A stretch of DNA of 48,017 nt from a virus. The stretch covers positions 1 to 48,017 of IMG/VR virus record IMGVR_UViG_3300046808_000076; one strand, given 5' to 3'. Of this stretch, positions 1 through 48,017 are shown piece by piece. Both the position numbers and the translations under genes were made by a program. The notes under the pieces were generated by a model. It ran no database searches. It had not been told where the DNA came from and worked only from the letters and a program-made list of their open reading frames with translations. Within the stretch, counting starts at the first letter, position 1. Each line of letters opens with the position of its first letter.

Positions 1-337
1 CTGGATTCTCTAAAACCTCGTTTATAAATTGCTCTTTGGCTTCAAAGTAAGATGCACTTCCTTTATTCTCACAAAGTCTTATAATTTCTCTTGTGAAGTT
101 TTGCTCACCCAATTCTTTAACATCTTTTTGAACTTCTTCTGAAGAGGACCAGTATTCTTTCCAGTCAGATTCTACTTTAATCTTTTTCTTTTTACCTTTA
201 ACTGTCTTACTCTTGCTAAAGTAAAATAGTTTCTTGCCTATGTATTTCTTGTTAGTTAATTTATTAGTTATCAAGTAAACGAATGCTGCGTATCCTTCTG
301 GGATCTCAGCGAATTCGTTTCCTTGATATGTCCACAT
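1..337 (-). CDS. GIY-YIG-like putative endonuclease, 3' end missing
   Basis: The reading frame starts with ATG at 337 and runs open off the left edge, giving 112 codons. Near the N-terminus it carries VYLITN followed by KKYIGKK, the two half-motifs of the GIY-YIG nuclease fold, then a lysine-rich stretch and a SDWKEYWSS segment. Free-standing proteins of this kind are common in T4-like phages and are usually annotated as Seg-type homing endonucleases or small nucleases. The catalytic Glu may be in EAKEQF, but the fold cannot be completed because the C-terminus is outside the window. The gene directly follows the stop codon of its upstream neighbour (338-580), so it is probably co-transcribed. 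I call the fold with fair confidence; DNA cleavage or homing activity is inferred. Confidence 0.6.
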   Translation of the reverse strand, partial: MWTYQGNEFAEIPEGYAAFVYLITNKLTNKKYIGKKLFYFSKSKTVKGKKKKIKVESDWKEYWSSSEEVQKDVKELGEQNFTREIIRLCENKGSASYFEAKEQFINEVLENP

Positions 338-580
338 TTATACTGCCGACAGAACTGCTGACGCAGCATTGATAATCCACCGCTGAGCAATCTCATCAGT
401 TGCCAACTCTTGTTGTGCTCTGACCTGTGCAATCTCTCCAACAAGAAACTCAAACTCATCTCTGGTTAGCTGTCCTGCTTGATACTGCTCGCCAACAGCT
501 ATCAATTCCTCTGCAAGAATTTTGGCTGCGTCATTTGATGCTACATCAATCTCTGCTCTAATGTGTTGAAATATACTCAT
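338..580 (-). CDS. Conserved small phage protein, unknown function
   Basis: An 80-residue, mostly helical, alanine-rich acidic protein (starts MSIFQHIRAE). I place the start at ATG 580 rather than at the in-frame ATG at 592, because GGAGGGG lies just upstream of 580 and the ATG overlaps the stop of the preceding lipoprotein gene as ATGA, a sign of translational coupling. There is no signal peptide, membrane segment or cysteine motif. The central EELIAVGEQYQAGQLTRDEF part looks like a short helical hairpin. I do not recognise a function. Confidence 0.7.
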   Translation of the reverse strand: MSIFQHIRAEIDVASNDAAKILAEELIAVGEQYQAGQLTRDEFEFLVGEIAQVRAQQELATDEIAQRWIINAASAVLSAV

Positions 581-921
581 CTTCCCCTCCATGCGTCTGC
601 GATAGTGTCAACTCTGACACGGTTAACTTTGAGCACAGACTCGCAAAATATTGGATTAGCTGAAGAATGTGCCTTCTTTAATGCTGTTTGTAGATCATCC
701 ACAGATTTAGCCTGTGGATCTTTTCTCAATTCAGTGTAGACTTTTAGTCTTTCTACTTTATCAAATAATGAATCCCAGTTCTTATCACCAGCGCATTTAG
801 TGCTGTTTAATGTAATCTTTATTCCAACCATCTGATCAAACATAACTGGATCGTGTGGTTTCGGTAGTATAAGTGAACATCCTGTCAAAAATATGGACGC
901 TATGACTATTGATAGTTTCAT
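577..921 (-). CDS. Putative phage lipoprotein
   Basis: A 114-residue protein whose first 15 residues form a lipoprotein signal ending in the lipobox LTGC, with Cys15 as the expected lipidation site. The mature part is about 100 residues, helical, with two further cysteines (in STKCAGD and IFCES). It is predicted to be anchored to a membrane facing the periplasm. The start at 921 overlaps the stop of the upstream zinc-ribbon gene as ATGA. The signal region resembles that of the o-spanin at 7018-7278 (both have Cys15), but the mature part lacks the Pro-rich pattern of typical Rz1 proteins. It could be a second spanin-like protein, a superinfection-exclusion lipoprotein or something else; I cannot choose. 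Confidence 0.7.
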   Translation of the reverse strand: MKLSIVIASIFLTGCSLILPKPHDPVMFDQMVGIKITLNSTKCAGDKNWDSLFDKVERLKVYTELRKDPQAKSVDDLQTALKKAHSSANPIFCESVLKVNRVRVDTIADAWRGR

Positions 922-1067
922 TCTTCGTCATCCTCCTCTTCGTTTTCGTAAATATCAGCAGAACACACTGGACAATAAACGCAATCTTCACTGGTGTGAT
1001 CTTCCCCTTTAAGTATTATCTTTCCTCTTGCTCCGCACTCTTCACAATCAAAGAATTTAGTAGTCAT
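918..1067 (-). CDS. 49-residue zinc-ribbon-like small protein
   Basis: This small frame starts at ATG 1067, overlapping the upstream stop as TAATG, and ends in TGA at 918, overlapping the next ATG as ATGA. Both junctions fit the local operon style and support it as real. It encodes two paired-cysteine knuckles, CEECG near the N-terminus and CVYCPVC in the second half, followed by a strongly acidic tail (EEEDDEE). The knuckles are arranged as in a rubredoxin/zinc-ribbon fold, so binding of one zinc ion is likely. There is no catalytic domain. A regulatory or protein-contact role is possible but not shown. Confidence 0.7.
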   Translation of the reverse strand: MTTKFFDCEECGARGKIILKGEDHTSEDCVYCPVCSADIYENEEEDDEE

Positions 1068-1291
1068 TATTTCATACCCTGTAGTTTAAGATTTAGCACA
1101 AAGTTCTCCACAATTAACTTTGTTATACTCGCCAACATGGTTAGTTGGTCATTTGTGTTATAGATTTCCAATACCTGAGATGCAATAACTTTATATGCAG
1201 TATCCTCATCAATAGAAAGCATACCCCAATCTATAGGATCTTCATTCTCCACTTCCTTTGCCAGCTCAACTAATGTTTCTACCGATATCAT
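1067..1291 (-). CDS. Conserved hypothetical small T4-like phage protein
   Basis: A 74-residue acidic helical protein with the segment ENEDPIDWGMLSIDEDTAY. GGAG lies upstream of ATG 1291, and the start overlaps the preceding stop as ATGA. Small proteins with this DPIDWG pattern occur in aquatic T4-like phages, always without known function as far as I recall. No signal, membrane segment or catalytic motif is visible. It sits in a chain of small genes downstream of nrdB and is probably co-transcribed with it. Confidence 0.7.
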   Translation of the reverse strand: MISVETLVELAKEVENEDPIDWGMLSIDEDTAYKVIASQVLEIYNTNDQLTMLASITKLIVENFVLNLKLQGMK

Positions 1292-1923
1292 TTTGTCTCC
1301 TCATACATCACAGTGTTTGTATCTCCCAATGCCCATTTTGGATCTGTTTCCACAGACCATCGTTTAGTTGCCACTCTAAAATCAGGAATCTTTAGCTCCC
1401 TAGGATTAGACGATGGCTCAAGGATAATAATACGATTGTTTGGCTGAGCAGAGAACTGACCATTATCGCACCGAATAAAATTATAAGATTTGTGGTCTTC
1501 GATATCTTCAGCAAATCCAGTATCAAGAACATTAAAATCAGGATGAGCAGAGTCAACAGTAAATAGATACTCGCCATATAACCATTCTCCGTTTTTTAGT
1601 TTTATCTTACAGCGCATTGATTGGAGTTGTGCTTTCTTTAATACTGTAACATCATATGAAAGACAATCCCACAGCTGTAAATAATCTAAAGGTAATGGCT
1701 CGCCGTCAATCGGTTTCCAACAAAATGCATGTAATGGCAACTTATCATACAAAGCGCCATAGTTATTTAAATATGCTTCTATTCTAAACGCTTGTCCACG
1801 TATAGATTTAATACTTATCCACCAGCAAGGTTCAAGTTCTCCATGTCCCTTTTCGAAATCATAGAGAAACTCTCTGCGAATAAAACATTTTACTGGTGGA
1901 AGATTTGCTATTATATGAGCCAT
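1288..1923 (-). CDS. Conserved hypothetical phage protein (CpeT/adaptor not supported)
   Basis: A 211-residue soluble protein starting at ATG 1923, overlapping the nrdB stop as TAATG. It begins with a beta-rich part (PPVKCFIRREFLYDF, then CWWISIKSIRGQAF) and is rich in aromatic residues throughout; the C-terminal half contains a run on numbering like a compact mixed alpha/beta domain. The same position behind nrdB in related phages carries a protein of this size with no assigned role. No nuclease, kinase or nucleotide-binding motif is visible. Linkage to nrdB suggests expression with nucleotide metabolism genes but does not prove a shared role. Confidence 0.7.
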   Translation of the reverse strand: MAHIIANLPPVKCFIRREFLYDFEKGHGELEPCWWISIKSIRGQAFRIEAYLNNYGALYDKLPLHAFCWKPIDGEPLPLDYLQLWDCLSYDVTVLKKAQLQSMRCKIKLKNGEWLYGEYLFTVDSAHPDFNVLDTGFAEDIEDHKSYNFIRCDNGQFSAQPNNRIIILEPSSNPRELKIPDFRVATKRWSVETDPKWALGDTNTVMYEETK

Positions 1924-2909
1924 TATGCTGCTTTAGCCCAAACATCTTCCCAAGTACCAGACAAAGCACCTTTAGCATAGTCAGTAACACGATTCTCAAA
2001 GAAGTTGCCATGCACTGGTGCGTTAATCATTTCTTCTACCCATGGTAGTGGGTTCTTTTTAACTTTGTAGATGCCTTTCATGCCCAAACCAATAAGACGA
2101 CGATCTGCAATATAACGAATATATTTCTTAACATCATCAGCAGTTAGGTCTCTCATTGATTCATTGGCGAATGATAGATCAATAAATTTATCTTCAAGAT
2201 CAACCATCTTCTCAGCAATGCTATAGATTTTACTCTTCAAAGAATCATTCCAGATCTCTGGATTTTCTTTGATAAACTCTTTAAATAGACGCATCATGTT
2301 CTCAGCATGCATAGTTTCATCAACGATAGACCAGGTAACAATCTGTCCCATGCCTTTCATAATACCATGACGAGGAAAATTGAGAAGCATAATGAAAGAG
2401 CTAAACAACTGCATTCCTTCCGTAAAAGCAGAGAAGACCGCAATGTGCGTAGCAGTGTTTTCTTTTGTTGTATTCTTGGCAGAAATATCCAAAACATAGT
2501 CGTGCTTATCCTTCATTTCTTGATATTCAAGGAATTCATTATAAGTTGATTCTGGCATTCCGAGAGTTTCAATCAAGTGGGAATATGCTGCAATATGCAA
2601 CGCTTCGCGTGCAGCAAAACCCATAAGCATCATACGGATTTCTGGTTGTGGAAAGTATGGAAGATAGTTCTTCACATAGCCACCAGCAACGTCAATATCA
2701 CCTTGCGTAAAGAAACGGAAGATGTTGGTTAAAAAATGTTTTTCTTCTTTAGTTAATTTCTTTTTCCAATCTTTCACATCCTCTGCCATTGGCACCTCTG
2801 TGTGTAGCCAATGTGCTTGCTCATGCTTTAACCATGCGTCATATGCCCATGCATACTCAAATGGCTTAAAGTAATTTCTTTCGTCTGTTAATTTTAGACT
2901 AGTCTTCAT
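1923..2909 (-). CDS. nrdB: Ribonucleotide reductase class Ia, beta subunit
   Basis: A 328-residue radical-generating subunit that partners NrdA to reduce ribonucleotides to deoxyribonucleotides in the cytoplasm. The di-iron ligands are visible: Asp71 in TQGDID, Glu102 and His105 in EALH, and later Glu/His in DETMHAEN. Tyr109 follows the first EXXH at the spacing of the tyrosyl-radical residue, so a class Ia tyrosyl-radical enzyme is expected. Length is slightly shorter than E. coli NrdB but complete. The start at 2909 has an upstream GAGGAAC and overlaps the 64-residue gene between nrdA and nrdB as ATGA. The order primase, thyX, nrdA, small gene, nrdB forms a dNTP-supply operon from the promoter at 6633-6661. 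Confidence 0.97.
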   Translation of the reverse strand: MKTSLKLTDERNYFKPFEYAWAYDAWLKHEQAHWLHTEVPMAEDVKDWKKKLTKEEKHFLTNIFRFFTQGDIDVAGGYVKNYLPYFPQPEIRMMLMGFAAREALHIAAYSHLIETLGMPESTYNEFLEYQEMKDKHDYVLDISAKNTTKENTATHIAVFSAFTEGMQLFSSFIMLLNFPRHGIMKGMGQIVTWSIVDETMHAENMMRLFKEFIKENPEIWNDSLKSKIYSIAEKMVDLEDKFIDLSFANESMRDLTADDVKKYIRYIADRRLIGLGMKGIYKVKKNPLPWVEEMINAPVHGNFFENRVTDYAKGALSGTWEDVWAKAA

Positions 2910-3100
2910 TCTTGTTCCTCTATTATTAACTCTATTGCATTAATTTCTTTATTGTATTTTGCACCAAGAACTTCTTTATATCCATTCTCAGTTGGGATCA
3001 TTATAGCCATATGGGCTGTTTTAGTTGTAACTCCACTAATTCTACTACAGTTTTCCATCCAAAGTGTTTTTAGTTTCCAGTATAGATCGTATGCGTCCAT
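2906..3100 (-). CDS. Small protein between nrdA and nrdB, unknown
   Basis: A 64-residue protein starting MDAYDLYWKLKTLW. GAAGGA lies 5-10 bases before ATG 3100, only three bases past the nrdA stop, and its end overlaps the nrdB start. The sequence is a short helix followed by beta-rich segments, with one Cys. It does not look like a glutaredoxin or thioredoxin because it has no CXXC. Position between the two reductase genes hints at a link to reductase function, but the sequence gives no evidence of one. Confidence 0.7.
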   Translation of the reverse strand: MDAYDLYWKLKTLWMENCSRISGVTTKTAHMAIMIPTENGYKEVLGAKYNKEINAIELIIEEQE

Positions 3101-3103
3101 TAA

Positions 3104-4903
3104 TTATCCTTCGCAGGCTAGACAGGCACCATCATCTTTAGTTAGTGCTGTTAAATCAATCTCTTTTATAACTTCTCGTTCAAGACGTTTGGCAACTTTA
3201 TCTGCTTTGGCGATCTTATCACTGCGGCAGTAATACATTGTTTTTAATCCAAGTTTCCATGCCATAAAATGAACAGCATGTATGTATTTAATGTTGCTGT
3301 CTGGACGGAAAAAGACATTTAAAGATTGCGCTTGGTCAATCCAAGGCTGGCGATCTGCCGCATGTTGGACCACCCAACGCTGGTCAATTTCCATAGATGT
3401 TTTGAAAACATCTTTTGTCCATTCGTCCATCCAATCCAAGTGCTGAACGCTACCATCATTCGCAATAATGCTACGCCAAACTTCGTCAGCCCAACCTTCA
3501 TTATGTTTCTCCGCTTCAACCTGAATAATCTTATCAAGATACCTATTTTTGTTTAAGTGAGAACCCGAAAGAGTATCCTGCCGATAAGCATTGGCACGAT
3601 AAGGTTCAATGCTAGGACTAGTATTCCCCATGAGAATGGAAGAAGAAGCATTGGGAGCGATAGCCATAAGATGACTAAAGCGATTCCCAGTACCCATCGC
3701 GTCAGGAGCTTCGCCTCTTCTGGTCCCAAGTTCTTTATTAGCCACATCTAATTTCTCCCGTATTGTTTTGAAAATTTGTTTATTACGACCAATTGCCATT
3801 GGTGATTCCCAAGGCAAATTACATTTCTGCAAATAAGCATGCCATCCTAATGCTCCGATGCCAATGCTGCGCTCACGAGTAGCAGAATAAACAGCTCTGG
3901 AAATAGAAGTGGGTGCGTTATCAATAAAATACTGCAGAACATTATCAAGCATTTCCGCAACGTCTCGAAGGAACAAAGGGTCATCTTTCCATTCATCATA
4001 ATACTCCAAGTTTAAAGAGGACAAACAGCAAACAGCAGTACGCTTTTCATTTGTTGGTAGAATAATTTCTGAACACAGATTTGATTGATGAACTTTTAAT
4101 CCTTTGTCCTTTAGCCACTGTGGCAAATGTTTATTGGATGTGTCGATAAAATGCAGATATGGCTCACCTGTTGTCATACGCATCTCAAGGATTCTCTGCC
4201 ATAATTCTCTTGCAGAAACTACCTCACGCACTTCACCACTGTGTGGATCTTTCAGTTCCCACGAATCATCTGCATCGTGGTCAATCATACACTTCTCAAT
4301 TAATTCCATAAATGCATCAGGAATATTAATACCATGATGCATGTTTAATGTTCTTAAGTTTTGATCGCCTGTTGGCTTTCTCATTTCTAAGAAAGCAATA
4401 ATATCTGGATGGGAAATATCAAGATAAGCAGCATAAGACCCACGGCGAGTGCGACCTTGGCGATAAGCCAAACTAGACGCATCGTAAATTTTGAGGTGCG
4501 GCATAACGCCAGTAGATTTATCATCCGACGAACGAATACCAAAGCCAATGCCGACACCGCCACCAAGCATAGAAAGCCAATTAGTTTCACTAAGATTATC
4601 AACTAAACCCTCCGCAGTATCTTCAATATAATTTAAAAAACAAGATATAGGCAAACCCCTTTTACTTCTCCCAAAGGATAGAATTGGTGTTGAATATGAC
4701 AACCAATGCTTGGACGAATAGTTGTACAACCGCTGAGCATGATCAGGATTGCTACCAAACTTAGACGAGACATACGCGAATCTTTCTTGAGGGGATACTT
4801 CTTCTTCCCTCATGTAACTCTCTTTTAATCGTAGTAGCCCAAGTTCGTCAAACAAACCATCGCGAGAATAATCTACTGTTATGCCATGCACTACATCTTT
4901 CAT
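3104..4903 (-). CDS. nrdA: Ribonucleotide reductase class I, alpha subunit (no ATP cone)
   Basis: A 599-residue catalytic subunit. The active-site triad is in NLCSEI (Asn275, Cys277, Glu279). Redox cysteines are Cys88 in ISCFL and Cys292 or Cys293 in AVCCLSS. The radical-transfer tyrosine pair is in TMYYC, and the C-terminal CLACEG supplies the swinging-arm dithiol. Compared with about 750-residue enzymes, the N-terminal ATP-cone domain that gives dATP feedback inhibition is absent: the protein starts almost directly at the catalytic core. Loss of the cone is common in marine phage reductases and would keep dNTP production running at high dATP. GGAG precedes ATG 4903 at a good distance. Function is certain; the regulatory consequence is inference. 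Confidence 0.97.
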   Translation of the reverse strand: MKDVVHGITVDYSRDGLFDELGLLRLKESYMREEEVSPQERFAYVSSKFGSNPDHAQRLYNYSSKHWLSYSTPILSFGRSKRGLPISCFLNYIEDTAEGLVDNLSETNWLSMLGGGVGIGFGIRSSDDKSTGVMPHLKIYDASSLAYRQGRTRRGSYAAYLDISHPDIIAFLEMRKPTGDQNLRTLNMHHGINIPDAFMELIEKCMIDHDADDSWELKDPHSGEVREVVSARELWQRILEMRMTTGEPYLHFIDTSNKHLPQWLKDKGLKVHQSNLCSEIILPTNEKRTAVCCLSSLNLEYYDEWKDDPLFLRDVAEMLDNVLQYFIDNAPTSISRAVYSATRERSIGIGALGWHAYLQKCNLPWESPMAIGRNKQIFKTIREKLDVANKELGTRRGEAPDAMGTGNRFSHLMAIAPNASSSILMGNTSPSIEPYRANAYRQDTLSGSHLNKNRYLDKIIQVEAEKHNEGWADEVWRSIIANDGSVQHLDWMDEWTKDVFKTSMEIDQRWVVQHAADRQPWIDQAQSLNVFFRPDSNIKYIHAVHFMAWKLGLKTMYYCRSDKIAKADKVAKRLEREVIKEIDLTALTKDDGACLACEG

Positions 4904-4919
4904 ACGAACTCCGTTATAA

Positions 4920-5600
4920 TTATTTACTTACAAATTCCTCAGCCAAAGGAAATACTTTGGCGATTACCTTAGCACATTCACGAGCCACCAGCATGTGTTC
5001 TTTTTGGGTTCCATTAGCACTGCGCAATTCAATAAAATGAACCCAACTACGTAAAGTACCATTCATATACATTCTAGAAACAGTTAAACCCTCTGGTAAA
5101 ACTACTCTTGCTTGTTCTTTAGCGATATTATTTTTGATCGCCCACTCATAAGCATGAACAACTTCGCGCAAAACATCTTCTTGTTTTCTTTTCCACTCTT
5201 CTATTAAATTCTGCTCACCCAATGTCCAACCATTAATCTCAACTGAGTTTTGTCTATTCTTTGGATCCTGTAATCTTGGCTCACGAAGAACAAATGACAG
5301 ATCCTTTGTTGGATCTGCATATCTTTGACTAAACTCCTGGAATGAAAAAGAACGATGACGTAATATCTGTCTTGCTATATCACGTGTGGTCTCAATCTCT
5401 AAACACGCGGAAACCATTTCTAATGGTGACCAGTGTTTATGCTTGATAAGATATCGAATTAACTTCTCAGATGTTTCTGTATTTGTTTGATTGCTTGGGT
5501 TTGACACCCTCGCACAGAAAGCCACCAACTCCTGCATATTGTCGATGTGGGCTGGCAGATCTCCAGCTGGCTCGGAATAACTAATCAACTTCACTTTCAT
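4920..5600 (-). CDS. thyX: Flavin-dependent thymidylate synthase
   Basis: A 226-residue enzyme making dTMP from dUMP with methylene-tetrahydrofolate, FAD and NADPH. The ThyX signature RHRXXS is present at residues 81-86, followed by FQEFSQRY. The C-terminal part has the usual RSWVHFIELR substrate/flavin segment. I choose ATG 5600 over the in-frame ATG at 5612, because GGAG sits before 5600 and that ATG overlaps the primase stop as ATGA. Nothing in the sequence indicates a hydroxymethylase: it looks like a normal ThyX. If the phage carries modified thymine, this enzyme alone would therefore not explain it. Confidence 0.97.
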   Translation of the reverse strand: MKVKLISYSEPAGDLPAHIDNMQELVAFCARVSNPSNQTNTETSEKLIRYLIKHKHWSPLEMVSACLEIETTRDIARQILRHRSFSFQEFSQRYADPTKDLSFVLREPRLQDPKNRQNSVEINGWTLGEQNLIEEWKRKQEDVLREVVHAYEWAIKNNIAKEQARVVLPEGLTVSRMYMNGTLRSWVHFIELRSANGTQKEHMLVARECAKVIAKVFPLAEEFVSK

Positions 5601-6610
5601 ACTTTTCTCCATGTACCATATCTCAATTTCGCTTCCAGATTAGAGAAGGTGTTTGTATTTATCAATTCAAGAATTTCTTCAGAAGTTTTACCATGTAAAA
5701 TCATTTCATTAATATCTTTTTCCATTACGAAATCTGGAAACATACAAACATTATAACCCTCTTCAATGTATTTACCCATCTGTTTAACGATCTCTTTGTT
5801 TCTGGGTTCGTTATCCATAACTATAACTGCATTTGTCAACAAAGATTTAATTGTTGGCGTATCAAAACTAGCGCCACTAACTGCGATGGCATTTGGAAGA
5901 AACAGAGAGTCAATTGGTCCTTCCACAACATATATCTTTTTGGAAAAATCTATACGATCGAGACCATAAATCTTTTCCGTCTTTTCGTCGACCTTGATTG
6001 TATAATACTTAGGCTGTTCATCACCATACGCTCTGGCTTGAAAAGCAAAACACTTACCAGCATCTGTAAAGAATGGTATAATCATTCTTGGATGCTCACC
6101 TTCGATTGGCTCTACGAACTTTGGAGAGACAGAGTTAGTGAACTTCTTAAACTTTGGTGCGAAATAAAGATACTTCCACCTATCTTTGGGTATCTTACGA
6201 TCCGCAACGTATTTTACTGCTGGGTGGGTTTCATCCAACAAATCAATTCGCTTTAAAGGAGACAAAATGTCATCCTCTAATAAAATTGGTTTTGAATCTG
6301 GTACTGTTACTTCTTTGTGATCATTATATTTTGACGCTCCTGAAGTATAGCGCTCCAAAACATATTCATCATATAATTTTTGGTCGACACGTTTGATAAG
6401 ATTCCCGAGATTAGTTCCATAGCCACAATTATGACATTTCACGAACAAATCTGACTTCACACGATAGATATATCCTCGTGCTTTTAATTTATTTTTGGAA
6501 CTGTCTCCACAAACAGGGCAGCTAAAGTTCCACAAGTAATCATTTTTCTGCTTAAAGTTTCTTAGACGACCACCAAGAATACTTGCATACTTCTTATCAA
6601 TGTAAAGCAT
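5597..6610 (-). CDS. 61: DNA primase, T4 gp61 family
   Basis: A 337-residue primase that lays down RNA primers for lagging-strand synthesis with the gp41 helicase. An N-terminal zinc-binding domain has CPVCG (Cys31, Cys34) and CHNCG (Cys59, Cys62). The TOPRIM catalytic core follows, with the Glu in YVVEGPIDSLF and the acidic pair in VIVMDNEP. Length matches T4 gp61. It is the first gene behind a strong sigma70-like promoter (6633-6661) and is followed with 4-base overlap by thyX. GGAG lies upstream of ATG 6610. Confidence 0.95.
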   Translation of the reverse strand: MLYIDKKYASILGGRLRNFKQKNDYLWNFSCPVCGDSSKNKLKARGYIYRVKSDLFVKCHNCGYGTNLGNLIKRVDQKLYDEYVLERYTSGASKYNDHKEVTVPDSKPILLEDDILSPLKRIDLLDETHPAVKYVADRKIPKDRWKYLYFAPKFKKFTNSVSPKFVEPIEGEHPRMIIPFFTDAGKCFAFQARAYGDEQPKYYTIKVDEKTEKIYGLDRIDFSKKIYVVEGPIDSLFLPNAIAVSGASFDTPTIKSLLTNAVIVMDNEPRNKEIVKQMGKYIEEGYNVCMFPDFVMEKDINEMILHGKTSEEILELINTNTFSNLEAKLRYGTWRKV

Positions 6611-6632
6611 AAATTCTCCACTATAGAGTATA

Positions 6633-6661
6633 ATTATACCCTATAACATAATAAACGACAA
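6633..6661 (-). promoter_or_regulatory. Sigma70-like promoter before primase/thyX/nrdAB
   Basis: Read on the minus strand, the 52-base gap holds TTGTCG, a 17-base spacer and a perfect TATAAT, about 20 bases ahead of the primase ATG. The -35 box touches the stop region of the upstream gene. It matches the other promoters in this window (N17 spacing, TATAAT). Confidence 0.75.
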
Positions 6662-6662
6662 A

Positions 6663-7016
6663 TTATTTTACGATATTGGCAATATCTGAGATGTAGGCTA
6701 ATAGGTAGCCAATTGCAGCTGCTGCACCAATTACATACCACTTCCACTTTTCCAAGTTATTAACTCTGGAATCTAATTTCTCTACGTCGTCTGAAATTTG
6801 TTTGTGAATTTCATGGTGCTGCTGTTGAGATATCTGAGCATTCGCATTCATCTTATGCTCTAGACGAGATTGCATATCATCCATCTTATCTACAATCTCT
6901 CTTGTTTGAGTTGAGATACGAGAATGTATTTCTTTGATGTCTTGTTTTACTTCAGCCACGTCTTCTTTGATCGCTTCTACTTGAGTTTCCAATTTTGCAA
7001 TTCTTTCCTGTTCCAT
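6663..7016 (-). CDS. Coiled-coil protein with C-terminal membrane anchor (XhlA-like)
   Basis: A 117-residue protein. The first 85 residues are a highly charged heptad-type coiled coil (LETQVEAIKEDVAEVKQDIK region), and a hydrophobic helix WYVIGAAAAIGYLLAYI near the C-terminus should cross the membrane. This architecture matches hemolysin XhlA-type proteins of phage lysis modules. I take ATG 7016, with GGAAG ahead of it, rather than an upstream in-frame TTG. It lies one base after the o-spanin gene, so it is the last gene of a lysis-like cassette. A holin accessory or membrane tether role is inferred. Confidence 0.65.
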   Translation of the reverse strand: MEQERIAKLETQVEAIKEDVAEVKQDIKEIHSRISTQTREIVDKMDDMQSRLEHKMNANAQISQQQHHEIHKQISDDVEKLDSRVNNLEKWKWYVIGAAAAIGYLLAYISDIANIVK

Positions 7017-7017
7017 G

Positions 7018-7278
7018 TTATCTTCCAAAATTATCTTTCTGAAATTTATACCACTGAATCCATGCGTCTATCTTCACTCTGCAGGAGTGGTATTCTGAAT
7101 AATTTTCATTAATAACACTCAACACGTCAGAAAGTTTCTCTGTAGATTCTACAAGTTTTAACTCTGGGCAGGTCTCAAGTAGTTCTTTTGGAACATCTGG
7201 AAACTTCTGCTTGACGGGTGCTGTAAAACTCAAACAACCTGTTAATAAAACTGCTGGAAGTAATAATATAATTTTCAT
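7018..7278 (-). CDS. Putative o-spanin (Rz1-like lipoprotein)
   Basis: An 86-residue lipoprotein: signal MKIILLLPAVLLTGC with the lipobox ending at Cys15, then a Pro-containing stretch (KQKFPDVPKELLETCPEL) seen in phage outer-membrane spanins. Its start overlaps the end of the i-spanin-like gene as ATGA, which is the usual linked arrangement of Rz/Rz1 pairs. Spanins bridge inner and outer membranes and disrupt the outer membrane at lysis, implying a Gram-negative host. The call rests on signal, size and gene arrangement. Confidence 0.7.
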   Translation of the reverse strand: MKIILLLPAVLLTGCLSFTAPVKQKFPDVPKELLETCPELKLVESTEKLSDVLSVINENYSEYHSCRVKIDAWIQWYKFQKDNFGR

Positions 7279-7727
7279 TTTGGTTTCTTCGCAGCTTCAT
7301 TAATAATACTAAGTGCTTCTGGTGATACTTTACATTTATCATCAATTGTTGTAGCCTGTATAACAATTGTTTCTTTTATCTTTTTCTTGGACTCAGCTAC
7401 TATTTTGTCCTTGTCTTTCTTTTCTTTCTCAAGATCTTTATTTATCTTTTCTGCTCTTTCTTCAGCTGCTTTAACCTGCTCTTGTGCAATCTTTACTCGC
7501 TCGCGCCATTCCATTTCTACACCGACGCCACCTTTAAAATAAACACCAACGATAAGCAGAACTAATCCTAAAATTTGCAGGATCATTCGATAAGGAATAA
7601 TCCATGGCATCCATCTAACGAAGAAGCCAAAGAAAAACGATACTACACAGCCAACTATACCTGCAATTAAAACCCCGTTGACTACTAATTGTATTAGCGC
7701 ATCTGGTACAAAACTAAGTAGGAACAT
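7275..7727 (-). CDS. Putative i-spanin with two membrane segments
   Basis: A 150-residue protein. Two hydrophobic segments (about residues 10-36 and 46-65) are followed by a Lys/Glu-rich coiled coil to about residue 125 and a C-terminal tail with one Cys. Classical Rz i-spanins have a single N-terminal membrane segment plus a periplasmic coiled coil, so the extra segment is unusual. It might add holin-like behaviour. The partner o-spanin starts inside its stop codon. The start at 7727 overlaps the preceding gene by 14 bases. Membrane topology and coiled coil are clear; the spanin role is inferred from pairing. Confidence 0.65.
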   Translation of the reverse strand: MFLLSFVPDALIQLVVNGVLIAGIVGCVVSFFFGFFVRWMPWIIPYRMILQILGLVLLIVGVYFKGGVGVEMEWRERVKIAQEQVKAAEERAEKINKDLEKEKKDKDKIVAESKKKIKETIVIQATTIDDKCKVSPEALSIINEAAKKPK

Positions 7728-8223
7728 TGATTGGTTTCTTCCTTCTCGCCATCACTTGGTATTTACTAATATCTTTTTTGCCAATCTTTGGTTCTGAAAC
7801 AGAAGCACCAGCTGTATTATTTGCAGGTGCTTCCTCGAAAAACTTTTTAACTTGTATTTCTTCTTCTACAAGATATACATTATTCTCAACTGCCTCAAGT
7901 ATTTTATTAAATCTGTCTTCCATCAGGGATAAACTACGATTATTAGTCTCGTGGTACTCTTTGACAAGATAAAGAGCAGCTACCAAGTTCTTTAATTTAC
8001 TGTCGCCACCTGGAAGTTTGAGCAGGATCTTTTTAAGATTAAATGCCAAACGATGCAAGTATGTATATGCATCTCGCTCGTCGCTTGTTAGTTGGTAAGA
8101 CTTTTTAAGATTCTTACCCTTCTCATCGATAATACCAAGACGATATGCTTCTGTCTCGTTAAATGGCTTAACAAGCATAGAAAGAATTCTAAAAGCAATC
8201 ATGTTATCAATTAGTCTTGACAT
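7714..8223 (-). CDS. Conserved hypothetical T4-like phage protein
   Basis: A 169-residue soluble protein starting MSRLIDNMIAFRILSMLV, helical through about residue 125, then a low-complexity Ala/Asn/Pro linker and a basic tail (ARRKKP). AAGGA precedes ATG 8223. This family is conserved next to structural and lysis genes of aquatic T4-like phages without assigned function, as far as I know. The pattern of helices with a flexible basic end could suit a virion or assembly protein, but no motif proves that. Confidence 0.65.
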   Translation of the reverse strand: MSRLIDNMIAFRILSMLVKPFNETEAYRLGIIDEKGKNLKKSYQLTSDERDAYTYLHRLAFNLKKILLKLPGGDSKLKNLVAALYLVKEYHETNNRSLSLMEDRFNKILEAVENNVYLVEEEIQVKKFFEEAPANNTAGASVSEPKIGKKDISKYQVMARRKKPINVPT

Positions 8224-8232
8224 TTTGTTCCT

Positions 8233-8607
8233 TTATATTTTCCTTAAGCACGAAATAATAGTTTCGTCTAATGCAATATCGGATAATTTAATTGAGTAAT
8301 TGGGAATCTCTTCAGGCATTCTCTCTAGATAAACCAGAAAAGTTATAAGAGAATCCCAACACTCTTTATCAATTTTATAGAACAACATATTTAAAGTCGC
8401 ATCACCAAAAACATTATATAAAACTACAAGATGATTTAATATAAGTCGTTCTTTTAAATCGCCATTTTTCTTATAACGAGAAAGCAGTTTCTTAAGATAT
8501 AAAAATCTTTTAAGATCTTCATCGAACTCCTCAATGCTATGGCACTGAGGGTTGTCATAGTTATGCATACAATACACAACGAAGTTTTTCTCGTTCAAAA
8601 TTTCCAT
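8233..8607 (-). CDS. Conserved hypothetical protein
   Basis: A 124-residue helical protein starting MEILNEKNFVVYCMHNYDNP. The central part (RFLYLKKLLSRYKK, LILNHLVVLYNVFGDATLNMLFYKI) resembles the small conserved protein found beside tail or neck genes in marine T4-like phages. No clear Shine-Dalgarno sequence precedes ATG 8607, so translation may be weak or depend on the upstream gene, which ends 16 bases before. I do not recognise a function. Confidence 0.65.
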   Translation of the reverse strand: MEILNEKNFVVYCMHNYDNPQCHSIEEFDEDLKRFLYLKKLLSRYKKNGDLKERLILNHLVVLYNVFGDATLNMLFYKIDKECWDSLITFLVYLERMPEEIPNYSIKLSDIALDETIISCLRKI

Positions 8608-8623
8608 AACGAAAGAAAACTAA

Positions 8624-9226
8624 TTACAGACTAACTGTCACTGCGTATGCCGAAACGATCCACCATTTACCGCCAACGAATTGCAGAGTAACAGTTGAAC
8701 CTGTTCCTGTGAACGTGATGGTAGCGTAGTTAGTACCTGGATTTGTTGGAAGTAGAACTGCTGGTCCACCAGAATGCAAATTGCAAATAATTGTTTTAAT
8801 TTGGCCAGCAACACCATCAGCTAGAACGTATTGAGTAGATCCTTCTGGTCTAACCAATGTAACTGCCGAGGTCAAACTAATAATCTGCGCACCTTGACCT
8901 TGAATAGTTTGTGGTGTTCCACCTGCGCGAAGGAAACCAGTATATGCTACGTTACCATCAACATCAAGTTTCTCTGTTGGGGTTTGTGTACCAATACCAA
9001 TTTTGTCGTCGCCAGCATTGACGTAGAACAAATCGTCGTCATTATTACCGAGGATACGTGTATCCTGGTCAGCACCTGCTGCGTTAATAATTACTGGGCT
9101 ATTTAAATTTGCAAAAAGGTTAGCAACGGTCAGTTTCTTGTTGCTACCACCTTGTACGATTGGGATTAAATCAGCTGATGCAGCAGAAGTTGCTGCTGTT
9201 AATTCAGATATTTTTTGATCTGCCAT
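8624..9226 (-). CDS. Fibre-type virion structural protein
   Basis: A 200-residue protein. It begins KISELTAATSAASADLIPIV, a pattern typical of N-terminal attachment parts of phage fibre and baseplate-decorating proteins. A middle GIGTQTPTEKLDVDGN segment is the short repeat type found ahead of fibre tip or chaperone domains. The C-terminal half is beta-rich, Gly/Thr/Val-dominated and free of cysteines apart from one. GGAG lies ahead of ATG 9226. It is expected to be a trimeric virion surface protein; the exact attachment point on the particle is unknown. Confidence 0.65.
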   Translation of the reverse strand: MADQKISELTAATSAASADLIPIVQGGSNKKLTVANLFANLNSPVIINAAGADQDTRILGNNDDDLFYVNAGDDKIGIGTQTPTEKLDVDGNVAYTGFLRAGGTPQTIQGQGAQIISLTSAVTLVRPEGSTQYVLADGVAGQIKTIICNLHSGGPAVLLPTNPGTNYATITFTGTGSTVTLQFVGGKWWIVSAYAVTVSL

Positions 9227-9253
9227 TTGGCTCTCCTATTAAAAATATAAATT

Positions 9254-9277
9254 GGTGGGATTTGTTACAATCCCACC
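9254..9277 (-). terminator. Hairpin with 9-bp stem between two structural genes
   Basis: GGTGGGATT and AATCCCACC form a perfect 9-bp stem with a 6-base loop. On the minus strand it is followed by an A/T-rich run ending in TTTTT. It lies 22 bases after the Ig-like gene and fits a factor-independent terminator for that gene, or a 5' leader hairpin for the fibre gene. Confidence 0.65.
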
Positions 9278-9296
9278 TCGTTCTAGGTTACTAGAG

Positions 9297-9304
9297 TATT
9301 TATG
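9297..9304 (-). promoter_or_regulatory. Possible T4-type late promoter element
   Basis: CATAAATA on the minus strand matches the late -10 octamer of T4 (TATAAATA) and the NATAAATA form of cyanophages. It overlaps the stop codon of the Ig-like gene and would serve the fibre gene starting at 9226. The hairpin between them makes this assignment uncertain. Confidence 0.35.
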
Positions 9305-9857
9305 CTACGGATAGTGTGCGTGCAGTAGAAGTTACGCTTGCTGCTCCAGTTGAGGAGACTATGCAACGATACTGATGTCCATCCATTGTAACATCTGTTG
9401 GGTCAATTGTAAATGACGCATTTGTTGCGACTGCGCCAGAAGCTGTTGCCCATGTCGCGCCAGCATCAATAGAAACTTGCCACAGATATGTTGGAGTTGC
9501 TCCATTATTGACTGTAGCAACTACGCTAAATGTAGCAGCTGCTGGTGCAGTAACAGATGCATTAACTGGTTGTGTTCCAATAGTAATTACTGGATCGATA
9601 CCAACTGTTGTGTCATCAGCATTATTATCGCTAGTGATAGAGGACATTGCTACTAATGTCTCAGACTTATGACGTGTATTTCCTTGTCCATCAGTATATG
9701 TCGAGTATTGAACCCAACCTGCATGCTGAACACCTTTTGCTTTATTTGCTGCTAGTGCAGCTTCTGCTTCCGAAATACCAGCAGTTGCATTTTTTTCTGC
9801 GGTAGTCAGATATTTTGGTTTATCTGCTGCCTGATCTATATTACCCCAAAGTGCCAT
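9300..9857 (-). CDS. Virion protein with C-terminal Ig-like domain
   Basis: A 185-residue protein. The first 80 residues (MALWGN..., then HAGWVQYSTYTDGQGNTRHKSE) match the start of small virion proteins in marine T4-like phages. From about residue 90 an immunoglobulin-like fold follows, with TYLWQVS, MDGHQYRCIVSS and a closing ARTLSV strand, including the typical Tyr-x-Cys of the F strand. Ig-like domains on phage capsids or tails give weak carbohydrate adhesion. GGAG precedes ATG 9857. Decoration role is inferred. Confidence 0.7.
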   Translation of the reverse strand: MALWGNIDQAADKPKYLTTAEKNATAGISEAEAALAANKAKGVQHAGWVQYSTYTDGQGNTRHKSETLVAMSSITSDNNADDTTVGIDPVITIGTQPVNASVTAPAAATFSVVATVNNGATPTYLWQVSIDAGATWATASGAVATNASFTIDPTDVTMDGHQYRCIVSSTGAASVTSTARTLSVA

Positions 9858-9869
9858 CTTTATTTCTCC

Positions 9870-11543
9870 TTAGTTTTTATTTGGAAGGTGTAATGGATAG
9901 CCTGTCATTTCCACACCACTACGTTTCTTCCCAGTTGTTGAACCTTTTTGTCTTGCGCCAGAAGCTGATCCTACTGGGCGACCACGACCACGTTTCACTT
10001 CTGACTTTTCTTTCTTCTCGTCATCATAGCCACTCTTATCTTTTTCTGCTTCTTTCTTATAATATTCTGTACCATATCCACGTCCAGATACTTTACGTGA
10101 AGGTAGATCAGCCATTTTGATCTCATCTAACTGAGATAAAAACTCTTTAAATGATACTGGATTTGGCATAAGGTTTCCTTCGTTATCAAAATTGTATTCT
10201 ACTGAATCTGAAATTTTACCCCACTTCTTCAAGTCAGCTGTTTGTGCTTTCTGTGACATACGTTCCGCAGCAGAATTATATCCAGCTTGACGTTTCTTTG
10301 ATAGTGGCTGTTTATCTTTTTGATCAACCTTTGATGCGTAGCTTGCCAGAGTATTAAAACTCAATTCATCGATCTGCTCAACTTCTTCACCATATATTTT
10401 CTTATCTCTTTTAACTGCAGCACTATGTGTTTTCAAAACACCAGGATTCTTCTTTACAAGTTTATTTAATGTTTTGCCGCTTTCAATGTCTTTTGTTTTT
10501 TTAACTTCATCGCTGTGCTTTTTTAATAATCTTTCGCCAGATTTACCTTTCAACATAGAAGATAACATTCTATCATATTTGTCTTCATCAAGTTCTTCTA
10601 CTTCTTCTTTCTTTAATTTTTTATTAACTTCTTTTGCATTGTTTGCAGCTTGCTGTGCTTTGTGACCAAGGTATGCACCTGCAGCAAGACCTAATGGTCC
10701 ACCTGCCAAACCGCCAAGGATACCACCTGCTAGTGTTCCAATCACACCTTCTTTAACTGGTTCTTGTTTTTTCATACCAGTTTTAGCAAGATGTTTAGCA
10801 CGACTTGCTGCTGTGTGCACCGCACCAGATTTATCTTTGATATCACCAGCAGTTTTTTTGTATGGTGCATCAAATGGTGGCTTGCTTGGTTTTACTTCTT
10901 CTTTGGTTAAACGATCGACTGCTTTCGCAACATTGTCAGTACGCTTCCATGCTTTTGTCTTATGTTTACTTGACAATCCATAATAAGCATCTCTCGTACT
11001 AGGTTTTCTTGCTGTCATTGCTTTGTGATCAAAATCTTTACTAATCATAGAGTTAATTCTAGCATTAGTTGATGCTTTCTTTACATACGAGCCAAGAGTT
11101 GATTTAGATAACTCATCTATTTGTTCAACTTCTTCTTTAACGCCACGATCTGCTTCTAGTTTTGCAGCGATAGCCATCTCACGACGTTTTTCTACACTTT
11201 TACCTGCAAACTGAGGAGCATCAGATTTCTTAAAATCTTTAATAACATCACCCATAGATGCTTTGGCGAGATCCATTTTCTCATCCAACTCTGTTTCTTC
11301 TGGCACGCAGTTAGGAACTTTCTTTCCGTTCTTCATCTTCATACCAACTGCGGTATATCCTTTCCAGCATGCATCTTTAAGACCACCAGTGGCTTTCTCA
11401 ACCTCGTCGATCTGCTCAACTTCTTCTTTTTTCATTGCACGAAGTTTAGCAAGATCTTCTGCTTCGATCTTACCATCTTTATCTGCGTCGATTTTATGCT
11501 GCTTACCCTTGAGAGCCTCAGCAAAAGTTAAAAAAGATTTCAT
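9870..11543 (-). CDS. Large modular virion-type protein: EF-hand, repeats, glycine zipper, AT-hook
   Basis: A 557-residue, Lys/Glu-rich protein. An EF-hand loop occupies residues 19-30 (Asp at loop positions 1, 3, 5 and 12, Gly at 6, Ile at 8). A segment with DACWKGY and KNGKKVPNC follows at 57-79. The motif EEVEQIDE, or EEVEELDE, recurs at 40-47, 137-144, 313-320 and 386-393; two copies continue as LSxxTLxSY. A glycine-zipper hydrophobic stretch lies at about 266-293, and an AT-hook-like RGRGRP at 518-523. (I/L)-x-Glu in the repeats resembles the T4 gp21 prohead-protease cleavage consensus, so it may be a packaged, processed internal protein. Family knowledge is limited to recurrence of these modules in T4-like phages. 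Confidence 0.6.
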   Translation of the reverse strand: MKSFLTFAEALKGKQHKIDADKDGKIEAEDLAKLRAMKKEEVEQIDEVEKATGGLKDACWKGYTAVGMKMKNGKKVPNCVPEETELDEKMDLAKASMGDVIKDFKKSDAPQFAGKSVEKRREMAIAAKLEADRGVKEEVEQIDELSKSTLGSYVKKASTNARINSMISKDFDHKAMTARKPSTRDAYYGLSSKHKTKAWKRTDNVAKAVDRLTKEEVKPSKPPFDAPYKKTAGDIKDKSGAVHTAASRAKHLAKTGMKKQEPVKEGVIGTLAGGILGGLAGGPLGLAAGAYLGHKAQQAANNAKEVNKKLKKEEVEELDEDKYDRMLSSMLKGKSGERLLKKHSDEVKKTKDIESGKTLNKLVKKNPGVLKTHSAAVKRDKKIYGEEVEQIDELSFNTLASYASKVDQKDKQPLSKKRQAGYNSAAERMSQKAQTADLKKWGKISDSVEYNFDNEGNLMPNPVSFKEFLSQLDEIKMADLPSRKVSGRGYGTEYYKKEAEKDKSGYDDEKKEKSEVKRGRGRPVGSASGARQKGSTTGKKRSGVEMTGYPLHLPNKN

Positions 11544-11544
11544 T

Positions 11545-11994
11545 CTAGTTCCCCGTTTTCTTTAGTGTAGAAGAAAGCATCCAAGCATGTTTCTTATGAG
11601 CATCCAGTCTTCCTGCGGCAAAATCAGCCAAACCCTGTTCGTTCTGTTTATCCGCCAATTCGAATAAACTATTTAGGCTCTCGATCACCTTTGCATTATC
11701 CATGAAAAGGTTCTGAACCATGTCCGTAATATTACTTGCTTTCATTACATCCTCATCTATGGTAGCATAAGAATACATTTCGTTAATACTAATTGGAGCA
11801 TATGCATCCAGAGCACGCAGTTCCTCAGCAGTTGCATCTATAGAGCCATAAACTTCCTCATAGATCTTACCGAAGAAATCATGATACTGCGAGAAGAACA
11901 TTCCTTCCACATTCCAGTGATAGGACTGCGCTTTAAAATACATCAGAAATTTGTTCGCTAGTACTATTCGTAAAGCAGCTTTTAATTCATCCAT
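11545..11994 (-). CDS. dps: Dps-family ferritin-like DNA-protection protein
   Basis: A 149-residue four-helix protein. The Dps ferroxidase ligands are all in place at family spacing: His26 (in YHWNVEG), His38, Asp53 and Glu57. Helices with ALRIVLANKFLMYF at the front and a closing KKHAWMLSSTLKK fit the fold, and the length is near that of short bacterial Dps proteins. Dps assembles as a hollow 12-mer, oxidises ferrous iron with peroxide and can coat DNA. It lies between two large virion-type genes, with GGTGAAA ahead of ATG 11994. That placement suggests expression with structural genes. Whether it protects phage DNA or scavenges iron is unknown. Confidence 0.85.
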   Translation of the reverse strand: MDELKAALRIVLANKFLMYFKAQSYHWNVEGMFFSQYHDFFGKIYEEVYGSIDATAEELRALDAYAPISINEMYSYATIDEDVMKASNITDMVQNLFMDNAKVIESLNSLFELADKQNEQGLADFAAGRLDAHKKHAWMLSSTLKKTGN

Positions 11995-12000
11995 TATATT

Positions 12001-12267
12001 TCACCATGCTCGGCAAGACCAATATCTTGCCTTTGTTTTTGGACCTGGAGTGTCGCAGTTGTGACGAGCACGGAAAGATTTACGACGACCAGGAATATGT
12101 TTTTTGATGGTCATATTTTTGTCGCCAAAATTTACTTTAACGACATTTCCTTTTTCGTTTTTAACATAGACCTTTGACTTTTTTACATCGCCAGCCATTG
12201 GTTTGCCGAGTGGAACATCGCGACCTTGATATTCTGCTTCTGCTAGCCACTCTTTAAAATGCAACAT
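12001..12267 (-). CDS. Small basic protein with conserved C-terminal motif, structural-type
   Basis: An 88-residue protein with an N-terminal FKEWLAEAEYQG start, a middle KVYVKNEKGNVVKVNFG beta segment and a strongly conserved-looking tail, KSFRARHNC followed by KARYWSCRAW. Two Cys plus one His in the tail could bind a metal. The tail motif recurs in T4-like phages as a stand-alone gene or as part of larger virion proteins. AAGGAG precedes ATG 12267, which overlaps the big upstream gene by 14 bases. Structural role inferred from neighbours. Confidence 0.65.
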   Translation of the reverse strand: MLHFKEWLAEAEYQGRDVPLGKPMAGDVKKSKVYVKNEKGNVVKVNFGDKNMTIKKHIPGRRKSFRARHNCDTPGPKTKARYWSCRAW

Positions 12268-15200
12268 TTGGCGCTCCTTGCGTAAATTTTGTATGAGACA
12301 ATCTTGCTTTTTCTATTTTACGTACACGCGGGGCAAGACGCATAGCCAAACGTCCAATTATGTTTTTTCTTTTCTCAATAACACGTTCAATTCTTTCTTT
12401 CTCACCAACAGAAATCTTTGAAGGATCTCTACCGCGAAGCAATCTTTTCTTCATAAGTTTGATCGCCAAACGACGCGATCTTTTATTGATTGTTGGGTTT
12501 GATGAGTAACGCTTTAATGCAATTTTAGTTGCGCGCTCTCGTTTTGCTTTAGTGCGACGAATTCTTGCTTTGGCTCTCATACGCTCCATACGCGATAGAA
12601 CTTCAACTAAAGCATCTTCTTTAATTTCTTTTTCGTCTTCATCTTCTGGTAACTCCTCACCAGTCTCGTCATCAACAATAGAGAACTCATCATCTTCGTA
12701 CTCGTCCATGATGTCATCTTCATCTTCTATTTCGTTAGCGATTTTGTCTAATTCTTCGTCAGACATATCTTCTATATCAAACTCTTCTTCTTCGAAGAAT
12801 GCATCATATCCTTTATCTTCTTCATCACCTAACTGCGCAGAATCATCTTTAACTGGAGTTTCTTTAACTTTTTTCTTCTCATCAATCTCGATCTGCTCAC
12901 GCTGTTGCTTAGCTTTTTCTTCATCACTTTCTTCTTCACCGTTCTTAAACACGATGTGACGAGCTGCATACTTTTTACCTTTAGCGTCAGTTTTATAATC
13001 AGCTGACTGAATCTCATCATGTCCTTCTTTGACTACAAAATGCGTTTGCTTCATTCCTGTTCTTGGATTAGTAAACTCACGTTTGTATACTTTGCCACCA
13101 TGCTCTTTAGCATGAGCGAATGCAGATTTTTTATCATCAAACCTGTTGCTTGGTGGTTTGATCATTGGCGATGCTTCTTCTTTAACTGGTTTCTTTTCTT
13201 TAGCTAACATAGATCTAACTGCATCTAGTTTATCTTTATCACCTGTAGTTAAACGATCTCGTTTTTCTTTTTCTTTTGCCGCTGACCAAGATGCATCCGA
13301 CTCTTCCAATTCAACATCTTCTTTAACTTCTTTCTTTTCTTTCTCTTGTTTTTCTCTTCTCAGTCTTTCCTGTTTTGCTGCCTGAGACATTCTCTTAATG
13401 AAAGAAGTTTTCTTATAGTAAGGTGTAGTTTCTTCGGCTATCTCAACACGAACACCATGTTTCGTCTTCATAGTTGTTTTAAAAGAATCTGCTTTTTCTT
13501 TTGGAACTTTTACGTAAGTTGCTTTGTCGCTGCTGTCTGAAACTTTAGCATCGTGACTAGCAAATGTAGATTTGTGATCACCAGTTGATTTTTCTCTGTT
13601 ATCAATACGAAATTCTACATGTGATTCTTCGAGTTCTACTTCTTCGCCAATTGCTTTTTTCAAACCACGAATTGCGAAGTCATGATTTCTTAGATGCGCT
13701 GGACCTGCCCATTCGCCAGAGTGCTTACGTAAAGAATCTCTCTCTTTTGAAAGACCGTGAATAATTTCTCTGGTTTTATGCGAGCCATGTTTCTTAACAA
13801 TAGATGAGTAATCAGAGTTACCTTTAATATGTGCATCATAAACTGGAGTTGATGTTTCTCTTTGACTGCTAAGTTTACTGCTAGATTCACCAATTTGTTT
13901 TAGCAAATCCATATAACCTTTAACTAATTGTTTTCTTTGATCATTAGTTTGTTTTTTGTAAATTCCACCCTGCGCTTTGACAGATCTCTTAGCATCATCT
14001 GCCTTAGCCTTTTTAATTTTCTCAATATCTTTAGCAGTTTTTTCTTTTCTGAAAGGATTTGCTTCTGGTCCTTTTTTCTGAGTTCTGTCTGGATTAGCAT
14101 ACCCTATAGTAGGATGCATTCCCTCGCCAAGATGATACTTAACTTTTCTAAAACGCATGTAAGTGTCAAGTGGTTCACTATGGAGAGAATGTCCAACCAA
14201 ACCAGTTTCTGGTTGATCCTGAATTGGTGTGTTTGTGAATGGATCTTCTATATCTGTTTTAAGATCGCTTACAAAATCTTTGTAACTTTTAGGTTCTTTC
14301 TTCATAGTTTCCTCTGCCACAGCTCCTGCGCCTTCGTCTTTGTATTGATTTAATATCGCCTCTAATTCATGACGATGCTGATGCCAGTAATCTTGATGGT
14401 GTAAAAATTCCCCGATATTGTCTAGTGCCTGTTTCGCCACGCCATGTGACTCAATCCATTGCTTTATTTCTTCTTCAGTTGGAGTTTCTCCACTGGTTAT
14501 ATGCATATCATTTAACTGCATATATTTATCAGTTGCAACTAATGCCGTTTTTACAATCTCTTTATGGGTTTCTCCCAGTCTGGCGATTGTGTCTTGAAAT
14601 GCTTTTACTGCATCTTCATGGTGATGAAAATTTTTCGTGGTATATCCATCAAAAGAAACTTCCTTTGGGGCATACCCTGGCTGCATATCTTCGATTATGT
14701 TCACGTCTTGTATCCACTTTGAAACAAGTTTTCCAGATTCTTCTTTGAGAAGTAGATGGTTTGAACCACGTTTAACAATTTCATACTTGATCCCATTAGA
14801 TTCTACCATGTCGCCTACATTAAAGATATCGCCAAGGAAATATTGCTCACGCAGCGTATCTTTGACCAGGATAATATCTTCCTTGACCATATCAAGACCC
14901 ATGCCCTGTCGTACATCATTCATTAGACGACGACCATCGATGTCTCGTATAGAAGAAGGAAGACCTTTCTTAAATTCTGCGTAGTCACCCTTAGATGCCA
15001 GAGCTCTCATTTTGCTCGCTGACATACCAGATGCGTCATCTGCATCTGGGTCGCGCTCTCCAGCCGAGACTACCTCAACTGTATCGTACTTAAACTCTTT
15101 TCCATTGTAGGCATTTAACAGGCGAGTAAATTCCTGAACTCGATCGCTACCTGCGACCATTATAATGTTCTTGTATTTTTTGTTTAGATGTTTAGCTGCC

Positions 15201-15478
15201 TCTAGGAAGGTTCTTTCCTGTTCGTTGGCAGCTACGAAGTTGGTTCCTGGGAACATCAACTTCAGATATTTGACCTTCTTATCTACCGTTAGCGGATTCT
15301 TTTTGGAGTCGGTAGTCCTGGAGGCGTAAATTGAGTGGTCTGCATTATGGGTTTTTGCAACCTTTTTGACTGCCTTAATGAGCAGTTCGTGACCGATTGT
15401 TGGCGGATTAAACCGACCGAATGCTAAAACTACAGTTTTTGAAGGAAGTTCCTTTAGGAACTGACTATATCTTTTCAT
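12254..15478 (-). CDS. Giant protein: N-terminal nucleotidyltransferase plus virion-type polyprotein tail
   Basis: About 1074 residues from ATG 15478 (another in-frame ATG lies at 15487; neither has a strong Shine-Dalgarno). Residues 17-200 (counted from 15487) form a cytidylyltransferase/NMN-adenylyltransferase fold: GRFNPPTIGH with the HXGH-type TIGH, and SGMSASKMR as the ISxSxxR-like end motif. The rest is charged and repetitive: EEVELEES at 615-622, DVELEES at 724-730, an acidic block at about 850-958 and a very basic block at 968-1061. (L/I)-x-Glu sites resemble prohead-protease targets. Related phages carry such fusions among structural genes. A packaged, cleaved enzyme-plus-DNA-binding polyprotein is my inference. 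Confidence 0.75.
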   Translation of the reverse strand: MKRYSQFLKELPSKTVVLAFGRFNPPTIGHELLIKAVKKVAKTHNADHSIYASRTTDSKKNPLTVDKKVKYLKLMFPGTNFVAANEQERTFLEAAKHLNKKYKNIIMVAGSDRVQEFTRLLNAYNGKEFKYDTVEVVSAGERDPDADDASGMSASKMRALASKGDYAEFKKGLPSSIRDIDGRRLMNDVRQGMGLDMVKEDIILVKDTLREQYFLGDIFNVGDMVESNGIKYEIVKRGSNHLLLKEESGKLVSKWIQDVNIIEDMQPGYAPKEVSFDGYTTKNFHHHEDAVKAFQDTIARLGETHKEIVKTALVATDKYMQLNDMHITSGETPTEEEIKQWIESHGVAKQALDNIGEFLHHQDYWHQHRHELEAILNQYKDEGAGAVAEETMKKEPKSYKDFVSDLKTDIEDPFTNTPIQDQPETGLVGHSLHSEPLDTYMRFRKVKYHLGEGMHPTIGYANPDRTQKKGPEANPFRKEKTAKDIEKIKKAKADDAKRSVKAQGGIYKKQTNDQRKQLVKGYMDLLKQIGESSSKLSSQRETSTPVYDAHIKGNSDYSSIVKKHGSHKTREIIHGLSKERDSLRKHSGEWAGPAHLRNHDFAIRGLKKAIGEEVELEESHVEFRIDNREKSTGDHKSTFASHDAKVSDSSDKATYVKVPKEKADSFKTTMKTKHGVRVEIAEETTPYYKKTSFIKRMSQAAKQERLRREKQEKEKKEVKEDVELEESDASWSAAKEKEKRDRLTTGDKDKLDAVRSMLAKEKKPVKEEASPMIKPPSNRFDDKKSAFAHAKEHGGKVYKREFTNPRTGMKQTHFVVKEGHDEIQSADYKTDAKGKKYAARHIVFKNGEEESDEEKAKQQREQIEIDEKKKVKETPVKDDSAQLGDEEDKGYDAFFEEEEFDIEDMSDEELDKIANEIEDEDDIMDEYEDDEFSIVDDETGEELPEDEDEKEIKEDALVEVLSRMERMRAKARIRRTKAKRERATKIALKRYSSNPTINKRSRRLAIKLMKKRLLRGRDPSKISVGEKERIERVIEKRKNIIGRLAMRLAPRVRKIEKARLSHTKFTQGAPNVAF

Positions 15479-15507
15479 TTGACCCATCTATAAATTGAAC
15501 TAATTTA

Positions 15508-15515
15508 CTATTTAG
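15508..15515 (-). promoter_or_regulatory. Possible late promoter element before the giant protein
   Basis: CTAAATAG in the 40-base gap lies about 30 bases before the ATG at 15478. The same octamer appears ahead of genes at 36055 and 37055, and CATAAATAG at 19614. It differs at one position from the T4 late -10 element. Confidence 0.35.
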
Positions 15516-15518
15516 TCG

Positions 15519-16745
15519 CTAATAAATCTCTCTCCACTGCATACCAACCCCGACATTAGTGCTTTGAGCGCCCAAATTTGTTGCTACAACAACATAAATC
15601 TCTGAGTTCGTACAATCATAGTTTTGAACGATATAATTCTTTTTAGCACTGGATGGGATATTGGATCCAGGGGATCCTCCTGCCTTCTGGCTTCCCTGTG
15701 TAGAAGCACCAACCCAACCATTATCGATCTCGTCGCCATCGGTAAATGCAGTAGCATCTACATTGTATTCAACTCCACTATCATCATCAACAGAAGTCCA
15801 AGTTGTTTCTGTTAACTGACTTGAATCTGGAAGTTTGATTAGACGCCATTTAATATTTTCTCCGTCACTAAACATATTTAAATTGCCCATTCGAACAATC
15901 ATTCTGTTTTGATAAGTTCTAAATGTGTTTTTAAGACGAATTGCCATAATTGGGAGAGTTGATCCTGATGTAAGAAGTCTTGGTGTGTTTGTAACTGCCC
16001 AATCTTGTCCTGCCTCTATATAACCACCCTCTGAAATTACGGTCGAACAGATTTGATCAAAATAGGCACCAGTTGTTACTCCTGTGTTCAGCATCTCACA
16101 TCGAACTGGTAAATTTGGATTACTTAAATATACTGTTGCAAGATTATTGCTATTGTTAAATTCGTGTGCAAGAACATATTGACCATCGTGCACAAATCCA
16201 CATCGAACGCGACCAACACCCAACCACTGAAAGTCCATCCATATTAGCTGTGTCTTTGTTATATCAATATTGAATCCACTTGGTCCTGTTCCATCACATT
16301 TATCTTCACTCCATTGACTCTGCGCAGTTCTTCTCTCTGTGGGAGCACCAGTAACATAACTTCTAACTACCCAAGTTAATGTCCCGTTTCCTGCCTGCTC
16401 TAAAAAAATTCCATTATTATCATCAAAATAACCAGTACGTTTAGTTACATTAGCAGTAGCTGCATAAAAATTAAAACTAGAAAGAATTACCTGACTTTTC
16501 CCAGGCATATAATGATGATAAAATTTTGTTTGGTGAACAATTCTACTTGATGGATTAGAAGTTGTTGACAATCTAGCGCATGCTTGATTTACTTGAAATG
16601 CGACGTCCCCACCATTAACTTTATAATCAATAAAGTTTGGATCTAATCCATATACATGCTTGTAATCACCAAGCGTATATGGCATACTGACACGTCCACG
16701 ACCAAACGCATCAATGTTTTGTTCTTCTTGAAATAAATACGTCAT
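15519..16745 (-). CDS. Virion structural protein, likely fibre or adhesin
   Basis: A 408-residue beta-rich protein with patterns common in marine T4-like phage structural proteins: RVSMPYTLGDYKHVYG at the front, ARLSTTSNPSSRIVHQTK, TKRTGYFDD, and LGVGRVRCGFVHDGQYVLAHEF in the centre. The C-terminal third is rich in Gly, Ser and Asn. The central jelly-roll-like part suggests a host-recognition or fibre-associated lectin domain. I use ATG 16745, which overlaps the preceding stop as ATGA and has GGAG ahead of it, instead of the in-frame ATG at 16757. It is co-transcribed with the coiled-coil fibre-like gene upstream. Confidence 0.7.
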   Translation of the reverse strand: MTYLFQEEQNIDAFGRGRVSMPYTLGDYKHVYGLDPNFIDYKVNGGDVAFQVNQACARLSTTSNPSSRIVHQTKFYHHYMPGKSQVILSSFNFYAATANVTKRTGYFDDNNGIFLEQAGNGTLTWVVRSYVTGAPTERRTAQSQWSEDKCDGTGPSGFNIDITKTQLIWMDFQWLGVGRVRCGFVHDGQYVLAHEFNNSNNLATVYLSNPNLPVRCEMLNTGVTTGAYFDQICSTVISEGGYIEAGQDWAVTNTPRLLTSGSTLPIMAIRLKNTFRTYQNRMIVRMGNLNMFSDGENIKWRLIKLPDSSQLTETTWTSVDDDSGVEYNVDATAFTDGDEIDNGWVGASTQGSQKAGGSPGSNIPSSAKKNYIVQNYDCTNSEIYVVVATNLGAQSTNVGVGMQWREIY

Positions 16746-17563
16746 ACTATTCTCCACCCATCTCTATAAATCATTTGAATACCACCATTATCAATCCTTA
16801 ATATAAATCCATCAGGATCATTATCAACATTACCATGAACGATAATAGGAAACTTAGAACAACGACCTGATTCATCTTTAATAATAACATATCTACCATT
16901 TTTTGCAGTTGCTGGCATTGTTATTGTCACTATACCTGGATAGTTAACTCCAATATAATAATCTCTTCTTCCAACTGTATACGTTGGTGTTGTGACTAAT
17001 GTTGTTTGATGATCCAAAGTAATAACATCTGCTGCGCCACTTCCTGGTCCAGCATTTTGAATCTTTCCAATCCACTGCTCTAAAAATTTAATCTTTTTAT
17101 TGATTAAGGTTAAATCATTCTCTGATGTATTGTCAACTGTTGTTTTTGGTGTAGCTAACCACTTATCTAAATCTGCCAATGGCAAAGCTGGAACAATTTG
17201 CTGGGGTGGTGGAATCTCTCCAATTGGAGTCGGAAGAGAGACCACTTCAGTTAAAACCTTTTCTTCCTCTTTAGGCTGTTCCTTTATTTGTTCTTGTATT
17301 ATTTCTTCTTTCTGTTTCTTTAAAGAAGCAAGTTCAGAGAATAAAGAATCGAGATCAGTTTCAACTGACTCGCGAACTTTTTCTGCAATCTTTTTATTCT
17401 TCTGAACAACAGGATCATTCGCTCGTAATTGAGCCATCTCAGAAAACAATCCCTCAAGACCAACCTGAATGTTTTCTTTTATCTCTTTAGTCTGTTTAGC
17501 GACAGGACTATTCTTTTTCGCATCAGAAACTAATTTAAACAGTTCGTTTAAATCACCACTCAT
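16742..17563 (-). CDS. Coiled-coil/fibre-type structural protein
   Basis: A 273-residue protein. It opens with two related copies of a DLxxLF...SPVAKQ / NDPVVQKNKKIAEKV helical unit (residues about 5-85), then a Pro/Glu linker, a helix ending NAGPGSGAADV, and a beta-rich C-terminal domain (TLVTTPTYTVGRRDYYIGV, then GRYVIIKDESGR) typical of phage fibre tips. AAGGA precedes ATG 17563, which overlaps the upstream stop as ATGA. Its partner gene follows with another overlap. It is probably a trimeric fibre or fibre-connector protein. Confidence 0.65.
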   Translation of the reverse strand: MSGDLNELFKLVSDAKKNSPVAKQTKEIKENIQVGLEGLFSEMAQLRANDPVVQKNKKIAEKVRESVETDLDSLFSELASLKKQKEEIIQEQIKEQPKEEEKVLTEVVSLPTPIGEIPPPQQIVPALPLADLDKWLATPKTTVDNTSENDLTLINKKIKFLEQWIGKIQNAGPGSGAADVITLDHQTTLVTTPTYTVGRRDYYIGVNYPGIVTITMPATAKNGRYVIIKDESGRCSKFPIIVHGNVDNDPDGFILRIDNGGIQMIYRDGWRIV

Positions 17564-18792
17564 CTTTGCCATCCTTTGATAATATCCGCACTAAAGTTAT
17601 TGCGGCTAAATTCCATTCGATCGACTATCTTCACCGCACCACCCTTTAGATGATCAATGGCAACGAATCCCTCAACACCTGTGACCTTGAACCCACTTGG
17701 AGTTTTAACGAAAGTTGCTATGTGTCCTGCCTGATTCATCTTATTGATAATTGGAAGTTTTGCATCTGCAATTGCATTTACAAGATCAAATAGTTTCTCG
17801 ATCTGCGTCTTTGGATGGTTGGCGAAAAATGCCAGAATCTTCTTACGCTTTTCTTCCTGGGCAGACTTTCCCTTCTCAGTTTTCTTAGACTCTATCTCTT
17901 TTTGATATTTATCATAGATGTAGTGGAACAATCCTTCAACATGTGCGCTTACATTTTCTACCTTTTCACCTGAGCGAATTTTGGTATTGTTATATGTTTT
18001 CACAAGAATCAATAAATCTTCATCCTGACTAATAGCATTTAAAGTCGCAGTGTTAATCTCTGAAAATTTAGTTTCGAGATTTGAAATAACAGAATCAATT
18101 TGTTTTGTTTCTGCCGCACTGAAGTTAGCGACGCCAGAATAATCTTTATAGTTAGCATCGTCCATCCATACAGATGAGGCATGAGTCATTTTTGTTACGA
18201 TACTTTTACCAAAAGATGCAGTCATTGTTTCAAATGATGACCCAGTATATGTTGTGTGCCATACGACACCAATCTTTGCAGTTTTAATTTTCTTGGCGAG
18301 TTCGCTGTCAAATGGAACTGCATAAACAATAGTGTTTGGATGGAAGGTTATATACTTCTCACCATTGATTGTTTGCATTTTAAGATCTGCTGATGTGAAC
18401 ATCAAGTCACCTTGATACACGCCAGACTTAATGCCAAGTTTCTTAAACTCAGTCAAAGCAATTTTAAGTTTGACTGCCAGATCACCATCGGTATCAGCAT
18501 CAATCTCTGCAGCTGTTTTATATACTTTAGGATTCTTATTGAAGACACCCTTCTTGGCGACAAAGAATTTTTTATCGCGTGGGTCAATACCAGCAAACAC
18601 AGCAGGAGCACCATCCCACTTTACGGTTGCTGTTACTTTTTTGGTAGATGTGCCTGCCAACATATCACGCAGGTCTTTAAGGAATTTAATTGCTTTGTTG
18701 ACGCCAGCTGAACCCTCATTGAACACGAGATCTTCAATGTGCTCCATGTGCACGTTTTTCTCTTCTGCAATGATAGTCTTCAACGTCTTCAT
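17560..18792 (-). CDS. Ligase-motif protein (DUF6267-like), structural region
   Basis: A 410-residue protein with KNVHMEHIEDL near the start and VKWDGAPAVFAG at 57-68. Lys58-x-Asp60-Gly61 has the form of the nucleotidyl-acceptor motif I of DNA/RNA ligases, and downstream strands (GVYQGDLMF; VEGFVAI) could be the later ligase motifs. Proteins of this type, which I associate with DUF6267, are widespread in T4-like marine phages beside structural genes. The promoter at 18799-18827 would start transcription almost on the ATG, so translation may be leaderless or begin at the internal ATG 18747. Ligase activity is not shown. Confidence 0.65.
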   Translation of the reverse strand: MKTLKTIIAEEKNVHMEHIEDLVFNEGSAGVNKAIKFLKDLRDMLAGTSTKKVTATVKWDGAPAVFAGIDPRDKKFFVAKKGVFNKNPKVYKTAAEIDADTDGDLAVKLKIALTEFKKLGIKSGVYQGDLMFTSADLKMQTINGEKYITFHPNTIVYAVPFDSELAKKIKTAKIGVVWHTTYTGSSFETMTASFGKSIVTKMTHASSVWMDDANYKDYSGVANFSAAETKQIDSVISNLETKFSEINTATLNAISQDEDLLILVKTYNNTKIRSGEKVENVSAHVEGLFHYIYDKYQKEIESKKTEKGKSAQEEKRKKILAFFANHPKTQIEKLFDLVNAIADAKLPIINKMNQAGHIATFVKTPSGFKVTGVEGFVAIDHLKGGAVKIVDRMEFSRNNFSADIIKGWQR

Positions 18793-18798
18793 ATAACT

Positions 18799-18827
18799 AT
18801 TATACCTGATTTTTGCATTAAAGTAAA
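18799..18827 (-). promoter_or_regulatory. Strong sigma70-like promoter before the ligase-motif gene
   Basis: On the minus strand TTTACT, a 17-base spacer and TATAAT lie only 6 bases before ATG 18792. The block shares its -35 context (TTTACTTTAAT) with the promoter at 42474-42502. Confidence 0.75.
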
Positions 18828-18829
18828 GT

Positions 18830-18856
18830 AATAACCCTGAACATTGTAAGGTTATT
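18830..18856 (-). terminator. Hairpin AATAACC...GGTTATT
   Basis: A 7-bp AATAACC/GGTTATT stem with a 13-base loop overlaps the stop codon of the upstream gene and abuts the next promoter. The same AATAACCCT-type arms recur at 35419 and 42505. Confidence 0.5.
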
Positions 18857-19586
18857 AAATTGTGACTATTACTGCTGTTGATGGAACTTTATCTGTTACA
18901 ACTATTCTTCCTGCAGAATCTCCGCGAGAGGGAGATTTTCCATAAATTTTTGGTGTTCCATCTTTATCTTTTGAAGCAGGATCGAATCTTTGATCTTCTC
19001 TTCTCGCTCGAAGTCTAAAGTACAATTCATGAGATTTGGCGTACTCATCTGCTTTTATTAGAGAACCATTTAGTTTTATAGTATTTGTTTTAGCATCATA
19101 TGGTCCAGAAACAGTCATTGGTCCAATGTACATGTAATCAATTGGTCCGCCCATAGCTACATTACCAACAACTATCTTTAACTTTGGTGCAGCGCTAATC
19201 TTACCAAATACATCTGGAACTTTATCACCAACACTTAACATTTTATTTAATTTGTTAAATGCTTCTGTCATAAATCTCTTCGCTATTCCTGGCACCGCAA
19301 GTTCTAGTCCACGAAGTCCTCCACCAGCGAGTGAGGGAGCAGACTCTCCTTTTAAAGAGCAGTTTATTTTCTTTATTGTATTGCCAGATTTGACATGAAT
19401 CACGACGTCAGTATATGGTTCTGAACCAGTCAACTGTCTACCAGTATATTTCTCAGCATGAATCACACCAGAGATTTTAGTTTTACCTGCTACTAGTGTT
19501 ATTGGATTTTTTGCGTTCTTTTTTACTGCGTCTGTTATCGCTTTAATGACGCCATTTTCTTGTCGTTCAGCAGATGCGCCAGCCAT
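18855..19586 (-). CDS. Conserved hypothetical protein in the structural region
   Basis: A 243-residue Lys/Gly-rich protein with alternating beta strands. A basic, ordered N-terminal part (KNPITLVAGKTKISGVIHAEKYTG) is followed by KINCSLKGESAPSLAGGGLRG and a MTEAFNKLNKML helix. The C-terminus (YFRLRARREDQRF, SPSRGDSAGRIVV) is basic and may bind nucleic acid. I do not recognise the family. It has a good ribosome site (GGAG before ATG 19586) and a late-promoter-like octamer 28 bases before the start, so late expression with virion genes is likely. Confidence 0.65.
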   Translation of the reverse strand: MAGASAERQENGVIKAITDAVKKNAKNPITLVAGKTKISGVIHAEKYTGRQLTGSEPYTDVVIHVKSGNTIKKINCSLKGESAPSLAGGGLRGLELAVPGIAKRFMTEAFNKLNKMLSVGDKVPDVFGKISAAPKLKIVVGNVAMGGPIDYMYIGPMTVSGPYDAKTNTIKLNGSLIKADEYAKSHELYFRLRARREDQRFDPASKDKDGTPKIYGKSPSRGDSAGRIVVTDKVPSTAVIVTI

Positions 19587-19612
19587 TTATCACTCCATTA
19601 CTTGATAAACAA

Positions 19613-20332
19613 CTATTTATGCTTACGTGACAAACGAACTTGTTTCTTATATTTGCGATCCCATTTCATTACCTGTTGCATGATCTTTGGAATGGCATGA
19701 TTGTTTCGATAGTCGTAGTTGAAAGTGCGCAAAACATAATTCATATTCTTTGAATCTGCTTTGGACTTATTGGAACGGGAGATTAAAACTTCTGTTGGAA
19801 TGTTTGGTTTGTTGTTGCGATAGTCGAAGAATATACAATGAGCATATGCTTGTATCTCATCAAACTCTGAGAGATACTTTCTCTCTTCATTCTTCTTTCT
19901 TTGCTTGACTGTTTTGTATGGGAGAACATAACCTGACCACTCTCCATCTCTGCGATCGAACTGCATGAAGTGTATTAACTCATGCATCTGGATCTGTATC
20001 AGTCTATACTTAAATTTATCCCACGTGATTTCTGTGAAGGGGAATCTATCGTAGTAATCCGTGTAGATATGGATACCGATCTGACGTGGCTCTGGATCAT
20101 ACTCACCACCTATCCCGACGTAGGTTAGATAGCACTTGGCTTTGGATTTCTCTTGGCGGAACTCAATCTTGGTTCGCCACTTTTTGAAGTAGTTGATTAA
20201 TCCCCTGGAATCATTACGATAGTTATCTAGATCGTTCCAGATCTTTGCGGGAATAAATTTGGCTCTGAATGGACGCTCGTGAAAATTGAGCATCTCTATC
20301 CAGTCGTAGTCTAGCGTTTCTAGGAATTTCAT
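19613..20332 (-). CDS. Putative zinc metallopeptidase-like protein (HExxH)
   Basis: A 239-residue aromatic-rich protein. HELIH at 117-121 fits the zincin HExxH site, and SEFDEIQAYAH about 35 residues on offers Glu156 or Glu159 as third zinc ligand, a spacing used by gluzincin-like peptidases. A basic C-terminus (KYKKQVRLSRKHK) ends the protein. No signal peptide is present, so it should act in the cytoplasm or in the particle. It follows the kinase gene by 26 bases and precedes late structural genes. The peptidase call rests on the motif alone; a structural role is possible. Confidence 0.6.
   Translation of the reverse strand: MKFLETLDYDWIEMLNFHERPFRAKFIPAKIWNDLDNYRNDSRGLINYFKKWRTKIEFRQEKSKAKCYLTYVGIGGEYDPEPRQIGIHIYTDYYDRFPFTEITWDKFKYRLIQIQMHELIHFMQFDRRDGEWSGYVLPYKTVKQRKKNEERKYLSEFDEIQAYAHCIFFDYRNNKPNIPTEVLISRSNKSKADSKNMNYVLRTFNYDYRNNHAIPKIMQQVMKWDRKYKKQVRLSRKHK
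19614..19621 (-). promoter_or_regulatory. T4-type late promoter element
   Basis: CATAAATA fits the NATAAATA late -10 consensus of T4-like phages. It lies 28 bases before ATG 19586 and overlaps the stop codon (TAG) of the metallopeptidase-like gene. Confidence 0.5.
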
Positions 20333-20358
20333 TTTACATCCCAGAAAATTGTGGTGTT

Positions 20359-20898
20359 TTAGGTTAAATTTTTCTCCAAAAACTCCAGAATTTTCCCTTG
20401 TTCCTCTAAGTTGGTGTTGGAAAACTCAGTGATATAGGGCATTATCTCGAAATTAGATAGTATATTACTATATTTAGTCTCCCTTCCTTTTAAGAACTGT
20501 TCAGATTGATCCGACCCTCTTTCTTGATACCTTTGCTCCAGGATAGCCTTCGGTGCTTTTAAATAGACTACCTGCAGATCTACCTGAGGGAGTTTCATAC
20601 AGAACTCTAGGAAGGACTGATTAAAGATCCTATCGCCCTCGAATAGGATATTAGACTTACAGTCGCTGACAAATTCTTGGGCTATGGGTTGAACTGCCAT
20701 CGATAGTCGATCGGTTCCAGCAAAGGTCTCGCCTTCCTCATACTTACCAAGAACATAAAGATTTAACTCCTCACAGAATAGAGCAGGAAGCATCTTCTTG
20801 GGTTCGCATTTATTCCACTCATATGAGAGCATAAACTCTCTAAACAGAGTGGTCTTACCAGTTCCAGGAGATCCACCAACAGCAACAATCTTTCTCAT
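20359..20898 (-). CDS. P-loop kinase, 5-hydroxymethyluridine-DNA-kinase-like
   Basis: A 179-residue P-loop NTPase. Walker A is GGSPGTGKT at residues 8-16. GTDRLSMAVQP and ILFEGDR follow, then a lid-type RYQERGSDQSEQFLKGRETKY segment rich in Arg. This pattern resembles the phage 5hmU-DNA kinases (HMUDK) of thymine hypermodification, and less closely polynucleotide or nucleoside kinases. It overlaps the helical protein gene upstream as ATGA and is the third gene of the operon that starts at the promoter 23234-23262. Substrate is inferred from sequence pattern and neighbours: 5-hydroxymethyl pyrimidine in DNA is my first choice, a free nucleotide the second. Confidence 0.6.
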   Translation of the reverse strand: MRKIVAVGGSPGTGKTTLFREFMLSYEWNKCEPKKMLPALFCEELNLYVLGKYEEGETFAGTDRLSMAVQPIAQEFVSDCKSNILFEGDRIFNQSFLEFCMKLPQVDLQVVYLKAPKAILEQRYQERGSDQSEQFLKGRETKYSNILSNFEIMPYITEFSNTNLEEQGKILEFLEKNLT

Positions 20899-21914
20899 AC
20901 AAATGCCTCCAATCCATATAAAGGTTTCACTTCGTCGTCAAACATCCATTCTAACTTTTCCATTTTACCAGTATTGAGGAATGATAAGAATTTTTCTTTG
21001 TCGATACCTCTTTTGTGATCCAGTCGAAAGTCAATCGTTTCCTCTCTCGATTGCCACAAAACATCCCAGTCAATTCCATACCATCCGTCACTCTCACACT
21101 GCATAATTTCTTCTGCTTGACGATCAAGATAATATCCAAGATAACGTCCATGATGTTGCCTAAAGATCTTTTTGTACGAACAGAGACAGGTTTCCATGGT
21201 GAAGAAATCAACAACACTATTTAAATGCGGAAATCTGTTTCTAGTTTCCTCGAGGATCGATTTCGCTTCTTGTTCAAGTCTGTCATAATCTCCCGCAGTA
21301 AGTTTGACATCATAGTTGTCATCTTGTCCAATGGCGAGAAGAAGCCCATTACGATGACTGCGAGAGCCATCAAAATCATTAAGCATGAGGCTAGTAGGAT
21401 TAATCCTAATCCCAGCAGTATGCTTAAGATGCTGAAGATAAAACCAAGTGCTATAACGACCAAACTTGTGAAGCCCAGTTTTAATGCTTGCCCACAAATT
21501 GTCAAATGACTGTTCTTCTGTATCACCATAATAACTCTCCAATACCTCTCGTTGTGTTTTGTTTCCAATAAACTTCTGGTAAGATGCGAACATAGAAGGC
21601 AGATGCCCTTTGTTCCACTTGGTGTCTGTTTGATAACGCAGACGTTTGTAGTTGGCAGTATTCCACTGCTCCATTCTATCAACTGTGGCGAGTTCAAAGT
21701 CAGGGAACTCATTCATTAGAATCCATGCAGTTGGTAGATAATACGTATTGCCATAGAGCCAGCATAACCAAAGACGCTGCTCATTGTTATGTAGATATCT
21801 TTTGTTTAGATAGTTAGTGCACCAAACCGCTGGGTCGCAATCGTTAAACTTTAATGACCACGCATACCAGCGGATAAATGATTCACGTCGATTTTCTTTT
21901 AAACGGTAGTCCAT
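20895..21914 (-). CDS. Helical protein of DNA-base hypermodification type (HMUDK-helical/aGPT-PPlase/transferase group)
   Basis: A 339-residue, strongly helical, Trp/Tyr-rich protein. Notable segments are IRWYAWSLKFNDCDPAVW, WLYGNTYYLPTAWILMNEFPD and FGRYSTWFYLQHL followed by NDFDGSRSHRNG. They resemble the glycosylase-fold and helical families that Iyer, Aravind and colleagues linked to thymine hypermodification (alpha-glutamyl/putrescinyl thymine pyrophosphorylases, amino acid:DNA transferases, HMUDK helical domain). I cannot tell which family it is. It sits between a ParB-type gene (TAATG overlap) and the kinase (ATGA overlap), the arrangement expected for such a system. The exact reaction is unknown. 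Confidence 0.5.
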   Translation of the reverse strand: MDYRLKENRRESFIRWYAWSLKFNDCDPAVWCTNYLNKRYLHNNEQRLWLCWLYGNTYYLPTAWILMNEFPDFELATVDRMEQWNTANYKRLRYQTDTKWNKGHLPSMFASYQKFIGNKTQREVLESYYGDTEEQSFDNLWASIKTGLHKFGRYSTWFYLQHLKHTAGIRINPTSLMLNDFDGSRSHRNGLLLAIGQDDNYDVKLTAGDYDRLEQEAKSILEETRNRFPHLNSVVDFFTMETCLCSYKKIFRQHHGRYLGYYLDRQAEEIMQCESDGWYGIDWDVLWQSREETIDFRLDHKRGIDKEKFLSFLNTGKMEKLEWMFDDEVKPLYGLEAFV

Positions 21915-23206
21915 TAAAAGTTAATTGTTTGTTGTTTTTGGAATGAGTCGAGAACTACATACTTTATGTTACACTTTGGATGAAGACGCTTCATACCTTC
22001 TTTTAGTTTTTCTTCAGCAGATGCCCAGGAATCATGTTCAGAAATATTTCCGTGGTGTGTAACAATTAAACCTTCCCATGTATTCATACCACCCATTTTA
22101 TTAATCACCGCACCGATACCAGCATTATAAATCGCTCCTGAAGATACAGATATAACAGCAAGTTTTGGATGCTGATACTCAACATGTTTAACAATCCAGT
22201 CAAGATCTGTTTTTGAATAAGTTTGAAAATTTAATTTGGCTTGTGCGTAATTAGTTTTAATACGCTTACGTGCCTCTATAAGATTACTAGAAATTGTACT
22301 CTTTGTCCATCGTGGATGAAGAATCTCTTCACAAGTAGTTTTAAATTTATCACTATCTAATAGTACAAAGTTTCTATCCTGATCTTCTAAATTATTAGTA
22401 TACAAGTTGATAATAGCACGCTGACAGTCTTGTGGTGTGGGAGGTTTCTTAATCTGTGGATTATGGTTGGCGATAATACCGAAATGATCAATATTAGATT
22501 TTTTGTCTAGAAATTCACTGCTGTTAATATAGATAACTGGAGCAGATGTCCACCCTGCTTTAATAACTGCCTTAGAAGTATGATTCCCGTCAATAATAGT
22601 TTTAGAACCATCTTTTCCAACACAAACAATAATTGGAGAGATATTTTTTCGAGCCTCGACTGGATCATGAATCATGTTGTCAGAAATTGCGCGCACATGA
22701 TTATGATCAATCATAATTAGTCGAACCTGATTGTGTTTAAACTTTACAATCTCGCTGACTAGTTCTTCAATCACTTCATATTTTTTGTCTTTAACAGACT
22801 GCCAAAGATTATCAACTAAGTCAGTATCAACAAAATTAAATATATCAATATGTTCGACTGGATCAACTCCGTTTATCCAATCGATTCCTATTTTGGCTTG
22901 TTCATCAGTAATTATTTTATAGTCTTGAATCCCAGCGCCACCACCATTTGATCGATTATAAAATTTATTATTACGTCGAGCATCACCATATTTAAGCAGT
23001 TTGCGTTCCATGGTAATAGCTGTAATTTTATCACCACGATAAAGAATTGAACGACGAAGTAATCCAAGAGACCATGCTTCTTTTAACTCTTGGTCCTCAG
23101 AAGAAAATACATAGCCGTCATTCACATCGGAATTCTTTCGAAATCCGATATACATTTTTCCATTATTAATATTTCGCCAGCCATAAACAAATGCTTCAAA
23201 AATCAT
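21914..23206 (-). CDS. GIY-YIG plus ParB-like fusion protein
   Basis: A 430-residue two-part protein. Residues 1-95 resemble a GIY-YIG nuclease, with FVYGWRNINNGKMYIGFRK at the two half-motifs. Residues about 160-230 carry a ParB/sulfiredoxin-like fold, with the phosphate-binding type loop IIDGNHTSKAV around Asp206-His209. The rest (KPPTPQDCQRAIINLY; SVSSGAIYNAGIGAVINKMGG) is unassigned. ParB-like domains can act as CTPases or nucleases and occur in phage DNA-modification loci. GGAGG precedes ATG 23206, directly behind a strong promoter. A role in recognising or cutting unmodified DNA is possible but speculative. Confidence 0.7.
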   Translation of the reverse strand: MIFEAFVYGWRNINNGKMYIGFRKNSDVNDGYVFSSEDQELKEAWSLGLLRRSILYRGDKITAITMERKLLKYGDARRNNKFYNRSNGGGAGIQDYKIITDEQAKIGIDWINGVDPVEHIDIFNFVDTDLVDNLWQSVKDKKYEVIEELVSEIVKFKHNQVRLIMIDHNHVRAISDNMIHDPVEARKNISPIIVCVGKDGSKTIIDGNHTSKAVIKAGWTSAPVIYINSSEFLDKKSNIDHFGIIANHNPQIKKPPTPQDCQRAIINLYTNNLEDQDRNFVLLDSDKFKTTCEEILHPRWTKSTISSNLIEARKRIKTNYAQAKLNFQTYSKTDLDWIVKHVEYQHPKLAVISVSSGAIYNAGIGAVINKMGGMNTWEGLIVTHHGNISEHDSWASAEEKLKEGMKRLHPKCNIKYVVLDSFQKQQTINF

Positions 23207-23233
23207 ATATCAACTCCTCCATAATATAACTCT

Positions 23234-23262
23234 ATTATACTACAGAAATGAATTTAAGTCAA
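23234..23262 (-). promoter_or_regulatory. Sigma70-like promoter of the ParB-helical-kinase operon
   Basis: TTGACT, a 17-base spacer and TATAAT on the minus strand, 28 bases before ATG 23206. The -35 box lies inside the 3' end of the GNAT gene, so this operon can be switched on independently of the upstream one. Confidence 0.8.
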
Positions 23263-23782
23263 CACTTTCTTGCACCGTGTAGGACGAAGCCAGACTTCCC
23301 TTCCGACCGCTGTATAGTGCTTTCCTGATCACAGGATCGTTCTCATCGTATATTCCAGTGGCATAGTCTTTGCTTGCAACTTTGAACATAGAAAGACTGC
23401 AACCAGACTTCTGTTTACCCCAAAACTTGATGCCACATTTCTCATAGAATTGAACCGCATCTGGCTCTGCAGAAACTCTAAAGTAAACTGCTCCAGATGC
23501 TATTGCATGCGTTAAGGAAAAGTCAGTGAGTGCTTTACCGACTCCCCTTCCCCTATGTTTATAGAATGTATGAAGTAGTTGTAGATTGGCTACCTTTGGA
23601 TCTTTTTTAGATACGGTAGTTATGATTGCGCCTAACAATTCTCCATTATCCCATGCACCCATACAGCAGTCCCACTGTTCTTGCATGTTTGCTTTGGCAA
23701 CGAAAGTCTTGGCGAAGTTATCCGCTTTGTGGTCAGATATTTGAGATATGAATTCTTCTTTAGTGCACTTATGCAACTTCAT
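23240..23782 (-). CDS. GNAT-family N-acetyltransferase
   Basis: A 180-residue protein. Acetyl-CoA binding motif A is seen as HRGRGVGKALTD, and the downstream EPDAVQFYEKCGIKFW strand-helix fits GNAT motif B. The start could be ATG 23782 or an in-frame GTG at 23806; I use the ATG because the N-terminus MKLHKCTKEEF fits the fold, although its Shine-Dalgarno is poor. It overlaps the amidoligase end by 14 bases, so it is probably translated by coupling. Acceptor is unknown: possible targets are an amino group placed on DNA, a small metabolite or a host protein. Confidence 0.85.
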   Translation of the reverse strand: MKLHKCTKEEFISQISDHKADNFAKTFVAKANMQEQWDCCMGAWDNGELLGAIITTVSKKDPKVANLQLLHTFYKHRGRGVGKALTDFSLTHAIASGAVYFRVSAEPDAVQFYEKCGIKFWGKQKSGCSLSMFKVASKDYATGIYDENDPVIRKALYSGRKGSLASSYTVQESVDLNSFL

Positions 23783-24647
23783 GGTATTCACGATGTTTCT
23801 CACCACGCTCTTTGGGATACTTTGTTTTCTCCCATCCTACGTATTCATTTAGATTCCATACGAATGGTGGGAATTTATAGTCATCAGTAGAAAGAATTTC
23901 TTTGACGGATGGTCCATTGTTTAGTGCAGCAGAAATAAATTTCTCTGCGAACTTAAATTGCGATTCTATTTCCTCTCTACTAACTGATGATCTAAAACAA
24001 CGAAACTCAATAGTGCCTGTGTGTTTCATGCAATACGTATTGATGGCATACCTAAATGGTCTTCCCATAGAAACTCCATCCTTGCCTGCTGCATGTAGAC
24101 GAATAAAGTCTTCAAAGTCTTTCGCTAGATTGATAATGTTATCACACATATAATCTGGCATTGGTCTACCACCATCATACTTGAGATACATCTTAGCACC
24201 TTTACATGACTTCATTTGTCCTGCCTCATAGAACTGGTAACAGGATTCAATAACATCATTTTGATTCTCTTTGATATATTTAACCAGACGCTTGAGACCG
24301 TCTACGTCATCTTTAAGACCAGGAACAAATACGTGTAAATGCCCATGATTGACGCATGACGCTGATGGCTGATTTCCATTACTTACAAAGAAATCATGTA
24401 ATTCCATAATACGATCGACCTGTTGCTTCCATGTTTTAGTTGGCATGGTATTTATCTCACCACCCATATATGGCTCTTCACCCAAAGGATCGCACGCTAC
24501 ATATTTAAATGGATCATGAATGTTTACAATATCAGTTTCTGCATATTCCCATTTACCGAGATTCTCAGGAACCTGCAGACGACGATCAATGTCACCCCAT
24601 TCTATCTCGTAACCCCATGTGTAATTCTCAGATGGATATTGTTTCAT
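23769..24647 (-). CDS. Amidoligase-family enzyme (COOH-NH2 ligase)
   Basis: A 292-residue enzyme. GYEIEW (Glu14, Glu16), GGEINT at 62-67, HLHVF at 103-107 and TIEFRCFR near residue 215 are the conserved Glu/His/Arg pattern of the glutamine-synthetase/GCS-like Amidoligase_2 family. These enzymes join a carboxylate to an amine with ATP. It follows a class II glutamine amidotransferase gene with a 20-base overlap and precedes a GNAT gene, a phage neighbourhood of the kind described for amidoligases by Iyer and Aravind. GAGG lies before ATG 24647. Substrates are unknown: a peptide, cell-wall part or DNA-linked amino acid are all possible. Confidence 0.8.
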   Translation of the reverse strand: MKQYPSENYTWGYEIEWGDIDRRLQVPENLGKWEYAETDIVNIHDPFKYVACDPLGEEPYMGGEINTMPTKTWKQQVDRIMELHDFFVSNGNQPSASCVNHGHLHVFVPGLKDDVDGLKRLVKYIKENQNDVIESCYQFYEAGQMKSCKGAKMYLKYDGGRPMPDYMCDNIINLAKDFEDFIRLHAAGKDGVSMGRPFRYAINTYCMKHTGTIEFRCFRSSVSREEIESQFKFAEKFISAALNNGPSVKEILSTDDYKFPPFVWNLNEYVGWEKTKYPKERGEKHREYHEVA

Positions 24648-25341
24648 ATTCTACCTCTTGTAAGTCAAGATTGTCCACGTAAACTTTTTTAATATCAGTT
24701 GTAAGGTTAGAGTCGATCGTCATATATGTATTCATTGGAACCTCTGTTGACATCTCAAGACCAGCACGCTTTGCTATGTCTGGTGTAGAAGTCACAACAT
24801 ATCCATTTTGCACTGCCGTGAAATACAGAGGACGTTTACCATTTCTATAGAAACGCATTCTTCTAGTTAAATAGAGTTCAACTACACCCATTGACATATG
24901 AGAAAACTCATTCAGTGGATCTTCAGAATGTAAAACTAATTCGCTATCATTCTTAGTAATGCAGTCGTATCCATAAAGGTCTTTCCATTTCTCTGGCAAC
25001 TCTTGAGTGATGACGCCATTATGAACGATAGATTTCTCATTGTAATACAATGGTTGATTATACTCAAGATCACTGGTCGAATAACGACAATGACCAATTA
25101 AATATAGATTGCCATCTTCTGCAAGCATGTCGGATAGATTGTCATTGTGAAGATATTTCTCTACAAATTTGTCTGCTGGGATTGGCTCTTGAATTGTTTC
25201 AATTTTGAAACTCCACTTTGGTAAGAACGACATACCAGTAGCATGCATTCCACGAATCTTAGATTCAAGAAATACTCTGTGTATCATGTCAAAATCCTCT
25301 TTAGAGGGTTTCTGTATAATCAATCCAATGACGGCACACAT
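24628..25341 (-). CDS. Class II glutamine amidotransferase (Ntn-hydrolase)
   Basis: A 237-residue stand-alone GATase II. The nucleophile Cys2 follows Met1 directly (MCAVIG), as required after Met removal. GHCRYSTSD at 83-91 and VHNGVI at 106-111 are the glutamine-binding motifs of the PurF/GlmS-type fold. It would release ammonia from glutamine, presumably for the amidoligase translated just after it (20-base overlap). Its start overlaps the stop of the TET/JBP-like gene as TAATG, so it is tightly coupled to that oxygenase. No synthase domain is fused, so the acceptor enzyme must be separate. Confidence 0.9.
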   Translation of the reverse strand: MCAVIGLIIQKPSKEDFDMIHRVFLESKIRGMHATGMSFLPKWSFKIETIQEPIPADKFVEKYLHNDNLSDMLAEDGNLYLIGHCRYSTSDLEYNQPLYYNEKSIVHNGVITQELPEKWKDLYGYDCITKNDSELVLHSEDPLNEFSHMSMGVVELYLTRRMRFYRNGKRPLYFTAVQNGYVVTSTPDIAKRAGLEMSTEVPMNTYMTIDSNLTTDIKKVYVDNLDLQEVEYETISI

Positions 25342-26642
25342 TATGCAAAGAACTCCTCAATTGTTGACTTGTCTGCTTCTGGATGATACTTTACCAGTTC
25401 AGATCTACCTAGTTTAGACTCACAATAGTCATACCATTCATCGCTCGTCCACATTCCCTGAGATACACCATTCCATAATGGACGCCACTCTGGATGTTCT
25501 TTATTGAGTCTTCTGTTCTCAACAAAATCAAATCTAGTATCTTCATACTCTTTGCTGCCAAGTTCTAACATCTTCTCACGGAAATAACAAACAAGACTGA
25601 TACGCTCGGCTACTTCATCATGACATATGATTGGTGTATTTCCATGAATAACATCGTGATTATTAATCAACAATAGATCTCCAGGTCTTACGTTTACTGC
25701 GACTCTATACTCTGGTGCTACAAGATATGCTCCTGTATAGTTTCCATTGTTTGTGAGAGTTAACAGATTTGATAAACCAGAGTTCAAATCACCAGCATCT
25801 CTGTGGGCTGCAGTTCTAAATGTCTTGTTAACTGTGATTGTTGTAAATGGAGTTTCTGGTACAAGAAATCTAGAATCAATCTTGTTTGCTGCTTCCATCT
25901 GGTTTGCATATCTCCACGGCATAAGTTCTTTGAATCCCGTCGCCAATGTCTGAAGAAATGGAAATGCCAGTTTAAACTTATCAAAATTATCTCTGGTATA
26001 AGAAGTAGCACGACCGTATGGTATTCTAGGATAACGATCAAACCATCCAGCAATACCAGAATTAACAGAGTTGGCATATGTAGTTTGACAGATTAGTTTA
26101 TCTGCAACAAACTCAGCAGAATCTCTTGCTGCATCCTTAGACATCTTTCGTGCCTTCTCTACCCAAGTTTCAAACTCAAAGTTCTCTTGTTTGACTCTTT
26201 CAATAGACCAAACTCTGGCTCTGTTAGATACAGAATCTTTTTTGTTTTCGTATTTCTTCTTAATCTCTTCGATTGGATCTTCGCCAAAAAGATTTTCTGT
26301 TGGTTTCAAAAACTGATCTATGATATCATATTGATACTCTGTCACCCATTCACGATTGCCAAGTTTCTCAGCTCGTGGACCAGCAGCAAGACCACGATTC
26401 TGCGTTTCAGTTGCTGCCTCTCTCAAACCAGCATACGCTGCATCCTGCTGCTCTTTAGAAAAGTAGTTTTTACGAAACTTTAGAATTATTCTTTCTTCTG
26501 ATAGCGACTCTGCCTGACCTGGAATATCTGGCATGTATACATCTGCATCTTCTTCGATCAGAGTATCATAATGACTCTCGTCAAGAAACTGCCCAAGTAA
26601 ATGTTCGCAATTGATTTTCTTATCAGCGACAATAACTTTCAT
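25341..26642 (-). CDS. TET/JBP-family 2OG-Fe(II) DNA dioxygenase
   Basis: A 433-residue protein. The iron facial triad is His280-x-Asp282 (AHRDAGDL) and His333 in VIHGNTPI; Arg347 in ERISLVCYF is the 2-oxoglutarate-binding residue. VNKTFRTAAHRD, YRVAVNVRPGD and the N-terminal QNRGLAAGPR resemble TET/JBP proteins rather than AlkB or prolyl hydroxylases. Members hydroxylate 5-methylcytosine or thymine in duplex DNA. GGAG precedes ATG 26642, 9 bases after gp41, so it is part of the replication operon. It should act after replication. Which base it oxidises cannot be read from the sequence. Confidence 0.85.
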   Translation of the reverse strand: MKVIVADKKINCEHLLGQFLDESHYDTLIEEDADVYMPDIPGQAESLSEERIILKFRKNYFSKEQQDAAYAGLREAATETQNRGLAAGPRAEKLGNREWVTEYQYDIIDQFLKPTENLFGEDPIEEIKKKYENKKDSVSNRARVWSIERVKQENFEFETWVEKARKMSKDAARDSAEFVADKLICQTTYANSVNSGIAGWFDRYPRIPYGRATSYTRDNFDKFKLAFPFLQTLATGFKELMPWRYANQMEAANKIDSRFLVPETPFTTITVNKTFRTAAHRDAGDLNSGLSNLLTLTNNGNYTGAYLVAPEYRVAVNVRPGDLLLINNHDVIHGNTPIICHDEVAERISLVCYFREKMLELGSKEYEDTRFDFVENRRLNKEHPEWRPLWNGVSQGMWTSDEWYDYCESKLGRSELVKYHPEADKSTIEEFFA

Positions 26643-26651
26643 ATCTTCTCC

Positions 26652-28046
26652 TTAAAACTTAAACCCTTTAAAAGAATCGCTCTGTAATCTTTTACCAAAA
26701 TCACTTTTGTCAAATGCTGGACTATCATCTTCTTTCTGTCCAGAATCTGCCAGACCGACCTGTGCAGAAGATTCAACATCGTAAAGTTTCATTTTAGAAC
26801 GATCAACTCCAATGACGAATCTCTTGTAATAGTTGGGATCACTGTAACGATTCTTCAACTGCTTAACAATAATCTGATTCAATTGTTCCAACTCTTCATT
26901 ACTAACCAGTGCAATCATAAAGTCTGCTGTTGCTGGAAGACCAAATGATTCAGAAGTATCTTCCAATCCTGGATCTGAATTAGTATAACCAGATCTAGTT
27001 GTTTGTGTAGCTGATATAATTGGGACATTATATTCAACTGCCAACCCACGCAACTCCTCAGCAATGGCTTTAATATATGTATAAGAGTTTACATTTGCAT
27101 TCATTTTCATACGTTGACTTGCACAGATATTCAAATAGTCAATCATTATAATGTCTGGTTTAAACTCTCGCTTCATCTTTAGTTCTTCAAGCAATGCACG
27201 AAAGTGACCCGCATGAGCACTTGCTGTTGGATACTCTTTAACAATAAGTTTGCCTTGAGTTTTCTTATTAATCCTATCAATCCTACTCTCAAAAATATCC
27301 TTGTCTACAACTTTCAACTCATCCATCGTCAGGTTAAGAAGGTTCGCGTCAATACGTTCAGCGATACGTTCCTCAGCCATCTCCATAGTTATGTATAATA
27401 CATTTTTGTTTGCTACCAGTGCAGATGCTGCCACATGACACATAAACAATGATTTACCAACACCAGTACCAGCCAAAACAATGTTCAATGTTTTCTTGCT
27501 AAGTCCACCCTTAGTGATCTTGTTGAACATATCAAGATCAAATGCAACCTTCTCCTCGACTTTATGATAAAAGTCATAGCGTTCTGGTGCATTCTCTATG
27601 TAGTCGTGTCCTACATGGTTGTCGAATGATACTGCCAATGCATCTGAGAGGATAGATGGTATGGCGTCTTGAGTATGCGCTGGATCTTTACCGTCAATGA
27701 TCTTGATAGAATCAAGAATGGCATTGTAAACTGCTCTGTTCTTACAGAACTTCTCAGTGTTTTGTATTAGCCACTCTTCATTCTCTTCAGCAGTGGTTAG
27801 TTGTTTGGCATACTCCAGCATCTCTGGGACTTCTTTGTCCGTAAATCCAGATAGGTTACCAATCTCAATGGCTAGAATTTCTGGACTTGCTGGCTTGTTA
27901 TACTGTTCAAAAAACTTAATTAATAAAGAAGCAATTGCTGCTTCTTTTCTATCTGCAAAATAAGACTTCTTTAAATGCGGTACGACCTTACGACAATACT
28001 CTTCATTGTTTATCAGATTCGACAGAATCGCTGTCTCTATTCTCAT
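26652..28046 (-). CDS. 41: Replicative DNA helicase, T4 gp41 (DnaB-type)
   Basis: A 464-residue hexameric helicase that unwinds DNA ahead of the fork and binds the primase. An N-terminal helical domain (IETAILSNLINNEEYC) leads to a RecA-type core with Walker A GTGVGKS, Walker B IIMIDYLN and a DnaB-type ISATQTTRSG segment. ATG 28046 has GGAG ahead of it and is preferred over the in-frame GTG at 28055. It overlaps the small upstream gene by 44 bases. The order uvsX, small gene, 41 is typical of T4-like phages. Confidence 0.95.
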   Translation of the reverse strand: MRIETAILSNLINNEEYCRKVVPHLKKSYFADRKEAAIASLLIKFFEQYNKPASPEILAIEIGNLSGFTDKEVPEMLEYAKQLTTAEENEEWLIQNTEKFCKNRAVYNAILDSIKIIDGKDPAHTQDAIPSILSDALAVSFDNHVGHDYIENAPERYDFYHKVEEKVAFDLDMFNKITKGGLSKKTLNIVLAGTGVGKSLFMCHVAASALVANKNVLYITMEMAEERIAERIDANLLNLTMDELKVVDKDIFESRIDRINKKTQGKLIVKEYPTASAHAGHFRALLEELKMKREFKPDIIMIDYLNICASQRMKMNANVNSYTYIKAIAEELRGLAVEYNVPIISATQTTRSGYTNSDPGLEDTSESFGLPATADFMIALVSNEELEQLNQIIVKQLKNRYSDPNYYKRFVIGVDRSKMKLYDVESSAQVGLADSGQKEDDSPAFDKSDFGKRLQSDSFKGFKF

Positions 28047-28341
28047 CAACTCCACCTGTGTAAGTTATGCTATTTTCCGCAATTCCCTCATGAATTAAAT
28101 CTTGAAGGATATCACCAATATACTGCTCAAATGGTTCTTTGTTACCAAACCCTTTACCACCATTATCTAATATCTCATACTCAAAATGCATTTTCAGTGT
28201 ATCATTTTCTTCGTCTTCTTCGAAGTTAACAACACCATAGGTATACATTATACCCTCAAATGGACCTTCCGTCAACTTTATCGCATCAATACCTGCTTCT
28301 TTGTGATGCATTACAACGTAAGGTTTAAGTGTTCTCGCCAT
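28003..28341 (-). CDS. Small conserved protein between uvsX and 41
   Basis: A 112-residue acidic protein (MARTLKPYVVMHHKEAGIDA). It has a beta-rich first half (GPFEGIMYTYGVV, LKMHFEYEILD), then a helix FEQYIGDILQDLI and an acidic tail. It overlaps uvsX by 17 bases and gp41 by 44 bases, and GAGGAAG precedes its ATG at 28341. The same slot is occupied by a small unassigned protein in many aquatic T4-like phages. Linkage suggests a recombination or replication accessory role, without direct evidence. Confidence 0.75.
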   Translation of the reverse strand: MARTLKPYVVMHHKEAGIDAIKLTEGPFEGIMYTYGVVNFEEDEENDTLKMHFEYEILDNGGKGFGNKEPFEQYIGDILQDLIHEGIAENSITYTGGVDENRDSDSVESDKQ

Positions 28342-29404
28342 ATTCTTCCTCGTCTATCTTGTCAAGTTCCTCAGCAATATCTTCATCCTTTAGGATTTCT
28401 CCAGCAGCAACTTGATATTTGTTCTTTACAAAATTGATAAACGATTTTTGTTTTAGGATTGGCATCCAGAAATCTTTGTTGTCGGTTTCCTTGAGGCGAT
28501 ACTTCTTCTCCTCAACACCGTCGTCATCTACGCGCGAATACCAACCATTGGATGGTTTAATAACGTGCCCAGATTCGAGTGCAATATCAAGTAAACCAGA
28601 CCAACGGCTAATGCCACCATCAAAAGAAACAGTAACAGGAATTTTAGATTTTTCTCTGACATATCTTGATTTCTCTACATTGATTATGAAGTTGTAGCCG
28701 ATCAACTCAGTTCCCTCTTTCTCTTGTTGACGACCAAGGATAAAGATATTGTCGGCTGAATAATAAGAACCTGTACCGCCACCCACGATATCTTTTGGAT
28801 ACAGACCAATCTCTTTATATGTATGATTGACTACGACCATAGGAATATCTTTTAGAGTCAAATGTGGGGTGACCATACGAAACAGCGACTTCAGTTGCTT
28901 GGCACGAGACATATCTGCAACTGCTTTGCCATCTAATGCATCCTCAACTTCTTTCTTTGACGCAAGATTACCAATAGAATCAATTAGAATAATTACATGA
29001 TCTTCTCGTTCAATAGTTTCCAATTGTTTCATTACATCAAATTTTAACTGCTCAACATCAGTGACTGGTGTATGAATAACTTTCTCACTATCGATGCCGA
29101 AAGAGTCAAAGTAGGATTGTGGTGTACCAAACTCTGAATCATAAAACAAAACAACACCGTCAGAGTATTTGTCGAGATATGCTTTCGCCATTAACAAACT
29201 AAATGCAGTTTTGAAGTGCTTACTCGGACCTGCCCACATTGTAAGTCCTGGTGTCAGTCCACCATCAAGACGACCAGACAATGCCACATTGAGAACTGGA
29301 ATCGTGGTCGGGATCATATCTTTCTTTGTAAAGAACTTAGATTGCGAAAGGACTGATGTGTCCTTAATAGTGGAATTCTTTTTAAGTTTGTCTAGTATGC
29401 TCAT
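28325..29404 (-). CDS. uvsX: RecA-like recombinase UvsX
   Basis: A 359-residue strand-exchange protein for recombination-dependent replication and repair. The Walker A is GPSKHFKT, the form typical of UvsX, and ILIDSIGN is Walker B. VVVNHTYKE and the GGGTGSYYSADN loop follow as in T4 UvsX. Length is normal (T4 391). It is the first gene of the operon uvsX-hyp-41-TET/JBP-GATase-amidoligase-GNAT, behind promoter 29429-29457. GAGG lies upstream of ATG 29404. Confidence 0.96.
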   Translation of the reverse strand: MSILDKLKKNSTIKDTSVLSQSKFFTKKDMIPTTIPVLNVALSGRLDGGLTPGLTMWAGPSKHFKTAFSLLMAKAYLDKYSDGVVLFYDSEFGTPQSYFDSFGIDSEKVIHTPVTDVEQLKFDVMKQLETIEREDHVIILIDSIGNLASKKEVEDALDGKAVADMSRAKQLKSLFRMVTPHLTLKDIPMVVVNHTYKEIGLYPKDIVGGGTGSYYSADNIFILGRQQEKEGTELIGYNFIINVEKSRYVREKSKIPVTVSFDGGISRWSGLLDIALESGHVIKPSNGWYSRVDDDGVEEKKYRLKETDNKDFWMPILKQKSFINFVKNKYQVAAGEILKDEDIAEELDKIDEEEYGENT

Positions 29405-29428
29405 AATATCCTCTTAAGTTATTACAGT

Positions 29429-29457
29429 ATTATACTACATATCTGATTAAATGTAAA
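29429..29457 (-). promoter_or_regulatory. Sigma70-like promoter of the uvsX/41/TET-JBP operon
   Basis: TTTACA, 17-base spacer and TATAAT on the minus strand, about 25 bases before the uvsX start. The -35 box abuts the stop codon of the hydroxylase-like gene. Confidence 0.8.
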
Positions 29458-29458
29458 G

Positions 29459-30010
29459 TTATTTTGGATTGTTTTTGTGATGCGGAACATCAAATACAAA
29501 AGTTACACGAACACAGTCCCCAAGATTTTCTGTTCCGTGCGGGAGTTTGTTATTGAACCATAATAGAGTTCCAGGTTCAACAATATATTCTTCATCACCA
29601 ACCATATATTTGTATCTTCCAAGTATTGATAGATGGTATCTATCTCTTGTCTGATAGTAACTGCCAAAGTCTATGTGCTTTCCAACTGATCCGCCAACTG
29701 GCAAAGACAAAAATCCACATCGACTAAATCTCTTAAAGTTTCTTCTTAGAAAATTAATAATTTCTGTGTGTCTTCTGCATGCCTCTGTTGGTATGCAAAT
29801 TTCTGTGTCTCCAACATATTGTCCTTCATGTTCTATACCACCCACAACTAACTGTAAAACTCCAGCTTCAATTTCTGGGAATCCTCTATCTAACATAGAC
29901 TGCGCACCGTCAACCCTTTTCTGCATCCCCCAATCTTCAGGATACATTTCCAGTTGACGAACTATCTTTGATACATTTATACCAGTCTTTATGATCTTGA
30001 TATTATCCAA
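29459..30010 (-). CDS. Aspartyl/asparaginyl beta-hydroxylase-like 2OG oxygenase
   Basis: A 183-residue double-stranded beta-helix oxygenase. Iron ligands His112-x-Asp114 (KHIDFG) and His158 (LPHGTENLG), and Arg168 in VRVTFVFDV, fit the aspartyl/asparaginyl hydroxylase family; RYHLSI and GTLLWFNN are also typical. The start is unusual: TTG 30010, preceded by GGAGG at a 6-base distance; no ATG lies before residue 22. It overlaps the polymerase stop by 8 bases. Proteins of this class occur widely in marine phages. The target (protein side chain or small molecule) is unknown. Confidence 0.8.
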   Translation of the reverse strand: MDNIKIIKTGINVSKIVRQLEMYPEDWGMQKRVDGAQSMLDRGFPEIEAGVLQLVVGGIEHEGQYVGDTEICIPTEACRRHTEIINFLRRNFKRFSRCGFLSLPVGGSVGKHIDFGSYYQTRDRYHLSILGRYKYMVGDEEYIVEPGTLLWFNNKLPHGTENLGDCVRVTFVFDVPHHKNNPK

Positions 30011-32495
30011 AGAATTCCTCCAGAGAACTTCCCTTTTCGGTTTTCCATCCTAGTGGTTCAATAACAATCTGTAATGCGTCAAGAAAAACCTTTTGAAACT
30101 GTTTATCATAATCTATGTATGTATGCAATTCTAGTTCTTTCGGTAAGTGCTGCACAAAGGCAATAACATCTTCTTGAATCGGATTAGGCATCTTCATGTA
30201 TACAAACTTAATCTTATCGCCATCACGAATCGCCTGATACTTTTTATCTAATCCCCTTTGTTTCACATAATGATTATACAACAGAGCACCGCGAACATGG
30301 ATTGGAGTTCCTTTTGCATAGATTGGAGAACCAGCATAAATCTTCACACCGTTGACACCTCGCGGAAATGCAATATCTTCAACAGGCATCTCTAGAAATT
30401 GTATTCTTTTCTGTTCTATGTATTGATGTAGATTTTCTTCGCTGCCTTTTAAGATAACTTGAATAGAATCCCTAAGCATATCACGAATGGCTGCTGGAGT
30501 TGAAGACTTAACCATCTCCAAACCCATGACCTTCAACTTAGGTTTGGCATACTGTACACCTTCAGAGTTATGTACATTTAATATGTAGCGTTTCTTGGCA
30601 GTCCAGATCGCTTGATCAGCAAGAACTTCTCGCTTCATTTGCATCTTTTGCGAGTGCGCATTCATATAATCTGCCAACTCTTGATAACTATTATCAATGA
30701 ACGGTTGGAAGATCTCCTCGCAAACCTTATCCATGTATTTAATTTTCTGCTCTGTGGTTTTACCTTCGCACAGTTTTTCAATTAAAGATTCCAAAGAAAG
30801 ATAGATTGAATCTGTATCGATAGCAATAACATAATCATTTTCCTGCGTCTTCATCGTCTTATTCATAAACTCGTTTAGTTTATTAGCAATCCAACGAATA
30901 GACAATTGACCAGATGTCGTGATTCCTTCTGCCATACGTATGTCAAAGTAACGAAAGAACTCGTTACCCATGGCACCGTAAGCAGAGTTGAGTGCAATCT
31001 TCATCGCCATCTGCAGATTATTCAGGCGACTTATTTCTTTGACAAGCTGTTTGTTGCCTTTATCATTCTCATACTCCTGCTGAACCTTTAGCATCTGTTT
31101 CTTAAATTTGCTTCGGTCAGTATACATCTTTTCCATTAACTCAGGCATGAACCCTTTATGTTCTCTGGCGTAACACCATCCATTAGCAGTCAGTGCCAGA
31201 TCTCTACGTTGTAGATAAGAAGTATCAATCTCTTTGTTTAAAAGTTTATCGACTGAACAAGAGATCTTTTCATCAGTCAATGTCTCTGGAGAGATATTGT
31301 ACTGCATAATCAAATGCGGATACAAACTATTCAAGTCAAACGAAGCGACCCATCTATGTCGACCAATTATTGGATCCTTGACAAATGCACCTTCAAACTG
31401 AGTACTCTTTGATCCACCATTTTTCTTAATGGGAATTGCTATGTTTTTACTACGTAGATGATTGTAAATGATGGCATCCCACATACGAACCTGAGAAAAC
31501 ACATCTTCAAAATTAATCTTGGCGTTGTACGCCATAGTGTACAGCAATTCAAGTAGACGCATCTTATCATCTAACATCTCAACAAGTTCTACGTCGTGAA
31601 TGTTATACTCAACGAAGTCTTTCCAATAGTTAGAATAGAAATCTCTAAAGTCAACTCCAGGATTTTCTTTCTTGCGCTCACCTAGTTCTTGCTCTGCGAT
31701 ATAGTCTAGTTTGTAGGATTCTTGTTTGGTATATGTAAACTTTTTATACAAGTCCAAGTAGTCAAGCTGAGCAATGCCGTGCAGGTCATAAGAGATTTCC
31801 TCGTTACCTTTGACGTATATGCTGCGGTGCTGAATCAATCCCCATGGTGAGAGTTTAGATGCTACGTTTTCTCCAAGTTCTCTTGTAATTCTTCCAGCAA
31901 GATATGGTATGTCAAAGAATGCAATGTTCCAACCAGTGATTACATCAGGATAGTTTGCCTGCCAGAAATCCATAAATCTAGTGAGCAGTTGACGCTCGCT
32001 TGAACAGAAAACATAGTTAACGTCATCTCTGATCTTTGTATATTCTTTTGTTCCAAAAGTCGTAATTACTTTTGTTTTGGAATTCTTGATTGTGATTAGA
32101 AGAATCTCTTCGTTCGTAGTTTTAACATCTGGAAATCCTCCCTCAGTGGAAGTTTCGATGTCAAGATAGAATGTTTTTATTTGGTCTACGTCCCAGTTGA
32201 TATCATAGTCATATGTATCACTGATATACTGACAGACATAGTTTGTGTTACCATTCAATTCGAATCCAGCAACATCCTCATATCTGTTAATAAATTCTCT
32301 CGTTTCTTTTATAGTGCCAGGTTGTACCTCATCAAGCACCTTTCCATCAAGAGTCTTCCATTTGCTTCCAGGTTTTTTAGATGCAACGAAAAGGGTTGGA
32401 GAGTAATCTACTCTATATGAGAATGCTTTGCCGTGTTCATAACCACGAACCAACATCTTGTTGCCATAGGGATATACGTTAGTATAAAATTGCAT
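30003..32495 (-). CDS. 43: DNA polymerase, family B, T4 gp43
   Basis: An 830-residue replicative polymerase with 3'-5' proofreading. Exonuclease motifs: YLDIETST, ITGWNIAFFDIPY and EYNIHDVEL. Polymerase motif A is DLNSLYPHLI, motif B KIALNSAYGAMGN and motif C AIDTDSIYLS. KKRYILNVHN and the C-terminal SLEEFFG clamp-contact-like tail complete it. I use ATG 32495, which overlaps the exonuclease stop as TAATG, rather than the upstream in-frame start. All catalytic Asp residues are intact and there is no intein or split, which is worth noting because T4-like polymerase genes are sometimes interrupted. Confidence 0.97.
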   Translation of the reverse strand: MQFYTNVYPYGNKMLVRGYEHGKAFSYRVDYSPTLFVASKKPGSKWKTLDGKVLDEVQPGTIKETREFINRYEDVAGFELNGNTNYVCQYISDTYDYDINWDVDQIKTFYLDIETSTEGGFPDVKTTNEEILLITIKNSKTKVITTFGTKEYTKIRDDVNYVFCSSERQLLTRFMDFWQANYPDVITGWNIAFFDIPYLAGRITRELGENVASKLSPWGLIQHRSIYVKGNEEISYDLHGIAQLDYLDLYKKFTYTKQESYKLDYIAEQELGERKKENPGVDFRDFYSNYWKDFVEYNIHDVELVEMLDDKMRLLELLYTMAYNAKINFEDVFSQVRMWDAIIYNHLRSKNIAIPIKKNGGSKSTQFEGAFVKDPIIGRHRWVASFDLNSLYPHLIMQYNISPETLTDEKISCSVDKLLNKEIDTSYLQRRDLALTANGWCYAREHKGFMPELMEKMYTDRSKFKKQMLKVQQEYENDKGNKQLVKEISRLNNLQMAMKIALNSAYGAMGNEFFRYFDIRMAEGITTSGQLSIRWIANKLNEFMNKTMKTQENDYVIAIDTDSIYLSLESLIEKLCEGKTTEQKIKYMDKVCEEIFQPFIDNSYQELADYMNAHSQKMQMKREVLADQAIWTAKKRYILNVHNSEGVQYAKPKLKVMGLEMVKSSTPAAIRDMLRDSIQVILKGSEENLHQYIEQKRIQFLEMPVEDIAFPRGVNGVKIYAGSPIYAKGTPIHVRGALLYNHYVKQRGLDKKYQAIRDGDKIKFVYMKMPNPIQEDVIAFVQHLPKELELHTYIDYDKQFQKVFLDALQIVIEPLGWKTEKGSSLEEFFG

Positions 32496-33064
32496 TAAAC
32501 TTGCTTTCCATACATAAGTTGCATTGCGTCGAGTGCGCAATCGTGAACGGGATGATGTTTAATAACTTCATGTCGTTTGAATAGAGGATGATCTACTTCT
32601 ACATAGCCATTTGTAGTACCGTAGAGAATATCGACTGCAGTTCGGACATCACGCCACATATGATACTCTGCAATTTCTTGCATGTCAACTTTCACTGCTA
32701 ATGAATCTATTACCAATTGATCCAATGAGCCTCTAGCCCACATTGTTTGTTTATTTGCATTTGGATATTTTGCCATATAATCGTGCAATATTTTCATTCC
32801 AGTTTTCATACTCAGATCATCTCTGGAAGGATGCAAACTAACTTCTTTCACATAACGATGTTGTTCCTTCCACCAGTCAAGAGTAGATTCACTTATAGTT
32901 CTACCAGCTTCAACTTGATGCTGTACATTAAACTTAACAAAGCATGCATTGTCGAGCAGGTCTTGATATATTGGTCGCTTCTCTGGGTCAAAATGAATCA
33001 ATGCTGCCGATAGAACGACAGCATTAGATTCTACTCCAAGAGTTTCTACATCAAATATAAACAT
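32495..33064 (-). CDS. dexA: DexA-like 3'-5' exonuclease (DnaQ fold)
   Basis: A 189-residue exonuclease of the DEDD type. Asp5 and Glu7 are in FDVETLG, and a later Asp lies in HDCALDAMQLM, which gives the His-x(4)-Asp form (DEDDh). The middle MWARGSLDQLVIDS matches the second acidic motif in Exonuclease A and Rv2179c-like proteins. Length is a little below T4 DexA (227). It is coupled to the polymerase by a TAATG overlap and likely degrades DNA or RNA ends during replication. I give the dexA symbol by resemblance. Confidence 0.85.
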   Translation of the reverse strand: MFIFDVETLGVESNAVVLSAALIHFDPEKRPIYQDLLDNACFVKFNVQHQVEAGRTISESTLDWWKEQHRYVKEVSLHPSRDDLSMKTGMKILHDYMAKYPNANKQTMWARGSLDQLVIDSLAVKVDMQEIAEYHMWRDVRTAVDILYGTTNGYVEVDHPLFKRHEVIKHHPVHDCALDAMQLMYGKQV

Positions 33065-33073
33065 TAGTTCTCG

Positions 33074-33235
33074 CTATGATAAATTCTTTTCCATTTCAAC
33101 TTCATAGTGTTGTTTTAACTCTACGTAAGACTTAAAAAGTTCAGGTGTAATTCTATCTGGATATGTACGCCAAAACTTCTCAAACTCACATGCAAATGCT
33201 CTACTCAATCTCATTTCTATAAGATAGTCTTCCAT
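33074..33235 (-). CDS. 53-residue small phage protein
   Basis: A short frame in the gap between ligase and exonuclease genes: ATG 33235 has GGGGG 6 bases upstream, and TAG ends it at 33074, 9 bases before the exonuclease ATG. The product (MEDYLIEMRLSRAFACEF start) is helical and charged with two Trp/Tyr-rich turns. Its placement and ribosome site support expression. No function recognised. Confidence 0.6.
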   Translation of the reverse strand: MEDYLIEMRLSRAFACEFEKFWRTYPDRITPELFKSYVELKQHYEVEMEKNLS

Positions 33236-33250
33236 ATCTACCCCCTAATT

Positions 33251-34558
33251 TCATTTTATATCCTTTGATACATCAGCAACATCTTTATCATCACGAATCT
33301 CTACAAAAATTGGAAGGAACAGTGATTCCTCTCCCAACTTATTCTTAATACGACTATTATACTTGATAGCCACAATTTTGTCAACTAAATTATTTCCCCA
33401 GAAGTTCTTGCGATGTTCATCATTGAAACCAGATCCAACTCGGACTTTTACAATTCCATCTGCAGATTCACAGATAATTGCACCGAGCATACCCACATAC
33501 TTGCCAGTGCCTTCCTCTACTGCAACAATTTTCAGATCACACTCTAGTTCGCCTTTGAATTTGATCTGATGTTTAACACGTTTATCTTCCCATGTTCCAC
33601 GTTTGTCTTTGAGGATGATTCCCTCTTGACCAGAAGAAAGAAATTGCTGGAAGATATTGTTAACCTGCTCGATGTCATTGACTATGTAGCTGTCTACCAG
33701 ATCAATCTTTGAGTAATGCTTTGCTGAGATAAGTGTTTGTAAAGAATCTAGCCGTGTCTCATATTTGGTAGGGCAGTAAGCATCAACGAAATACAAATAA
33801 GGAATGACATCCCAGACAGTCGCATGAACCATGGCTGCTTCTTCTGGTTTAATTGTTCCCTTGTTTGCTTTGTTCAGAATACCATTACCAGTTTGTCGAT
33901 CTAGAATCTTTCCGTCTTTCTTGAGAATCAACTCTCCGTCAAACACACAGTCAACACCATTTGACAACGAAACAAATTCATCATCTAAATTACCAAGCAA
34001 CTGAATCTCTTTTCCATTACGCGACCGATACTCAACCGAAGATCCGTTTCCGTTGTGACGCACGAGTGCGTTGAACCTCATACCATCCATTTTCAACTGG
34101 ACGTATGCTGGGAACTGTACCTTGTCTATCAGTTTCTGTTCGAAGCCACTGCACAGCATCACTGGATACTCTTTGATTAAACCAAACCAAACCGTGTTTG
34201 CGGTTGCGATTGACACTCCACATTTTAGATCCTTTTCAATAATACGTTCAATAACCTTAGCATCTTCCAAATTCAATGCTTCTAACATAGATGTTAAATG
34301 AGCAATCCCTGCATTGCCAGTGACTAGTCTGGCAGATAGGTCATACAGAGAATCCAAAGCAAAATCTAAACTGATGCCTGGCGCAGAGTTGGGTGTGTAC
34401 TTTGGAATCTTACGAATGTAAAAATTGGTAAACGGATCAAGAGCAAGTTGAACAACTCTGCGTAGAGTTTGATTTTTACTGTGCTGTTCAAGCTGCTCAA
34501 TCTTAAAATTTCGCGAAGCATTAGCAGCAAGACTCTCGAAAAATTTATGCAGGTTCAT
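33251..34558 (-). CDS. 30: ATP-dependent DNA ligase, T4 gp30
   Basis: A 435-residue ligase that seals nicks between Okazaki fragments. The adenylation Lys is 156 in VQLKMDGMRFNAL (motif KxDG). FDGELIL (motif III-type), EGIILKD and KHQIKFKGELECDL (motifs IV and V) follow, and a C-terminal OB-fold part has GSGFND. It is complete. Start ATG 34558 overlaps the preceding stop as ATGA. Confidence 0.95.
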   Translation of the reverse strand: MNLHKFFESLAANASRNFKIEQLEQHSKNQTLRRVVQLALDPFTNFYIRKIPKYTPNSAPGISLDFALDSLYDLSARLVTGNAGIAHLTSMLEALNLEDAKVIERIIEKDLKCGVSIATANTVWFGLIKEYPVMLCSGFEQKLIDKVQFPAYVQLKMDGMRFNALVRHNGNGSSVEYRSRNGKEIQLLGNLDDEFVSLSNGVDCVFDGELILKKDGKILDRQTGNGILNKANKGTIKPEEAAMVHATVWDVIPYLYFVDAYCPTKYETRLDSLQTLISAKHYSKIDLVDSYIVNDIEQVNNIFQQFLSSGQEGIILKDKRGTWEDKRVKHQIKFKGELECDLKIVAVEEGTGKYVGMLGAIICESADGIVKVRVGSGFNDEHRKNFWGNNLVDKIVAIKYNSRIKNKLGEESLFLPIFVEIRDDKDVADVSKDIK

Positions 34559-34761
34559 TCCATATCCTTAATGTTTTTCTGCAGCACTTTAAATTGTCTG
34601 TACTTTCTATCAATACGAATAGGATTCTTAAACATCTGAAATTGTTTCGGGTCATTCCATTTGAAGTACCCGTAGATCTTTGACATACTATCTGACATCA
34701 GATATGTATGATTGGGCTGATATGACTCAGCCCAGTTGGATATTTCTTTAGCAAGGATCAT
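34555..34761 (-). CDS. Small hypothetical protein before ligase
   Basis: A 68-residue basic, aromatic protein (ISNWAESYQPNHTYLMSDS...). It overlaps both neighbours as ATGA. The KWNDPKQFQMFKNPIRIDRKYRQF part suggests a compact beta-containing fold. I do not recognise it. Tight coupling to the ligase suggests co-expression. Confidence 0.65.
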   Translation of the reverse strand: MILAKEISNWAESYQPNHTYLMSDSMSKIYGYFKWNDPKQFQMFKNPIRIDRKYRQFKVLQKNIKDME

Positions 34762-35123
34762 GCAGATTTCCTGAAGTAACCGTAAGGAAGTCCGTTGAGA
34801 TAGCAGAAATAATCCCAGTCACCATCAGCATGGCTGGCATCCATAATCCATCGCAATGCTGTTTCGCGATCACGTGCACCCATACAGATGGTATTGGTGA
34901 CATGCTGTTCGAATTTGACAGCTGCATCTTTCTCAGCATCCTGCTCATCTCTGTAGTTTTGCTCGATGACCTTAACACAGATCTCGATCTCTCGGTTGAG
35001 ATCTTCAATAGTCATTTCTTGGAAGTTCATAAATCGAGGACGGATACCATGCGCATCTTTGTACGCATCTGAAAGAGTGCAGCAAAGCTGCTCGTGTAAA
35101 GTCAATTCACTCCACTGTTTCAT
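34758..35123 (-). CDS. Conserved hypothetical protein
   Basis: A 121-residue acidic, helical protein with AGGAGA before ATG 35123. The end segment DWDYFCYLNGLPYGYF, after ALRWIMDASHAD, occurs as a recognisable tail in a small aquatic phage protein family of unknown function. Four Cys are scattered without a metal-binding pattern. The other strand is open over part of it, but the minus-strand frame has the ribosome site and operon fit. Confidence 0.7.
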   Translation of the reverse strand: MKQWSELTLHEQLCCTLSDAYKDAHGIRPRFMNFQEMTIEDLNREIEICVKVIEQNYRDEQDAEKDAAVKFEQHVTNTICMGARDRETALRWIMDASHADGDWDYFCYLNGLPYGYFRKSA

Positions 35124-35135
35124 ATCGTCTCCTTA

Positions 35136-35360
35136 TTAAACACCAGCAATTTTACGCGGGAACCCAGTAGCAAATCCAGAAGTGCCACCAAGAAATCCAC
35201 GAGATGATTTTGCACTCATGAAGGACTTGGGATTCTTTTGGGGTTTTTCTACTTGGATAACGCCACCTTTACGCAGAAATGCTTTTAGTTCTTTTTCTGC
35301 GGCAGCACGGGACTCTGCTTTAGTACGAGTTTGCATGTTATAGATTACGTTCTTATTCAT
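35136..35360 (-). CDS. Small basic hypothetical protein
   Basis: A 74-residue Lys/Gly-rich protein, helical at the start (KAESRAAAEKELKAFLRKGG) and glycine-rich at the end (SSRGFLGGTSGFATGF). The ATG at 35360 is better spaced from AAGGTGA than the ATG at 35363. It follows the promoter at 35389-35418 and heads the ligase operon. RNA or DNA binding would suit its charge but is not shown. Confidence 0.6.
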   Translation of the reverse strand: MNKNVIYNMQTRTKAESRAAAEKELKAFLRKGGVIQVEKPQKNPKSFMSAKSSRGFLGGTSGFATGFPRKIAGV

Positions 35361-35388
35361 CATTCACCTTTATCATCATTACATAGTA

Positions 35389-35418
35389 ATTATACCATGA
35401 AACGTGAATTAAGGGCAA
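35389..35418 (-). promoter_or_regulatory. Sigma70-like promoter of the ligase/polymerase operon
   Basis: TTGCCC, an 18-base spacer and TATAAT on the minus strand, ending about 29 bases before ATG 35360. It directly abuts the terminator hairpin at 35419-35449. Confidence 0.65.
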
Positions 35419-35449
35419 CTAATAACCCTACAGGTTTGAGGGTTATTAG
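35419..35449 (-). terminator. Strong hairpin, AATAACCCT family
   Basis: CTAATAACCCT pairs with AGGGTTATTAG in a perfect 11-bp stem with a 9-base loop. It shares its arms with the hairpins at 18830 and 42505, each lying immediately upstream of a promoter. Confidence 0.75.
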
Positions 35450-35548
35450 TAAGTAAGTGCTTACTAACTTATGGGCTCTATAGAGGGTCGATAGAGCGGT
35501 CGCAGCGATAGATTAGGGGTAATCCCCACCCGACTGAGGGGAGAGCTC
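35446..35548 (-). other. GC-richer structured intergenic region
   Basis: No gene fits here. On the minus strand the gap contains several stems: TTAGTAAG/CTTACTAA (8 bp, 6-base loop), CTCTAT/ATAGAG, and GGGG-ATTA-CCCC near the stop of the upstream gene. The first overlaps the neighbouring terminator by four bases, so the two hairpins compete. It is visibly richer in G and C than the surroundings. It could be a compound terminator or a small RNA. Confidence 0.4.
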
Positions 35549-35845
35549 CTAGCGAGCTGGAATATCGGTTGCTGAGGCGATCTGGATACCCGACCCGAAC
35601 AGTCGGCTATACTCATTGACCAGCTTTACGTCTGGGTCGCCTTCGGCTGCGATTGCACTATTATTGAGAGTCACGTTACCCGAAACGTAAGGCATATATG
35701 GCATCATTCCAACGCTAATACCTTGATCGGTTTTTTGCATTACAATAACTGCTGGCTCTTTGAGGGTTTTTGTAGTTGGGAGATTATTGATCACTTCAGC
35801 AATAAGTTCTTCACCACTAATCATTTTAAATACTTTAATATTCAT
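35549..35845 (-). CDS. Conserved small phage protein (SGEELIAEV family)
   Basis: A 98-residue protein starting at ATG 35845, with GGAAG upstream; the longer frame would need a TTG. Beta strands dominate: VFKMISGEELIAEVI, PAVIVMQKTDQG, VSGNVTLNN. The pattern is frequent in marine T4-like phages, where it looks like a small Sm-like barrel; function unknown. It overlaps the end of the upstream gene by 11 bases. Its 3' end is unusually GC-rich. Confidence 0.7.
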   Translation of the reverse strand: MNIKVFKMISGEELIAEVINNLPTTKTLKEPAVIVMQKTDQGISVGMMPYMPYVSGNVTLNNSAIAAEGDPDVKLVNEYSRLFGSGIQIASATDIPAR

Positions 35846-36050
35846 CAGTTTCTTCCTTGGCAAGATCTTCTAAGAAGTCTGCTGCCTGTTCATGATTTTC
35901 AAATTGTCTGACAAAGAATTTATCAAAGTCAAAACAGTGTTGTCCTACTACCATTATTGATAACGTCTTATAAATTGAAACCTTGATGACCCAGTTACCC
36001 CTACGAATAGAGATAAAGGATACTAGGTTTTCGGACACTTTTGCTTTCAT
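35835..36050 (-). CDS. Small hypothetical protein behind a start-adjacent hairpin
   Basis: A 71-residue protein (MKAKVSENLVSFISIRRGNWVIKVSIYKT...), with a beta-rich first half and a helical acidic end EQAADFLEDLAKEETDE. ATG 36050 immediately follows a 15-bp hairpin and has no Shine-Dalgarno sequence, so its translation may be conditional or leaderless. A GTG at codon 5 is the only nearby alternative. The domain type, small beta barrel plus helix, resembles several aquatic T4-phage orphans. Confidence 0.6.
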   Translation of the reverse strand: MKAKVSENLVSFISIRRGNWVIKVSIYKTLSIMVVGQHCFDFDKFFVRQFENHEQAADFLEDLAKEETDEY

Positions 36051-36087
36051 ACGACTATTTAGGGGAAATAGATTCCCCTAAAGTCGT
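36051..36087 (-). promoter_or_regulatory. Long hairpin abutting a start codon, with late-promoter-like octamer
   Basis: Minus-strand ACGAC plus TTTAGGGGAA pairs with TTCCCCTAAA and GTCGT, 15 bp in total with a two-base bulge and a 5-base loop. The 3' arm contains CTAAATAG, the putative late octamer (36055-36062), and ends one base before ATG 36050. It can act as terminator for the upstream gene or as a translational switch. Confidence 0.55.
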
Positions 36088-36099
36088 ACTGTTAATTTA

Positions 36100-36237
36100 T
36101 TAACACTTATATGGATCTTCCATCGAGATAATGCGCTTTGCTGCCTCATATTTTCCATGTCTTGCTAGACATGCAGCAGCACGTGCCTTACCAAAAGAAA
36201 AAAGCATACATCTTATACGGCATAAAATGGTTTTCAT
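36100..36237 (-). CDS. 45-residue small phage protein
   Basis: Starts at ATG 36237, overlapping the hsp20 stop as TAATG, and ends with TAA at 36100. The product is MKTILCRIRCMLF followed by SFGKARAAACLARHGKYEAA and a short tail. The ARAAxxLARxGKYEEAK pattern recurs in small proteins of T4-like aquatic phages, which supports it despite the size. It is helical and basic; function unknown. Confidence 0.65.
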   Translation of the reverse strand: MKTILCRIRCMLFSFGKARAAACLARHGKYEAAKRIISMEDPYKC

Positions 36238-36713
36238 TATGCTGCTTTCTTCTCAAGAAGTAACTCAGGATCAGATTTAGATGCCTCATCTGAAATCTCT
36301 ACCTTGCGTGTCTTCTTGTGTTCAGGAACGATTCTCTCTAAGAAAATCTTAAGCATTCCATTCACCATACTTGCATTGTTAACAACTACCTGATCATCAA
36401 TTGCAAAGCTGCGAGTGAACGCACGAGTTGCAATTCCTTTATATAGAAACGCTTGCGTGTCATCCTTTGCTTCACCTTTGACAATAAGTTTGTCGTTATC
36501 AAGAGTGATCTCAATATCTTGTTTGCCGAAACCAGCAACTGCCAGTTCAATGACGTATTTGTTTTCGTCAGACTTGTAGATATTGTATGGTGGATAGTTT
36601 GGAATATTCTTGGTCATTTCGTCATGTAACTGTAACATGCGCGACCAATGATCATCGAAACCTACAAATAGTTTATCGAAGTCTTTCCCGAAGACCTGTG
36701 GTAACAATGTCAT
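36237..36713 (-). CDS. hsp20: Small heat-shock protein, Hsp20/alpha-crystallin
   Basis: A 158-residue chaperone. The alpha-crystallin domain runs from about residue 42 to 135: YNIYKSDENKYVIELAVAGFGKQDIEITLDN (read as separate strands), KGIATRAFTRSFAI, and the GMLKIFLER end motif. A short N-terminal arm carries VFGKDFDKLFVGFDD, as in IbpA. Such genes are a hallmark of marine T4-like phages and probably help capsid or replication protein folding during infection. GGAGG precedes ATG 36713. Confidence 0.95.
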   Translation of the reverse strand: MTLLPQVFGKDFDKLFVGFDDHWSRMLQLHDEMTKNIPNYPPYNIYKSDENKYVIELAVAGFGKQDIEITLDNDKLIVKGEAKDDTQAFLYKGIATRAFTRSFAIDDQVVVNNASMVNGMLKIFLERIVPEHKKTRKVEISDEASKSDPELLLEKKAA

Positions 36714-36723
36714 TTGAACCTCC

Positions 36724-36936
36724 TTACTTCTTTACAGAAGTAAACTTGGTGAGTTCTGCAGAAACAACATCAACTGCATCGAATGTTGCTTTGGCAACAG
36801 ACTTAGCGAAATTTGTTTCTACATCTACCAATGTTTGAAGCGCATCAGCCACAGTCTTGTCTTGAACATAGTTCTTGACGAAGATGGACTTAGCACCTTG
36901 AATGGTGTCAATAGTTGTATTTGCGATATGTAACAT
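36724..36936 (-). CDS. Small helical protein downstream of a structured leader
   Basis: A 70-residue, alanine/valine-rich, amphipathic helical protein (VKNYVQDKTVADALQTLVDVETNFAKSVAK region) with an end SAELTKFTSVKK. It looks like a short phasin- or apolipoprotein-type helix bundle. AAGGAG lies before ATG 36936. The 120-base untranslated leader ahead of it contains strong structure, so expression may be controlled there. It sits directly before hsp20 and is likely co-transcribed with it. Function unknown. Confidence 0.7.
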   Translation of the reverse strand: MLHIANTTIDTIQGAKSIFVKNYVQDKTVADALQTLVDVETNFAKSVAKATFDAVDVVSAELTKFTSVKK

Positions 36937-37062
36937 TGCGTTCTCCTTAAGTTAAGCGAGTAAATTGAAATTCGCCACCCCAAATGGGCATGGCAGTTTT
37001 AGTCGGCTTTTATCGTAGTTACCGACTAACTACGTTCCCATCCCTGGGACAATTCTATTTAG
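36937..37062 (-). ncRNA. Putative structured 5' leader RNA with possible pseudoknot
   Basis: On the minus strand this gap contains GTCCC/GGGAC-type stem at 37034-37050, then CGTAGTTA (37034-37027), loop GTCGG, and TAACTACG (37021-37014). A downstream CCGACTAA (37006-36999) can pair with TTAGTCGG, including the loop GTCGG, giving either an alternative 8-bp stem or an H-type pseudoknot. A third stem GCCA/TGGC with CCC/GGG lies at 36974-36994. CTAAATAG at 37055-37062 could be the late promoter. It does not match the riboswitch consensuses I know. Confidence 0.5.
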
Positions 37063-37226
37063 GCAGATTCTGCTTTCTCTGCTTCCGCTTTTTGCATTTC
37101 TGCAACCTGAGCATCGCCTTGCTGTTTGATTTTACCAATCAATGCTACGACCTCTTCAAACGGATGTTTTCCTAACACACGAAGAATAGTATTAACTTCC
37201 TCTACTTTCAATTCAAGTTTGATCAT
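37059..37226 (-). CDS. 55-residue small phage protein after regA
   Basis: Starts at ATG 37226, overlapping the end of regA by 14 bases, and ends at TAA 37059. The product begins MIKLELKVEEVNTILRVLG and ends in an AEAEKAESA tail: a short strand followed by helices. MIKLELxxEEVNxIL proteins are frequent in T4-like phages, always small and unassigned. GAAAG precedes the start; an octamer-like CTAAATA lies nearby at about 37249. Confidence 0.7.
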   Translation of the reverse strand: MIKLELKVEEVNTILRVLGKHPFEEVVALIGKIKQQGDAQVAEMQKAEAEKAESA

Positions 37227-37641
37227 TTCGTTTCTTTCCTATGTTATATTTAGGCACAAGTTCCCACTGTTCCTTCTCCTTAAAGGAGACCACTTTGATC
37301 TGCGATAGAGATGCTTTCTGCTCTGCTCTTGATGGATTAATAATCTTTAACAGTTCCCAATCTTGCAAAAGCGAAGCGATCGCATTCCTGCGCTCGATAT
37401 CACCGCTAGTGATATTCGATTCTTTTCCATCCAATGCAAATAGTTCTTTGAAATGGACGATGAAATACCTGCCTTGCTTATGTAGAATATGGCAAGACTG
37501 GTATAGTTTGTTTTCTTTTCTGGAGGCAATCCCGATACGGGTCAGAGTCTCTCGTACTTTGAGGAAATTGTCTGGTTCGATCAAGTTCACTTCAAGCATT
37601 GACTCAGGCGTCCAGTCATAATAAATCATCTCGACTGACAT
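37213..37641 (-). CDS. regA: RegA translational repressor
   Basis: A 142-residue RNA-binding repressor of early mRNAs. VRETLTRIGIASRKENKLYQSCHILHK (in parts) and the tail VSFKEKEQWELVPKYNIG match T4 RegA closely, with about 20 extra residues at the N-terminus (MSVEMIYYDWTPES). The position next to gp62, gp44 and gp45 is the T4 order. Start ATG 37641 overlaps the gene 62 stop as TAATG. It probably binds ribosome sites of the small early genes. Confidence 0.95.
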   Translation of the reverse strand: MSVEMIYYDWTPESMLEVNLIEPDNFLKVRETLTRIGIASRKENKLYQSCHILHKQGRYFIVHFKELFALDGKESNITSGDIERRNAIASLLQDWELLKIINPSRAEQKASLSQIKVVSFKEKEQWELVPKYNIGKKRNDQT

Positions 37642-38021
37642 TATTTTCCACCTTTTTGTAGTTTTTCTTCAATAGTATTTAACTGCTCTTCAGAGAGTAT
37701 TCGGGCAGCTTCCTTAGCCTTCTGGCTAGAATACCCGAAATATTCTTTGACCAAGAGAATAGCTCTAGTTTCTTTATCCTTTTTTGCCCAAGGACTATAG
37801 CGCTTCTTCTTAGATATACTATTTAGTAAATACAAAAACTGCCAATCTCTAGGTGCATCGTACCTACCGTTCATCTGATTGGCTTGGAAAATGGTATCAT
37901 GGTAAAACGACAACCCTTTATTGACCATAAAAGGGCTGTAATCTTTATTGGCTTGGGGGTCATCTTTAAATAAGTTTTCTTTGGTCTCTGTTATAGCCTT
38001 AATAAAATCAAATGGGCTCAT
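37641..38021 (-). CDS. 62: Clamp-loader small subunit, T4 gp62
   Basis: A 126-residue protein, shorter than T4 gp62 (187) but with its marks: MSPFDFIKAITETKENLF start, YSPFMVNKGLSFYHDTI, and YAPRDWQFLYL-type segment (DAPRDWQFLYLLNS). It binds gp44 in a 4:1 complex to load gp45. AGAGG lies before ATG 38021, 14 bases inside the upstream membrane-protein gene. Confidence 0.9.
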   Translation of the reverse strand: MSPFDFIKAITETKENLFKDDPQANKDYSPFMVNKGLSFYHDTIFQANQMNGRYDAPRDWQFLYLLNSISKKKRYSPWAKKDKETRAILLVKEYFGYSSQKAKEAARILSEEQLNTIEEKLQKGGK

Positions 38022-38346
38022 CGTATCCCACCTCTCTTAGATTCTGATGAGACGCAGCGAACCTTTTATTGGGGAACATCTTCTTGAGATTCTCTCCAAG
38101 TTCCTTCTGATTCGTTGATTGAGTCAAAAACTTATTAGTATCTTTCTCATATACCAAGAACATGTCATTATGTTTCTCGATTGTAACGAACATAACATTC
38201 TTTTGTATCTCCTGCTCTCTTTCTTTAGCCTGTTCGTTAAGGATCCCGATCAGAGCATCCATCTTTTTGGTTGCAAGATATTCTCTGAATCTGTATCCCC
38301 AGATGAAAGCGACAAGCAATCCTATTAGATAAAATATAGTATCCAT
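38008..38346 (-). CDS. Small membrane-anchored protein between 44 and 62
   Basis: A 112-residue protein with one N-terminal membrane helix (IFYLIGLLVAFIWGYRF), a short coiled coil (KKMDALIGILNEQAKEREQE) and a C-terminal soluble part with strands (VMFVTIEKHNDMFLVYEKD). Insertion between the clamp-loader genes is not in T4 but small insertions here occur in marine relatives. Might tether a replication factor to the membrane, though this is a guess. Confidence 0.65.
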   Translation of the reverse strand: MDTIFYLIGLLVAFIWGYRFREYLATKKMDALIGILNEQAKEREQEIQKNVMFVTIEKHNDMFLVYEKDTNKFLTQSTNQKELGENLKKMFPNKRFAASHQNLREVGYDEPI

Positions 38347-38347
38347 G

Positions 38348-39301
38348 TTACTTGAATTTACATTGAATCATTATTTCAGTAAGAGCAGCCATGGTATTTA
38401 TCTCTTGATCTGCTACGAAAGCAGACTTGTATTGATAGTCCGCCAAGATAACTACTAGTGCAGGAATTGTATTTGGTTCCAGATGTTGACTTGCATTATT
38501 AAACAATTCTCTGAAAAGAGTTGGACAATCCGAATCAGATTGTTTAGCAACCCATTTACGAACCTCTGTGAAGTTTGCATCTTTCAAATGTTTTATCAAT
38601 TCAGTGAACGAGTCTGCGGTCATGTTCACCATGATGTCTGAATCGATCTTACCTGCTACTGAATAGCGTTGAAGTTCATTTAGAATTCTACGATAGTCTG
38701 GAAAGTGTTTCGTGATTAGTTCAGCGACTACTTTAGAGTCGAACTCAATGTTCTCTGTTTTGAGAATTTGAGAAACTCTTTTGAAAAATTGAGCAGCGAT
38801 TGTTTGTTTCTCTGCTGAATCAATCTTGAATTCAACAACAGCACAACGACTATGTAGTGGCTCAATGATTCGATTCTTGAAGTTACATGTGAATATGAAA
38901 CGACAGTTAGAAGAAAACTCTTCAATGAAGTTTCGCAGGGCAGGCTGAACAGACTGGGCATTCATGTAGTCTGCTTCATCTACAATAACAACCTTCTTAG
39001 CATCTGTCAGGGAAACAGTTGAAGCAAAAGATCTGATCGTAGTTCGCAGAGTATCAATACTTCTACCCTCATCTGATCCATTGATCATAATATATTCTGC
39101 GCCAATCTCATTACACAATGCTTTGGCTGCTGTTGTCTTTCCTGTTCCTGCACTACCACTGAACAGGAAAGAAGGAAGTTCTCCCTGTGCGATATATTCT
39201 TTGAATGTTTTCTTTATAGACTCTGGTAAAATGCAATCATCAATCTTCTGTGGACGATATTTCTCAACCCACAAAAAGTGTTCATCACGAGATTCAATCA
39301 T
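38348..39301 (-). CDS. 44: Clamp-loader ATPase, T4 gp44
   Basis: A 317-residue AAA+ ATPase. Walker A GSAGTGKTT at 49-57, Walker B VVIVDEADYM, and sensor-type FTCNFKNRI with an Arg finger near HSRCAVVEF. This is the RFC small-subunit pattern. It loads the gp45 clamp with ATP, jointly with gp62. AAGG precedes ATG 39301. Length matches T4 gp44 (319). Confidence 0.96.
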   Translation of the reverse strand: MIESRDEHFLWVEKYRPQKIDDCILPESIKKTFKEYIAQGELPSFLFSGSAGTGKTTAAKALCNEIGAEYIMINGSDEGRSIDTLRTTIRSFASTVSLTDAKKVVIVDEADYMNAQSVQPALRNFIEEFSSNCRFIFTCNFKNRIIEPLHSRCAVVEFKIDSAEKQTIAAQFFKRVSQILKTENIEFDSKVVAELITKHFPDYRRILNELQRYSVAGKIDSDIMVNMTADSFTELIKHLKDANFTEVRKWVAKQSDSDCPTLFRELFNNASQHLEPNTIPALVVILADYQYKSAFVADQEINTMAALTEIMIQCKFK

Positions 39302-39318
39302 AATATAACCTTAAGTAA

Positions 39319-39978
39319 TTATTCAAAAGAAGAATCAGATTCTACAGCAACATAGTATACCAAATCTCCTGCAGTTGATTTAAAACGAGAAATCTTCTTA
39401 TTAGAAATTGTGACAATATAATCGCCAGGAAGCATCTTCAGATTGTCGACTTTAATATTGGCTTTGAATTTCTTAGATGTGTTTCCAGCAAAACAAGAAT
39501 AACTATTGCCAGTCGCATTCTTCTTATCGCCAACTTGAAGATTGATTGCTGAGCCATCGCCAACAACCTGCAGATCTTCTACCTTAAGAACAGATGCAGT
39601 TCTGCCAATCATGTTTAGCATAGTTGAAGTCAAAGTAAATTCAATGTCTGCGTCTGGGAAATTGATCTTGTTCTTTGGGACAGTCAAAACACTAGGATCA
39701 GCTGCAAAGAATTTAATACTATTGCCACCTTCTTTGATTACAACATACTTGTCTTGAAAGTCCAGATCTGGATCTCCAAATAAAGAAAGTGCTCCAAGGA
39801 ATTCGTTCAAGTCATAGATGCCAAAGTCTTTTGGGAAATTCTCGGATACTTTTGTATCAGATACTACGTTCTTCTGTCCAGAGATAGTAGATACTTCATT
39901 CCCACTCTTTATCAAAAGATTAGTATTAATTGTGGCAAAGTTCTTAAATAAGTTTACCGTTTCTTTACTGAGTTTCAT
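39319..39978 (-). CDS. 45: Sliding clamp, T4 gp45
   Basis: A 219-residue processivity clamp forming a trimeric ring. MKLSKETVNLFKNFATINTN is a typical T4-like gp45 start, and IYDLNEFLGALSLF and MLPGDYIVTISNKKISRF are further gp45 segments. I use ATG 39978, after AGGAGA, rather than the longer frame from 39996. The clamp also activates late transcription in T4, so CTAAATAG/CATAAATA-like late promoters would depend on it. A short gap upstream (39979-40021) contains ATATAAAA, possibly a weak promoter. Confidence 0.95.
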   Translation of the reverse strand: MKLSKETVNLFKNFATINTNLLIKSGNEVSTISGQKNVVSDTKVSENFPKDFGIYDLNEFLGALSLFGDPDLDFQDKYVVIKEGGNSIKFFAADPSVLTVPKNKINFPDADIEFTLTSTMLNMIGRTASVLKVEDLQVVGDGSAINLQVGDKKNATGNSYSCFAGNTSKKFKANIKVDNLKMLPGDYIVTISNKKISRFKSTAGDLVYYVAVESDSSFE

Positions 39979-40021
39979 TGGTGTTTCTCCTGTCAAATTT
40001 TATATTACTATGTATAATAAA

Positions 40022-40366
40022 TCACTTCTCATCTTTAGAATACTTTACATCATGCTCATACAAAAACATCAGACAACACATTGCGTGAGCCAAGTGGTGT
40101 GCTCCTGATTCTGGATCAATGGTTTCTCCTTCTTTATACGCCCACAAATGTCGTTGAAGCGCATCAAAGTACCTGCGCTTAGAATCTGGAACATGCTTCC
40201 AGTTATCTGGTTCGTATTTCTCTGCCCCAAAAGTTAAAACATCTACCGTGGCTCTTAATGCGAGTGGTGGAAGCAAACCATATTGGGGTTTACCTCCATC
40301 AAATTTACGACCACCAGTAGTTGCCGTTTGGGATTCTTTTACAATATCTTTCTGCTTAAGAATCAT
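40022..40366 (-). CDS. dATP/dGTP diphosphohydrolase-like (MazG-type) protein
   Basis: A 114-residue helical protein with KFDGGKPQYGLLPPLAL, LTFGAEKYEPDNW, RHLWAYKEGE and PESGAHHLAHAMCC segments. Repeated Glu and His on helices would bind metal as in all-alpha NTP pyrophosphatases. NCBI uses a dATP/dGTP diphosphohydrolase name for this domain. It could shape the dNTP pool. GGAGG precedes ATG 40366. Its link to base modification is not established. Confidence 0.75.
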   Translation of the reverse strand: MILKQKDIVKESQTATTGGRKFDGGKPQYGLLPPLALRATVDVLTFGAEKYEPDNWKHVPDSKRRYFDALQRHLWAYKEGETIDPESGAHHLAHAMCCLMFLYEHDVKYSKDEK

Positions 40367-40386
40367 TCGACCTCCAAAATGTTATC

Positions 40387-40418
40387 GAGTCTGGACTCTC
40401 TAAGGAAAATCCAGACTC
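40387..40418 (-). terminator. 9-bp hairpin between two small genes
   Basis: GAGTCTGGA pairs with TCCAGACTC (perfect 9 bp, 14-base loop) on the minus strand. It lacks a long T run, so its strength is uncertain. Confidence 0.55.
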
Positions 40419-40425
40419 AACCATC

Positions 40426-40686
40426 TTAGATGCGGCTAAATGCTTCTGCACCAAGGACACGGTTAGCGACAGAGATCATCTGGCGTGATGGTTTGCCAAG
40501 ACGATACTTCATGGTCTCAGTGCCATCACGTAGGACTGCTTTGTTACCATAAACACAGTAGCCCTGACTGCGCAGCTGATAAACTGCATCATGCGGATTC
40601 TTCAAACCGAAAGAACCTGCGATCTGCTTCGCTGTTACTTCGTTGCCTTTCTGAAGGAAGTTCAATAATTTTGCTTGTTTAGACAT
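40426..40686 (-). CDS. Winged-helix/HTH small DNA-binding protein
   Basis: An 86-residue protein: KQAKLLNFLQKGNEVTAKQIAGSF gives a helix-turn-helix (recognition part around TAKQIAGSFGLKNPHDAV), then a wing-like YQLRSQGYCVYGN. GGAG lies before ATG 40686. This pattern is common in small phage regulators. It stands between two terminators in a region with its own promoter, so a transcription-regulatory role is likely. Confidence 0.75.
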   Translation of the reverse strand: MSKQAKLLNFLQKGNEVTAKQIAGSFGLKNPHDAVYQLRSQGYCVYGNKAVLRDGTETMKYRLGKPSRQMISVANRVLGAEAFSRI

Positions 40687-40701
40687 CAGTTATTTCTCCA
40701 T

Positions 40702-40730
40702 AGTATAGCCATCATAAAAAGACTGGGTAA
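40702..40730 (-). promoter_or_regulatory. Possible promoter overlapping a terminator
   Basis: TTACCC, 17-base spacer and TATACT on the minus strand, 16 bases before ATG 40686. The -35 box lies inside the stem of the terminator at 40716-40754. Confidence 0.4.
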
Positions 40731-40754
40731 GGGGATGGCAATACCCCTACCCAG
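40716..40754 (-). terminator. Intrinsic terminator with T run
   Basis: CTGGGTA-GGGG...CCCC-TTACCCAG forms a GC-rich stem (40723-40754), followed on the minus strand by TCTTTTT. It is the clearest Rho-independent terminator in the window and ends the gene at 40763-41221. Confidence 0.9.
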
Positions 40755-40762
40755 AAGCGGAA

Positions 40763-41221
40763 TCAAACTGCGATTCCATTCTCTCTAAGAATCTGATTGA
40801 AGTCTTCTACATCTTGATCAACTTCTTCAGACTCATTAATGATTTTCTCTAAGCGAGTTTGATCATTTGCAACAGGTTTGGTTGCTGCAGGTTTTGCTGC
40901 CTTAGGCTGTTTAACCTTTACAACTTTTGCCTTTGCGACTTTGACAGGTTTAGATGTCAACTGCTTAGTATAGTCAGACAACTCTGACGCAGTAGGAACA
41001 GGCAGACCATACACGCCACGTTCTACTTTGTTTGATTTAAACAACCAGTTAGGATAACCAATTTTCACCCCACCTTTGGCGCGTTTCTTAGCCAATTCTT
41101 GAGTGATTGCAATAACTTCTTTCAAAGAAATACGACCAGACTTTTTCAGTGCAGGAGAATGCTCAATGAGAGCAACTACACATTTTTTCTGAGACATAGA
41201 AAGATCTGCAAATTTTAACAT
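40763..41221 (-). CDS. Small regulator-like protein with basic, Ala/Pro/Lys tail
   Basis: A 152-residue protein. The first 75 residues include SLKEVIAITQELAKKR and a closing PNWLFKSNKVERGVYGLP. That last piece is related to WLMVNRVGRGLYAIPG in the neighbouring MoxR protein, suggesting a shared winged-helix-type module. Residues 85-125 are a flexible Lys/Pro/Ala linker (PVKVAKAKVVKVKQPK), then an acidic helix. It has a strong promoter of its own at 41251-41279. AAGG precedes ATG 41221. A nucleic-acid-binding role is inferred. Confidence 0.65.
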   Translation of the reverse strand: MLKFADLSMSQKKCVVALIEHSPALKKSGRISLKEVIAITQELAKKRAKGGVKIGYPNWLFKSNKVERGVYGLPVPTASELSDYTKQLTSKPVKVAKAKVVKVKQPKAAKPAATKPVANDQTRLEKIINESEEVDQDVEDFNQILRENGIAV

Positions 41222-41250
41222 AACGAAGTTCCTTTCAAGGTTAAGATAAT

Positions 41251-41279
41251 ATTATACAATAATAATTAATAAAGGTCAA
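41251..41279 (-). promoter_or_regulatory. Strong sigma70-like promoter
   Basis: TTGACC, 17-base spacer and TATAAT on the minus strand, about 30 bases before ATG 41221 and directly behind the MoxR gene stop codon. Confidence 0.8.
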
Positions 41280-41280
41280 A

Positions 41281-42441
41281 TTAAACAACAGTTTCCTGTG
41301 TTGCAGGTTCTGCCGCGACTGTAGGATCCGATGGAACCTCTGGTTGCGGATTCGCAACTTTGTCATACAGATCAATAAATGCGGACTTTGTTGCAGCATC
41401 GAAACGATTGCAGCAGAGTTCAACTGCCTTGTTTCGATTATTAAAAATCGCATAAGCACGCACAATATGAATCATACGACGGGTTGTGATAGTTTCATCT
41501 ACACCACCATCAGCAAAGGTGCGACGGATTGCATCAGCCCATTTAACTAGGGTCTCGGCAAACTCTTCATCAAGACAATTGAAAGATTGCATCAAATTCT
41601 TGACGATCTTAATTTCAACTTTAGCAACAGGATAATCTTGATCGAATGTAACAGCGAATCGTTCCAAGAATGCCTCATTGAGAATATTGGTGCCGATATA
41701 ACGACCATCGTCACTACCCTTACCCTTGGTATTCGCAGTTGCAATAACATTGAATCCAGCAGCAGGAATGATCATCTCATTCTTAAGTTTGAAGTAATAT
41801 GGTTTACCTTCGAGAATCGGTTGCAAGCAAAGCAATGTATTTGCTGAGCCAGCATCGATCTCATCTAGCAGCAGAGTAATACCCTGACGCATTGCGATCA
41901 GTACTGGTCCCTCGACAATCTCGACGTTGCCGTTTGTCAAAGTCTTAGAGCCAATCAGCTGATCTTCGTCAGTCATCATATTCAGATTGACCCTGATTAA
42001 CGGACGCTTATGCTTTGCGCAGATCTGCTCCACCATAGTGGACTTGCCGTTACCCGTAGGTCCAGAAACATATGCAGGATAGAAAATTCCTGCTTTAATG
42101 ATTGTCTCTAGATCTGAATAGTTTCCAAAAGGCACGAAGTTTGGATCCTTCACAGGAATCAATTCTTTCGTGTTTGAATAGTCTACAACAAATGATTCTT
42201 TTATTTCTGGTTTCAACGCAGTGTTTCCTACTACTTGAGGTTGCTGACCACCAGGAATCGCATACAGTCCACGACCGACCCGATTGACCATCAACCATCT
42301 TGGGGATGTTTTTGTATTTAACTTCTTCATTACAGCAAGCAACTGAGAGTTCTCAACGATCCCACGATTAGCAACATCAGGGAACATCTCGTTCATCACA
42401 TTCTCAAATTGCGTGCGAAACTGCGTATCAACTTTTGTCAT
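41281..42441 (-). CDS. cobS: MoxR/CobS-like AAA+ ATPase
   Basis: A 386-residue AAA+ protein. Walker A is GPTGNGKS at 127-134, Walker B LLLDEIDAGS, sensor ATANTKGKG. The N-terminal 65 residues have a small module ending WLMVNRVGRGLYAIPGG. CobS-like proteins are universal in cyanophages and were named by resemblance to a cobaltochelatase subunit, but MoxR-type chaperone activity with a VWA partner is equally likely. The VWA protein is encoded just upstream (42539-44734). ATG 42441 after GGAG is preferred over GTG 42444. No cobalamin genes are present here. Confidence 0.85.
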   Translation of the reverse strand: MTKVDTQFRTQFENVMNEMFPDVANRGIVENSQLLAVMKKLNTKTSPRWLMVNRVGRGLYAIPGGQQPQVVGNTALKPEIKESFVVDYSNTKELIPVKDPNFVPFGNYSDLETIIKAGIFYPAYVSGPTGNGKSTMVEQICAKHKRPLIRVNLNMMTDEDQLIGSKTLTNGNVEIVEGPVLIAMRQGITLLLDEIDAGSANTLLCLQPILEGKPYYFKLKNEMIIPAAGFNVIATANTKGKGSDDGRYIGTNILNEAFLERFAVTFDQDYPVAKVEIKIVKNLMQSFNCLDEEFAETLVKWADAIRRTFADGGVDETITTRRMIHIVRAYAIFNNRNKAVELCCNRFDAATKSAFIDLYDKVANPQPEVPSDPTVAAEPATQETVV

Positions 42442-42473
42442 CACAAATCTCCATAATCAAGGTTACAAGAATA

Positions 42474-42502
42474 ATTATATTATTATTGCGAATTAAAGTA
42501 AA
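42474..42502 (-). promoter_or_regulatory. Sigma70-like promoter before the MoxR-type gene
   Basis: TTTACT, 17-base spacer, TATAAT on the minus strand. It is preceded by a terminator and shares TTTACTTTAAT with the promoter at 18799-18827. Confidence 0.8.
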
Positions 42503-42504
42503 GC

Positions 42505-42531
42505 AATAACCCTACAGACAGTAGGGTTATT
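42505..42531 (-). terminator. Hairpin AATAACCCTAC/GTAGGGTTATT
   Basis: A perfect 11-bp stem with a 5-base loop ends the VWA gene. It is the best copy of a hairpin repeated at 18830 and 35419. Confidence 0.8.
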
Positions 42532-42538
42532 AAAACCC

Positions 42539-44734
42539 TTATGCTACCACGTTTATAAACCTATTCAACAGGATCCTGCTAGTTCTTTTGGTATTCATAT
42601 AGTTACCAAATGACTTTGCAATAGAGCGAGCAGTTGAGTCATTATTGACTTCTAGTGAGGTTTCTACAATTTTTGTAGAAGAACATGGTATCATATACAA
42701 CTCATCACGACCAGAGTTATTCACGAGAGCAAATCCATTATCTCTAAATTGTTTTTTCCAGGAATCGATTAATGACCCAAAATTAGATTGGAAATCTGGT
42801 AAATTTGCATTTATCGCCCAGCCTAATGAACGTCTATCATTTTCAACAATATGAAATCCTATCGTCTTAATTTGATAACGATCTTTAATCATATTAAGTA
42901 AAGTCAATGTCTGCCTTGCATTATCTCCACTTATGGGATAAGTCTTTTGTGTAACATCATCCTTGATAAAATTCTGCTTTGAGCAGTATTTGCGTTTGTC
43001 TTCATCCCAATAATGTCCAGTTAAACCAGACTCAGCTCCAGGAAATGCACACATTGGAGTACCTTCGCCATCAGTAAGAGTGATCAGAGTTGTTTTCTCA
43101 ATGCTGTGTTTCTTGATATAGTCTCCGATGTTATTGTATACCCATACCAATGCTTCATTAAGTGGTGTTGAATTTAAGGAAAACCCTTCTTGAGCAACAA
43201 GAGTTCCAGTTAACAGTCTGCGTGACATATCATTGAATTCAGATGTCGTCATTTCACTGTTAAAGAATTCTAACAAACTAAAATTAGTATTAGAATCGAT
43301 AATGTTTTGTTTAGATTCTTTTACCTTGTTTGCGTGTTCTTTCATACGTTCCCAGTTTTCCTGGAGAAGATCACGCCTATCTCGATTCTTTTCCTCAAAG
43401 TAAGAAGAAGAAAATGCGAGAACACGATATGGAATATTGATTCTTTTGCAGAAAGTTGCTAATGAAACCACTTGTTCAAGAGTGTCATGCATGACTTTTT
43501 GCATCGAAGCTGACCAGTCTAAAAGCATAATCATGCCATGGTTTTTACCCTGTGGTAGAATAGTTACCTGCTTGAACAAGTCTTCACGCAGCTTATATGC
43601 ATATAGTTTATTCAAGTTTAGAGAGCCAGTCTTTGCTACACGAGCACGTTTATAAAGTTGAGCTGATTTTTTCATCTCAAATTCTTTGATTAGATAATTA
43701 ACCGTGCGTGTAGTTTCTTCTACAAACTTATTGTATTTCTGAACTTTCTGTGCCCGATGTTTTCTGAAGTAAGTGGCATCGAAAGACCCATACCGATTCT
43801 CATCCTGAATATACTTTTCAGTATACTGTGTGTCTGTCAAAGTCTGACTTAGAATTGTTTTATAGTCAATGACAACATCACGTGTATAAAAAGTATCCAG
43901 TTTCCATTGAATGTATTTTGTATCATGATCTGCAAGATTCTTCAATTTTTGCTGCATGGCAGAATCTGTAATTGAATCAAGATCTGAGTCTTCATTCTCA
44001 TCACCTTTTTCTGATCTTCTGTCTCGCGTCTTTTTAATTTCGCTATCATCAGATTCATCTGAAAGCAATTTGTAATCGCCATCGTCTTCAGAGTCGATAA
44101 ACTGATAGTCATCATCGTCATCTTCACCATCATCTTCATCAAGATAAAGATCATCCAAAGATTTTGAATCTAGATCTTTCTTATGTTTCTTCAGTGAGAA
44201 CTCATATATTTCTTTAGCCAATTGAATTACATCGTCAATTGTTTCAGTCTTTTCTGCACGATCAACGAATACTTTTTCCTCTGCGTCAAATTTTACGCCA
44301 CTAGAAAATCCTACCTTAAAGTAGAGATTAATTTTGTCGATCAAAAGTAAGTCATCCAATGATTGGATCTGTTTGATCCCAAAGAAGTCTCTTTCTATAA
44401 GCTGAGAGTATCCTTCGTTCATGCGCTTGCGCAGACCAGGATACTTACGTTTAATAAGTTTCTCAATACGAACATCCTCTAGCACATTCATATATGAACG
44501 CAGTCTGGGGGATTGTTTGATGGGTTCCATGTATTCAATGCCCGTATACAGAGCATGACCTACCTCATGGGCGATAAGCATATCTTCGATCTCAGGTGTC
44601 ATGTCTTTCCATAAAGGAATAGTCAATACACGAGAAACAATGTCAAAGCATGCTGTTTGAGCAGTTGCCCGAACAATTGAAAGATTCTCAGTTGCTAGCA
44701 GACGAGCAGAAATATCCGATGATTTAATATCCAT
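42539..44734 (-). CDS. VWA-domain protein with HExxH metallopeptidase motif (CobT-like)
   Basis: A 731-residue protein. HEVGH at 56-60, followed by LEDVRIEKL about 25 residues later, fits a zinc peptidase site. An acidic linker lies at 195-260. A VWA domain begins about residue 398, with MIDAS residues Asp406, Ser408 and Ser410 (DWSAS), and ITLTDGEG as the later motif. It resembles the large protein next to CobS in cyanophages and the CobT/ViaA partners of MoxR ATPases. It could be a metal-dependent substrate adaptor that the AAA ATPase remodels. Intact and complete. Its protease activity is not shown. Confidence 0.8.
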   Translation of the reverse strand: MDIKSSDISARLLATENLSIVRATAQTACFDIVSRVLTIPLWKDMTPEIEDMLIAHEVGHALYTGIEYMEPIKQSPRLRSYMNVLEDVRIEKLIKRKYPGLRKRMNEGYSQLIERDFFGIKQIQSLDDLLLIDKINLYFKVGFSSGVKFDAEEKVFVDRAEKTETIDDVIQLAKEIYEFSLKKHKKDLDSKSLDDLYLDEDDGEDDDDDYQFIDSEDDGDYKLLSDESDDSEIKKTRDRRSEKGDENEDSDLDSITDSAMQQKLKNLADHDTKYIQWKLDTFYTRDVVIDYKTILSQTLTDTQYTEKYIQDENRYGSFDATYFRKHRAQKVQKYNKFVEETTRTVNYLIKEFEMKKSAQLYKRARVAKTGSLNLNKLYAYKLREDLFKQVTILPQGKNHGMIMLLDWSASMQKVMHDTLEQVVSLATFCKRINIPYRVLAFSSSYFEEKNRDRRDLLQENWERMKEHANKVKESKQNIIDSNTNFSLLEFFNSEMTTSEFNDMSRRLLTGTLVAQEGFSLNSTPLNEALVWVYNNIGDYIKKHSIEKTTLITLTDGEGTPMCAFPGAESGLTGHYWDEDKRKYCSKQNFIKDDVTQKTYPISGDNARQTLTLLNMIKDRYQIKTIGFHIVENDRRSLGWAINANLPDFQSNFGSLIDSWKKQFRDNGFALVNNSGRDELYMIPCSSTKIVETSLEVNNDSTARSIAKSFGNYMNTKRTSRILLNRFINVVA

Positions 44735-44736
44735 AA

Positions 44737-44898
44737 TTAGTATCCAATATCAAAAATTACATGCTCATAGTAAGAGAGCATATCTTCGATCTGCTCACGA
44801 TTTGCCAACAGTTTATCATTGGCAAATTTAACTTCTTCTTTAAGACCATACAATACTGCCAGTTCTGCAAGTTCAACGTCGCAAAAGTCATCCCACAT
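44737..44898 (-). CDS. 53-residue small protein ahead of the VWA gene
   Basis: ATG 44898 has GGAGG at a 6-base distance, and TAA at 44737 lies two bases before the VWA ATG. The product (MWDDFCDVELAELAVLYGLK start) is a helical, acidic protein ending in SYYEHVIFDIGY. It is the first gene after promoter 44924-44952. A partner or chaperone of the VWA protein is possible by position only. Confidence 0.65.
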   Translation of the reverse strand: MWDDFCDVELAELAVLYGLKEEVKFANDKLLANREQIEDMLSYYEHVIFDIGY

Positions 44899-44923
44899 AA
44901 TTAACCTCCATAATATAAGAGTA

Positions 44924-44952
44924 ATTATGGACTAAAATTGAATTAAAGACAA
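44924..44952 (-). promoter_or_regulatory. Sigma70-like promoter of the VWA operon
   Basis: TTGTCT, 17-base spacer and CATAAT on the minus strand, 26 bases before ATG 44898. Confidence 0.65.
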
Positions 44953-44954
44953 CA

Positions 44955-45007
44955 CCTAAAGACCCTTCTATCATAAGGGTCTTAGGATTCCCCTACAGAT
45001 TGTAGGG
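44955..45007 (-). terminator. Tandem terminator hairpins
   Basis: Two stems follow the oxygenase gene: CCCTACA/TGTAGGG (44991-45007, 3-base loop) and a 12-bp CCTAAGACCCTT/AAGGGTCTTTAGG stem with one bulge (44955-44986). They separate it from the VWA operon. Confidence 0.75.
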
Positions 45008-45010
45008 TTA

Positions 45011-45583
45011 TTATTTGAAGTTTGGACCGTGCACCCAACCAACCAAGGAATATCTGGTACCAGAAGTCATTGGCGTTACCTCATGCAAGATCATAGAAGA
45101 AAACAAATTTAATGTTCCTAACTTTTTGTTTACAATTATTGGTTGATTCTCAAAGTGTAGATGTAGTTCACCACCCTCATATGTTTCTTCGTCAGATAAC
45201 TGAACACTAAAAGACAGTTTTCTACATCCATATCCACGATACATGTTATCTACATGTTTACCGTAGAAATCTTTTTCTTTATCGTAAATTGTAAACTGCA
45301 ATGTTTCAAGAAAAGTTAGATCGTATCTAAAATATTTATAATTTAGTTGATTAACTGCATCAGTGCATTTTCTATAAATCCAAGAATATTTTTCATCCTT
45401 CTCATCCAACCAGGAAACACTCCCCTTTCTTATAGAGTTCTTTGCTTCCTTATCTTCACCAACATATGCAGTGACAACCTTATCTTCCAATCCCATTTTG
45501 ATAATTTGAGAACACTCATCTGGTGTAAATAAATCAGTCCAAGCCCATCGCTCATGTACATTGTTGTGTAGAAACCAAGCCAT
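45011..45583 (-). CDS. 2OG-Fe(II) oxygenase, prolyl-4-hydroxylase/PiuC-like
   Basis: A 190-residue oxygenase. The iron triad His110-x-Asp112 (KHVDN) and His167 (LHEVTP), plus Arg177 (GTRYSL) for 2-oxoglutarate, match the P4H/PiuC group; LSFSVQLSDEETYEGGEL is the typical strand-turn. Common in marine T4-like phages; the target may be a protein or a small molecule. GGAG lies before ATG 45583. It follows gene 46 and is ended by two hairpins, so it is probably in the recombination transcription unit. Confidence 0.85.
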   Translation of the reverse strand: MAWFLHNNVHERWAWTDLFTPDECSQIIKMGLEDKVVTAYVGEDKEAKNSIRKGSVSWLDEKDEKYSWIYRKCTDAVNQLNYKYFRYDLTFLETLQFTIYDKEKDFYGKHVDNMYRGYGCRKLSFSVQLSDEETYEGGELHLHFENQPIIVNKKLGTLNLFSSMILHEVTPMTSGTRYSLVGWVHGPNFK

Positions 45584-45591
45584 AATATCTC

Positions 45592-47307
45592 CTATGTAGC
45601 AATCACTGAAAAGTCATTACGTTTCTCAAACTTAATGACCGATCTAAACTTATCAAACAACTGATCACCTTTATGACTGATAACAAAGATGTTAGTGTTT
45701 TCTCCAAAACTATTCATCAATGTAAGAAAGTAGTCAGTGCCTGCAGTATCCAAAGATGAATCAAAGATCTCGTCCAGAATCAAAAGATTAGTATTGACAG
45801 AGTTCTTCATCTTGGCAATCTGGCGCCAAGTGAAAAGAATAGAAAGATCTATACGCATCTTTTCGCCTTCAGAGAAACTAGCATAGGTAAACTCATCTCT
45901 GAATCTAGACTTGACTACCTCATTAAATGCCTCATCTAACTCAAAGTGAATATAAGCATCCATGGCAGTCAGATATTTGTTAATGAGTTTGTTCATAACA
46001 GGCAGATACTCGCGAATGATAGCAGTCTTGATGCCAGTATCCTTCAATAGTATATTTGCAACTTCTTCTAAATTTCTTTGCTCTTGCAATTTAGTTTTCT
46101 GTTGGATCTTTTCAAGTGCTTCACTGGCGAGTACCTTTAACTTGTTTTTCTCTTCATCTATATTAGTTGTGTCTTGTCTTTGAGAAGATAGTTCTTCCCT
46201 CATTTCACTAATCTGTCTAGACAACAAACTAACTGTTGAGTTCTTAGTAGAAAGAAGTATATTCTTATCTGTTATCTGATCATTGATTTTATTAATTTCT
46301 TCTAGCCGTTTGGTAAGATTTCCCAAAGCGAGTTCGAGTTCACTAATCTTTCTGTTGTTGTCTTGCATCTTGCTATGAAGATCATGAATAATCTTTTGCT
46401 TGTAGTCTTCGGATATGTCTTGCGAACAAGAAGGGCAAACCTCATGTTCTGTGAAGAACTCCGCATTATGCTCGCAGGTTTCTACCTTTTCAGTTAGTTT
46501 TGTCTTTAGTTGTTTGGCTTTTTCGATATCCTCATATAGAGCATCTTTACCTTCGATGCTAACTTTAAGATTATTAATGTCTTGAATGATAGTACCGATC
46601 TCAATTTCTTCCACAGAGATCTGTGCAGTATTATTGTCAATCTTGTTTTGAATTGCTTTGATACTTTCTGCTTTGGCGTTGCTGATTGTTTGAATGAGGA
46701 CTTGTTGTGATTCAACTTTATCCCGCGCACTGCTAATCTCGTTTTCAATCCTAGCAATTTCATCTTTAGTTTCCTGCGCTCGTTCTTTGAGCAATTGATT
46801 CATTGTCGAAAAGATTCGAATATCAAGAATATCCTCGATAACTTCTCGTCGCATTGCTGGCGATAATTGCATAAATGGAACGAAAGAAGCAGATCCTAAA
46901 ATGACTACTTGTGTGAATGTCTTGTAATTTAATTTTAGGATCTGCTGCTCAAGGATCTTTTGATAGTCTCTTGCTGCAGCATCTTGATTGATCATCTCGT
47001 CATTCTGATAGATCTCAAAGATATTTGGTTTGATTCCTCTAACTACACGATACTCTTTTTTACCAACACTAAACTCAATCTCAACCAAACAATTCTTGCT
47101 ATTGATAGAGTTAACAAGTTGTCCCTTATTGATGTTGCGGAATGGTTTGCCGAATAAAGCGAAACACAATGCGTCTAGGATAGTACTCTTTCCCTCACCA
47201 TTCTTACCAATGATCAATGTAGTAGTTGATCTATTAAGCAATACTTTGTTTAATGCATTACCTGTTGATAAAAAGTTTTTCCAAGATATGGATTTGAATG
47301 TAATCAT
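45592..47307 (-). CDS. 46: Recombination endonuclease subunit gp46 (SbcC/Rad50-like)
   Basis: A 571-residue SMC-like ATPase. Walker A is GKNGEGKST, followed by LDALCFALFGKPF. A long coiled coil carries the zinc hook CPSC in the middle (HEVCPSCSQDI). The signature FSEGEKMR and Walker B LLILDEIFDSSLD close it. With gp47 it trims DNA ends for recombination-dependent replication. ATG 47307 overlaps the gene 47 stop as TAATG. Length matches T4 gp46 (560). Confidence 0.97.
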   Translation of the reverse strand: MITFKSISWKNFLSTGNALNKVLLNRSTTTLIIGKNGEGKSTILDALCFALFGKPFRNINKGQLVNSINSKNCLVEIEFSVGKKEYRVVRGIKPNIFEIYQNDEMINQDAAARDYQKILEQQILKLNYKTFTQVVILGSASFVPFMQLSPAMRREVIEDILDIRIFSTMNQLLKERAQETKDEIARIENEISSARDKVESQQVLIQTISNAKAESIKAIQNKIDNNTAQISVEEIEIGTIIQDINNLKVSIEGKDALYEDIEKAKQLKTKLTEKVETCEHNAEFFTEHEVCPSCSQDISEDYKQKIIHDLHSKMQDNNRKISELELALGNLTKRLEEINKINDQITDKNILLSTKNSTVSLLSRQISEMREELSSQRQDTTNIDEEKNKLKVLASEALEKIQQKTKLQEQRNLEEVANILLKDTGIKTAIIREYLPVMNKLINKYLTAMDAYIHFELDEAFNEVVKSRFRDEFTYASFSEGEKMRIDLSILFTWRQIAKMKNSVNTNLLILDEIFDSSLDTAGTDYFLTLMNSFGENTNIFVISHKGDQLFDKFRSVIKFEKRNDFSVIAT

Positions 47308-48017
47308 TAAACCTCCACATTAACTGCTTCAGTGTAAAGAGTTCTCATAAATGTTTTTACCTGTTCTTTGTCAACATCGGTTTCAACTGAATCGATATAA
47401 TTAGAGAGAACTGAGAGAGTATCCTCTAAGTTAATTTCTTCTCCAACTTCACCGTCTTCAAACTCTGAAAGATCTTCGATGATCTTAATATCTGCGCACC
47501 CTTTAGTATACAGTTTCTGGATAAATTTGTCAAATTTATAATAATCAGTTTTGTTTACAACAACCAGCTTGACATAAGAATCTTTTAAATCAAGGGGATC
47601 GAGATCGGTGGGCTCTCGCTCTTTGTCGTCGTACTCGATTCTTTCGAACATAGTATATGTATTTGGGATGAAGTCAAGTTTTCGGTCACTGAGATCAAAC
47701 AGGTGGAATCCTCGAGGGTCTTTGTAATCCTGCCAAGTAAGTTCATAGGGATTGCCGAGATAATAGATATGACCATCATCTGACCTATGATGATAATGAC
47801 CAGAGAAAACCATATCAAACTTGTTAAATGTTTCTTTAGATAGTCCTTCATTAGACTGCATCCCCCTGTACATAGCAAACCCTGCGATTTCAAAATGACC
47901 CATGCAGAGTTCTGCTTTAGTTTTTTCTATTTCATCCAGAGATGCTTGATAGTTTTCTGGACAAATCCATGGTACCATACAAACATCAATACCATTTAAT
48001 GTTATCGTTTCTGGAGA
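47307..48017 (-). CDS. 47: Recombination endonuclease subunit gp47 (Mre11-like), N-terminus outside window
   Basis: At least 236 codons are seen; the frame stays open to the window edge, with 13 codons ahead of the first Met at 47978, so the real start lies upstream (T4 gp47 is 339 residues). The phosphoesterase motifs GHYHHR and GNPYELTW are present, along with CMGHFEI. The missing part holds the first metal-binding motifs. The C-terminal capping part (from about LFDLSDRKLDF) is complete. It forms a complex with gp46. Confidence 0.95.
   Translation of the reverse strand, partial: SPETITLNGIDVCMVPWICPENYQASLDEIEKTKAELCMGHFEIAGFAMYRGMQSNEGLSKETFNKFDMVFSGHYHHRSDDGHIYYLGNPYELTWQDYKDPRGFHLFDLSDRKLDFIPNTYTMFERIEYDDKEREPTDLDPLDLKDSYVKLVVVNKTDYYKFDKFIQKLYTKGCADIKIIEDLSEFEDGEVGEEINLEDTLSVLSNYIDSVETDVDKEQVKTFMRTLYTEAVNVEV

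Follow-up and report, generated by a model that had tools for sequence, protein, structure and literature searches.

A candidate oxygenase-first gene cluster for thymine hypermodification in a freshwater T4-like bacteriophage

Seven clustered genes in a freshwater T4-like virus of bacteria probably hypermodify thymine in the genome of the phage itself, with an oxygenase acting first. In the pathway that we infer, ThyX would make dTMP and the phage would replicate with ordinary thymine, after which the TET/JBP oxygenase would convert the methyl group of thymine in DNA to give 5-hydroxymethyluracil (5hmU). The P-loop kinase would then phosphorylate the hydroxymethyl group and the transferase ADDT would let a free amino acid displace the phosphate. 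The N-acetyltransferase and a glutamine amidotransferase (GATase) would tailor the appended amino acid and, where it is present, a ligase of predicted glutamine-synthetase (GS) fold would amidate its carboxylate, for which the GATase may release the ammonia. The most likely purpose of the modified base would be to shield the phage genome against restriction by the host and against further nucleases. The initial annotation had read the locus in much the same way (hydroxylation in finished DNA, then kinase, transfer and tailoring), and the family placements, the joint inheritance and the lack of a hydroxymethylase in relatives give that inferred reading good support. We put forward only tentatively, and consider rather doubtful as a whole, the fuller scheme in which GATase and GS-fold ligase amidate a DNA-bound amino acid and the TET enzyme is a common entry point for swapped finishing cassettes.

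The window analysed here is a stretch of 48,017 nucleotides. Seven consecutive, mostly overlapping ORFs on the minus strand fill the interval 20359-26642, and all seven genes claimed in the initial annotation are present. Because the successive intergenic gaps are -1, -20, -38, +33, -1 and -4 bases, the ORFs are probably translationally coupled. In comparisons with close relatives, dN/dS was 0.05-0.09 for the TET, ADDT, kinase and GATase genes, 0.14-0.20 for the fast-evolving GNAT gene and 0.17-0.35 for the GIY-YIG/ParB gene, with no stop codons; this purifying selection rules out chance or decayed ORFs. The cluster is common, its relatives being spread over hundreds of viral contigs (356 TET and 214 ADDT relatives).

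The first gene (25341..26642, minus strand) encodes a TET/JBP-type 2OG-Fe(II) dioxygenase of 433 aa, which matches Pfam Tet_JBP (PF12851) above the cut-off with an E-value of 4.3e-26 and phrog_24024 at 4e-169. The active-site pattern HxD...H...R of the family is present. Among 71 TET relatives, at least 95% retain His280, Asp282, His333 and Arg347, the residues singled out in the initial annotation, and the HRD of human TET2 lines up with H280-x-D282. We propose that the enzyme is a thymine-to-5hmU hydroxylase on DNA. GenBank gives this TET the name 'SNF2 DNA repair protein', which we reject since Tet_JBP is reported for it and no SNF2 domain.

At the other end of the cluster (20359..20898, minus strand) lies a P-loop kinase of 179 aa with the motifs GSPGTGKT, GKY, GTDR and FEG; in alignments it has the P-loop plus GKY/GDY, GxD and FEG motifs in common with the 5-HMUDK kinases and is 22-25% identical to those of M6 and ViI. 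It matches phrog_800 at 5e-14, a family that at weak E-values also collects unrelated P-loop proteins and that contains M6 gp54 (2e-39) and ViI gp61 (2e-67). Profile-profile comparison (hhalign) with the 5hmU-DNA kinases of M6 and ViI gave 97% and 1e-10, which points to a 5hmU-DNA-kinase-like protein, as had been claimed. Pfam gave Ploopntkinase3 at 2e-6 and did not report the HMUDK model PF18748 for the window kinase, and a PDB sequence search returned nothing of use. The name terminase small subunit, carried by the family in PHROGs and by several GenBank records, was rejected, as the family contains the M6 and ViI 5hmU kinases.

The adjoining gene (20895..21914, minus strand) encodes ADDT, an amino acid:DNA transferase family protein of 339 aa (PF18724, 3.7e-22, 79.6 bits against a cut-off of 26.2). 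The same Pfam family contains M6 gp51, ViI and Cr30 gp123; the window group is divergent, in that identity to M6 gp51 is 18% and a profile of the group built without M6 did not retrieve the solved glycinyltransferase. The protein had been described as a helical hypermodification-type protein, and placement in a hypermodification family holds; HMUDK_hel as its identity was rejected, Pfam giving ADDT instead. The HMM check named beforehand, that the kinase and this protein might fall in unrelated families, left both placements standing. We propose that ADDT exchanges the phosphate on 5-phosphomethyl-dU for an amino acid.

Between these genes lie four others, all on the minus strand. A stand-alone class II GATase of 237 aa (24628..25341) matches GATase_6 above the cut-off (1.5e-8) and, partially, PurF (4.5e-8) and AsnB (7.8e-7); it has the Cys2 nucleophile, the Asn-Gly oxyanion hole and the motifs GHCRYST, HNG and ND, and C2, R86, N108, G109 and D132 are conserved in 57 relatives. 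A GNAT N-acetyltransferase of 188 aa (23240..23806) matches Acetyltransf_10 at 1.5e-11. Both family calls agree with the initial annotation and both genes belong to the core of the cluster. The remaining two are accessory. The first, an Amidoligase_2-like ATP-dependent carboxylate-amine ligase of 292 aa (23769..24647), is weak by sequence, falling below the cut-off for PF12224 (0.0087, 16.4 bits against 22), and clear by predicted fold: for its AlphaFold2 model (pLDDT 75, pTM 0.80), Foldseek returned YbdK and glutathione/glutamine synthetases at 1e-4 and VIA gave Z of 9-10.8 to the GS-fold ligases YbdK, GS and GshA. The motifs GxExE, GGExNT, HxH and EFRxF, which supply acidic and Arg residues, are invariant among its relatives. 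The second, of 430 aa (21914..23206), combines a GIY-YIG domain at about residues 6-97 (phrog_314, 1.5e-5) with a ParB-like domain at about residues 178-225 (phrog_723, 3.6e-4). The initial annotation had counted both in the island; the amidoligase fold, in the predicted model, and the two domains are borne out, but core membership is not, since among 40 ADDT-pathway relatives 15 have the first gene and 8 the second.

In order to assess linkage, we counted 46 distinct complete intervals. In 40 of these the TET gene is followed by GATase, ADDT and kinase together, and in the other 6 by a two-gene cassette, c10/c12; none of the 46 has half a cassette after TET. ADDT occurs in 118 loci and c10 in 61, never both, and every one of the 93 loci that contain both TET and the boundary gene carries either ADDT (65) or c10 (28). 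This boundary gene (19613..20332, minus strand; 239 aa, HELIHF motif, no confident family) is conserved 3' of both cassette types and bounds the exchangeable cassette on that side. The TET, GATase, ADDT and kinase genes are thus inherited jointly. Since either cassette relies on the same TET, the enzyme may be their common first step.

The same counts bear on the possibility that GATase, amidoligase and GNAT serve in small-molecule synthesis or in the modification of a protein or cell wall, leaving DNA to TET, ADDT and kinase. Such a role would fit the co-occurrence of class II GATases with GS-fold amidoligases in other contexts, and also the restriction of the amidoligase to 15 of the 40 ADDT-pathway relatives, the other 25 having a GATase without it. 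We consider it unlikely, since GATase (40/40) and GNAT (39/40) accompany ADDT and kinase and are absent from all c10-type intervals, and since the cluster genes overlap. There is also a precedent in the CmoA/CmoX/CmoY system of Synechococcus phage S-B43, in which an ATP-dependent amide ligase (CmoY) has a modified base of phage DNA as its substrate; the handle there is carboxymethylcytosine and the ligase is an asparagine-synthetase homolog and not of the GS fold (PMC12783734).

The source of the hydroxymethyl group was addressed by searching genomes of relatives. Five of these (G001, G002, G003, G004 and G006; 160-168 kb) appear complete, as judged by terminal repeats of 104-127 bp. No thymidylate-synthase-family hydroxymethylase (PF00303) was found in these five, in larger fragments or in the window, for which the initial annotation had likewise seen no dUMP or dCMP hydroxymethylase; the same search recovers the dUMP hydroxymethylases of M6 and ViI as well as T4 gp42. 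C5-cytosine methylase (PF00145) was found in none of 12 relatives' genomes. A flavin-dependent thymidylate synthase, ThyX, is encoded in the window (4920..5612, minus strand; Pfam Thy1, 3.7e-45; motif RHRSFSFQEFS, that is RHRx7S) and in 8 of 8 metagenomic relatives searched. It presumably supplies dTMP, the DNA being made with ordinary thymine. We know of no hydroxymethylating ThyX. With ThyX present in all of these, the substrate is likely to be thymine within DNA.

The same steps might instead take place on cytosine, with 5mC in DNA oxidised to 5hmC by TET, phosphorylated and aminated. The TET/JBP family covers both bases, and characterised phage TETs reportedly act on 5mC (Burke 2021, cited in PMC13222311). 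This route appears quite improbable, as the 12 genomes offer no phage source of 5mC and the characterised kinases of phrog_800 act on 5hmdU, with phage DNA as substrate (PMC7653180). It is very unlikely that an unrecognised hydroxymethylase (an altered ThyX or a host enzyme) acts before replication and TET only oxidises or edits further: M6, ViI and phiW-14 do incorporate 5hmdU at replication (PMC6449724, PMC5977210) and ThyX is in every metagenomic relative searched, but its motif is ordinary, hydroxymethylases were detectable by our search, and the two alternative cassettes share TET, as expected if it takes the first step in both.

A thymine route that starts with the oxygenase has parallels among known systems. 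The initial annotation had called oxygenase-first an unusual design, which overstates the novelty of the idea itself. In eukaryotic base J synthesis, JBP1/2 hydroxylates thymine in DNA and a J-glucosyltransferase caps it; the likeness lies in a TET/JBP oxygenase followed by a capping enzyme, and the difference in the glucose cap, as against phosphate and then an amino acid in the cluster. Iyer et al. 2013 reportedly predicted oxygenase-first modification for phages. In the phage system of Burke 2021, TET also makes a hydroxymethyl handle in finished DNA, and its substrate is said to be 5mC from a phage methylase, of which the 12 relatives' genomes have none. Tailoring in M6 and ViI involves radical SAM, PLP or flavin enzymes in place of GATase and amidoligase. 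Like the cluster, M6 and ViI have a 5hmU DNA kinase family member and an ADDT-type amino-acid transferase, and in M6, ViI and phiW-14 a kinase and a transferase turn 5hmdU in DNA into hypermodified T, the genomes also encoding tailoring enzymes. Their 5hmU is made before replication by a dUMP hydroxymethylase, whereas the cluster has a TET oxygenase and no such enzyme (Lee 2018, 2022; PMC6449724). Rhodococcus phage Tonitrus has a TET-like protein next to a 5hmU DNA kinase, together with a ParB-like protein, annotated (by annotation only) as thymidine hypermodification; an aGPT-Pplase2 protein stands in place of ADDT, and GATase, amidoligase and GNAT are not reported there (PMC11955845). What appears to be new is the coupling of a TET-first step to kinase and ADDT, with GATase and amidoligase for tailoring.

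The cultured T4-like Caulobacter phage Cr30 (NC_025422; gp129, gp123, gp122, gp114) has TET (gp129, 47% identity), ADDT (gp123; PF18724, 1e-52) and a phrog_800 kinase, and makes the idea testable. Its genes are more dispersed, a TET-associated-glycosyltransferase-like gene adjoins ADDT, its thymidylate synthase looks ordinary (372.9 bits), and the 21 kb that were read gave no GATase match. If the proposed pathway is true, phages could arrive at hypermodified DNA derived from 5hmU with their nucleotide pool left as it is, by copying DNA with ordinary thymine and modifying it afterwards. Two modes of DNA modification already known from phages would thereby be combined, and TET would be the shared point of entry for finishing enzymes that can be exchanged. 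The cluster would also be a source of new enzymes that label thymine selectively in DNA, and a GS-fold ligase on a DNA base would be new chemistry for DNA.

The cassettes swapped onto TET may finish the base with an amino acid or, perhaps, a sugar. Our guess is that c10 is a glycosyltransferase: 3 of 9 members match Glyco_trans_1_2, all weakly and at 0.099 for the best, its predicted structure has a pLDDT of 45, and neither a search for PDB relatives nor a comparison with the glycosyltransferase-like gene L130 gave anything of use. One relative has a halogenase gene in the cluster, relatives of which elsewhere are not near it. In a few relatives a radical SAM gene, c16, lies between ADDT and kinase.

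The window is a linear viral contig of 48,017 bases from a T4-like phage, perhaps a freshwater one to judge by where its relatives come from, with genes for DNA polymerase, clamp, clamp loader, ligase, a gp46-like SbcC and RNR. UvsX- and helicase-like ORFs lie ahead of the cluster, which starts directly after the helicase-like gene and consists of seven minus-strand ORFs (20359-26642) in the order TET/JBP oxygenase, class II GATase, amidoligase, GNAT, GIY-YIG/ParB, ADDT and P-loop kinase. Re-reading these ORFs confirmed the extent given in the initial annotation; their ends overlap by 1-38 bases, except for one 33-base gap.

In profile searches, TET matched Tet_JBP (4.3e-26) and phrog_24024 (4e-169), and the catalytic residues previously assigned to it were correct, H280 and D282 aligning with the HRD of TET2. 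Records of Cr30, DLP6 and S-CBWM1 in GenBank carry the misleading name 'SNF2 DNA repair protein' for this TET family. ADDT matched PF18724 (3.7e-22), a model that also retrieves M6 gp51, ViI and Cr30 gp123. The kinase matched phrog_800 (5e-14), as do M6 gp54 (2e-39) and ViI gp61 (2e-67), both of which are detected by the Pfam '5-hmdU DNA kinase' model (8e-18 and 3e-116, respectively); profile comparison for the kinase gave 97% (1e-10). Sequence identity of the window kinase and ADDT to characterised enzymes is low. The name 'terminase small subunit', used for the kinase family by PHROGs and GenBank, was rejected as a misnomer; phrog_800 includes M6 gp54 and ViI gp61. The amidoligase sequence match is under the Pfam cut-off, and every structural match listed for the modelled protein is an enzyme of the GS fold (YbdK, glutathione and glutamine synthetases, Dop/PafA). 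All class II residues are present in the GATase protein, in which no synthetase domain was found. Against the closest relatives, dN/dS was 0.03-0.09 for TET, ADDT, kinase, GATase and amidoligase, 0.14-0.20 for GNAT and 0.17-0.35 for the GIY-YIG/ParB protein.

In order to assess linkage, relatives of TET and ADDT were fetched from viral contigs and their gene order was read. TET is followed by GATase, ADDT and kinase in 40 of the 46 distinct complete intervals (with GNAT in 39/40, amidoligase in 15/40 and GIY-YIG/ParB in 8/40) and by a different pair, c10-c12, in the other 6. Among all fetched loci, where one contig's loci may be counted twice, ADDT occurs in 118 and c10 in 61 with zero co-occurrence, and each of the 93 loci having both TET and the downstream boundary gene (19613-20332, minus strand, in the window) carries exactly one of the two. 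c10 adjoins TET in all loci but one. The strongest indication that TET would produce the group on which the downstream enzymes act is this all-or-none swapping of cassettes.

The PF00303 (TS/hydroxymethylase) profile search found no member in the window or in G001-G011, the genomes or larger fragments of relatives, five of which have direct terminal repeats of 104-127 bp and are read as complete circular assemblies. The same search recovered, as positive controls, the dUMP hydroxymethylases of M6 and ViI and T4 gp42; the PF00303 gene of Cr30 (372.9 bits) scores as an ordinary thymidylate synthase. PF00145 cytosine methylase was found in none of the 12 genomes searched, and ThyX with the RHRx7S motif was found in the window (4920-5612) and in all 8 metagenomic relatives searched. 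These phages thus make dTMP and apparently neither 5hmdUMP nor 5mC, so that TET probably acts on DNA thymine.

In the proposed pathway, TET would convert T in DNA to 5hmU, the kinase would convert 5hmU to 5-phosphomethyl-U, ADDT would convert the latter to amino-acid-methyl-U, and GNAT, GATase and amidoligase would give an acetylated and/or amidated product. The activities behind the first three steps were reportedly established in Lee 2018 and Lee 2022, and the abstract of the latter is said to describe acetylation of amino-acid-derived thymines, a precedent for the GNAT step. These three steps accord with established family activities (PMC6449724, PMC7653180), their order being the presumed one. 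CmoY is a precedent for amide ligation on a DNA base (PMC12783734). GATase occurs without amidoligase in 25/40 relatives, and it may act by ammonia transfer to the adduct or by gamma-glutamyl transfer.

Oxygenase-first base modification is already known from base J and from phage TET on 5mC, and TET-started hypermodification in phages was reportedly predicted by Iyer et al. 2013. An annotated TET/5hmU-kinase cluster exists in phage Tonitrus (PMC11955845). The thymine phages M6, ViI and phiW-14 incorporate 5hmdU at replication (PMC6449724), whereas the present cluster is predicted to be TET-first. Judged by gene content, it would join a TET-first route to kinase/ADDT and GATase/amidoligase tailoring, a combination we did not find described in the literature. 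The cultured phage Cr30 renders the hypermodification claim testable.

Other neighbours were seen in relatives. Within the same TET group, TET of S-CBWM1 adjoins a TET-associated glycosyltransferase (3.5e-10), and in Phage C48C1 (L003:11323-13352) it is followed by a gene without assigned family and then UDP-galactopyranose mutase (PF03275, 6e-52), which suggests that a sugar, perhaps galactofuranose, is added to the TET product. Between ADDT and kinase, a protein of about 135 aa without confident family (c7, e.g. L089:11017-11433) lies in 27/40 relatives; the window lacks it. In L153 (11020-12447), L258-L262 and L266, this position holds a radical SAM enzyme (PF04055, 1e-13), reminiscent of the radical SAM step of M6. 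One relative has a flavin-dependent tryptophan halogenase there (PF04820, 8e-93; L130:10139-11611, the same contig as L246:8001-9473), its cluster also carrying genes for a low-molecular-weight phosphatase and a glycosyltransferase-like protein; halogenase relatives elsewhere were not near such clusters. Just downstream of the boundary gene, the slot at 18855-19586 of the window holds many mutually unrelated genes in different relatives (L016, L035, L113, L137 and others), forming a hypervariable slot adjoining the modification cluster, and some of its genes resemble PD-(D/E)XK nuclease folds as judged by eye.

Follow-up and report, generated by a model that had tools for sequence, protein, structure and literature searches.

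The leader upstream of a 70-aa open reading frame (ORF) and hsp20 in this phage probably forms the start of a late mRNA, with a pseudoknot at the 5' end and, downstream of it, a ROSE-like RNA thermometer that would make translation of a chaperone dependent on heat. This reading draws on the sequence of a viral DNA of 48,017 nucleotides (IMG/VR record IMGVR_UViG_3300046808_000076, the whole of which is called the window here) and on comparison with related loci. The 120-base stretch concerned is the untranslated start of the phage mRNA for the 70-aa protein and Hsp20.

Gene context and the ROSE-like thermometer

The sense strand of the leader is the minus strand, where the stop of a 55-aa ORF (37059) precedes it and the 70-aa ORF begins after it (36936); a previous sequence-only reading had described the stretch as non-coding, which holds for this strand. 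Going downstream, all on the minus strand, the genes encode a gp44-like clamp loader (38348-39301), a 112-aa ORF between the gp44-like and gp62-like genes, a gp62-like protein (37641-38021), the translational regulator RegA (37213..37641; PF01818, E 4e-48) and the 55-aa ORF (37059-37226), followed by the leader, the 70-aa ORF (36724..36936) and hsp20 (36237..36713; PF00011, E 2.7e-16). The clamp-loader genes upstream of regA matched PF16790 and Gp44_lid in Pfam. The hsp20 product is an IbpA-like small heat-shock protein, matched by tblastn at 44.5% in Pelagibacter phage HTVC008M, while blastn of the leader region against phages gave no matches. Of 200 dinucleotide shuffles of the minus strand, 198 fold less well than the native sequence (z -3.15, compared with -2.38 for the plus strand).

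The small putative protein of 70 aa, encoded directly under the thermometer, has counterparts in the same position that were aligned from 14 other loci (alignment A5, n = 15 with the window copy). Two of these 15 members matched Pfam Phasin_2 (best E 0.0086), a weak hint that the family might be phasins; Pfam gave no match for the window's own copy, and a tblastn search with it against phages found nothing. A small ORF is often inserted between thermometer and hsp20 in the relatives.

A two-hairpin, ROSE-like element occupies the downstream half of the leader (36996-36943, minus strand). The sequence-only reading had offered a thermosensor as one option, and this part stands, though the structure is found over the ribosome site of the downstream half and not in the pseudoknot; the element itself, with the Shine-Dalgarno (SD) hairpin that is the most telling feature of the leader, had not been named. 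Hairpin I (36973..36995, minus strand) carries a bulged G36989, and this bulge and the AUGCC..GGGU core are as in Rfam ROSE_3. Hairpin II (36943..36960, minus strand) is a predicted fold, CUC-G-CUUA / UAAGGAG, recovered in both R1 (a model described below) and ROSE_3 matches, where the UCGCU motif (36959-36955) pairs with the Shine-Dalgarno sequence AAGGAG (36948-36943) and G36957 is bulged. The leader thus has what defines ROSE-like elements, namely U(U/C)GCU paired with the SD around a bulged G, and two hairpins with the SD in the 3'-most. By anatomy, its assignment as a short ROSE-like thermometer is supported.

At gathering thresholds Rfam found no family in the window. With permissive thresholds on 551 bases, ROSE_3 (RF02523) scored 29.5 bits (E 4e-4) in an end-to-end alignment that preserves both the bulged G in hairpin I and, in hairpin II, the pairing UUACUCGCU...AGGAG. 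As this score is below the gathering cut-off of 43 bits, the leader is not filed in ROSE_3. A ROSE_3 search of 42 records reached 39.9 bits at best, with none of the 42 over the cut-off; it missed the window's own leader, listing 22120 at 10.1 bits, which we attribute to a loose first pass. Our own model, R1, made from 44 other sequences with the window not among them, recognised the leader at 40.7 bits (E 4.7e-8), the next best score in the window being 8.9 bits.

The closest known systems are the short ROSE-like thermometers of Pseudomonas ibpA, described in PMC3669281 as having, likewise, two hairpins with a bulged G in hairpin I, U(U/C)GCU paired with the SD in hairpin II and a small heat-shock gene downstream. 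The present leader differs in its phage setting and its late-promoter-like box, which stands in place of a heat-shock promoter, and also in its weaker hairpin II, its added 5' pseudoknot and the small gene before hsp20.

The pairing of the ribosome site also bears on the earlier suggestion of a RegA-type control site, for which the position of regA just upstream of the leader would speak. In a T4 review, RegA sites are A+U-rich and lack structure, and they contain an AUG together with a 5' poly(A) tract (PMC3014915), whereas the site here reads AAGGAGAACGCAATG, with a spacer AACGCA and a paired SD. A purely DNA-level element, such as a terminator or recombination site, is disfavoured by the covariation set out below and by the SD pairing, both of which point to RNA, and no T-run follows the stems on the minus strand. 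We regard a RegA site or DNA-level element as highly improbable.

The thermometer in related phages and bacteria

A search with the window Hsp20 returned 130 related stretches, 80 loci of which were kept. In almost all of these the arrangement recurs, placed before hsp20 itself or before a small gene followed by hsp20. We assembled 44 non-redundant thermometers of fixed loop length, the window excluded (alignment A2, the source of R1). The two-hairpin structure is paired in 100% of the A2 cells, and there are 69 double-changed cells against 13.3 in shuffles and at most 27 when the partners are slid, with a covariation score of 0.446 against 0.117; counted by pairs, those with any double change number four, which is not above the shuffles (3.7). 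Covariation is confined to hairpin I; for hairpin II, which hardly varies, the evidence is one of conservation and not covariation.

R1 matches 77 of the 80 hsp20 loci at E <= 0.01, and the three misses (L012, L072 and L079) begin inside or just before the gene. Several of the 80 loci contributed to A2, which makes the window and the named phages the cleaner tests of R1. Thirteen named phage records were picked solely for having hsp20, and 12 of them show an R1 match just before the gene: Syn33, P-SSM4, Mosig, S-CREM1, C48C1, P-RSM1, Sf-FR1, P-TIM40, metaG-MbCM1, S-CAM8, S-RIM12 and HTVC008M, the last a weak match of 17 bits. The thirteenth, Campylobacter phage A11a, has no R1 match before hsp20. 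S-CRM01, S-PRM1 and MED4-213 also match R1, having been found through the thermometer itself and so not selected by hsp20. The S-CREM1 record annotates a glnA riboswitch near hsp20 (L328:503-601) and no thermometer.

We also scanned viral contigs with the hairpin II pattern ACTCGCTTA..AGGAG..ATG. Among the matches listed, at least 120, at least 91 stand directly before hsp20 and at least 13 before a small gene followed by hsp20, while at least seven are cut by a contig end and at least nine lie elsewhere. Small proteins directly after ACTCGCTTA..AGGAG with no adjoining hsp20 were seen at L108:4048-4299, L134:2131-2382 and L129:1522-1710. On viral contigs, weak R1 matches were seen before an AhpC-like gene (L094:2479-2525, minus strand, 18.3 bits) and a DnaK-like gene (L203:1179-1215, minus strand, 15 bits), both genes being named by eye.

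The element extends to bacteria, where R1 matched 27 of 80 hsp20 loci at E < 0.01, each time before hsp20, in a set that may include viral contigs. In E. coli, R1 found the ibpB leader (L613:3907-3953) at 11.2 bits with the same ACUCGCUU..AGGAG pairing, and did not find the ibpA leader. Given the bacterial matches, the thermometer is shared with ibpA-type genes of some bacteria, and the phages probably acquired it with the gene.

In a further reading the leader is chiefly a protein operator: Hsp20 would bind its own leader and repress it when misfolded protein is absent, so that temperature acts through the protein. Self-repression by E. coli IbpA acts through the 5' UTR of its mRNA and depends on Arg93 and on an aromatic residue at position 34 (PMC10474464). 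The phage system resembles it in these residues and in a thermometer-type leader; when aligned to the E. coli protein, all 14 phage Hsp20s examined have Arg93, and each has either Y or F at position 34. These residues may, however, be retained for the chaperone fold, R93 is reported as common in alpha- and gamma-proteobacterial IbpA (PMC10474464), and an Hsp20 operator alone does not explain the UCGCU/SD hairpin. We consider this possible, though less likely than not. Such an operator can coexist with a thermometer, in which case Hsp20 would be a possible second input.

The 5' element, the pseudoknot and element X

Upstream of the thermometer is a conserved 5' element, TCCCAGGGATGGGA (37036..37049, minus strand), with a UCCC/GGGA hairpin. 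Its GGGATGGGA motif occurs once in the window, where 0.14 occurrences are expected. A scan for promoter plus 5' element returned 121 sites, 83 of them with a thermometer core within 420 nt, 31 with none and seven too short. The promoter-like box of the window is CTAAATA (37056..37062, minus strand), a degenerate T4-type late-promoter-like sequence overlapping the stop codon of the 55-aa ORF. Its TAAATA stands 6 nt before TCCC, the usual spacing in related leaders. Loci gathered independently of any promoter provide 31 unique 5' elements. In 20 of these, a TAAATA begins between 11 and 15 nt (most often 12 nt) ahead of the first pyrimidine tract; by chance 2.85 of 31 would be expected to have it anywhere in 40 nt. 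The related locus L245 has a perfect TATAAATA at the corresponding place. The window's 8-mer agrees with this T4-type late box at six of eight positions only, though at the relatives' fixed spacing, and a scan of the window allowing at most one mismatch to the late-promoter box did not find it; on its own the window's box is weak. In the named phages the 5' element is missing (GGGATGGGA absent from 15 of 15 loci) and a TAAATA-like box often stands directly before hairpin I, so that in the named cyanophages with this arrangement (L321-L329, L411-L416) the transcript would begin with the thermometer.

The pseudoknot directly follows the 5' element (TCCC..GGGATGGGA). The sequence-only reading had seen in this region an 8-bp stem (37034-37027/37021-37014) with a GTCGG loop (37026-37022) and an 8-bp alternative stem (37029-37022/37006-36999) in which GTCGG pairs with CCGAC, and both are confirmed letter by letter. 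It had left the fold as mutually exclusive or pseudoknotted. Of these, the second is borne out, as one H-type pseudoknot (36999..37034, minus strand) with stem 1 at 37034-37030/37018-37014, stem 2 at 37029-37022/37006-36999 and an A-rich loop 3 of 7 nt (37013-37007). The two 8-bp stems share bases 37029-37022, but they need not exclude each other if the top three pairs of the first give way, leaving 5 bp. None of 300 dinucleotide shuffles of the window sequence reaches its pseudoknot score, and one of the 300 gives any pseudoknot of that layout.

Support from relatives comes from leaders that contain both the 5' element and a thermometer core, 95 of them distinct and 46 left after redundancy removal. 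An H-type pseudoknot of the template layout, starting at most 3 nt from GGGATGGGA, is present in 26 of these 46 leaders against 0.46 expected from dinucleotide shuffles; the template was framed after the sequences were seen, and the same template was applied to the shuffles. Of the 20 leaders left over, ten show the beginning of another RNA, element X, inside the 52 nt examined; the others have a different fold or none that was recognised. Across 19 alignable relatives, 98.9% of pseudoknot cells are paired and 59 are changed on both sides, where shuffles give 20.0 and sliding the partners gives no more than 12. Covariation in homologous phage leaders had been proposed as a check, and both pseudoknot helices covary in this 19-sequence subset. 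The window's own subtype comprises few sequences (nine), and support for the window rests on the template scan of leaders. L245 keeps 36 of the 37 letters of the window pseudoknot, the whole locus being 69.75% identical. The H-type pseudoknot is supported by covariation in relatives.

One candidate role for this pseudoknot is that of an operator of the T4 gene 32 type, the nucleation point from which a single-strand binding protein would spread over the ribosome site. The T4/RB69 gene 32 leader likewise has a pseudoknot at the 5' end in a T4-like phage, about 28 nt in T4 gp32 control, beside a weakly structured stretch of more than 40 nt with UUAAA repeats, so that an unstructured UUAAA-rich ribosome site follows and gene 32 is controlled (PMC535899). 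The leader pseudoknot here is also at the 5' end, but what follows it is two stable hairpins with the ribosome site inside hairpin II, the genes downstream are the 70-aa ORF and hsp20 and not gene 32, and in the named phages the thermometer occurs although the GGGATGGGA element is missing; we think this role improbable. A ligand-sensing riboswitch aptamer placed before the thermometer, making a two-input leader, would agree with the compact H-type fold, the A-rich loop 3 and the modular position upstream of an expression platform. Its helices and loops are highly variable, with 19 stem 1 and 22 stem 2 sequences among related leaders, and no Rfam riboswitch was matched at gathering thresholds in the window, nor up to E 10 in the leader. 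There is no sign of the riboswitch of the sequence-only reading, and we hold an aptamer to be quite unlikely. Our preferred reading is that the 5' half of the leader, a terminal hairpin stacked on the pseudoknot, would most likely act as a rigid 5' cap that prevents the leader from misfolding with the thermometer and/or slows 5'-end-dependent decay.

Element X is a 57-85-nt RNA seen between the 5' element and the thermometer in relatives only and not in the window, with a core ACCUUAGG...CUGGAnnnCGUAACCAG (or CCCUGUAnnnGUAAGCAGG); examples are L075:2110-2193, L034:2863-2931 and L226:2226-2321, among others. Rfam has no match for it. In one subtype (22 relatives) there are six helices, some pseudoknotted, with 96.8% of cells paired and 52 double changes against 15.4 in shuffles, for a structure drawn by eye from the very alignment tested. 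A thermometer core lies no more than 110 nt away at 248 of the 267 element X sites; 13 lack one and six are cut off. Element X also stands before genes other than hsp20 (L422:11176-11238, L468:586-661, L493 and L606) and so is not strictly tied to the thermometer; in L468 and L493 the ORF that follows is metallophosphoesterase-like, as named by eye.

Proposed heat control and its reach

Transcription would probably start at a T4-type late promoter, giving an mRNA in whose leader the 5' half is predicted to be a terminal hairpin stacked on the H-type pseudoknot. At low temperature UCGCU and flanking bases would pair with AAGGAG around one bulged G and hide the ribosome site; on warming, the weak hairpin II would loosen in vivo and let ribosomes enter, while the GC-rich hairpin I should stay folded. 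In silico the SD is more hidden in the relatives, where its median unpaired value at 20 °C is 0.10 (172 relatives), compared with 0.30 after upstream shuffling and 0.36 in the 23 SD-bearing gene starts of the window, a set that includes hsp20 itself. In nearest-neighbour folding the SD of the leader has an unpaired value of 0.01 at 25 °C and 0.04 at 42 °C; the ROSE_3 consensus behaves alike, so these values are non-discriminating, and folding energies predict sharp melting neither for the leader nor for the consensus. Hairpin II is worth -3.5 kcal/mol against -7.8 for the ROSE_3 consensus hairpin, and being weaker it would suit cooler habitats.

Calculated without pseudoknots at 37 °C, the minimum-energy fold of the whole leader (-35.9 vs -30.3 kcal/mol) instead has the 5' element paired to hairpin I, and hairpin II persists in it. 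We do not take this long-range fold as the conserved one, since it needs CCCAU in hairpin I, which is mostly missing in relatives (CCUUCGG and others). The preference for the long-range fold might be balanced by the additional helix of the pseudoknot, worth about -10 kcal/mol as a duplex.

The thermometer covers the 70-aa gene, and the SD of hsp20 itself is not hidden (unpaired about 0.39 at 37 °C), so control of hsp20 here would need translational coupling. Such coupling to the 70-aa gene is suggested by the hsp20 SD, which overlaps the stop codon of that gene.

Phage RNA thermometers already described are lambda cIII, the SPbeta blyA fourU and the Caudoviricetes sigma70 fourU (PMC11182007), phage-encoded leader structures which, like the present one, control access to the ribosome site. 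As presented in that source they are of cIII or fourU type, none of them ROSE-like or before hsp20. We found no report of a ROSE-like thermometer in a phage or before a phage hsp20 in the open PMC literature, subscription papers and preprints lying outside this scope, and the terms "thermometer" and "untranslated" are absent from the available text of two papers on cyanophage small heat-shock proteins (PMC3827213, PMC5028025). What is new here is the occurrence in a phage, together with the late promoter and the pseudoknot module.

A wider reading, which we put forward tentatively and with some doubt, is that T4-like aquatic phages have lineage-wide composite leaders made of a late promoter, interchangeable pseudoknotted modules (the H-type pseudoknot of the window, and in relatives element X with its several pseudoknots, for which Rfam has no match) and a ROSE-like thermometer, making late chaperone output dependent on temperature and on a second signal that the 5' modules would read. 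The Robo-Therm paper counts blyA as only the second phage thermometer and adds a third (PMC11182007); if the present reading is true, ROSE-like phage thermometers would make up a family whose loci number well over a hundred, in which covarying 5' pseudoknots would form a second layer atop the thermometer. The purpose of hsp20, listed among the core genes of cyanophages, is described as unsettled (PMC7674155). A thermometer before hsp20 would, if true, mean that temperature is sensed by cyanophages and pelagiphages while they infect, which is open to testing in named phages, among them S-CRM01, P-SSM4, Syn33 and HTVC008M.
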